Below the pieces are notes generated by a model. It searched no databases. It saw only the letters and a program-made list of their open reading frames with translations, and was not told the DNA's origin. The translations under genes were made by a program, and so were the position numbers. 38,379 nt of DNA from NCBI GenBank assembly GCA_021740745.1, contig JAIOZF010000023.1:1-38379 (forward strand), read 5' to 3'. This document shows, in pieces, positions 1 to 38,379 of the stretch (positions within the stretch are counted from its first letter, which is position 1; every line of letters starts with the position of its first letter). This DNA is from Crocinitomicaceae bacterium. Lineage in GTDB: Bacteria > Bacteroidota > Bacteroidia > Flavobacteriales_D > Crocinitomicaceae.

Positions 1-172
1 AAATTGCGGAAATTAAATATTGATCACCTATAAAAAAGGCCAAGCGAACTTGACATTCTTATGCAAACAGCTTTAACAATTGAACCAACTTCTGACATCC
101 GTTGAATACACGCTTTGTCTATTCCTCCTGCTGTTAAAATTTCAGGTTGCCACTTGATTTTATGTCTCCTAG
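1..172 (-). pseudogene. Decayed partial copy of the M42 peptidase 3' end
   Basis: Two blocks match the M42 gene region further along in the same orientation. Bases 1-54 are identical to 7670-7723, the spacer and most of the terminator behind the M42 stop codon. Bases 79-165 match 7882-7968 with about nine mismatches in 87. Read on the minus strand in the M42 frame, the second block is still open and encodes a version of residues about 279-307, including KIKWQPEILTAGG. It has changes in the conserved GGTDTAG segment (T to I, T to K, G to C). The roughly 158 bases separating the blocks in the intact gene are only 24 bases here, and similarity fades after about 172. Nothing here can make a working enzyme. 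The match may continue left of the window. Confidence 0.85.
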
Positions 173-251
173 GTAACTATAACTTGTTAATTCCTGTTTT
201 AAAGTTAGCATATTAAAACGGATCCTTTGGAGGTATTTTTTTTATAATTAA

Positions 252-321
252 GTGATTATAAACATTTAATTTGTTTCAAAAGTTCCTATTTTTGAAACAA
301 ATTAGTTTAGGTGATTATAAA
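252..321. repeat. Perfect 15-bp inverted repeat inside 11-bp direct repeats
   Basis: The arms TAATTTGTTTCAAAA (267-281) and TTTTGAAACAAATTA (290-304) are perfectly complementary around an 8-base loop (282-289). Outside them lies an 11-base direct repeat, GTGATTATAAA, at 252-262 and 311-321; the second copy contains the GTG start of the kinase gene. A perfect Bacteroidota -7 box, TATTTTTG (287-294), overlaps the loop and right arm, although no TTG lies at the usual distance upstream. This could be an operator over the kinase promoter, a hairpin in the mRNA leader, or a small insertion with a target duplication. The sequence alone does not decide. Confidence 0.6.
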
Positions 322-2833
322 TAATTCAACCCCATTCAAAACTGAGCGTTTTAAATATACCCTTTATGGTGTTTGTTTAGGAATCCTTTTTCCAGTTATA
401 GGTACTACTGTCGAATGCTCGTTCCGCGGAATGGGATTTTCAATTGAACAATTAATAAATTGTCAAAAGCTTTCACCTGCCTTGTGGTTGGTTGATTTAG
501 CGCCAATTGTATTGGGAATAATTGCTTCAATTGCTGGTAAAAGTTTAGATCAGGTTAAATTCAAGAGCAACCAGTTAAACGATCGTTTCCAACAAATGGT
601 AGAATTGCGTGAAATTGCCGACAAAGCCAACAAAGCGAAAAGTGAATTTCTTGCGAATATGAGTCATGAAATACGCACTCCAATGAATGCAATTCTTGGG
701 ATGAGTTATTTAATGAAAAAGACAGAACTAAATGAAAAACAATTAGACTATAACCGCAAGGTTGAGATTTCAGCAAAAAACTTACTCCGAATTATTGACG
801 ATATTCTTGATTTCTCCAAAATTGAAGCAGGTAAATTGTCCTTGGAAACCGCCCCATTTAATCTGGAGGAATTAGTTGCCAATGTTACAGATGCGGTAAA
901 TGTCAAATTAATTAAAAAAATAAATGTTGAGTTAATCACAGAAATTGACGCTAATGTTCCTAATATCATCCTTGGAGATAGTGTTCGGTTAAGACAGGTT
1001 TTAATAAATCTTGTTGACAATGCAGTTAAATTCACGGATAAAGGAGAAATAAAAATATCCGTGAAACTTGTTCAAAAAATGAGTTATGGGGTTATAGTAA
1101 ATTTCACCATCAAAGACTCTGGGATAGGAATGTCTGAAGAAGCGTTGAAAAAATTGTTCCAACCATTTGAGCAAGCAGATATTTCGACTACGCGGAAATT
1201 TGGTGGGACCGGTTTAGGCTTAGCCATTAGTCGGAAAATCGTTCAAATGATGGATGGCGAGTTAAAAGCTTCTAGTACCATAGATAAAGGTTCTGAATTT
1301 GTTTTTAATGCTTATTTTTCATTACAAGAAAATGAAAAATCGATTGTCTCGGGAGAGAATCTTGTTATTTCAGGTCAAAAAGTATTGTTGGTTGATGATT
1401 CTGAAAGCGCACGGATGGTATTGTCCGAAATGCTGCTCTCCCTAGGTTTTGATGTAATTGAAGCTGATAATGCAAAAGATGCTATAGATATTTTTCATTC
1501 TCATCAAGAAGTAAATGACCCTTTTTCATTGTTCGTTGTGGATTGGCAGATGCCAGGAATGGATGGACTTCAATTAGTCAATCATTTAAAAACAGAAAGT
1601 CCAGAATCCGTGCCATCCGTTCTCATGGTAACCTCATACGGACTTGAAACGTTAAAGCAAGCACAAAATGACAATGTTATTAATAAACTGCTTGTTAAAC
1701 CAATTAGTCCCTCACAACTTTTCGAAAGCATTGATTCCTTATTAAGCCTAGGAATCAATAAAGTCAAAGAAACACCCATGGCAACCGGTAACCATTTAGA
1801 ATTTACAAAACTCTTGAATGGTAAAAAAATACTCCTAGTTGAAGATAACGAAATCAACATGGAACTTGCTATCGAGCTACTCAATGACGTTGGGATTGAG
1901 GTTTTTTCTGCGTGGAATGGTCTTGAAGCTGTTGAAAAATTGAAATTAATTCATGTCGACCTTGTATTGATGGATATTCAAATGCCTGAAATGGATGGTT
2001 TGACTGCGACACGTTTTATTCGCGAAAATTTACAATTGAAAGAATTACCAATCCTTGCAATGACCGCCCATGCGATGAAAGGCGAATATGAAAAAAGTAT
2101 TGCCGCTGGAATGAATGATCATATTACAAAACCAATTGATCCAATCGAATTGTATCGCTCTATAATTAAGCATCTAAAATTAGTTGGACTAGAAAAAGAA
2201 TTTAATACTGAAAAAATTACAAAAGTAGATAATTCACCATTTAACATCGAAGGAATTGATGTTGGAATGGGTCTAAAACGAGCAGCAGGAAAAACGGAAA
2301 TTTACTTAAAGATGCTCAATACTTTTGTGAACAACTTTGGCAATTTCGGTGCAAAAACGCAGTTGTTAATGTCCCAAAACAGATTTGAAGAAACAGGAGT
2401 TTTATTGCATACTTTAGCTGGAGTTGCTGGAAATATTGGAATGAATGAAATTTATAAAAAAGCATTAAAAGCTTCAATTGATTTTAAAAATCATCTTCAA
2501 GGCGGTCAGCAAAGTTTCACGGATATACACCAACATCAAGTGAATGAAATTGCGAAATTATTAGAAAACAATCTCGATAAAGTCAGCACTTTTTTATCAT
2601 CGCTTGAAAATGAACAAACCACAAAAAAAGAGATCTCTGAAGCTGATTTAAATGAACAATTAATCGAACTTAAAAAATTAATTAATGATAATGATCCAGA
2701 AGCAATCAACTTGTGTAAGGATCTACTTGATACATATGAAATACCATCAGAAACAGAAGAAGGATTAAAAACCGTTCTTGAAGATCTAGAAAATTTTGAA
2801 TTCGAAAATGCATATAAACAATTAAAACACTAA
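311..2833 (+). CDS. Hybrid sensor histidine kinase (HK-REC-REC-Hpt)
   Basis: Membrane sensor kinase of 840 residues with a complete phosphorelay. Two hydrophobic segments (about 17-34 and 57-75) form a short membrane hairpin. They are followed by a HisKA domain with phospho-acceptor H119 (FLANMSHEIRTPMN) and a HATPase domain with N-box LINLVDNAVKF, G1 DSGIGM and G2 GGTGLGLAIS (to about 335). REC1 (about 356-475) has D411, REC2 (about 505-620) has D555 in LVLMDIQMPEMDG, and a C-terminal Hpt domain has H700 in LLHTLAGVAGNIG. No DNA-binding or enzymatic output domain is present, so phosphate must leave through H700 to another receiver. The GTG start at 311 directly follows an in-frame TAG and gives a complete first membrane segment; the next ATG (residue 41) would remove it. 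YceI and M20 genes follow closely in one probable operon. The signal sensed is unknown. Confidence 0.93.
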   Translation: MIINNSTPFKTERFKYTLYGVCLGILFPVIGTTVECSFRGMGFSIEQLINCQKLSPALWLVDLAPIVLGIIASIAGKSLDQVKFKSNQLNDRFQQMVELREIADKANKAKSEFLANMSHEIRTPMNAILGMSYLMKKTELNEKQLDYNRKVEISAKNLLRIIDDILDFSKIEAGKLSLETAPFNLEELVANVTDAVNVKLIKKINVELITEIDANVPNIILGDSVRLRQVLINLVDNAVKFTDKGEIKISVKLVQKMSYGVIVNFTIKDSGIGMSEEALKKLFQPFEQADISTTRKFGGTGLGLAISRKIVQMMDGELKASSTIDKGSEFVFNAYFSLQENEKSIVSGENLVISGQKVLLVDDSESARMVLSEMLLSLGFDVIEADNAKDAIDIFHSHQEVNDPFSLFVVDWQMPGMDGLQLVNHLKTESPESVPSVLMVTSYGLETLKQAQNDNVINKLLVKPISPSQLFESIDSLLSLGINKVKETPMATGNHLEFTKLLNGKKILLVEDNEINMELAIELLNDVGIEVFSAWNGLEAVEKLKLIHVDLVLMDIQMPEMDGLTATRFIRENLQLKELPILAMTAHAMKGEYEKSIAAGMNDHITKPIDPIELYRSIIKHLKLVGLEKEFNTEKITKVDNSPFNIEGIDVGMGLKRAAGKTEIYLKMLNTFVNNFGNFGAKTQLLMSQNRFEETGVLLHTLAGVAGNIGMNEIYKKALKASIDFKNHLQGGQQSFTDIHQHQVNEIAKLLENNLDKVSTFLSSLENEQTTKKEISEADLNEQLIELKKLINDNDPEAINLCKDLLDTYEIPSETEEGLKTVLEDLENFEFENAYKQLKH

Positions 2834-2835
2834 TT

Positions 2836-3366
2836 ATGAGTAAAGCCCTTTGGTCAATTGACCCCATGCACAGTGAAATCATGTTCCGCATTAAGCACAT
2901 GTTAATTACAAACGTTTCAGGTACGTTCGATATGTTTCAAGCGACTATTGAAGCAGAGAAAAAAGATTTTTCAGACATGGAAATTTCTTTTTCTGCCGAT
3001 GTAGCTTCTATCAATACGCGCAATGACCACCGTGATGAACATTTAAGAAGTAATGATTTTTTCGATGCTGCAAATCACCCAACATTAACTTTTACTTCAA
3101 CAAAAATAACGCGTTTAAAAGACAATCAATATGCATTGGAAGGTACGTTTTGTATTAGAGGAGTTGAGAAAAATGTGCAATTAGAAATTACTCATACAGG
3201 AATTGGATTGGATTTATATGGACAAACTAAAGCTGGATTTGAAATTAATGGAGTGATCAACCGCAGCGATTTTGGTTTATCATGGAATGCCGCTGCTGAA
3301 GATGGTGGTTTAGCATTGGGAGAAGAAATCACTTTGCAAATTTCGTGTCAATTCATTTTGCAGTAA
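2836..3366 (+). CDS. YceI family lipocalin-like protein
   Basis: 176-residue protein spanning one YceI domain. It starts with the typical W-x-I-D-x-x-H-S segment (LWSIDPMHSEIMFRIKHML), contains the family's FSADVASINTRNDHRDEHL and DFFDAANHPTLTFTSTKI stretches, and ends in the strand-rich half (NRSDFGLSWN). Known family members form a long beta barrel that binds polyisoprenoid or similar lipids. Many are periplasmic, but no signal peptide is visible here, so this copy is probably cytoplasmic. The ATG lies two bases after the kinase stop codon and the M20 gene begins seven bases after this stop, so the three are probably co-transcribed. The ligand is not known. Confidence 0.93.
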   Translation: MSKALWSIDPMHSEIMFRIKHMLITNVSGTFDMFQATIEAEKKDFSDMEISFSADVASINTRNDHRDEHLRSNDFFDAANHPTLTFTSTKITRLKDNQYALEGTFCIRGVEKNVQLEITHTGIGLDLYGQTKAGFEINGVINRSDFGLSWNAAAEDGGLALGEEITLQISCQFILQ

Positions 3367-3373
3367 AAAAAAC

Positions 3374-4666
3374 ATGCACGTTTACAATTGGGGACTAATT
3401 ATCTTATTTATTTTGGGTGTTTCAAGAACAAATGCTCAAACTCAAAAAGGATATAAAATTGATACAACACAATTGTATTCAACCTACTGTTTTTTGCATC
3501 AAAACCCAGAATTAAGCGGAAATGAAATTGAAACATCTTCCCTGCTTAAACGTGAATTACTTGAACTCGGATTTACGATAGTCGATTCACTTGGATTAAA
3601 CAGTTTTGCAGGTGTTTTGAAAAATGGCAAGGGACCAACGATTTTATACCGCACAGATATGGACGCATTACCGATTCTTGAAACAACAGGAGTCGGTTTT
3701 GCATCGTCAAAAACCGATAATAGTACAGGGAAGCAACTTCCAATCATGCATGCTTGTGGACACGATTTTCACATGACAACGTGGTTAGGCGTTGCTAAAA
3801 CATTAGTTACTAATAAGAAGAAATGGAAAGGAACGATTATCCTTTTAGCGCAATCTTCTGAAGAAACTGGTCAAGGAGCTAAAGGTATCGTTAAAGCTAG
3901 TAACTTCGGAAAACTTCCAACAGCAGATTATCAAATTGCTATTCATGACACACCAGATTTAATGACTGGTACTTTTGGATTTTGTGATGAATATAGCATG
4001 GCAGCTGTTGATATGATGAACATCACAATTCTTGGTAGAGGCGGCCATGGCGCTGAACCTTTTAAGACAATTGATCCAATTTTGTTAAGCGCCAATTTTA
4101 TCCAAGAAATTCAAGGCATCGTTAGTCGAAATTTAGCATTCAATAATCCCGCTGTGATCACAGTAGGCGCTATAAATGGTGGAACGGTTGGAAATATTAT
4201 TCCTAATTCTGTAGAACTAAAATTAACCATTCGTACCTTTTCGCCTGAAAACAGAGCGTATATTCTGAAACGAATTGAGGAAATTGGAAATAATCTTGCC
4301 TTAGCGGCTGGTTTAAGCGAGAATGAACTTCCAGATTATAAGTTATTAGACATGTCTATTCCTCCGGTTTACAATAATCCTGCGCTCGGAGAACTGCTTC
4401 AAAAATCGATTTCTAACACTTCGAAAAGCAATTCAATTGTTAAGGTATTACCTAAAATGATTGGTGAAGATTTTGGAATTTATTCTAATTCAAATACAAT
4501 CCCGAGTTATTTAATTTGGGCCGGGGTGAAATCGCCCATTAATACTACTGAAAATACTTCAGGCTCATTGCATTCTAGCACATTTCTTCCTGACTATAAA
4601 TCGGCTTTACCATTAACAGTCGAAGCAATAACAAACTGTTTAATTGATTTATTTATTAAGAACTAA
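3374..4666 (+). CDS. Secreted M20-family amidohydrolase
   Basis: 430-residue metal-dependent amidohydrolase of the M20 (M20D-like) group, which cleaves N-acyl amino acids or related amides. A signal peptide (MHVYNWGLIILFILGVSRTNA) predicts export. Metal and catalytic motifs are RTDMDALPI (about 93-101), MHACGHDFHMT (H126, C128, H130) and the acidic pair E163-E164 in AQSSEETGQG. The dimerisation domain begins around GRGGHGAEPF, and IGEDFG lies near the C-terminus. Length is normal for the family. It is the third gene of the kinase-YceI operon. Its TAA stop overlaps the TAG stop of the opposing acetyltransferase gene within the bases CTAA at 4663-4666. The true substrate cannot be read from the sequence. 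Confidence 0.92.
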   Translation: MHVYNWGLIILFILGVSRTNAQTQKGYKIDTTQLYSTYCFLHQNPELSGNEIETSSLLKRELLELGFTIVDSLGLNSFAGVLKNGKGPTILYRTDMDALPILETTGVGFASSKTDNSTGKQLPIMHACGHDFHMTTWLGVAKTLVTNKKKWKGTIILLAQSSEETGQGAKGIVKASNFGKLPTADYQIAIHDTPDLMTGTFGFCDEYSMAAVDMMNITILGRGGHGAEPFKTIDPILLSANFIQEIQGIVSRNLAFNNPAVITVGAINGGTVGNIIPNSVELKLTIRTFSPENRAYILKRIEEIGNNLALAAGLSENELPDYKLLDMSIPPVYNNPALGELLQKSISNTSKSNSIVKVLPKMIGEDFGIYSNSNTIPSYLIWAGVKSPINTTENTSGSLHSSTFLPDYKSALPLTVEAITNCLIDLFIKN

Positions 4667-5538
4667 CCAAATTCTAAGGAGGTGATTCCAAACACCTTGT
4701 GAAATGAAAATTTAGGTGCTTTTGGATAGTACATTCTTCCACATTCAAAAACAACCTCAGAATTAAATTCATCGAGTAGTTCTCTAGCTAAATCATTTAT
4801 TGTAGGAATATCAATAGAAACTTTTTCACCATCAACTTCTGTGAGGCATGCTTTAAATAATTCTTTTGCTACCATTTTATTTTCAGCAAACAATGGTCCT
4901 ATTTTATATCCTTCAATTGCTTGACGAATCACAGCATAACCCACCAGTGAATTTTCATTTACAAAAACAAAGGTTTTAGCTGCTGAATTCCCAACCCAAT
5001 AATTCAAAAAACGTGTTCTTTTAAACCCAAAGCACATTTCATCAAATTGATGAAGTCGATTGACATACTTTTTATCAAGTAACTCAACTTGTTGAGAATA
5101 GGTAAATTGCTCACCGACTAGTTCGTGGCGTTCATCAGTGAACAATCTTTCAAATCCACCTTTCGAATAAAATGGCTGCATGCTCAAAACACCATCCATA
5201 CCAATTGAAGCCCCTGATTTTAACTTTGAAATTAATAAGGATTTCCGCTGATGCCATAACAGATTTCCTAAACCTTGAGATCTGTATTCTTTTTTCACAA
5301 TGAACAATCCCATGAAACCAAACTCTCCAGCATAATTAACAATGCTTCCAGCGGCAATCATTTCATCGGCAATAAAATAGCCTATAAAATCATTCGGAAA
5401 TGAATTGTATGCAATAAAGGCATCATTAACCCCTGGATTCCAACCCTCTTCCTTTGCCCAATCGAAAAGTTCGACGACGTTTTCAAAATTCAGTTTTTTA
5501 AAATCGAGGTTTTTTTGCTGGAATTCGAACCTGTCCAT
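4663..5538 (-). CDS. GNAT family N-acetyltransferase (two-domain)
   Basis: 291-residue acetyltransferase. The N-terminal GNAT fold carries the acetyl-CoA pyrophosphate-binding motif (YRSQGLGNLLWHQRKSLL, about 106-123). The C-terminal half (from about 150) resembles the second domain found in YitH-type tandem GNAT proteins, with FKRTRFLNYW and GYAVIRQAIEGYKIGPLFAE. Small molecules or protein amines are usual acceptors; the acceptor here is unknown. Its start lies 11 bases after the cyclase stop, so it is probably translated from the cyclase mRNA. At its end it runs head-on into the M20 gene. Confidence 0.88.
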   Translation of the reverse strand: MDRFEFQQKNLDFKKLNFENVVELFDWAKEEGWNPGVNDAFIAYNSFPNDFIGYFIADEMIAAGSIVNYAGEFGFMGLFIVKKEYRSQGLGNLLWHQRKSLLISKLKSGASIGMDGVLSMQPFYSKGGFERLFTDERHELVGEQFTYSQQVELLDKKYVNRLHQFDEMCFGFKRTRFLNYWVGNSAAKTFVFVNENSLVGYAVIRQAIEGYKIGPLFAENKMVAKELFKACLTEVDGEKVSIDIPTINDLARELLDEFNSEVVFECGRMYYPKAPKFSFHKVFGITSLEFG

Positions 5539-5549
5539 TTTGTTGCTAA

Positions 5550-6581
5550 TTATAACCTGCCTTTAATAATGGATAGCATCATGTCTCCTTTGCCTTTGAG
5601 ATTTTTCACGCCTAATTCTTCAGTCATATAGCTTGATGAAATTCGCTCCAATACAGCATCTGTTACTACCACTTCCATCGTTTCACCGTTGCTTTCAACT
5701 CTCGAAGCAATATTCACATTGTCACCCATAATATCAAACTGAAAGCGTGATTTACCTACAATTCCAGTAATTATTTCGCCTGAATGAATACCAATTCTGC
5801 ACTTCCATTGATTTAAATTAGACTTATTGCGTTCATTCAAATAATCAATAAAAGACAATCCGGCATTGACCATATTTTCGGCATGATTTCTTTCATCCAC
5901 ATTGATGCCCGCAACTGCCATATAAGCATCGCCAATTGTTTTGATTCGCGTCACGCTATTCCTTGCTGAAATTTCATCGAAACTTGTAAAAATATCTGTA
6001 AGTTCATGAATTAACTTTTCTGGTGACATTGTAGCAGAAATAGCAGTGAATCCAACTAAATCACAAAACAAAACACTTGTGTCAGGGTGTTTTTCAGGCT
6101 GATAAGCACCATGCGCTTTTAATTGTCTGATTACATTTTCTGGCAATAATACACTTAGTAAATTGTCCGATTTGCGTTTCTCATCTAACAAGGCAATATG
6201 TGTTTTTACTCTTGCCTTTACAACTTCAGCATGAAATGGTTTCGTAATAAAATCTGAGCCCCCAGATTCAAAACCCAATGTTTCGTCAGACGCTTCGTTC
6301 AATGCTGTTAAAAAAATGATTGGAATATGCGCTTTTTCTGGTTTTGATTTAATAATCTTACACGCTTGAAAACCATCAATTTCTGGCATCATCACATCCA
6401 TCAAAATTAAATCCACAGATTCATCGTTTTCAATAATTTCTATCGCTTTTAATCCACTTTTGGCTACTTTGATTTTATAGTCATCCTTAAGTAAACCAGT
6501 TAACAACTGCAGATTTTCAATTGAATCATCCACAATTAATATGGTATGCTCAGACTTAGAATTTTGAATAATACTGTTCAT
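5550..6581 (-). CDS. Response regulator fused to class III adenylate cyclase
   Basis: 343-residue soluble protein. The N-terminal REC domain (about 12-130) has acidic residues D18-D19, phospho-acceptor D62 (LILMDVMMPEIDG) and K114. A short linker (LLSVLLPENVIRQLK) leads to a class III nucleotide cyclase domain (about 165-340). Metal-binding aspartates D174 (LFCDLVGFT) and D218 (KTIGDAYMAVAG), and transition-state residues N290 and R294 (NVNIASRVE), are all present. The purine-selecting positions are K214 and D283 (QFDIMGD), the Lys-Asp pair of adenylate cyclases rather than the Glu-Cys pair of guanylate cyclases, so cAMP is the predicted product. Phosphorylation of D62 probably controls activity. 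It leads a two-gene operon with the GNAT and diverges from the stress-protein gene. The Hpt domain of the nearby hybrid kinase is a candidate phosphodonor (inference). Confidence 0.93.
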   Translation of the reverse strand: MNSIIQNSKSEHTILIVDDSIENLQLLTGLLKDDYKIKVAKSGLKAIEIIENDESVDLILMDVMMPEIDGFQACKIIKSKPEKAHIPIIFLTALNEASDETLGFESGGSDFITKPFHAEVVKARVKTHIALLDEKRKSDNLLSVLLPENVIRQLKAHGAYQPEKHPDTSVLFCDLVGFTAISATMSPEKLIHELTDIFTSFDEISARNSVTRIKTIGDAYMAVAGINVDERNHAENMVNAGLSFIDYLNERNKSNLNQWKCRIGIHSGEIITGIVGKSRFQFDIMGDNVNIASRVESNGETMEVVVTDAVLERISSSYMTEELGVKNLKGKGDMMLSIIKGRL

Positions 6582-6808
6582 TTAGAGGCACTTAAAATTT
6601 AATTTTCAATTTTTTTAAAGTGGTATTCTAAATCTAGAGGTTAATAATTGAGAAGTGTGCTTAACCAAAAGTAACATTAAAAAAGGTTAAGACTTTTACT
6701 AAACTCAAAATTAACAAATTACTTTTTAATCGAACCCCCAATTAAAATCAACTTAGGTTAAAAAATAAAATCATTAACTTTACCTCAAATGAATTAACAA
6801 TCGATACA
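6582..6808. promoter_or_regulatory. Divergent promoter region, cyclase / stress protein
   Basis: AT-rich spacer between two divergent genes. On the minus strand TACTTTTG (complement of 6666-6673) is a perfect Bacteroidota -7 box about 85 bases before the cyclase ATG, but no TTG sits at the expected distance. On the plus strand TAACTTTA (6775-6782) is a 7-of-8 match 27 bases before the stress-protein ATG. No strong hairpin or Shine-Dalgarno sequence is seen. Confidence 0.4.
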
Positions 6809-7624
6809 ATGAGTTCACATTTTCTTGTTCCAATTAATTTTTCTGAAACCACTCTAAATGCATTTAATTTTGCAATTCAACTCTCGAAATCGGGAGATGA
6901 CAGGTTTACTTTACTACATGTGATTAAACATGAAGAAGAACGCACAATTGCTAAACAAAAGTTGGATCAAATTATCAATGAAAGTTCTATTTCAAAGGAT
7001 AAAATTTCAGGTAAAATAATCGTAGGTAAGTTCTTAAACGATATTGGTAAAATTGCCGAATCACTCGATGCATCGCTCATTGTAATGGGAACACTTGGTT
7101 CTACTGGTTTACAAAAAGTGTTTGGCAGTAATGCAATGAAAGTTGTTTCAAATAGTAAAATTCCTCTTTTAATCGTTCAAGAAAATTCAGTATTTCAAGC
7201 CATCAAAAAAATAATCTTGACAATTGATCTTGAAAAAGAATCAATTCAAGTTGTAAAGTATGCTGCGAAAATAGGAAAATTATTTAATGCTGAAATTTGC
7301 CTTGTTGGTGGATTACATACAGATGAAATGTTGAAGCGAAAAGTTGATACGAATATCTTATTGTGCAAAAAATACTTGAATGAAAATGGAGTGAACTATT
7401 CAGTTGAATTATTGGAAACGAAAAAATTCGAAAATAATTTAATCGATTTTTGTCGAACTTACCAAGCAGATATGTTGGCAGCAACATATTATCAAGATAC
7501 GTTTCAAGTATTCTCAGAAAAGTTCGTGCAATCTTTATCAATAAATTCATTAAATATTCCGCTTTTAACAATTGATAATGAATCAATTTCCAGCGGAAGT
7601 CAATATAGTTTTTTGTCAATTTAA
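6809..7624 (+). CDS. Universal stress protein, tandem UspA domains
   Basis: 271-residue cytoplasmic protein with two Usp folds in tandem (about 4-127 and 131-260). The first domain begins with FLVPINFSETTLNAF and carries an ATP-loop-like motif, MGTLGSTGLQKVFGSNAMK. The usual spacing is G-2X-G-9X-G(S/T); here only eight residues separate the second glycine from GS, so nucleotide binding may be altered. The second domain (KIILTIDLEKESIQVVKYA) has no recognisable ATP motif, as is common in tandem Usp proteins. It diverges from the adenylate cyclase gene. A role in stress or energy-limitation physiology is typical of the family, but the specific function is unknown. Confidence 0.9.
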   Translation: MSSHFLVPINFSETTLNAFNFAIQLSKSGDDRFTLLHVIKHEEERTIAKQKLDQIINESSISKDKISGKIIVGKFLNDIGKIAESLDASLIVMGTLGSTGLQKVFGSNAMKVVSNSKIPLLIVQENSVFQAIKKIILTIDLEKESIQVVKYAAKIGKLFNAEICLVGGLHTDEMLKRKVDTNILLCKKYLNENGVNYSVELLETKKFENNLIDFCRTYQADMLAATYYQDTFQVFSEKFVQSLSINSLNIPLLTIDNESISSGSQYSFLSI

Positions 7625-7669
7625 CATTATTGGATTCTCGTTGTAGTTCCTGCCGCGCGACTAACACCG

Positions 7670-7723
7670 AAATTGCGGAAATTAAATATTGATCACCTAT
7701 AAAAAAGGCCAAGCGAACTTGAC
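7670..7723. repeat. Direct repeat matching bases 1-54
   Basis: These 54 bases are identical to the first 54 bases of the window and in the same orientation. Together with the diverged match of 79-165 to 7882-7968 they bracket the block from the hybrid kinase to the stress protein. The window edge hides whether the left copy extends further. Confidence 0.9.
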
Positions 7724-7729
7724 CTTTTT
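7702..7729 (-). terminator. Intrinsic terminator of the M42 gene
   Basis: A 12-base stem (AAAAAGGCCAAG / CTTGACCTTTTT) closes a four-base loop, about 17 bases past the M42 stop. On the minus strand the one imperfect pair is a G-U wobble, the loop is UUCG and a U-run follows, so it fits best as the M42 terminator. It may also stop the convergent stress-protein transcript. The copy at 1-54 has the left arm and loop but a broken right arm. Confidence 0.75.
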
Positions 7730-7745
7730 GATGATTTATTTTCTT

Positions 7746-8801
7746 TTAGAATTTCCAATCGTGCTTGTCTAATTCAGATACACACGCCACCAACAAATCG
7801 ATACTTCCTTGAATATCTTCTTTGTGGGCCATTTCAATTACTTGATGCAAATGACGTGTTGGAATAGAAACTGCACCAGCGATTGAACCACCTTCTGTCA
7901 TGCGTTGAATACCAGCCGTGTCTGTTCCTCCAGCTGTTAAAATTTCAGGTTGCCACTTGATTTTATGTTTCGTAGCCGTTTTTTTCATGTATTCTACCAT
8001 GCGGTAATCACAAATGGTTGAAGCATCCATAATTTTAATGGCTGTTCCTTCTCCCAATTTTGTAATCATTTCATGGGCTGCAGCGCCAGGTAAATCAAAA
8101 GCAATTGTTGTATCCAATCCGAAGCCAAAATCTGGATTGATGCGCAGAGCAGATACGTTTGCCCCTCTAATTCCTACTTCTTCTTGCACTGTGAACACAC
8201 CATAAATATCGTAAGGAACTTTTTTTCCTTTCAATTTTTTCAAGGTTTCAATCAAAATAAAAACTGCCAAACGATTATCCAAGGATTTACCGTTCACACA
8301 ATTTCCCATTTCAATAAATTCTCGTTCACGCGTGATTGGGTTTCCAATTTCAACCAACTCCTTAACCTCTTCTGCACTCAAACCTGTATCGATGAAATAG
8401 TCTGAAAGTTTAGCCACCTTCTCGCGTTCAGCAGCGGTCATCACATGAATAGGTTTTGAGGCCATAACGCCAATCACATCCTTTTTTCCATGTATAATAA
8501 CGCGCTGAGCTGTAAGTGTTTTTGGATCAAATCCACCCAAGGTATGAAAACGTATAAATCCTTTATCGTCAATGTGTGTCACCATGAATCCAATTTCGTC
8601 CATGTGCGCACCAACCATTACCTTTTTTCGGTCTTTCGCTGTACCATATTTCACGGCATAAATATTACCCATGTTATCTAGTTCCACATGATCAGTTAAT
8701 CCTTTCAATTCCTTTAAGACTAACTCTCTGATTTTCTTCTCAAATCCAGGTGCACCAGGTGTAGTGCATATTTTATTTAAAAGGGCAGTGTTTATTGGCA
8801 T
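7746..8801 (-). CDS. M42 family metallopeptidase
   Basis: 351-residue cytosolic aminopeptidase of the M42 family (glutamyl aminopeptidase / tetrahedral TET type), which trims peptides at the N-terminus using two metal ions. Expected ligands and catalytic residues are visible: H66 and D68 (VGAHMDEIGF), bridging D175 (KSLDNRLAV), the E207-E208 pair (TVQEEVGIRGA), D230 (GFGLDTTIAFD) and the C-terminal H317/H319 (PTRHLHQ). The ATG at 8801 was chosen because the family begins here (MPINTALLNKICTTPGAPGF). An in-frame extension up to 8909 runs through a repeat-derived spacer and looks noncoding. It diverges from radA and is followed by a hairpin terminator. A decayed fragment of a second copy lies at 1-172. 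Confidence 0.95.
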   Translation of the reverse strand: MPINTALLNKICTTPGAPGFEKKIRELVLKELKGLTDHVELDNMGNIYAVKYGTAKDRKKVMVGAHMDEIGFMVTHIDDKGFIRFHTLGGFDPKTLTAQRVIIHGKKDVIGVMASKPIHVMTAAEREKVAKLSDYFIDTGLSAEEVKELVEIGNPITREREFIEMGNCVNGKSLDNRLAVFILIETLKKLKGKKVPYDIYGVFTVQEEVGIRGANVSALRINPDFGFGLDTTIAFDLPGAAAHEMITKLGEGTAIKIMDASTICDYRMVEYMKKTATKHKIKWQPEILTAGGTDTAGIQRMTEGGSIAGAVSIPTRHLHQVIEMAHKEDIQGSIDLLVACVSELDKHDWKF

Positions 8802-8835
8802 CTTGTTGTTGTTTTTATAAAAGTACAAATTATTT

Positions 8836-8892
8836 CGGCATCTCGACTCCGCTCGATGACCTCCTAATTTTCCGCTCGATGACCTCCTAATT
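8836..8892. repeat. Short REP-like tandem repeat
   Basis: The 21-base unit CCGCTCGATGACCTCCTAATT occurs twice in tandem (8849-8869 and 8872-8892) with a 23-base period. The first copy is preceded by TCTCGACTCCGCTCGA, a small palindrome-like sequence of the kind seen in intergenic repeats of Bacteroidota genomes. It lies between the divergent M42 and radA genes. An in-frame reading upstream of the M42 start passes through it, which is one reason to reject that longer start. Confidence 0.7.
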
Positions 8893-8981
8893 CCCCTTAT
8901 GCTTTCCAACTAAAATTGAGTTCGATATATACAAAGAATAGTAGCATTTTTCTTTTTACCTTTATACCTTATCGAATAAAA

Positions 8982-10346
8982 ATGGCCAAAGTAAAATCAG
9001 CATATTTCTGTCAAAATTGTGGATACGAAACACCGAAATGGTTGGGGAAATGCCCTTCTTGTTCAGAGTGGAATACGTTTGTTGAAGAAATTATTGAGAA
9101 GAACGTCCCTTCATCGGTCGTTGCATTTTCAACTTCTACACGCAATTCGAAACCACAAGCGATTCACACAATTGAGAATCAAGAGCATGTGAGAATTGAG
9201 TTGAAAGACAAAGAATTGACGCGAGTTTTAGGAGGTGGATTGGTTCCAGGATCATTGATTTTATTTGGTGGTGAACCAGGAATTGGTAAATCGACCTTGC
9301 TACTTCAGATGGCCGTTGAAGAAGATAAATTAAACGTTCTTTATGTTTCCGGTGAAGAAAGTGAACAACAAATAAAGATGCGCGCTGAGCGTATTGGTTT
9401 GACCAACGAGCAATGCTATATTCTAACAGAAACAAACATTCAAAACATCTTCACTCAAGCGGAAAGTACGCAGCCACAATTGATGATTATTGATTCGATT
9501 CAAACACTGTATTCCACACAAATTGAAAGTTCTCCGGGAAGTATTTCTCAAGTACGTGAATGTACAGCACAATTGCTGCGCTATGCAAAACAAACCGGAG
9601 TTCCAGTTTTTCTAATTGGTCACATCACTAAAGAAGGTTCATTAGCTGGGCCAAAGGTGTTAGAACACATGGTAGATGCCGTTTTACAATTCGAAGGAGA
9701 TCGCAACCATGTTTACCGTTTGTTGCGCTCCATTAAAAATCGCTTTGGGAGCACCAATGAATTGGGTATTTATGAAATGTTGGGGACAGGATTACGCCAA
9801 GTGGAGAATCCTTCCGAAATATTGATCACCAACACCGATAGTTCGTTGAGTGGAATTTCCATTGCGGCAACTTTAGAAGGTTTGCGTCCAATGTTGATAG
9901 AAGTTCAAGCACTCGTTAGTACAGCGGCTTATGGAACACCTCAGCGCTCGTCTACTGGATTTGATAGCAAACGTTTGAACATGTTGCTTGCTGTGATGGA
10001 AAAACGCTGTGGATTCAAATTAGGCGCAAAAGACGTTTTCTTAAATATTGCTGGGGGAATTAAAGTGGATGACCCAGCGATAGATTTAGCTGTCGTTGCT
10101 GCTGTTTTATCTTCCAATGCTGATCTGCCCATTGAAAAAAACATCGCGCTTTCTGCGGAGGTTGGTTTATCTGGAGAAGTGCGACCAGTAAACAGAATCG
10201 ATCAGCGTATTTCGGAAGCTGAAAAATTGGGTTTTGAAAAAATCATCATTTCGAAATACAACAAAGGAATTGACCAAAAAAACTTCAAAATCGAGTTGGT
10301 CATGTGCGGTAAAATTGATGAAGTTGTAAGGGCATTGTTTGCTTAA
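8982..10346 (+). CDS. radA: DNA repair protein RadA
   Basis: 454-residue RadA (Sms), a DnaB-type ATPase that helps branch migration during homologous recombination. In order: an N-terminal zinc finger (C10, C13, C24, C27; CQNCG and CPSC), a RecA-like ATPase with Walker A GGEPGIGKST (K103) and Walker B LMIIDSIQT, the RadA signature KNRFGSTNELGIYEM, and a C-terminal Lon-protease-like domain without its own protease role. Length is typical. The ATG at 8982 starts the family-standard MAKVKSAYFCQNCG; an upstream in-frame TTG (8916) adds an unrelated leader and was rejected. The gene diverges from the M42 peptidase and ends in a strong hairpin. Confidence 0.97.
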   Translation: MAKVKSAYFCQNCGYETPKWLGKCPSCSEWNTFVEEIIEKNVPSSVVAFSTSTRNSKPQAIHTIENQEHVRIELKDKELTRVLGGGLVPGSLILFGGEPGIGKSTLLLQMAVEEDKLNVLYVSGEESEQQIKMRAERIGLTNEQCYILTETNIQNIFTQAESTQPQLMIIDSIQTLYSTQIESSPGSISQVRECTAQLLRYAKQTGVPVFLIGHITKEGSLAGPKVLEHMVDAVLQFEGDRNHVYRLLRSIKNRFGSTNELGIYEMLGTGLRQVENPSEILITNTDSSLSGISIAATLEGLRPMLIEVQALVSTAAYGTPQRSSTGFDSKRLNMLLAVMEKRCGFKLGAKDVFLNIAGGIKVDDPAIDLAVVAAVLSSNADLPIEKNIALSAEVGLSGEVRPVNRIDQRISEAEKLGFEKIIISKYNKGIDQKNFKIELVMCGKIDEVVRALFA

Positions 10347-10351
10347 ACGAA

Positions 10352-10382
10352 AAAATGGAATCAGTTAACCCAATTCCATTTT
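10352..10382. terminator. Bidirectional intrinsic terminator
   Basis: Perfect 10-base arms AAAATGGAAT and ATTCCATTTT flank an 11-base loop between convergent radA and the M1 peptidase gene. T-rich sequence follows on both strands, so it can serve both genes. Confidence 0.8.
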
Positions 10383-10402
10383 CTATATCTTCAATCTAAA
10401 AT

Positions 10403-12349
10403 CTATTGTGCAATCGTAATCAACTTGCGCTGTTGGTTTAGTTCCAATAGGTAAGTCCCATTTCCGTATTTGGATAAATCCAATTGGAATGTTCCTTTTG
10501 CTGTACCTTTTTCAATGATTTGACCATTCATTTTGTAAATGACGTAATCTTTCGCTGATTGATCAGCAACTTCTACTGTTACTATTCCATTGCTTGGATT
10601 TGGGTAAACAGTAATTTTTTCTGCTAAAACCTCATCGTTCAATCCAACCAAAGATCCATTGAATACAATTGTACCTACTTTGTTTATCACCCAATTTGCT
10701 GGATCGATAAACATCGTGCCTGCCGTTCCTGCATTGCTTACTAAAAATTGTTGTTGATTGCTGTTCACATCTAAACGCACAATTGTGTCTCCAAGCGTTG
10801 GGCGCGTAATACGCACATCAATCGGATTTGTAAAAGTTGGAGTCACTGCTGCTTGAGAAACTGTATGTAACAACTGTATTAAAATATCACTACCGATTTG
10901 ATTCCATTGAATTGAATAGGTTGGATAGCCACCACCAAAATACCACTCTTCGAAAAAAGGTGTAAAATTGATTCCAGTTTCTGCTTGAAATTTATCACGA
11001 ACATCAATTCCAGTTGCAACGCTATCACCAAAGTCTGCTTGAAATTCACGTAAGGTAGCAAAGAACAAACTGTCATTGTCAACCATATAACGCATCGTGT
11101 GAATTATACCAGCACCTTTATCATAGGTTAAACGACCACTAAAAATTCTATTCTCATCTAAACTATCCAATACCCAAACAGAACCAAATGGCTGCGACAT
11201 AACATTATCGTGCACATCTAGCATATGCGGAACTTCGTCACCAGCATATAAATTTTCTAACATCAGGTATTCTGAATAAGAAGCAAAGCCTTCGTTCACC
11301 CAGATATCAGACCAAGTTGCACATGTTACATTGTCACCAAACCATTGATGTCCTAGCTCATGCGCTGTTAAACCTCTTTCAAAATATCCCTGAGTTGTCA
11401 TCGTTTGATGCTCCATTCCACCAGAAAGCGGCGCCATACAGTGACCATATTTCTCATCTTCAAATGGATATGGGCCGTATAATTCATAAAAAAGTTCTAT
11501 AAAATCAGCTGTTTCATCAATTTCTGTTTGAAAATTCGGCAGGGTTGCAGGGTTATTATAAATATAATTTTGAATCATAATTGGATTCGGCGCTCCAACT
11601 GGATTAGCATAAATTGTATAGTCAACGTATTCTGCTACCGCAACTGATACCAAATAATAATCAATCGGGTGACGGTGTTTCCATTCGTAACGCGATAATC
11701 CACCACCTAAATCAACCACATTTTCTAATAAACCATTTGATCCTGCTTTACACGCTGTTGGAACCGTAATTTTTACTGAACAGCTATCGGCTTTATCAGT
11801 TAATGACTGTTTACATGGCCACCATTCATAAGCTGAAAAAGGTTCAGATAACGACCACGTAACCTGATTTCCCCATGAAGGTGAATCGTCGTTACTCATT
11901 CCACTTCCACCGAATGGCGTTGAAGCACCAGTTGGAGGTGTTCCAGCGTAATCAACTGAAATAACAAATGCATCACCAAGAATGGCATTTACTGGAACTT
12001 TGATTGCAGAACCAATTCTTGAATAGAGAACTGGGATAGCATTCACACGAATTTGAGAAATAGTCATTACTGGATGTAATTCAAACAAAGCTGAATCTAA
12101 GTTTTGACGCGCCATAGCATGAATCTCACCAGTTCCTGCAACAGTTGTCACCAAATTATTCATGGCAATATCCAAGGCATAAAAATGCACATTGTAGCGT
12201 TCAGTTTCCGCAATTTGTGCAACAGATAATGAAGCACTTTTCTGTACAGAGTGATGTTTATTTCGCTTCGAACATTGTGTCGAATTTTCATCTTGAGCAA
12301 AAATCACATAAGGGAGAGCAAAGAAAATAAGGGTAAAAGTTTTAAGCAT
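10403..12349 (-). CDS. Secreted M1 family metallopeptidase with T9SS type A tail
   Basis: 648-residue zinc aminopeptidase-like protein. A signal peptide (MLKTFTLIFFALPYVIFAQ) leads to an M1 N-terminal domain and a gluzincin catalytic domain with HELGH (H330, E331, H334) and the third zinc ligand E353 in NEGFASYSEY. The exopeptidase motif, GAMEN in classical members, reads GGMEHQ (311-316). The last 80 or so residues are a type A T9SS sorting domain (VYPNPSNGIVTVEV ... GTYLLEL), so the protein should cross the outer membrane through the T9SS and be attached or released. It lacks the large helical C-terminal domain of cytosolic M1 enzymes. It stands alone between radA and the envelope operon. 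A 7-of-8 -7 box lies at the complement of 12366-12373. Peptide scavenging is likely, substrate unknown. Confidence 0.93.
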   Translation of the reverse strand: MLKTFTLIFFALPYVIFAQDENSTQCSKRNKHHSVQKSASLSVAQIAETERYNVHFYALDIAMNNLVTTVAGTGEIHAMARQNLDSALFELHPVMTISQIRVNAIPVLYSRIGSAIKVPVNAILGDAFVISVDYAGTPPTGASTPFGGSGMSNDDSPSWGNQVTWSLSEPFSAYEWWPCKQSLTDKADSCSVKITVPTACKAGSNGLLENVVDLGGGLSRYEWKHRHPIDYYLVSVAVAEYVDYTIYANPVGAPNPIMIQNYIYNNPATLPNFQTEIDETADFIELFYELYGPYPFEDEKYGHCMAPLSGGMEHQTMTTQGYFERGLTAHELGHQWFGDNVTCATWSDIWVNEGFASYSEYLMLENLYAGDEVPHMLDVHDNVMSQPFGSVWVLDSLDENRIFSGRLTYDKGAGIIHTMRYMVDNDSLFFATLREFQADFGDSVATGIDVRDKFQAETGINFTPFFEEWYFGGGYPTYSIQWNQIGSDILIQLLHTVSQAAVTPTFTNPIDVRITRPTLGDTIVRLDVNSNQQQFLVSNAGTAGTMFIDPANWVINKVGTIVFNGSLVGLNDEVLAEKITVYPNPSNGIVTVEVADQSAKDYVIYKMNGQIIEKGTAKGTFQLDLSKYGNGTYLLELNQQRKLITIAQ

Positions 12350-12432
12350 AGCATTCTAGTTTTTACGAAAATACACATTTATCCAATTGAAAACACGAAG
12401 TGAAAACCCTTCAAATTGGCAAAAACACGTTC

Positions 12433-13251
12433 TTATTTATAGAAAAAAGCGAGCGCAATCATCGCCATAGAAAAATCAACTAAAGCAAAAAACAGATAGG
12501 ATCTTCGTTCATTACTTAACAAAAGTAATACTGAAGTAAATGACAATGCAACTAGAAAAGGTGGTGAAAATCTCAATTCTTCGTTAATTATTGCGAATAT
12601 AGAATAAAAACCGAGTAAAAACAGTAGAGCCCCTGCCTTCGAAATTGTGGTACCGGCCAATTGTGGTAGTGTCCGTTGATTTTTAATATCTACGTGTTTA
12701 TCTCGAATATCAAATGGAATTGTCAAGGCTAAAAAATAAAGAACGAACGCCAAGATCCGAAAGTAATCATTGACTGTAAGGCTATATTGATTGATTAAAG
12801 GAAAAGCGATGAGCACACTTGTCCAACTGAGCGCAACGATGGGTGCCTTCACAAAAGGAATGTCTCTTAATCGAATGTTAAAGATGGGAATGATGTACCA
12901 ACTACTAAGGATAACTGTTGGAATCAACAACAACACGACTGTTTCTATGTCAATTATTAACAGCTGAACCAAGAATAGTGCACCAATGAAAGAGAAGATG
13001 GTCAATGCGTACAAAAGTGTTTTATGCTTTAAACACCAATTCTTTAAATCGGCATTGATCAAGGCATTCATTTTAGAAAGTCGGTGATAATTATACAGCC
13101 CAAGTATTGCAAAAAATGTATATAGTCCATATTCAATATAGGAATCAATAGACACTAATTTGGCAAAGGAAGAAGACAGCAAGGCACCTGAAAAAGCAAC
13201 AATCAGATTGCCATATACAAGCGTTTTTATGAGGTTTTGGATCAGAATCAA
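12433..13251 (-). CDS. UbiA-like polytopic membrane protein
   Basis: About 272 residues with seven to nine hydrophobic segments. The pattern resembles UbiA-type prenyltransferases: the second aspartate motif is recognisable as DIRDKHVDIKNQRTLP. At the place of the first motif (normally N/D-D-x-x-D) there is only LGLYNYHRLSK with no aspartates, so catalysis with a prenyl diphosphate is doubtful and this may be a divergent or inactive member. The TTG at 13251 is preferred because it overlaps the stop of the glycosyltransferase gene as TTGA, matching the ATGA and TAATG couplings earlier in this operon. Another TTG at 13299 would add 16 residues and a longer overlap. It is the last gene of the operon. 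Confidence 0.75.
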   Translation of the reverse strand: MILIQNLIKTLVYGNLIVAFSGALLSSSFAKLVSIDSYIEYGLYTFFAILGLYNYHRLSKMNALINADLKNWCLKHKTLLYALTIFSFIGALFLVQLLIIDIETVVLLLIPTVILSSWYIIPIFNIRLRDIPFVKAPIVALSWTSVLIAFPLINQYSLTVNDYFRILAFVLYFLALTIPFDIRDKHVDIKNQRTLPQLAGTTISKAGALLFLLGFYSIFAIINEELRFSPPFLVALSFTSVLLLLSNERRSYLFFALVDFSMAMIALAFFYK

Positions 13252-14246
13252 GATATTATTTCTGCCAATACTTTTTCTACTGAGATAGATGATATGCAAT
13301 CACATGCCTTTTTCTTTTTACATGTTTCGCAATTCTCATCAAAAACCAAGGTGCGCACATTTGTTCCAAGCGGACTCCATCTACCAGGGTGAATAGGTTT
13401 GCGTGGTGAAAACAAACCAATGGCACGAATGCCCGCAAATCCAGCGATATGCAACGGTCCAGTTGAACAAGCTACCAAATTTTTCACTTTTGAAATCAAT
13501 ACAATTAATTCGGGTAAGGATAACTGACCAGTTGTATCGATGATGTTTTTATTTGTTGGAATTGCCTGTCTGAACTGACTTCCTTCACTTTCTGTACCAG
13601 TAAAGAAAACAGTGAAACCTTGATCCGACAAAATCGTTGCCAATGCCATGTATTTTTCCGTTGGCCATTCTACAGCGCTTCCTTGTGATTTCGGATGCAA
13701 AATAATTGACTTGCTACTTTCTGAAATAATGTTCTCAATCTCACTTGGTAATTCAATCGCAGGAATGTGAAAAGCATTCAACATACCCGTCAATTCTTCC
13801 AATGATGGCATTTCTTTTAGGCCAAATGGTTTCAGTAGTTCAAAATTTAATTGAGCCTCATGGAATGCTGAATTCTTGCGAGTAAAATTCAATCGATGAT
13901 TACATGTAAGAAGATGAAAACTTCGGTGAGATGTTCCTATTCGCATTCCAATTTTAGCTTTCTTCGCCAATGAAGCAATTTCCTTGTTTGGAAAAACATG
14001 AATAATTGCATCGGCTTGCCACTCTTTAAAAATATCTGCTCGCTGAGCCGTTGGCATTGCTTCTATCTCTTTCCAATCAACAAATTCATCAATCACCGAA
14101 AAACAAGCTACAATAGCCTTTGTGTAACCACTGCCTAAGAATACAAGCTGTGCGTCTGGATATTTATTTTTTAACCATGCACACATTGGCAAGGTTAACA
14201 TTACATCTCCTATACTGTCGGTTCTTGATATGACGATTTTATTCAT
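13248..14246 (-). CDS. Glycosyltransferase family 9 (heptosyltransferase-like)
   Basis: 332-residue GT9 enzyme of the ADP-heptose:LPS heptosyltransferase type, expected to work at the inner face of the cytoplasmic membrane on lipopolysaccharide core or another glycolipid. The N-terminus has the family's VISRTDSIGDVMLTLPM. The sugar-nucleotide half includes ILHPKSQGSAVEWPTEKY and CSTGPLHIAGFAGIRAIGLF, and a cysteine-rich tail (CETCKKKKACDC) is common in this family. The ATG at 14246 overlaps the preceding GT2 stop as ATGA, and its own TGA overlaps the start of the UbiA-like gene, so translation is coupled across three genes. The sugar donor is inferred from the family only. Confidence 0.92.
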   Translation of the reverse strand: MNKIVISRTDSIGDVMLTLPMCAWLKNKYPDAQLVFLGSGYTKAIVACFSVIDEFVDWKEIEAMPTAQRADIFKEWQADAIIHVFPNKEIASLAKKAKIGMRIGTSHRSFHLLTCNHRLNFTRKNSAFHEAQLNFELLKPFGLKEMPSLEELTGMLNAFHIPAIELPSEIENIISESSKSIILHPKSQGSAVEWPTEKYMALATILSDQGFTVFFTGTESEGSQFRQAIPTNKNIIDTTGQLSLPELIVLISKVKNLVACSTGPLHIAGFAGIRAIGLFSPRKPIHPGRWSPLGTNVRTLVFDENCETCKKKKACDCISSISVEKVLAEIIS

Positions 14247-15001
14247 TTTCCCTTCTGCAAATTCAACAACTTGAGGTATTTCTGATAGGTTGCATAGGCA
14301 CTTAATCGTGAAATCGTGAAGCCTGTTGAACCATCCAATATTCCCAGTTTCAAGAAGTAACTTTTAATAAACTGCGCAATGACCTTCGAAATAATTAAAA
14401 GCCAATTTGACTTCCCTCCTCGTTCAAATAATTCTTTGGCTGCAATATTACCAAAATAGTCGATTTGTTTGAGATGATCGGCCTGTGAATAATAGGAATA
14501 ATGCAGAATATCTCCTTTCAAATGACCAAAAGTTTCGTTTTCTAACATATCTAAGCGATCGTGTGGATTAATGCCTGTCCATCGTGCAAATTCACGATTC
14601 ACTAAACGTACCTTTGTATCTGGATACCAACCACAGTATTTCACCCAATGACCGCAATAATTTGTGAGGCGATTCATTGAATATCCTTTAAACTCAGGTT
14701 GATTTTTGATTTCTAAAATACTCGATTTTAATTCCGCCGTTAACGCTTCATCTGCATCTAGGGAAAGAATCCAATTATTTGAAGCAGCATCAATAGCAAA
14801 ATTCTTTTGTTGAATATGTCCTTCAAAAGGATGTTGAATGAATGTTACATTAAAACGTTTACAGATTTCCTCTGTTTTGTCCTTCGAAAAAGAATCCACA
14901 ACAATTATCTCGTCTGCAACACCTTGAAGGGAAGTCAAGCAACGCTCTATGTTACGTTCCTCATTGAAGGTAATTATGACAGCTGAGAGAGAAATCGCCA
15001 T
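14243..15001 (-). CDS. Glycosyltransferase family 2 (LPS core type)
   Basis: 252-residue GT-A fold glycosyltransferase resembling the WaaE/KdtX group that adds glucose to the LPS inner core. It begins AISLSAVIITFNEERNIERC, has D36 in EIIVVDSFSKDKT, and the metal-binding DxD as DAD at 82-84 (LSLDADEAL). The middle carries YCGWYPDTKVRLVNRE, typical of this subgroup. No membrane segment is evident apart from a weakly hydrophobic C-terminal stretch. Its ATG shares one base with the stop of the DUF4837 gene (TAATG), and its stop overlaps the GT9 start by four bases. Pairing with a heptosyltransferase-like enzyme points to outer-membrane glycolipid synthesis. Confidence 0.92.
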   Translation of the reverse strand: MAISLSAVIITFNEERNIERCLTSLQGVADEIIVVDSFSKDKTEEICKRFNVTFIQHPFEGHIQQKNFAIDAASNNWILSLDADEALTAELKSSILEIKNQPEFKGYSMNRLTNYCGHWVKYCGWYPDTKVRLVNREFARWTGINPHDRLDMLENETFGHLKGDILHYSYYSQADHLKQIDYFGNIAAKELFERGGKSNWLLIISKVIAQFIKSYFLKLGILDGSTGFTISRLSAYATYQKYLKLLNLQKGK

Positions 15002-16077
15002 TATTTAACCAATTCAACACTTTTTAGAACTGCTTGAAGTTCACGTAAGGGATGAGTCCAACTTGCCGTTGATGGCGCATCTACATATCCACTTACACAA
15101 ATCAACTTTTTCTTCTTAGGATGAACAAAATGAAAAGCCCAAAACGCTCCACCAGTTGAATGCACCTTTTTTCCTGTAAAAACGTACATTCCTCTCATTT
15201 CATATCCAGAAATGTTACTTTTATAAGTTGTCATTTCGTTGCCTTCAGGATAGACCATTTCAGCATATTGCGTTCCCATAAATAAGCCATCTGTTTCGTG
15301 AGGAACATTGTACTTAAGCATCGTGTCGCGCGCCATCAATAAATTTTCTAATGCAAACTGACTTGAATCTTTATAATCATACTGATAAATCATGATTCCT
15401 GAAAAAATAGAGCCTGCCTCTTGTGTTCCTGAACCAACAAATTCGATAGGTCGAGCACTTACAGGAAATTCTACGCGGTAAAAATTTGTTCTTTTTGTGA
15501 CAATTTTCGCCCCTTCTGGCAAGGATACGTCAATACCAAAATTCTTTTTAATCTCTGATTGTACATTATGGTTTTCATCCGACTTAAACTGCTTCAAAAT
15601 CCGCTTCCATTCCATGAAATCAAATTCAGCATGAACCGCTTTTAAGCCCAATTTACACGCTTCAAGTACTTGGTTATAATCTTTTCCAACGATATCTACC
15701 ACCAATTGATCAGTTGCCCAAACACCAACACGTTTATTTATATCCGCTCTATCCTTTTTGTGATTTGGATCGATTGTAACGAAGAGCGTATTTCTGAATC
15801 TTTTAACCCCTTGTTCAAAATGCGAGGGTGTTCTATGCACTAATTCGAATGTAGTCACATCCGGAAAATAAGGCATAATGAATTGTGTCAAATTTGTATC
15901 TAGGTATTTCTTGATTTCGGAATCCCAAATTCCCTGTTCACAAATGACCAAAATCTCACCTACATTTCCTGTAACTGATGGACCACTAGATCTGAAACGT
16001 TTCGTTGTATTTTCTCCACATTGTTGAAAAAACAAAAAAGAACCAATAAGTAGAAGTGCAGAAAATAAGTATCTCAT
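15001..16077 (-). CDS. DUF4837 family lipoprotein
   Basis: 358-residue protein of the Bacteroidota-specific DUF4837 family, of unknown function. It starts with a lipoprotein-type signal (MRYLFSALLLIGSFLFFQQC), with the cysteine at about residue 20 as the probable lipid anchor; the residues just before it (FFQQ) are not the strict lipobox but Bacteroidota lipoboxes are loose. Family-like segments include GEILVICEQGIWDSEIKKYL and the C-terminal GGAFWAFHFVHPKKKKLICV. The ATG at 16077 was chosen over an upstream in-frame start at 16110 because it places the signal peptide at the very N-terminus. The gene lies between the transglycosylase and the glycosyltransferases, which suggests an envelope role. 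Confidence 0.88.
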   Translation of the reverse strand: MRYLFSALLLIGSFLFFQQCGENTTKRFRSSGPSVTGNVGEILVICEQGIWDSEIKKYLDTNLTQFIMPYFPDVTTFELVHRTPSHFEQGVKRFRNTLFVTIDPNHKKDRADINKRVGVWATDQLVVDIVGKDYNQVLEACKLGLKAVHAEFDFMEWKRILKQFKSDENHNVQSEIKKNFGIDVSLPEGAKIVTKRTNFYRVEFPVSARPIEFVGSGTQEAGSIFSGIMIYQYDYKDSSQFALENLLMARDTMLKYNVPHETDGLFMGTQYAEMVYPEGNEMTTYKSNISGYEMRGMYVFTGKKVHSTGGAFWAFHFVHPKKKKLICVSGYVDAPSTASWTHPLRELQAVLKSVELVK

Positions 16078-16118
16078 AACAATTTTTTTATGCGGCTCAA
16101 CAAGAATCAAGCTAGAAA

Positions 16119-17600
16119 TTATCTAATCCTAATTTTTTGACCTACTGTTAAGCGATTAATGTTGATTTTAGGATTAAGTCTGCGCAATTCTGCTTGACTC
16201 ATACGGTTTCTATCGGCGATTTTTGAGAAGGTATCACCTGATCTCACTGAATAGTATTTTTTAGCTGGCACAACTGGTGGGGGTGGCACAGATTTGTTAG
16301 CCCCTTTCACCTTTAATCGTTGTCCAGCATAAATATTTGTTGTGCGCAATGCGTTCCATTCCATTAATTGCTCTACTGTAACAAGATATTTGGTTGCAAT
16401 GGCATTCATTGTCTCCCCTGTCTTCACCACATGATAAAAATACGGTTCAGTAGAATTTTCATTTGTATCAATAGCCACGGTATCTCCCTCAGCTGGAACA
16501 TCAACAACCACTACTGGCTTAACAACGGTTGTTCCTGAGTAGATACTTTTCTCTAATTTATAGAGCGAATCTTCTAAGCCAACTAGCAAACCAATTCTAT
16601 CTAATGGTCCAGTTATGCACTGCGCAGGAACTGTTTGCGGTACATATGACGTTTTATAAATTGGATTCAATTCTTTTATTTCTTCTGTAGGCCAATTAAT
16701 CAAACTTGTTATTGTGGCCATGTGCACTCCTAAAGATAAACACATCGTATCCAATTGAGCGTTGTGTACTTTCGCTTCAACTGGGATGATATTGTGTTCC
16801 GCGTGATACGTCATTAGGTAAGCTGCTGCGATAAAATTAGGCACGTAGCCTTGTGTTTCTGAAGGTAAGAAGGGGCGAACTTCCCAATAATTTGTTTTAT
16901 TACCAGAACGGCGAATCGCTTTATTTACATTGCCAGGTCCAGCATTGTAGGCTGCTAACACTAAATTCCAATCACCATAAATTCCGTACAATTGACGGAA
17001 ATATCTACAAGCGGCATCTGTAGCTAAAGCTGGATCCATTCGCTCATCGATGTATGAATTCTCCTTTAAACCAAAGTATAACCCTGTTCGATACATGAAC
17101 TGCCAAAGTCCTAAAGCACCAGCTCGCGATTTAACTTGTGGACGCAAACCACTTTCAATAACTGCAAGGAATTTAAGTTCTTTTGGCAGACCGTATTCTG
17201 CTAATTTCTCTTCAAACATATCGAAATAAAGATCAGAGCGACCCATTGCAATGCGAATGAAACCCCTTCTTTTATCTACAAAAAACTTAATGGTAGAAAG
17301 TGTTGCTTGGTTGCAGTCCAAGTGAAAAGGACTCATTTTATTCATCTCCTCTAATCGAGCACAATATTCCTCATCGGTAAATTTAGGAAGATCAGTCGAC
17401 TCATAATTCAGTAATTTAATGATTGAATCATATTCTTGCTTGCTGGCATAATCTTGATAAAAAAGCATCAAGCTTTGGTCGACCGTATTTATAAAAGCTT
17501 CTTTGTTCAGTGTGTCGCTCGGTTTTACGAGGTGTGCGGGTTTTTGAGCGAAAATAGCAACACTCAAAAAGACGAATAACACGTTAACAAATCCTTTCAT
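16119..17600 (-). CDS. Lytic transglycosylase with two LysM domains (MltD-like)
   Basis: 493-residue secreted peptidoglycan lytic transglycosylase that cleaves glycan strands to 1,6-anhydro-muropeptides. A signal peptide (MKGFVNVLFVFLSVAIFAQ) is followed by a helical lead-in and an SLT domain (about 135-260): catalytic glutamate E149 in FLAVIESGLRP, then SRAGALGLWQFM, YIDERMDPALATDAACRYF and AAYNAGPGNV. Two LysM peptidoglycan-binding modules lie at the C-terminus (about 393-438, YHVVKTGETMNAIATKY; about 448-493, YSVRSGDTFSKIADRN). It sits four bases after gatA and nine to 41 bases before the DUF4837 start candidates, within one operon. Involvement in cell-wall turnover is expected. Confidence 0.95.
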   Translation of the reverse strand: MKGFVNVLFVFLSVAIFAQKPAHLVKPSDTLNKEAFINTVDQSLMLFYQDYASKQEYDSIIKLLNYESTDLPKFTDEEYCARLEEMNKMSPFHLDCNQATLSTIKFFVDKRRGFIRIAMGRSDLYFDMFEEKLAEYGLPKELKFLAVIESGLRPQVKSRAGALGLWQFMYRTGLYFGLKENSYIDERMDPALATDAACRYFRQLYGIYGDWNLVLAAYNAGPGNVNKAIRRSGNKTNYWEVRPFLPSETQGYVPNFIAAAYLMTYHAEHNIIPVEAKVHNAQLDTMCLSLGVHMATITSLINWPTEEIKELNPIYKTSYVPQTVPAQCITGPLDRIGLLVGLEDSLYKLEKSIYSGTTVVKPVVVVDVPAEGDTVAIDTNENSTEPYFYHVVKTGETMNAIATKYLVTVEQLMEWNALRTTNIYAGQRLKVKGANKSVPPPPVVPAKKYYSVRSGDTFSKIADRNRMSQAELRRLNPKININRLTVGQKIRIR

Positions 17601-17604
17601 ATAA

Positions 17605-19017
17605 TTATTTTACACAACTCTCCAGGTAGGATGAGAAATTAAACATTTTCTTTTCTTCGAAATGATTTGCCATGACTTGAATTCCAAACGGCAATCCATT
17701 TGAGTGCGTACCTAACGGTAATGATATCGAAGGGTTACCTGTCAAATTGGAATGAACTGTAAAAATATCTTGCAAGTACATTTGAATTGGATCTTTTACA
17801 TCGTTCAAACCAAACGCAGTTGCCGGTGTTGTTGGTAAAAGTATGATATCAAATGTCGATAAAATTTCATCTGTTTTATTGCGCAACACACGTCGAACCT
17901 TTTGACCTTTCGTGTAATATGCGTCGTAGTATCCATGTGAAAGAACGAAGGTTCCAGCCATGATACGTCTTTTCACTTCGGGACCAAATCCTTCAGAACG
18001 TGATTTTTTATACGTTTGCTCTACGCCTTGAGCGTCTTTACTTCTGTAGCCAAAATGCACACCATCAAAACGAGATAAATTTGAAGATGCTTCAGCGGTT
18101 GTGAGCACGTAATACGCAGGAACCATAAATTCTAAGTAGGGAAAAGAGACCTTTTCTACTTCATGACCATCTTTTTTAAGTTGATCAATGATTTCTTCCA
18201 TTTTCTGAATTACTTCTTTATCAATTCCTTCGACATCGAAGCTTTCCTTGATAACCGCAATCTTCAATTTGGCAGGTTGAACGAATTCAGTATACTTTTC
18301 TACTGGTTTTGAGGAACAAGTAGAATCAAATTCATCGGCGCCAGACATAATTTCTAGTAAGAGCGCTGAATCCTCAAGTGTATTTGTGAAAGGACCGATT
18401 TGATCAAAAGAAGAAGCGTAGGCAATTAATCCATAGCGACTAATTCTTCCATAAGATGGTTTCAAACCGTATGTACCTGTGAAAGAAGCAGGCTGACGTA
18501 TTGATCCTCCAGTATCACTTCCAAGTGCTACCGTGCACAGTCCAGCCGCAACTGCTGCAGCTGAGCCACCTGATGAGCCACCAGGTACTTTTGTCTTATC
18601 TAAAGGATTTAATACCGGTCCGAAAGCCGAGTTTTCATTGGAACTACCCATAGCAAACTCGTCACAATTCAAACGACCAATAATAACAGCATCTTCATCA
18701 AGTAAACGTTGAACAGCTGTGCCCGTATAAAGAGATTCGAATCCTTCTAATATTTTTGAAGAAGCAGAAACTTTATGTCCTGCATAACAGAAGTTATCTT
18801 TTAGTCCGATAACCATGCCAGCTAGTTTCCCTGCTGTACCATTTTTGCGTTTTTCGTCTACAATCTGCGCGTTTTTTCTTACAGATTCTTCGAAAACTTC
18901 AAGAAAAGCGTTGAGATCTTCTTGCGCGTGTATTTCTTTCAGGTATGCTTCAACAATACCCAAAACAGATTCACCCGAAGAAAGGGCGGACTTTACTTCA
19001 GCAAAAGATTTATACAT
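17605..19017 (-). CDS. gatA: Asp/Glu-tRNA amidotransferase subunit A
   Basis: 470-residue GatA, the glutaminase subunit of the GatCAB complex that converts Glu-tRNA(Gln) or Asp-tRNA(Asn) to the amidated form in the cytoplasm. It has the amidase signature and the Ser-cisSer-Lys triad: K73 (GLKDNF), S148 (VPGGSSGGSAAAVAAG) and nucleophile S172 (GSDTGGSIRQPASF), at the spacing seen in known GatA proteins. Length is typical. Subunits B and C are not in this window. It begins 11 bases after tatA and ends four bases before the transglycosylase gene, an unusual mix of translation and envelope functions in one operon. Confidence 0.96.
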   Translation of the reverse strand: MYKSFAEVKSALSSGESVLGIVEAYLKEIHAQEDLNAFLEVFEESVRKNAQIVDEKRKNGTAGKLAGMVIGLKDNFCYAGHKVSASSKILEGFESLYTGTAVQRLLDEDAVIIGRLNCDEFAMGSSNENSAFGPVLNPLDKTKVPGGSSGGSAAAVAAGLCTVALGSDTGGSIRQPASFTGTYGLKPSYGRISRYGLIAYASSFDQIGPFTNTLEDSALLLEIMSGADEFDSTCSSKPVEKYTEFVQPAKLKIAVIKESFDVEGIDKEVIQKMEEIIDQLKKDGHEVEKVSFPYLEFMVPAYYVLTTAEASSNLSRFDGVHFGYRSKDAQGVEQTYKKSRSEGFGPEVKRRIMAGTFVLSHGYYDAYYTKGQKVRRVLRNKTDEILSTFDIILLPTTPATAFGLNDVKDPIQMYLQDIFTVHSNLTGNPSISLPLGTHSNGLPFGIQVMANHFEEKKMFNFSSYLESCVK

Positions 19018-19028
19018 TCGGAATGTAA

Positions 19029-19205
19029 TTAACTGTTTTTTTCTTCCGGTTGAGTTGTTTCCTCACCTTTCGAAGCGTCTTTAAATTCTTTAACGCCTTT
19101 TCCTAGACCTTTCATTAATTCTGGAATTTTCTTACCTCCAAAAAGAAGTAAAACAACTGCCAAAATAATGATTACTTGCCATGGGCCAAATGCTCCTAAA
19201 ATCAT
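19029..19205 (-). CDS. tatA: Twin-arginine translocase subunit TatA/TatE
   Basis: Short 58-residue protein beginning [20 protein letters not shown]. One membrane helix (about 8-23) is followed by the TatA hinge FGGKKIPEL, an amphipathic helix ([14 protein letters not shown]) and a charged tail, exactly the TatA/E layout. Such proteins line the pore that moves folded proteins across the inner membrane together with TatC; tatC is not in the window. The gene is small but clear-cut. It is the first of the operon that continues through gatA; a perfect -7 box lies just upstream. Confidence 0.93.
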
Positions 19206-19226
19206 TGTACATCAATTTAATTCAAA

Positions 19227-19234
19227 CAAAGTTA
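19227..19234 (-). promoter_or_regulatory. -7 promoter box for the tatA-gatA operon
   Basis: On the minus strand TAACTTTG matches the Bacteroidota -7 consensus TAnnTTTG in all fixed positions, 21 bases before the tatA ATG. No TTG is seen at the usual -33 distance, so the call rests on the -7 box and its position. Confidence 0.5.
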
Positions 19235-19284
19235 CGGAAATATCGCTAATTGCGTTTTGAAATAAACGTTAAACTGTTAAAAAG

Positions 19285-19322
19285 CATAAAAAAGAAAGGG
19301 ATCAACCTATAAGATTGACCCC
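19285..19322 (-). terminator. Intrinsic terminator after infB
   Basis: On the minus strand GGGGTCAA (19322-19315) pairs with TTGATCCC (19305-19298) through eight pairs including one G-U wobble, and a T-rich run follows. It lies 24 bases past the infB stop and ends the rimP-nusA-infB transcript. Confidence 0.75.
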
Positions 19323-19345
19323 TCTAAATAAACTATAACGTTCAA

Positions 19346-22156
19346 TTACAATTTTCTTGCAACTTCAACCTCTTCGAATGATTCGATAATATCCCCCGGT
19401 TTGATGTCGTCAAACTTGTCAATATTCAAACCACATTCATAGTTGTTTTTCACTTCACGAACATCGTCTTTGAAACGCTTCAATGAACCAAGAACACCTG
19501 TGTGAATAACGATTCCATCGCGGATCAAACGTATTTTATTTGAACGCTTGATGAGACCATCCAAGACATAACATCCTGCAATTGTACCCACTTTCGTGAT
19601 ATCGAATGTTTCACGTACTTCAGCTGAACCAATGATTTTCTCTTCAATATCTGGAGATAACATTCCTTCCATTGCCGCTTTGATTTCGTCAATTGCCTTG
19701 TAGATAATGGAGTAAAGACGGATATCAATTTGTTCAGTTTCTGCTAATTTTCTCGCTCCAACCGTTGGACGAACTTGGAAACCAATGATAATCGCATCTG
19801 AAGCAGAAGCCAAGTTAACATCAGCTTCAGAGATTGCACCAACCCCTTTGTGAACGATGTTAATTTGAATTTCTTCAGTCGATAGACGCAATAATGTATC
19901 AGATAAGGCTTCAATCGAACCATCCACGTCACCTTTGATGATGATGTTAAGCTCCTTAAAGTCACCAATCGCCAAACGACGACCAATTTCATCCAAGGTA
20001 ATATGTTTCGTTGTACGCAAGCCTTGTTCACGGTACAATTGTTCACGTTTCGTAGCAATTGATTTTGCTTCTTTTTCGTCATCTAAGACGTGGAACTTAT
20101 CACCGGCACTTGGTGCACCGTTAATTCCAAGAACTGAAACTGGTTGTGATGGTCCAGCTTCTTTCAAAATCACTCCTTTCTCATCATGCATTGCACGAAC
20201 ACGCCCGTAATGTCTTCCAACAAGGATTACATCACCCACTTTCAAGGTGCCAGATTCAACAAGCATATTCGTAACATAACCTTTTCCTTTATCCAAGGAA
20301 GATTCGATTACCGTTCCTAATGCATTTTTATTCGGATTCGCTCTCAATGTTAGCATTTCTGCTTCCAACAATACTTTATCCAATAATTCTTCAATGTTCA
20401 ATCCTTGTTTCGCTGAAATTTCTTGTACTTGGTACTTTCCACCCCAATCTTCCACAAGTATATTCATTTGAGAAAGTTGTTCACGTATTTTATCAGGATT
20501 TGCTCCTGCTTTGTCAATCTTATTGATGGCAAAAACCATCGGTACATTTGCGGCTTGTGAATGGGCAATTGCTTCTTTTGTTTGAGGCATTACATCATCA
20601 TCCGCAGCAACCAAGATAATTGCAACATCGGTTACTTGTGCACCACGAGCACGCATCGCTGTAAAGGCTTCGTGACCTGGTGTATCTAAGAACGTCATTT
20701 TACGACCATCTTTCAATGTTACTGAGTAAGCACCAATATGCTGTGTAATTCCTCCGGCTTCACCTTCAATTACGTTTGCATTTCTAATTCTATCTAATAA
20801 GGAAGTTTTACCGTGATCCACGTGACCCATTACCGTTATAATCGGTGGTCGATTGATTAAATCTTCCTCTTTATCTTCATAAATTGGAATAGACTCTTGT
20901 ACCTCAGCACTTACGAATTCAGTTTCAAAACCAAATTCATCTGCAACAATATGGATTGTTTCTGCATCCAAACGTTGGTTGATGGAAACAAAAATACCAA
21001 GAGACATACACACCGAAATTACTTGTGTCGGTTGAATGTTCATCATCGATGCTAATTCAGACACAGTAACGAACTCCGTCAACTTTAGGATTTTTTCATC
21101 CATTTCAGCTGCCAACGCTTCATCTTGACGACGCTGAGCTACGTTATCTCGTTTCGCACGTCTGTTCTTAGAAGCTTTTGATTTTCCACCTTGATTTGAC
21201 AAACGCGCCAAAGTGTCTTTGATCTCCTTTTGAATATCTCTTTCGTTGATCTCAGGCTTAGCGAATTTATTTCCTCCTCTTGCTGGCGGTCTGTTGCCAG
21301 TTCCTCCTCCTGCAGTTGGTGTATTGGTAGTTGGCGTTGTTCCGGCATTTGGTTGTTTTGCCGGATCAACTTTCTTGATTCTTTTACGTTTTTTACGCGC
21401 ATCAGCAGCAGCTTGACCCGCAGCCGATTTTTGATTGGGTGTTTTTGGTCGCTCAACAGGAAGTTCAATTCTTCCCAAAACTGTTGGTCCTGTCAATACT
21501 TTTCGTTCAACACGAATAGTTTCGATTTCTTTTGGACCTTCCGCTTCAGATTCTTCAACATTCGCTTCAGGTACAACAACCTTAACTTCTTCTGCCTTTT
21601 CAACAACTGGTTTAACAGCTTCTACTGGTGTTGGAGCATCTGGTTTCGGCTTATTTTCCTCATGTTTCTTTTTGTCAGGTCGCGTTTTGCTATTGATTTT
21701 ATCCAAATCAATTTTCCCGATAACAGAAACATGAACATCACCAGAACTTACTGTTTTTTGTTCAGCTTCTTCTTCCACTTTTGGCTCCTCAACAACTGGT
21801 TCTTCAACCTTTGCAACAGGAGTTTCCATAATGATATTGCGCTTAATTTCTTCTGCGCTAATAGGCTCACTATCTTCTTCTTCAACTTGAGGCGCGTGTG
21901 TTGTTTCTTCTTCTTTATCTCGAATAGAAACTGACTCACGCTTTTCTCTTTTCACTGCGCTGAACTTTGATTGCTCTTTCAGACTTTGATCTGCGGCAAA
22001 TTCTTTCCGAAGGATATCATAATACTCTTCCTCCAACTTTGTGTTGGGGCTGACATCAATTTTAATCCCTTTGGATCCAAGGAATTCGACAAGCGTAGAC
22101 ATACCCACATTGAGTTCTCCAGCTGCTTTTCCTAATCTTATTGGTTTTCCGGCCAT
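19346..22156 (-). CDS. infB: Translation initiation factor IF-2
   Basis: 936-residue GTPase that places initiator tRNA on the 30S subunit and promotes subunit joining. In order: a short IF2_N module ([20 protein letters not shown]), a long low-complexity charged region rich in Glu, Val, Lys and Pro (about 70-330), a second IF2_N-like helical module ([20 protein letters not shown]), the G domain with G1 [10 protein letters not shown] (about 444), G3 DTPGHEAF and G4 NKID, then domains II to IV ending [18 protein letters not shown]. The length and linker are typical of Bacteroidota IF-2. It is the last gene of the rimP-nusA-infB operon, 64 bases after nusA, and is followed by a terminator. Confidence 0.98.
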
Positions 22157-22220
22157 ATAATTTATGCGTCCTTCTTTTTGTTAATCAATTCTGTGCTACA
22201 AGATACGGTATACGGATCAA

Positions 22221-23456
22221 TTATTCGAATTCAGCGCGAAGTATTTTCATTACTTCTTCGATTGTTTCTTCTTCTAAATCAGTACGATGAACTAAGTCTT
22301 TCACACTCATTTCGATTACAGACTTCGCTGTATCCAATCCGATTGCCTTTAATTCATCAATGATCCATCCGTCGATTTCATCTGCAAATTCTTCTAAATC
22401 CACATCCTCTACATCTACTTCTCCTTCACGGTAAACATCCAGTTCATAACCAGTTAATTTGCCCGCAAGTTTAATATTATGTCCACCTTTACCAATCGCC
22501 AATGATACTTGGTCTGGTTTAAGGAAAACTTTCGCGCGCTTATCTTCTTCATTGATATCAATAGAAGAAATTTTAGCTGGCGACAGTGCTCGTTGAATTA
22601 ACAATTGAGGATTTGATGTGTAATTGATGACATCAATGTTCTCATTTCTTAGCTCACGAACGATTCCATGTATACGAGAACCTTTCATTCCGACACAAGC
22701 TCCAACTGGATCAACTCGATCATCATAAGATTCAACAGCAACTTTTGCTCTTTCACCTGGCTCACGTACGATTTTCTTGATAGTAATTAAACCATCAAAC
22801 ACTTCTGGTACTTCCAATTCGAACAAACGCTCAAGGAATTCAGGAGCAGTTCTCGAAAGAATAATAACTGGGCTACTGTTACGCATATCAACTTTTGCAA
22901 CAACCGCACGAACAGTTTCACCTTTCTTGAAGTAATCAGAAGGAATTTGTTCAGATTTAGGTAATAAAAGCTCATTGCCCTCATCATCCATAACCATGAT
23001 TTCTTTTTTCCAAACTTGGTAAACTTCACCTGTGATGATTTCACCAACTCTTTCTTTATATTTCTTATATAAATGATCTTTCTCCAATTCCAAAATACGA
23101 GAAATCAAGTTTTGACGCAGCGAAAGAATGTTTCTACGACCGAAATCAGCGAAACGGAATTCTTCAGTTACCTCTTCCCCGATTTCAAAATCAGGTTCAA
23201 TTTTAATCGCGTCAGAATAAGCGATCTCTGTGTTCTGATCTTCTACTTCACCATCATCAACAATTTCTTTATTAATGAAGATTTGCACATCTCCTTTGTC
23301 AATATTTACAATGATGTCAATATGCTCATCAGTATTGAATTTCTTTTTCAGCATAGATCTGAAAACGTCTTCCAACACATGTTGCATCGTTTGTTTGTCG
23401 ATGCTTTTCAATTCTTTGAACTCCGAAAACGAGTCAACCAATTCAAGGCTATTCAT
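22221..23456 (-). CDS. nusA: Transcription termination/antitermination factor NusA
   Basis: 411-residue NusA, which binds RNA polymerase and nascent RNA to modulate pausing, termination and antitermination. It has the N-terminal polymerase-binding domain (about 1-125), an S1 domain (around GEIITGEVYQVWKKEIMVM), and two KH domains (DPVGACVGMKGSRIHGIVRE and VSLAIGKGGHNIKLAGKLTG). A short acidic C-terminal module with one helix-hairpin-helix-like segment (LDTAKSVIEMSVKDLVHR) follows. It is shorter than the Escherichia coli protein, which has two acidic repeats. It lies six bases after rimP. NusA is a plausible autoregulator through the leader hairpin upstream of rimP (inference). Confidence 0.97.
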   Translation of the reverse strand: MNSLELVDSFSEFKELKSIDKQTMQHVLEDVFRSMLKKKFNTDEHIDIIVNIDKGDVQIFINKEIVDDGEVEDQNTEIAYSDAIKIEPDFEIGEEVTEEFRFADFGRRNILSLRQNLISRILELEKDHLYKKYKERVGEIITGEVYQVWKKEIMVMDDEGNELLLPKSEQIPSDYFKKGETVRAVVAKVDMRNSSPVIILSRTAPEFLERLFELEVPEVFDGLITIKKIVREPGERAKVAVESYDDRVDPVGACVGMKGSRIHGIVRELRNENIDVINYTSNPQLLIQRALSPAKISSIDINEEDKRAKVFLKPDQVSLAIGKGGHNIKLAGKLTGYELDVYREGEVDVEDVDLEEFADEIDGWIIDELKAIGLDTAKSVIEMSVKDLVHRTDLEEETIEEVMKILRAEFE

Positions 23457-23462
23457 GTTTAC

Positions 23463-23939
23463 CTATTTAAATGAAATGATAATTTTTGTTTCTTTTATTT
23501 GCTCAAACGGGAACACATGTTGTTCCACAATCAATTCTTTTTTCTTTTTGGCTTCTGGTCTTTCCATTCTTGAATTTTCAAGAACGATTTGGTTTTCATT
23601 TACCTCCACCAATTTGCCTTCAGTTTTGGTTCCATCTTGCGCAACCACTTTTACATCACGACCAATATTCTTAACATATTGTGCATGTACACGTAAGGGT
23701 CTGTCTAAACCAGCAGACGAAACATGTAATTCAAAATCTTCTACCTCGCGGTCTAAATTATGCTCTACATTCCTAGAAACTGACATACAATCATTTACGG
23801 AAACATTTCCTTCATGTTTGTCGAGTTCTACGTGGATTACATTGGTTGCAGAGATCGTTAAATCAACAACAAAAAGCCCATTTGCCAGTTCAGCAATGCG
23901 CTCATCAATTAAATCCATTATTGTCTTTTTTGCAATCAT
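23463..23939 (-). CDS. rimP: Ribosome maturation factor RimP
   Basis: 158-residue RimP, needed for late assembly of the 30S subunit. It has the conserved N-terminal domain (LFVVDLTISATNVIHVELDK, then VSVNDCMSVSRNVEHNLDRE and FELHVSSAGLDRPLR) and a C-terminal SH3-like domain (GRDVKVVAQDGTKTEGKLVEV). It is first in the rimP-nusA-infB operon, a gene order kept across most bacteria, which confirms the assignment. The ATG at 23939 is 12 bases after a stable leader hairpin; no clear Shine-Dalgarno sequence is seen. Confidence 0.96.
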   Translation of the reverse strand: MIAKKTIMDLIDERIAELANGLFVVDLTISATNVIHVELDKHEGNVSVNDCMSVSRNVEHNLDREVEDFELHVSSAGLDRPLRVHAQYVKNIGRDVKVVAQDGTKTEGKLVEVNENQIVLENSRMERPEAKKKKELIVEQHVFPFEQIKETKIIISFK

Positions 23940-23951
23940 ATGTTATGAAAA

Positions 23952-23971
23952 GAGGGGACTTTCGTCCCCTC
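23952..23971 (-). promoter_or_regulatory. GAAA-capped leader hairpin before rimP
   Basis: On the minus strand GAGGGGAC and GTCCCCTC form a perfect 8-bp, GC-rich stem closed by the tetraloop GAAA (GNRA type) and followed by TTTT. It ends 12 bases before the rimP ATG. The shape is that of an intrinsic terminator or attenuator, or of a structure that controls ribosome access. It lies downstream of the predicted promoter, so it would be in the mRNA leader. Confidence 0.65.
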
Positions 23972-24002
23972 ATTTTGCGTTAATTTCTTCGTAAATGCAT
24001 TG

Positions 24003-24032
24003 CAAATATAGCTACTTTTTTTAAAAATCCAA
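24003..24032 (-). promoter_or_regulatory. Promoter of the rimP-nusA-infB operon
   Basis: On the minus strand a TTG (24032-24030) is followed after 19 bases by TATATTTG (24010-24003), a full match to the Bacteroidota TTG-N17-23-TAnnTTTG promoter. Transcription would start near 23998, giving a leader of about 59 bases that contains the hairpin at 23952-23971. Confidence 0.65.
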
Positions 24033-24063
24033 GTGCCAACGTTAATTTAGTTTTTTGGTATCG

Positions 24064-24071
24064 TATCTTTG
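24064..24071 (+). promoter_or_regulatory. -7 promoter box for the DUF3109 gene
   Basis: TATCTTTG matches TAnnTTTG perfectly, 13 bases before the DUF3109 ATG. No good TTG lies at the -33 distance. A start a few bases downstream would leave a very short leader. Confidence 0.5.
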
Positions 24072-24084
24072 AAAAAAAATTACA

Positions 24085-24669
24085 ATGCTAATTGAGGTAA
24101 AAGACAAGGTTGTTTCGACAGAAATCTTCGAACGAAAATTTGTCTGCGATTTGAATGCATGCAAGGGTGCTTGTTGCATAGAAGGCGATGCGGGAGCTCC
24201 CTTAACTTTTGAGGAAATTCATTTATTGGAAGACAATCTAGAACATATTATTCCTTATATGCGTCCGGAAGGAATTGCTGAAGTTGAAAGAAATGGAGTT
24301 TTTTATGTAGATCAAGACAACGAACCGGTAACAGCACTGTTGAACGGCAGTGGAGAATGTGCCTTCGTTTATTTTGATGAGAAAGGAATTACCAAATGTG
24401 CGGTAGAACAAGCTTACAATGAAGGGAAAACCAATTTCAAAAAACCAATTTCTTGTCATTTATATCCCATTCGTGTAAAACAGTTCAATGATTTTGAAGC
24501 ATTAAATTATGATGTTTGGCCAATTTGTGCTCCAGCATGTGCTTGTGGTGATAAATTAGACGTTCCTGTTTTTAGATTTTTAAAAGAACCTTTAATTCGC
24601 GCCTTTGGTGAAGATTTTTATAAAGAGTTGGAAGTGGTGGATAGGGAGCTGAAGGCCTCTAGGGACTAG
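24085..24669 (+). CDS. DUF3109 family cysteine-rich protein
   Basis: 194-residue cytoplasmic protein of the DUF3109 family, related to the YkgJ-type proteins with a CxxxCxxxCC metal or Fe-S site. Visible cysteines are C21, C26, C30 and C31 (VCDLNACKGACC), then those in FDEKGITKCAVEQA, ISCHLYPIRV and CAPACACGDK, enough for at least one metal or cluster site. The conserved C-terminal RFLKEPLIRAFGEDFYKEL is typical of the Bacteroidota members. The function of the family is not established. It stands alone, divergent from rimP, and is followed by a strong terminator. Confidence 0.9.
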   Translation: MLIEVKDKVVSTEIFERKFVCDLNACKGACCIEGDAGAPLTFEEIHLLEDNLEHIIPYMRPEGIAEVERNGVFYVDQDNEPVTALLNGSGECAFVYFDEKGITKCAVEQAYNEGKTNFKKPISCHLYPIRVKQFNDFEALNYDVWPICAPACACGDKLDVPVFRFLKEPLIRAFGEDFYKELEVVDRELKASRD

Positions 24670-24714
24670 ATATAGAAATTAGGCATTGGGCATTGGGCTG
24701 GAGACAGAAAATAA

Positions 24715-24744
24715 AAAAGCCCTGAGAAAATTCTCAGGGCTTTT
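24715..24744. terminator. Bidirectional intrinsic terminator
   Basis: Perfect 14-base arms AAAAGCCCTGAGAA and TTCTCAGGGCTTTT flank a two-base centre, with an A-run before and T-rich sequence after. It lies between the convergent DUF3109 and nrdA genes and can serve both. The bases just before it (about 24680-24700) hold a small GGCATTGGGCATTGGGC duplication of no clear role. Confidence 0.85.
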
Positions 24745-24815
24745 GTTTTATCTCTAAGCATAATAAAAACGGCACAATTATTAACTGCTACGAGAATACT
24801 ATGACGCGCTTGTTT

Positions 24816-27176
24816 CTACCCTGAGCACATTTCACAACCTTCTGGATCGTCCAATGAACATGCGATAGCAGCTTGTTGATCTTCTACTGTTTGAGCAACA
24901 GGCATTTCAGTTACAGTCTTTTCAACGGTAAACTTAATTGCATCTGTTGCTGCTTTTGTTCTTAAATAATACATACCTGTTTTCAATCCTTTCTCCCATC
25001 CGTAGAAATGCATTGATGTTAATTTTCCGAAGTTTGCGTTTTCCATGAAAATATTCAATGACTGCGATTGGCAAATGTATGCTCCACGGTCAGCAGCTTG
25101 ATCGATAATCGCTTTTTGCGAAATCTCCCATGCTGTTTTGTACAAATCTTTCAAGTTTTGCGGCACTTCATTGATGTTTTGAACTGAACCATTTGCTTGC
25201 ATGATTTTTTGACGCATGTCTTTGTTCCACAAACCAGCTTTTACTAAATCTTTCAATAAATGCTTGTTTACGATAATGAACTCACCAGACAATACACGAC
25301 GCGTGTATATGTTTGATGTGTATGGTTCAAAGCATTCGTTGTTACCAAGAATTTGAGCTGTAGATGCTGTTGGCATAGGCGCTAACAACAATGAGTTTCT
25401 AACTCCGTATTGCTTCACCTCTTCTTTCAACACATCCCATTCCCAACGACTTGTTGGTGTTACATTCCACATATCATACTGGAAAATTCCTTTTGATACC
25501 GGTGAACCTGCAAATGTTTCGTATGGTCCTTCCACTTTCGCTAAATCTTTTGAAGCGGTCATTGATGCATAATAGATTGTTTCGAAAACCTCTCTATTCA
25601 ATGCTCTTGCTTCTTCTGACTCAAATGGTAATCCCATCATGATGAATGCATCAGCCAATCCTTGAACGCCTAATCCAATTGGACGGTGACGCATGTTCGA
25701 ATTTTGAGCTTCAATTACTGGGTAGTAATTTTCATCAATGATTCTATTCAAGTTGATTGTAGCCTGGTAAGTAACTTCAAATAATTTATCGTGATCGAAA
25801 GTACCTTCTTCAGTTACATATTTCGGCAAAGCCAATGAAGCTAAGTTACAAACTGCCACCTCATCTGGTGCTGTGTACTCGATAATCTCTGTACACAAGT
25901 TTGAAGACTTGATTGTACCAAGGTTTTGTTGATTTGATTTTGCATTCGCAGCATCTTTGTACAACATGTAAGGCGTACCTGTTTCAATTTGAGATTCCAA
26001 AATTTTGAACCACAAATCTTGTGCTTTGACAGTTTTACGTCCTTTGCCTTCGTTTTCGTAACGTGTATATAATTCTTCAAATGCAGCACTATGTGTATCA
26101 GAAAGTCCAGGACATTCGTGAGGACACATTAAGGTCCAATCACCATTTTCCTTTACGCGTTTCATGAATAAATCTGGAATCCAAAGTGCGAAGAATAAAT
26201 CACGTGCACGTTGTTCTTCTTTTCCGTGGTTCTTTTTCAAGTCCAAGAAATCGAAAACATCAGCATGCCAAGGTTCAATATACATTGCAAAAGAACCTTT
26301 TCTTTTACCACCACCTTGATCAACGTAACGAGCAGTATCATTGAATACTCTTAGCATTGGTACGATACCATTTGAAGTACCGTTTGTTCCTTTAATATAT
26401 GATCCTGTTGCACGGATATTGTGAATAGCTAAACCAATACCACCAGCTGATTGAGAAATCTGAGCGCAAGATTTCAATGTATCATAAATTCCACTAATGC
26501 TATCATCTTTCATTGTTAACAAGAAACAAGAAGACATTTGTGGTTTTGGAGTACCAGAATTAAATAATGTTGGAGTAGCATGTGTGAACCAACCTTCCGA
26601 CATTAAATTATATGTTTTGATAGCTTCTTGGATATTCGATTTGTGAATACCAACAGCTACTCTCATCAACATTTGTTGCGGACGTTCAACGATTTGTCCA
26701 TCCAATTTCATCAAATATGAACGCGTCAACGTTTTAAATCCGAAATAATCGTATCTAAAATCGCGATCATAAATAATACTTGAATCCAATGCTTCCTTAT
26801 TATCCATGATAATTTGGTAAACATCTTCAGCAACTAATGATGCGTTTTGACCAGTTTTTGGATCGATGTATTTGAACATATCTTCAATTACTTCAGAGAA
26901 CGTTTTCTTCGTTTCCTTGTGTAAGTTAGATACGGCAATACGTGATGCTAATAAAGCATAATCCGGGTGATCAATCGTTTTTGCGGCTGCAACTTCAGCT
27001 GCAAGGTTGTCCAACACAGTTGTTGTAACACCATCATAAATCCCTTCGATTACCTTCATGGCAACCACTTCTGGTGTAACCAATGGGTCAAGACCATAGC
27101 ACATTTTCACAATACGTGCTGTTATCTTGTCGAACTTGACAGCCTCCTTTCGGCCGTCTCTTTTTACTACATACAT
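24816..27176 (-). CDS. nrdA: Ribonucleoside-diphosphate reductase, alpha subunit
   Basis: 786-residue class Ia large subunit, which reduces ribonucleoside diphosphates to deoxy forms in the cytoplasm. An N-terminal ATP-cone (about 1-90, [18 protein letters not shown]) gives the overall activity switch. The ten-stranded barrel has the substrate cysteine pair ([21 protein letters not shown]) and the active-site N426, C428 and E430 (SSNLCTEI). The radical-transfer tyrosines are Y736-Y737 ([12 protein letters not shown]). The tail ends in the redox pair C781 and C784 (CEMCSG), re-reduced by thioredoxin or glutaredoxin. The gene starts 34 bases after nrdB in the order nrdB-nrdA. All key residues are present, so the enzyme should be active. 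Confidence 0.97.
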
Positions 27177-27210
27177 GGGCGCTCGTTTAATTTTTGTTTA
27201 ATTCAATTTT

Positions 27211-28191
27211 TTAAAATTCTTCTTCAGTACTGAATGTGTGATTGTCTTTCCCGGACGACAATACACCAGCTTTCTGATATTCTGCAACTCTTTTTTCAAA
27301 GAAATTCGTTTTTCCTTGAATAGAAATCATATCCATAAAGTCAAACGGATTTGAAACATTGTATACCTTATCGTTTCCTAACTCTTGCAATAATCGATCA
27401 GCCACGAACTCGATGTATTGTTTCATTAGGTCACTATTCATTCCAATTAATTTTACTGGAAGGGCGTCTGTAACAAATTCTTTTTCAATTTCAACAGCAT
27501 CCATGATAATCTCTTGCACCTGCGCTTTTGACAATTGATTCACCAAATGTTTTGTGTACAAAAGGCAAGCGAAATCACAATGCAAACCTTCATCACGAGA
27601 AATCAATTCGTTTGAGAATGAAAGTCCAGGCATTAACCCTCTCTTCTTCAACCAGAAGATTGAACAAAAAGAACCTGAAAAGAAAATCCCTTCTACTGCA
27701 GCGAATGCAACTAAACGCTCTGCAAAAGAGCCATTATCAATCCAACGCAAAGCCCATTCTGCTTTCTTGCGCACACAATCGATTGTGTCAATTGCGTTAA
27801 ACAAGTTATTCTTATCAGCAGTGTCTTTGATGTAGGTATCAATCAACAATGAATACGTTTCTGAGTGAATATTCTCAATCGCCACCTGAAATCCGTAAAA
27901 GAACTTTGCTTCAGTATACTGAACTTCTGACAGGAAATGCTCTGCTAAATTTTCGTTAACAATACCATCAGATGCAGCGAAAAATGCAAGAATATGTTTA
28001 ACGAAATGGCGTTCATCATCATTTAATTTTGTTTCCCAGTCAATAAGATCTGGTGATAAGTCGATTTCTTCTGCCGTCCAAAAACTTGCTTCAGCCTTTT
28101 TATAAAAAGACCAAATGTCATCGTGTTGAATCGGGAAAAGAACAAACCGGTTATTGTTCCCTTCTAAAATCGGTTCTGCTTGTTGTGCCAT
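27211..28191 (-). CDS. nrdB: Ribonucleoside-diphosphate reductase, beta subunit
   Basis: 326-residue ferritin-like small subunit that makes the tyrosyl radical for nrdA. The di-iron ligands and radical tyrosine are visible: E106 and H109 with Y113 in [13 protein letters not shown], and the second half-site around EGIFFSGSF and [14 protein letters not shown]. The sequence around the radical site ([20 protein letters not shown]) resembles the eukaryotic R2 type more than the Escherichia coli one, as in many Bacteroidota. The C-terminus ([10 protein letters not shown]) is the acidic and aromatic tail that docks on the alpha subunit. It leads the nrdB-nrdA operon; the long spacer upstream holds several candidate control sites. 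Confidence 0.97.
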
Positions 28192-28632
28192 TTTCGTATA
28201 AATATTAATAGTGTATTATTCCATTGATGAAAAGTGTGATTTTTCATCATTGTTAACAAACCGCTAAGTTTTTTTGTTTCCTCTCAGTGTGAAATTCAAT
28301 CAGTAGCATTGAATTCATTTTGTAAGTTGAGGCATACAAAAGTTGTCAAAAAACTCACCTTTCGCAATTAAAGAAATTCACAATCTTTCAATGTTATTAA
28401 CATCCGTAGATTCAAACCCTTTAAGCATAGTGGATACCGACTTTATCAACATTTTTTTTAAAAATATTCACAGTCAAGTATGTATGATTTGTCGATAAAT
28501 TTTTTCTATTCGTCAAATGCCTGACTTCAAAGCACTTTGTGAATATTTCACTAAATTTAGCGTAGATTTAAACCAATATCAATTATAAAAAATTGTTATT
28601 TTGAACACAACATTGTGAATAGTAAATAGACC
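28192..28632. promoter_or_regulatory. Regulatory spacer between nrdB and comF
   Basis: 441 bases without a gene, very AT-rich. Next to nrdB is a perfect 9-bp inverted repeat, TGATGAAAA-N7-TTTTCATCA (28225-28249), in its leader or promoter. Further out are sequences close to the DnaA box TTATCCACA: TTATCAACA (28443-28451, 8 of 9), TTATCGACA (complement of 28490-28498, 8 of 9), ATATTCACA (28464-28472 and complement of 28538-28546) and CTATTCACA (complement of 28614-28622), with a weaker AAATTCACA at 28374-28382. GTGAATATTTCAC (28539-28551) is itself a small palindrome. No perfect -7 box was found for either gene, and no NrdR box pair was recognised. Confidence 0.45.
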
Positions 28633-29370
28633 ATGCACTACAACAAGGAAAAGACAAATTTTAACTTAACTAAATTAACAATTCTAGCAAAAGATATTGT
28701 TGAATTAATTCTGCCATCGACGTGTTTGATTTGTCAAAACGAACTCACTCGACAAGAAAAATTTTGTTGTTCTCTTTGCTTCAACGATTTGCAATTTACG
28801 CATTTTGAAAAGTTCAACGAACCAACTCCAATGGACCAATTGTTTTGGGGTCGATCACAAATTCACTCCACCTTTGCGCTATTAGACTATGAAAAAGGAA
28901 AGTCCACCCAAGTATTATTGCACGAGTTAAAGTATAATAACAATCCAGCTTTAGGTCAATTTTTAGGAGAACTAATTGCTAAAAAATTAAAAAACACGGC
29001 AATTCTTCAGGGTATCGATGCCTTAGTTCCTGTGCCTATTCATCATCGCAAACGCTTTACACGCGGTTACAACCAAAGTGAAGAGATTGCAAAAGGGATC
29101 TCTAAAAGTTCACTTATTCCAATTCAAACAAAATTCATCGCAAAATCATCGCATGTTGGAAGTCAAACCAAACGTGGAAGATTTCTCCGCTGGGATAATG
29201 TTTCGGATAATTTTTCACTATCCAAAAACAAACCTTCAACACTGCAACACATTGCAATAATTGATGACGTTGTAACAACAGGAGCAACAATAGAAGCGAT
29301 GGTAGCCTCTATCCACAAAACTTTTCCGAACCTTCGAATCACTATTATCAGTTTAGCCATAACCAAATAA
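28633..29370 (+). CDS. ComF family phosphoribosyltransferase-like protein
   Basis: 245-residue ComF-type protein. The N-terminal half has two CxxC pairs of a zinc ribbon (STCLICQNEL, CCSLCFNDL). The C-terminal half is a type I phosphoribosyltransferase fold with LVPVPIHHRKRFTRGYNQSEEIA and the PRPP-binding loop IAIIDDVVTTGATIEA. Members take part in uptake of transforming DNA, acting beside the ssDNA-handling machinery, and some may act on nucleotides. Its own role here is inferred from the family. It diverges from nrdB across a 441-base spacer. No other competence gene is in the window. Confidence 0.92.
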   Translation: MHYNKEKTNFNLTKLTILAKDIVELILPSTCLICQNELTRQEKFCCSLCFNDLQFTHFEKFNEPTPMDQLFWGRSQIHSTFALLDYEKGKSTQVLLHELKYNNNPALGQFLGELIAKKLKNTAILQGIDALVPVPIHHRKRFTRGYNQSEEIAKGISKSSLIPIQTKFIAKSSHVGSQTKRGRFLRWDNVSDNFSLSKNKPSTLQHIAIIDDVVTTGATIEAMVASIHKTFPNLRITIISLAITK

Positions 29371-29516
29371 GTTTTTATCTGTGAAATTGGGTTTCTATTA
29401 AGGCAAATCTTGGACGTGATTTAGTTTCAGACAACTTACGTTTGGCAGAAGTGAAATTAATACAACTAAAAACGCGTTATCTTTACGTTTCAATAAGTTA
29501 AGCAATTACAAAGTAA

Positions 29517-30578
29517 ATGAATCAACAACATTATTTGATTGTAGGAGCGGGATTATCTGGGATCTGCGTTGCTGAGCAATTAATGAGCAAAAATCAACGC
29601 GTTAGTATTATTGATTCCAACGAAAACAAAAGCTCCATTGTCGCTGCTGGACTTATTAATCCACTGGTTTTTAGAAGAATGGCTAAATCATGGCGTGTAG
29701 ACGAATTGTTGCCCTATGCCCAAGATTTTTATCGCAAATTGGAACAAAAAACAGCTCAAGAATTTTATCATGAAATAGTCATTCGTCGCTTTTTCTCTTC
29801 TGAACAAGAGAGGGGTTTTTGGGAAAAGAAACAGACTGAAGATGAGTATCTCGATTATATGTTTCCCCTAACTGAAGAGGATAAAAACTATTCTGAATTC
29901 AATCTAAAAAACGACTATGGATCGGCTCGTGTAAAGCAATCAGCTTGGGTAAATGCGTCTGTTTTTCTATCAGAAATGCATGAAGAGTTAAAAGCTATTT
30001 GCACTTTTTTTTCTGAAAAATTCGATTATTCGTTGCTTGATACTGAAAAAGCAGTTTATAAAGGAATTGCTTATGATGGGATTATATTTTGTGAAGGTTA
30101 TATGGCACAATTCAATCCTTGGTTTGGTGATTTACCGATTCAAAGTACTAAAGGTGAAGTGTTAACAATTCATTCAACTGATTTACCAATGAATGAATCT
30201 ATTAATCGCAAATGCTTTGTTCTTCCTATTTCGTCATCTACATATAAAGTTGGTTCAACCTATAAATGGGAAACACCAGACACTATTCCTACTGAGGAAG
30301 GTAAACAAGAATTAATTGATCATTTTCATTATTTAAGTGATATTGAACCGAAAATTTTGGAACACGATGCAGGAATTCGACCTACAACTTTGGATAGAAG
30401 ACCAATAATAGGAAGACACGAATTGTTTCCTAAACTATCCATTTTCAATGGAATGGGTGCCAAAGGTTATTTAATTGCGCCCTTATTATCAAAAGAGTTT
30501 GCTGATTACCTTGTTGATGATCAGCCATTATTGAGAGAAATAGATATCCAACGAATCAAAAAAAATAGTTCTCAATGA
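29517..30578 (+). CDS. FAD-dependent oxidoreductase (DAO family)
   Basis: 353-residue flavoprotein of the glycine/D-amino-acid oxidase family. The N-terminus carries the dinucleotide-binding motif HYLIVGAGLSGICVAEQL, followed by VSIIDSNENKSS. A second nucleotide-contact segment is DGIIFCEGYMAQFNPWF, and the C-terminal GIRPTTLDRRPIIGRH and FNGMGAKGYLIAPLLSKEF are the usual FAD-closing region. Bacteroidota proteins of this type oxidise small amines or amino acids; the substrate cannot be assigned. No signal peptide, so cytoplasmic. A 146-base spacer after comF holds a 7-of-8 -7 box (TATCTTTA, 29478-29485). Confidence 0.85.
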   Translation: MNQQHYLIVGAGLSGICVAEQLMSKNQRVSIIDSNENKSSIVAAGLINPLVFRRMAKSWRVDELLPYAQDFYRKLEQKTAQEFYHEIVIRRFFSSEQERGFWEKKQTEDEYLDYMFPLTEEDKNYSEFNLKNDYGSARVKQSAWVNASVFLSEMHEELKAICTFFSEKFDYSLLDTEKAVYKGIAYDGIIFCEGYMAQFNPWFGDLPIQSTKGEVLTIHSTDLPMNESINRKCFVLPISSSTYKVGSTYKWETPDTIPTEEGKQELIDHFHYLSDIEPKILEHDAGIRPTTLDRRPIIGRHELFPKLSIFNGMGAKGYLIAPLLSKEFADYLVDDQPLLREIDIQRIKKNSSQ

Positions 30579-30603
30579 TTTCAAAACGGTACGCGCTTAT
30601 TCG

Positions 30604-30611
30604 TAAATTTG
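30604..30611 (+). promoter_or_regulatory. -7 promoter box for the bacilliredoxin gene
   Basis: TAAATTTG is a full match to TAnnTTTG, 22 bases before the bacilliredoxin ATG and past the stop of the oxidoreductase gene. The -33 element is not clear. It suggests the bacilliredoxin gene can be transcribed on its own. Confidence 0.5.
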
Positions 30612-30633
30612 TACACAATTAAAATTCAAACAT

Positions 30634-31047
30634 ATGTATCCACCAGAATTAGTCAAACCAATGAAAGCAGATCTTACCAACGTAGGATTTCAGGAATTAA
30701 CATCATCACAAGACGTTGATCACTATATTCAAAATGCAAAAGGAAGTTTTTTACTTGTTGTAAACTCGGTTTGTGGCTGTGCAGCAGGGAACATGCGTCC
30801 CGGTGTAAAGCATTCATTAAACCACAGTAAAAAACCTGTTGGACTTGCTACAGTTTTTGCTGGAGTAGATTCAGAAGCAACGGCTCAAGCTCGTAAGTAC
30901 TTTTTGCCGTATCCTCCATCATCACCTTGCGTTGCATTATTCAATGATGGTAAATTAGTCCATTTCTTAGAAAGACACAATATTGAAGGAGTAACTGCGC
31001 AAATGATTGCTGAAAATCTGGCTGCTGCTTACGATGAATATTGTTAA
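30634..31047 (+). CDS. BrxA/BrxB family bacilliredoxin
   Basis: 137-residue thioredoxin-fold protein of the YphP/YqiW family. The active site is a CGC motif (NSVCGCAAGNMRPGV, C47 and C49), and the surrounding sequence (KPVGLATVFAGVDSEATAQA, YPPSSPCVALFNDGKLVHFL) is typical. Bacilliredoxins remove bacillithiol from S-bacillithiolated proteins after oxidative stress. Some Bacteroidota make bacillithiol, so this organism may too; its synthesis genes are not in the window. It follows the FAD oxidoreductase after a short spacer with its own promoter-like box and ends in a hairpin terminator. Confidence 0.94.
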   Translation: MYPPELVKPMKADLTNVGFQELTSSQDVDHYIQNAKGSFLLVVNSVCGCAAGNMRPGVKHSLNHSKKPVGLATVFAGVDSEATAQARKYFLPYPPSSPCVALFNDGKLVHFLERHNIEGVTAQMIAENLAAAYDEYC

Positions 31048-31064
31048 GACACTTCAACTATTAC

Positions 31065-31094
31065 AAAAGGCTTACATTTTCATGTAAGCCTTTT
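31065..31094. terminator. Bidirectional intrinsic terminator
   Basis: Perfect 13-base arms AAAAGGCTTACAT and ATGTAAGCCTTTT around a four-base loop, with a T-run after it on the plus strand and an A-rich start. It sits between the convergent bacilliredoxin and SprB-like genes, and can end both transcripts. Confidence 0.85.
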
Positions 31095-31109
31095 TTGTAT
31101 TCGGTTAAT

Positions 31110-34100
31110 TTATCTGAGCAGGTTGACATGACCTACATATTCTTCTTTACTGTCATTATCAATGTTTTTAAGAATGATTTTCCATGTATAAGTACCATCC
31201 TGGCTTCGTTCTCCGTTGTACGTTCCGTCCCAACCAACAGCTTGATCATGTGATTCAAAGATTAGTTGACCCCAGCGGTTGAAAATGAATAATGAATACC
31301 CGTCTTTACTAAAACCAGATGAAATAACTGGGAAGAATTCGTTATTATATTCATCTCCATCTGGAGTAAACGTATTTGGAACATAAATAATCAGATCTTC
31401 CTTAACTGTAATAATTCTCAAAGTTGAGTCAATACAACCATATTGTGATATCGCATATAACCAAACATTATACAATGTTCCATTTTCAACAATTGGGAAT
31501 TCATGATAAGGATTTTCATCCGCAGATAATGGGCTTTCATCACCAAAGTTCCAGAAGTAATCCGTTGCATTAATTGAACTATTGGTGAAATTAACACCTG
31601 GATTTGTCAATGAAACTTCATATTGATTTGGTGAAAAACTTGCAATAGGATTCGGAACAATACAGATAAAGTCAGTCATTGATGCTTCATTAACGCACCC
31701 TTCGGGAGTAATAACAGTTAATTGCACATCATAACATGTTTCAACTGAAGCGAATGAAATACTTATTGGTCCGCATTCATTAACCACTTGACCATCTGAA
31801 AAAACCCAGGTACATGAGCTACTTGCATCCGACTGTGCATCTATTGTAACAGCATTTCCTTCACAACTGTAAATTACATCTGGTAAATTAAGATCCGGTA
31901 ATGGATTTGCGTCCAAAATTACTGTTCCAGAAGCAACACAGCCATTGATATCTGTAACAACGACATCCGTTTGACCTACGCCTAAATTTGAGACTTGCGG
32001 CGTTGTTGCAACTGGAGTTGTGCTCCATGCGTAAGAATACGCTTGTGTACCACCAGTAGTATATGTGTCCACAATACCATCTGTGGCTCCAATGCAACTA
32101 ACAGCTTCTCCAAAATAATTAGAAATGATAATAGGTGTTAAAATTAATTCATCAGGCTCAGTAACGACCACTGGCGAACTATAGGTGCAACCATTTATAT
32201 CCGTAATTAACACTTGATAAATTCCTGCTCCAACATTACTTTGATCGATACCTGTTCCAATAACGTTTCCAGCGCTATTAATCCATTCATAGGTGTATGT
32301 TGGTGTTCCTCCTGAAGAGATAACTGTTAATCCACCATCAGTTGCACCAAAACAACTCACATCTTGGCCATTATAATTAGATGTAACATCTGGTACTCCT
32401 AAAAGTATCGGTGGTTCTGTTAAGGTTATTGAAGTAGAGAAGGTACAGCCATTCAAATCAGTTGTTAGAACAGTATACACGCCAGCTGGCAATCCATTTG
32501 GATCTTGAATTGAAGAAACGGTTGTCCCTAAATTATTTGTCCAATTGTAATCATAAGCAGGTGTGGCACCTGTAACGGTTAAATCAATTCCACCATCAGA
32601 CGCTCCAAAACATGAGATATCTTGTCCGTTATAGTCGGTAGAAACAAGCACACCAAAATTGTAAGCTGGCGGGTCCACCAAGGTTACCGTTGTTGTTGAT
32701 GTACATCCATTTTGATCTGTTACAACAACCGTGTAAAGTCCTGAAGGTAAGTTGCTAACGGCTTGATTTGTACTAATTAGAGTATTAAAGATGTCTGTCC
32801 ATTGATAAGTATATCCTGGTGATCCACCACTAGGTGTTACATCAATACTTCCATCTGAGGCGCCAAAACATGAGATATCTTGACCGTTGTAATCAGAGGT
32901 AACTTGTGCAATTGTTTCGACAACTGGCGCGGCAACTAATGTAGTATCTACTGTTAATTGACATCCATTTGCATCAGTGATAATTACAGAATAAGTGCCT
33001 GCAGGTAAATTTGCAAGGTCTTGCGTTGGCGCTCCATTGTTCCAAGTATAGTTATATCCTGGTATACTTCCTGATACAGTAAGATCAATAGTACCATCAC
33101 TTTCACACCCTGTAACATTAAAACCACCAATATAACTCGATATAACTTGAGAATATGTCAACGCTGTTGGTTCCGTTAATGTAATTGATGCAGTAATTTC
33201 ACATCCATTTATATCGGTAACTGTAACATCATATATACCTACAGGCAAGTTTGATAAATCTTGGTTTGTTGAACCAGTATTCCAAACATAAGTATAACCA
33301 GGACTACCTCCACCAATTGTTAAATCAACACTTCCATCACTCAATCCAAAACAACTAATATTATTCCCTCCAATAAATGTTGGAGACGAAGTTGCCTCAG
33401 TTAAAATGGTCGGTTGGTTCAAGGTGATTCCAGAAGTGATGGTACAACCATTAATATCTGTTACCAATACACTATAAGCCCCAACTGGCAAAGAAGATAA
33501 ATCTTGCGAAACTGCTCCAGTATTCCACAGATATGTATACCCTGGATTACCCCCTCCAATTGTTAAATCAACACTTCCATCGCTCAATCCAAAACAGCTA
33601 ATATTATTTCCACTAGGGTATGTAAATGCCGTTATGCCTTGAGTTAATGCGGTCGGTTCAACTAATGTAATTGTAGAAGGCAGAACACATCCATTTAAAT
33701 CTGTGATTACTACTGAATAAGTTCCGGCAAGTAAGTTCGAAAGATCTTGTGTTGTTGCTCCATTGCTCCAATTGTATGTATAACCTGGCGAGCCATTGTT
33801 AACAGATAAATCTATTGAGCCATCATTAAATCCAAAACATGAAATATTTGTTCCACTTGGGTAAGTGAATGCTGAAATAGTTTGTGTTAATGCAGTTGGT
33901 TCGTTTAATGTAATAGAAGAGTTTATTGTACAGCCATTCAAATCCGTCGTTATAACTGTATATGTGCCAGCAGACAAATCACTGATATCTTGTGTAATAG
34001 CACCAGTGCTCCATAAATAAGTATATCCAGCGCTTCCACCTGTAACAGATAGGTTAACACTTCCATCACTAAACCCAAAACAACTAATATTATTTCCGCT

Positions 34101-37100
34101 TGGGTATGTTAATGCTACCGTTCCTTCAGATAAAGCAGTTGGTTGAATTAATGTAATTGTTGATGGAATGGTACATCCATTAATGTCCGTTACAAGAACC
34201 GAATAAGTCCCTGCGGGTAATCCTGTTATATCTTGAGTTAAACCTCCATTACTCCAAACATACGTGTAACCAGGATTACCACCTCCAATTGTCAAATCAA
34301 TGCTACCATCACTTAATCCAAAACAAGAAATATTTGATCCACTTGGGTACGTAAATGCAGTTACGGCTTGAGTTAATGCTGTAGGTTGAGTCAACGTAAT
34401 TGTACTAACGATTTGACATCCATTAAGGTCTGTGACCGTCACGCTGTATACTCCTGCTGGAACATTTGTTAAGTCTTCAGAAGTAGCCCCTGTATTCCAA
34501 GAGTATGTATAAGGCGTTACGCCTCCACCAATTGTTAAATCAATTGAACCATCACTCAATCCAAGACAGCTAATATTTGTCCCACTTGGATAGGTAAATG
34601 CAGATATACTTTCTGTCATTACAAGTGGCTGTGTTAATGTTACCGAATTAGTTGTTTGACATCCATTTACATCTGTAATTGTTACTGAATACGTTCCTGC
34701 TGGCAATGATGAAATATCTTCGTTATTTGATCCATTTGACCATGCATATGAATATCCTGGATTTCCACCGCTAACTGTTAAATCGATAGATCCATCTGGT
34801 AAACAACCAGAAACATTAAATCCGCCTGGATAAACAAAAGGGGCAAGTCCTGAAGTCAAATCAGCAGGTTCCGTTAGTGTAATTGAAGAAGGAATTGAAC
34901 ATCCATTCGCGTCTGTAATAATTATATTGTATGTTCCAGCCGTTAAACCAGATATATCTTGAGTAACAGCGCCATTTGACCATAGATAAGTGTATGTGGG
35001 ATTTGCACCATTAACAGTCAAGTCAATTGAACCATCACTCAAACCAAAACAACTAATATTCGTTCCGCTTGGGTAGGTCACAGCTGTAATCCCTTGAGTT
35101 AATGCGGTTGGTTGCGTAAGTGTTATAGTAGATGGAATTGAACAGCCGTTCACATCAGTTACAATTACACTATACGTTCCTGCAATCAGTGATGTTAAAT
35201 CTTGAGTAACCGCTCCGTTTGACCAAGCGTACGTATAACCTGGATTACCACCTCCGATTGTTAAATCGATGGAACCGTCATTTAAACCAAAACAACTAAT
35301 GTTCGTTCCACTTGGGTAGGTAAATGCTGCTATCCCTTGGTTTAAAGCAGTTGGTTCTGTTAATGTTATTGAAGATGGAATCGCACAACCATTAATGTCT
35401 GTAACAACAACATTGTATGTACCAACTGTTAAAGCCGTTAAATCTTCTGTTGCTTCTCCGTTTGACCAAACAAAGGTATAGCCTGGGTTGCCACCTCCGA
35501 TTGTTAAATCAATTGAGCCGTCATTTAAACCAAAACAACTAATGTTCGTTCCACTTGGGTAAGTAAATGCTGCTATCCCCTGGGTTAATGCAGTTGGTTG
35601 CGTTAATGTTATTGAAGATGGAATTGTACAACCGTTCACATCAGTTATAACTACACTATATGTTCCTGCAATCAGTGTTGTTAAATCTTGAGTAACAGCT
35701 CCGTTTGACCAAACGTACGTATAACCTGGATTACCACCTCCGATTGTTAAATCGATGGAGCCGTCATTTAAACCAAAACAACTGATATTCGTTCCACTTG
35801 GGTATGTCACAGCTGTAATTCCCTGAGTTAATGCGGTTGGTTGCGTTAATGTTATTGAAGATGGAATTGTACAACCGTTCAAGTCAGTTATCACTACACT
35901 ATATGTTCCTGCAATCAGGGTTGTTAAATCTTGAGTAACAGCTCCGTTTGACCAAGCGTAAGTATAACCCGGATTACCACCTCCGATTGTTAAATCGATT
36001 GAGCCGTCATTTAAACCAAAACAACTTATGTTCGTTCCGCTTGGGTATGTCACAGCTGTAATTCCTTGAGTTAAAGCAGTTGGTTGCGTTAATGTTATTG
36101 AAGATGGGATTGTACAACCGTTAACATCAGTTATCACTACACTATATGTTCCTGCAATCAGCGCTGTTAAATCTTGAGTAACAGCTCCATTTGACCAAAC
36201 GTAAGTATAACCTGGATTACCACCTCCAATTGTCAAATCAATAGAACCATCATTTAAGCCAAAACAACTAATGTTCGTTCCGCTTGGATAAGTAACAGCT
36301 GTAATTCCTTGTGTTAATGCTGTTGGTTGCGTGAGTGTTATAGTAGATGGAATTGTACAACCGTTCAAATCTGTCACTGTAACACTATAAGTGCCAGCTG
36401 GTACATTTGTCAAATCCTGTGCAATTGATCCATTACTCCACGAATAGGTATATCCAGGATTTCCGCCGATTATAGATAAATCAATATTTCCATCGCTTAG
36501 TCCAAAACAACTGATATTTGTTCCACTCTGATAAACAGTCGCAGTAATAGATTGGCCTAATGCAGGAGGTTGAATAAGTGTTATTGAACTTGCAATTTGA
36601 CAGCCATTTGCGTCAGTCACAACCACGCTATATGTTCCAAATGGCAATCCTGATAAATCCTCCGTAATAGCCCCAGTGTTCCATAAATATGTATAATCTG
36701 GTGTTCCACCACCAATAGTTAAGTTTATATTTCCATCACTTAAGCCAAAACAACTAATATTGGTTCCACTAAGGAAGGTTGTAGCAGTTATTGTTTCAGT
36801 TAAGTTAACTGGTTGAGTTAATAATACAGCACTTGAAGTTTGACATCCATTAATATCCGTTACTGTAACAATATAATTTCCTCCAATCAAGGTATTTATA
36901 TTCTGAGTAACAGCACCATTTGACCAACTATATGTATAACCAGGATTTCCTCCATTAACTGTTAAATCAATAAAACCATCAGCAACACATCCCGAAACAT
37001 TAAATCCGCCAGCATAAACGGATGGTGTTAAACTTGATGTTATAGCGGTTGGTTGTATTAGGGTAATTGAACTTGTAATTTGACAACCGTTTGCGTCAGT

Positions 37101-38379
37101 TACTGTTACATTATATGTTCCAGCGGGTACGTTTGATAAATCTTGAGTAATCGCGCCGTTACTCCAACTATAGGTATACAAAGGTGTGCCGCCACCAATT
37201 ATCAAATCTATTGAGCCATCGCTTAATCCAAAACAGCTAATATTCGTACCACTTGGATAAACGAAAGCTGAAATTGATTCAGTTAATGGATTTGGAGATG
37301 TTAAAACTACAGAACTCGTAGTTTGGCAGCCATTTATATCTGTAACAGTAACAGAATAATTTCCAGCTGCTAAAGCTGCTATATCCTGAGATATTGAACC
37401 GTTTGACCAAACGTAGGTATAACCGGGATTACCTCCTCCAACTGTAAGGTCAATTGCGCCGTTGCTCAAACATCCCGTTGTATTAAATCCACCAACGTAA
37501 AGTGCAGGAACAAGACCTGAGCTTAGTAAAGCTGGTTGCGTTAATGTTATTGACGAAAGTATCGTACATCCATTTAAGTCAGTAATCGTAACTGAGTAAG
37601 TCCCTGCCGGAACATTGGACAGGTCTTCTGAAACTGCACCATTACTCCATAAATATGTATAACCTGGATTACCACCCCCAATTGTCAAGTTAACAGATCC
37701 ATCACTTAAACCAAAGCAACTTATATTGGTTCCACTTGGATAAGTAAATGCAGTAACGTTTTGTGTTAATACTGTAGGCTGTGTTATAGTAACAGTTAAA
37801 GTTGCAGCACACCCTCCCGTGATACCATTCGCATCGTTAACATTTACAGTATACGTTCCCGCAGCCAAACCTGTTAAATCTTGGGTAATTGCACCATTTG
37901 ACCATGAATAAGTATAAGGTGCTGTTCCTCCTGCTGGTGTTAAGTCGATGGATCCAGTTGTTGCTCCATTACATAAAACATTCACTTGCGTAGAACTCAA
38001 TGTTAATGCAGCCGCTGGTTGTGTTATTGTAACAGTTGTTGTTGCTGTACAACCGCCAGTAGTTCCATTCGCATCGTTCACAACAACAGTATATGTTCCC
38101 GCTATAATGCCTGATAAATCTTGGGAAATTGCTCCATTTGACCATGTGTAAGTGTATGGTGTTGTCCCTCCTGAAGGTGTTAAATTAATCGCCCCGGTGC
38201 TGGCTCCAAAACACAACACATTCGTTTGTGATGTTATTAACGTTAGTGGCGCTAATGGTTGAGTGATGGTAACCGTTGTTGTTGCTGTACAACCACCAGA
38301 TGATCCATTCGCATCTGTAACAATTACAGTATATGTCCCAGCTGCTAAACCAGATAAGTCTTCCGATGTCGCTCCATTA
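31110..38379 (-). CDS. Giant SprB-repeat surface protein, T9SS type B (5' end missing)
   Basis: The reading frame is open through the window end, so the N-terminus is outside; 2422 residues are visible. From the visible N-terminus there are part of one and then 26 complete SprB repeats of about 80 residues. The core reads roughly ISCFGLSDGSIDLTIGGG, then PGYTY-x-WSNGA, AGTYSV, TDxNGC and SITLTQP. A divergent region with two cysteine-containing Ig/PKD-like segments follows (EGNAVTIDAQSD; PIASFSPNQYEVSL to DYFWNFGDESP), and the last 90 or so residues are a gliding-motility-associated type B sorting domain (YVPNTFTPDGDEYNNEFF, YSLFIFNRWGQLIFES, GWDGTYNGE, DGTYTWKI). SprB of Flavobacterium johnsoniae is a mobile adhesin moved along the cell surface; a similar adhesin role is inferred. 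No PorP/SprF-type partner gene is in the window. Any start codon inside this span is only a codon of a repeat. Confidence 0.95.
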   Translation of the reverse strand, partial: NGATSEDLSGLAAGTYTVIVTDANGSSGGCTATTTVTITQPLAPLTLITSQTNVLCFGASTGAINLTPSGGTTPYTYTWSNGAISQDLSGIIAGTYTVVVNDANGTTGGCTATTTVTITQPAAALTLSSTQVNVLCNGATTGSIDLTPAGGTAPYTYSWSNGAITQDLTGLAAGTYTVNVNDANGITGGCAATLTVTITQPTVLTQNVTAFTYPSGTNISCFGLSDGSVNLTIGGGNPGYTYLWSNGAVSEDLSNVPAGTYSVTITDLNGCTILSSITLTQPALLSSGLVPALYVGGFNTTGCLSNGAIDLTVGGGNPGYTYVWSNGSISQDIAALAAGNYSVTVTDINGCQTTSSVVLTSPNPLTESISAFVYPSGTNISCFGLSDGSIDLIIGGGTPLYTYSWSNGAITQDLSNVPAGTYNVTVTDANGCQITSSITLIQPTAITSSLTPSVYAGGFNVSGCVADGFIDLTVNGGNPGYTYSWSNGAVTQNINTLIGGNYIVTVTDINGCQTSSAVLLTQPVNLTETITATTFLSGTNISCFGLSDGNINLTIGGGTPDYTYLWNTGAITEDLSGLPFGTYSVVVTDANGCQIASSITLIQPPALGQSITATVYQSGTNISCFGLSDGNIDLSIIGGNPGYTYSWSNGSIAQDLTNVPAGTYSVTVTDLNGCTIPSTITLTQPTALTQGITAVTYPSGTNISCFGLNDGSIDLTIGGGNPGYTYVWSNGAVTQDLTALIAGTYSVVITDVNGCTIPSSITLTQPTALTQGITAVTYPSGTNISCFGLNDGSIDLTIGGGNPGYTYAWSNGAVTQDLTTLIAGTYSVVITDLNGCTIPSSITLTQPTALTQGITAVTYPSGTNISCFGLNDGSIDLTIGGGNPGYTYVWSNGAVTQDLTTLIAGTYSVVITDVNGCTIPSSITLTQPTALTQGIAAFTYPSGTNISCFGLNDGSIDLTIGGGNPGYTFVWSNGEATEDLTALTVGTYNVVVTDINGCAIPSSITLTEPTALNQGIAAFTYPSGTNISCFGLNDGSIDLTIGGGNPGYTYAWSNGAVTQDLTSLIAGTYSVIVTDVNGCSIPSTITLTQPTALTQGITAVTYPSGTNISCFGLSDGSIDLTVNGANPTYTYLWSNGAVTQDISGLTAGTYNIIITDANGCSIPSSITLTEPADLTSGLAPFVYPGGFNVSGCLPDGSIDLTVSGGNPGYSYAWSNGSNNEDISSLPAGTYSVTITDVNGCQTTNSVTLTQPLVMTESISAFTYPSGTNISCLGLSDGSIDLTIGGGVTPYTYSWNTGATSEDLTNVPAGVYSVTVTDLNGCQIVSTITLTQPTALTQAVTAFTYPSGSNISCFGLSDGSIDLTIGGGNPGYTYVWSNGGLTQDITGLPAGTYSVLVTDINGCTIPSTITLIQPTALSEGTVALTYPSGNNISCFGFSDGSVNLSVTGGSAGYTYLWSTGAITQDISDLSAGTYTVITTDLNGCTINSSITLNEPTALTQTISAFTYPSGTNISCFGFNDGSIDLSVNNGSPGYTYNWSNGATTQDLSNLLAGTYSVVITDLNGCVLPSTITLVEPTALTQGITAFTYPSGNNISCFGLSDGSVDLTIGGGNPGYTYLWNTGAVSQDLSSLPVGAYSVLVTDINGCTITSGITLNQPTILTEATSSPTFIGGNNISCFGLSDGSVDLTIGGGSPGYTYVWNTGSTNQDLSNLPVGIYDVTVTDINGCEITASITLTEPTALTYSQVISSYIGGFNVTGCESDGTIDLTVSGSIPGYNYTWNNGAPTQDLANLPAGTYSVIITDANGCQLTVDTTLVAAPVVETIAQVTSDYNGQDISCFGASDGSIDVTPSGGSPGYTYQWTDIFNTLISTNQAVSNLPSGLYTVVVTDQNGCTSTTTVTLVDPPAYNFGVLVSTDYNGQDISCFGASDGGIDLTVTGATPAYDYNWTNNLGTTVSSIQDPNGLPAGVYTVLTTDLNGCTFSTSITLTEPPILLGVPDVTSNYNGQDVSCFGATDGGLTVISSGGTPTYTYEWINSAGNVIGTGIDQSNVGAGIYQVLITDINGCTYSSPVVVTEPDELILTPIIISNYFGEAVSCIGATDGIVDTYTTGGTQAYSYAWSTTPVATTPQVSNLGVGQTDVVVTDINGCVASGTVILDANPLPDLNLPDVIYSCEGNAVTIDAQSDASSSCTWVFSDGQVVNECGPISISFASVETCYDVQLTVITPEGCVNEASMTDFICIVPNPIASFSPNQYEVSLTNPGVNFTNSSINATDYFWNFGDESPLSADENPYHEFPIVENGTLYNVWLYAISQYGCIDSTLRIITVKEDLIIYVPNTFTPDGDEYNNEFFPVISSGFSKDGYSLFIFNRWGQLIFESHDQAVGWDGTYNGERSQDGTYTWKIILKNIDNDSKEEYVGHVNLLR
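31900..38379 (-). repeat. SprB tandem repeat array
   Basis: Twenty-six complete units and a partial one of about 240 bases each. In the central block the period is exactly 243 bases (81 residues): the sequence TTTAAACCAAAACAACT or a near copy starts at 35281, 35524, 35767, 36010 and 36253. Units in this block are almost identical in protein and close in DNA, while units towards either end diverge, forming distinct N-terminal, central and C-terminal sequence classes. The array will be prone to length change by recombination and to assembly collapse. Confidence 0.93.

Follow-up and report, generated by a model that had tools for sequence, protein, structure and literature searches.

Probable growth by internal recombination of one segment in a conserved SprB-repeat array of a Crocinitomicaceae bacterium

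The occurrence of consecutive, almost identical units in the middle of the SprB-repeat array of a Crocinitomicaceae bacterium raises the question of how they arose, and of whether the array changed in length when they did. The initial annotation of this DNA had proposed a recent event, either tandem duplication or gene conversion, in the middle of an otherwise older array, and had considered length variation between strains likely. The window analysed here is an entire contig (38,379 nucleotides) of a metagenome assembly of 3.03 Mb in 137 contigs, and it contains the gene together with the following features:

31110..38378, minus strand: SprB-repeat protein gene (PF13573), 2422 aa visible, 5' end off the contig
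31113..31385, minus strand: type IX secretion type B C-terminal sorting domain (TIGR04131)
24816..31047, strand mixed or not given: syntenic neighbours, namely RNR large and small subunits, ComF-like, ThiO-like and bacilliredoxin

The frame at 31110-38378 is unbroken throughout its 2422 aa and open at the contig end. It matches the SprB profile PF13573 with 826.8 bits over 25 stretches (cut-off 28), which places the product among SprB-repeat proteins, and its C-terminus matches TIGR04131 with 47.7 bits (cut-off 35). The same genome encodes SprA (2455.5 bits, contig C80) and GldJ (494.4 bits with its neighbours in frame, contig C78), thus the secretion route is present. The C-terminal domain, of the Bac_Flav_CTERM / CHU_C class, combined with the translocon gene SprA, assigns the protein to the type B cargo of type IX secretion. 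SprF is encoded beside SprB. No PorP/SprF-like partner was found on the contig, and 18 PorP-family matches are located elsewhere in the genome; the visible neighbours of the gene are housekeeping genes only, and its 5' side is beyond the contig, where an upstream partner could sit. With housekeeping genes only and no PorP partner, the neighbourhood was dropped as a clue to function. Based on its sequence, the protein is predicted to be a type IX-secreted stalk of Ig-like SprB repeats, and we do not propose it as an orthologue of the gliding adhesin SprB, which travels along the cell and is required for gliding, and for which an adjacent PorP/SprF-like gene would be expected. A better candidate for an SprB/SprF-like pair would be the locus L004 (G000:C48, 1394-3714), whose product likewise carries SprB repeats and a type B sorting domain and which is immediately followed by a PorP-family gene. 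In G000, at least six short stretches resembling the DNA of the middle block described below occur in the 2817-aa frame at 40975-44612 of C94, which is part of another repeat protein. At 8848-8892 of the window, a 23-base unit is present in two perfect tandem copies, around the start of the minus-strand frame 7746-8909.

A search of genome contigs retrieved four sister species of the genus (G2, G8, G4 and G21; loci L021-L024, one genome per species) at 62-67% C-terminal identity, plus distant ones. The sister-species genomes are MAGs labelled Crocinitomicaceae, Flavobacteriales or Chitinophaga, whose sample-like names suggest a freshwater origin. Synteny is conserved between the window and the four sister contigs, the adhesin gene being followed by genes for bacilliredoxin, ThiO-like, ComF-like, NrdB, NrdA, DUF3109 and NusA, with 91-94% identity of NrdA between the window and the sister species. 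The orthologues are 3438-3450 aa long and each possesses 33 units in the same order, with neither the domain that precedes the array in each sister-species protein nor the incomplete first unit of the window being counted. A unit finds its best match at its own position in 33/33 cases for G2/G8 and for G4/G21, and in 32/33 for G2/G4, so that homogenisation did not take place in these species. Three further loci, L025-L027 (G012, G011 and G014), lack the syntenic neighbours and were rejected as orthologues; in these paralogues, positions are conserved 19/19 in all three pairs. When the N-terminal domain of the sister-species proteins was sought in the G000 contigs, only weak repeat-level matches were obtained (best 29.2 bits), and the contig end, inside the array, did not overlap any other contig. 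Two observations concern the sister species themselves. In their 80-aa units 3-13, identity is highest at lag 3 among lags 1-7 in all four species, which points to an older three-unit duplication. Between L023 and L024 (G4/G21), identity is 99-100% at units 25-27 and 85-87% at units 5, 9 and 21, as if parts had been exchanged between strains.

The visible array of the window comprises 26 full units and a partial first one. Two types of units occur within 31923-38273, one of 81 aa (SGTNISCFGLSDG) and one of 80 aa (B type, GGFN..GC). The B units U4, U6, U15 and U22 correspond to positions 15, 17, 23 and 30 in the four sister species, position 17 being 79 aa long in two of them. From the 5' end of the gene, the units are arranged as follows:

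36828..38273, minus strand: U1-U6, old; U3-U6 correspond to sister-species units 14-17, and U1-U2 have no confident match, the candidate positions being 12-13 and 9-10
36585..36827, minus strand: U7, anchor, corresponding to sister-species unit 18 (best protein match at position 18; clade 97/94)
36342..36584, minus strand: U8, probably sister-species unit 19 (YQSG in common, otherwise ambiguous)
36099..36341, minus strand: U9, X type (5' and 3' halves both of the block)
35856..36098, minus strand: U10, X type, 94% identical to U11 (14/243 mismatches)
35613..35855, minus strand: U11, X type
35370..35612, minus strand: U12, mosaic, block-like over about the first 122 nt (to ~35491), then an old 3' part
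35127..35369, minus strand: U13, U12-like over about 51 nt at the 5' end and U11-like over the rest, with a 46-nt exact match with U11
34884..35126, minus strand: U14, mosaic, block-like over about the first 86 nt (to ~35041), then old
34644..34883, minus strand: U15, 80-aa B type, anchor, corresponding to sister-species unit 23 (best match by DNA and protein)
31923..34643, minus strand: U16-U26, old, one-to-one with sister-species units 24-34

The run of near-identical units that had drawn attention to the locus is real and corresponds to U9-U13 (35127-36341), all five of which contain the exact 20-residue motif CFGLNDGSIDLTIGGGNPGY, and the three units said to differ at a few residues are U9, U10 and U11, which differ by 1-3 of 81. 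The exact 243-base spacing is present as well, each of U9-U13 consisting of 81 codons, but it is a property of all the 81-aa units (U7-U14 and U16-U21) rather than of the block. Tandem Repeats Finder reports a period of 243 with 5.5 copies at 35029-36371. At the protein level, U13 differs from each of U9, U10 and U11 by 10 residues and U12 from the other four by 12-15; the corresponding DNA identities are 90-94% among U9-U11, 84-89% between these and U13, and 78-81% between U12 and the other four. The mean pairwise DNA identity of U9-U13 is 0.853, compared with 0.60-0.67 for the five-unit runs free of any of these units (7 of the 16 runs in U3-U22), and as good a run was obtained in 7 of 5000 shuffles of the unit order. 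The best pair of units wholly outside the block reaches 73% DNA identity. Within the block, U12 departs from its neighbours and resembles them in its first half only.

Synonymous divergence is reduced in the same four units. Their mean pS is 0.32 (0.20 for U10/U11 and 0.27-0.43 for the other pairs), compared with a mean of 0.70 for the ten outer 81-aa units that served as reference, and U12 is near this outer level, with pS values of 0.54-0.65 against the four. With a pN of only 0.04 among U9, U10, U11 and U13, the block protein has been conserved since copying. By pS the outer units are older than these four, as first proposed, but U12 is mostly not younger than the outer units. The proposed mechanism is also supported, in the form of a local duplication with recombination inside units; its recency is not, for the pS of the closest pair (0.20) is similar to that separating two species (0.18 for G4/G21). 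Among sister species, pS is 0.52 for G2/G8 and reaches a maximum of about 0.6, and between window and sister-species units it is 0.65-0.68, near saturation. Since the mean of the block is below the value of G2/G8 and all four species are almost saturated with respect to the window, the events would postdate the split from these species without being of strain age by this clock, which has wide errors, with ~60 synonymous sites per unit, and is reset by conversion.

Alignment of the unit order of the window to that of the sister species scored 2193, whereas none of 1000 permutations exceeded 1210, and the top match of a window unit is at the expected position for 16 of 20 units by protein (the misses being U1, U2, U8 and U20) and for 12 of 20 by DNA. 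The interval between the anchors U7 and U15 holds seven units in the window and four in each of the sister species, and over U3-U26, the part that can be matched confidently, these three extra units are the only difference from the sister species. None of the latter changed in copy number, all four having 33 units. In the DNA tree, positions 20, 21 and 22 each form one starred four-species clade (100/100, 99/98 and 100/94, respectively), and U9-U14 fall on one side of a branch with support 91/79, not starred. The comparison points to a lineage-specific net gain of three units at one place, a claim restricted to the interval between U7 and U15, and we infer its polarity, gain rather than loss, from the sequences. 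No outgroup carrying the U7-U15 segment was found; G022, a more distant member of the same genus, possesses a syntenic gene with a shorter and quite different array, in which a single unit resembling the 81-aa type lies between other domains. The array of G022 being so different, length does change over longer times.

The internal structure of the units bears on how the segment grew. In the pair U12/U13, 9 mismatches fall in the first 122 bases and 39 in the following 121 (LR 12.6); the counts are 7/86 then 50/157 for U11/U14 (LR 9.9), and 14/51 then 13/192 for U11/U13 (LR 7.2). Four of the 15 block pairs (U12/U13, U11/U14, U10/U14 and U11/U13) lie above all nulls, which consisted of 65 orthologue unit pairs (maximum LR 6.0) and 45 outer paralogue pairs (maximum 7.2), and two pairs (U11/U14 and U12/U13) survive a 15-fold correction in codon permutation. 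The switch points are at unit bases 51-122 and cover much of the conserved motif CFGLNDGSIDLTIGGGNPGY; given this position, the common motif marks exchange sites, and U12 and U14 retain old 3' parts. Three 3' types are left, namely X (U9, U10, U11 and U13), one in U12 and one in U14, which fits with three ancestral units. An assignment of the 3' parts of U12 and U14 to specific ancestral units among 20-22 was dropped, the sites being saturated. The mismatches among X units are staggered (14, 25 and 27-38), indicating several rounds, and a single duplication of three units was rejected, as the lag-3 pairs have 53, 30 and 57 mismatches against 25 for U9/U10 and 14 for U10/U11. The mosaicism of U12 and U14 would fit intragenic unequal recombination or template switching, in several rounds.

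Taken together, these results lead us to propose, with a probability of about 0.8, that an ancestral segment of three units grew to six in the window lineage by several rounds of intragenic recombination. The ancestor would have possessed three units, those at sister-species positions 20-22, between U8 and U15, and the segment would have been extended from three to six by unequal exchange or template switching, with switch points within the conserved unit core. The X type would have been copied three times, with old 3' parts persisting in U12 and U14; the protein would then have been kept almost unchanged by purifying selection. The scenario rests on the observed excess of units between the anchors, the mosaics and the reduced synonymous divergence; its direction, the order of the events, the machinery responsible and the lengthening of the stalk are its conjectural parts.

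The same arrangement might have been reached from the opposite direction, if six units were ancestral, the sister species lost three, and the six of the window were homogenised by gene conversion at constant copy number. The mosaics U12, U13 and U14 resemble conversion tracts, and since the sister species form one group, a single loss would be enough; but this course of events requires, besides the loss, several conversions toward one type, and sister units 20-22 are simple, distinct clades with no trace of a deletion, so that we regard it as unlikely. A model that shares with the preferred one its site of growth is about as doubtful. It supposes a fixed frame, in which selection maintains the identity and order of the units, with one growth zone around positions 19-22 that would gain units repeatedly by recombination in the unit core; losses among the 80-aa units might compensate for these gains and hold the total near 33. 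Among units 14-30, the five consecutive units most similar to each other are 18-22 in all four sister species. The first units of the window lean to positions 8-10 over 11-13 in the four species (22:13, 20:11, 23:17 and 23:20), none significantly, and a compensating loss of three units in the 80-aa part is thus not supported.

It is far less probable that the extra units are an artefact, generated when short reads belonging to several places in the array, or to co-existing strains, were joined as additional near-identical units. The contig does terminate within the array, and repetitive genes are described as difficult for short reads in PMC8201768 and PMC9704523; but false copies would be identical, and here every unit has private synonymous differences, with the frame intact. 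Exact direct repeats in the gene do not exceed 46 nt, so that longer words or reads should resolve the array, and the count of 33 units agrees in four independent sister-species assemblies. Least credible of all is that no duplication occurred and that strong selection on the protein motif made the units alike. The motif identical in five units, the low pN and the similar motifs elsewhere in the array would agree with it, but synonymous sites are alike too (pS 0.20-0.43 among U9, U10, U11 and U13, against about 0.70 outside), which refutes it for these four units; for U12, it applies partly, to the 3' half.

What the added units would contribute to the protein was considered from a structural model of two units. 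The model was obtained from an alignment of 63 of the 78 two-unit stretches, 15 from L032 being left out, and is all beta, with a pLDDT of 96.2 and a pTM of 0.77; an earlier one, with the unit register cut and a thin alignment, had a pLDDT of 54.9 and was discarded. Its top structural neighbours are solved stalk fragments of the grappling hook protein A (GhpA) from Aureispira, a lineage of Bacteroidota (9flw_A, Foldseek E 7e-6; VIA Z 9.6, rmsd 3.3, 145 aligned), followed by Salmonella SiiE and many Ig-domain adhesion chains, the next unrelated Ig chains having a Z of 8.2. Each unit thus most likely forms a single Ig-like domain in a stalk. Like the window protein as modelled, GhpA is a Bacteroidota surface stalk with an Ig-like fold arrangement, and at ~20% identity this common arrangement is no sign of a common function. 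The three extra units would lengthen the stalk slightly, and its adhesive role, like the effect of its length, is conjectured from the model.

Several known systems resemble parts of this case. The BACON repeats of crAssphage (PMC6949934) share with the window array position-specific clades, a conserved domain order and sequential internal duplications of single domains; they differ in that the window encodes a bacterial type IX surface protein, which grew in one lineage, at one place and with mosaic units. For the Periscope Proteins, which are long surface stalks of tandem folded domains, as is predicted for the window protein, changes in stalk length by intragenic recombination have been proposed (PMC8201768 and PMC9704523); the window protein differs in that its repeats are far less alike, mostly with 60-70% DNA identity (best 94%), and in that the four sister species do not vary in length. 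Periscope Proteins are defined by tandem repeats longer than 50 residues that are nearly identical in DNA, by a repeat number varying among strains of one species, and by an elongated rod of folded domains. In the window, identities of 84-94% are confined to U9, U10, U11 and U13; the sister species, with one genome each, are constant at 33 units, and the two-unit model is all beta with Ig-like neighbours. As for SprB of Flavobacterium johnsoniae (6497 aa; PMC9870892 and PMC9143113; against 2422 aa visible here and 3438-3450 in the sister species), it has in common with the window protein the SprB repeats, the type B C-terminal domain and a genome with SprA and GldJ, and differs from it in that no PorP/SprF-like gene is present on the window contig. 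A 20-base pattern of the block gave no match in viral contigs. In the open-licence literature, we found no paper on Crocinitomicaceae with SprB, and, among the matches listed, none on the evolution of SprB-repeat units and none relevant to SprB repeats and recombination or to concerted evolution of adhesins; as far as open-licence papers go, the case is apparently not in print.

The process itself is an ordinary one in a well-resolved case, in which a domain array conserved elsewhere would have grown from within through recombination. Its interest is twofold. It provides a dated, position-resolved example of a change in stalk length in Bacteroidota, in which three domains would have been gained at one place while four sister species keep the rest of the array unit for unit. 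It also carries a warning, based on U12, in which the motif is present and the synonymous sites of the second half are nearly saturated: identical motifs in adjacent repeats need not mean recent duplication.
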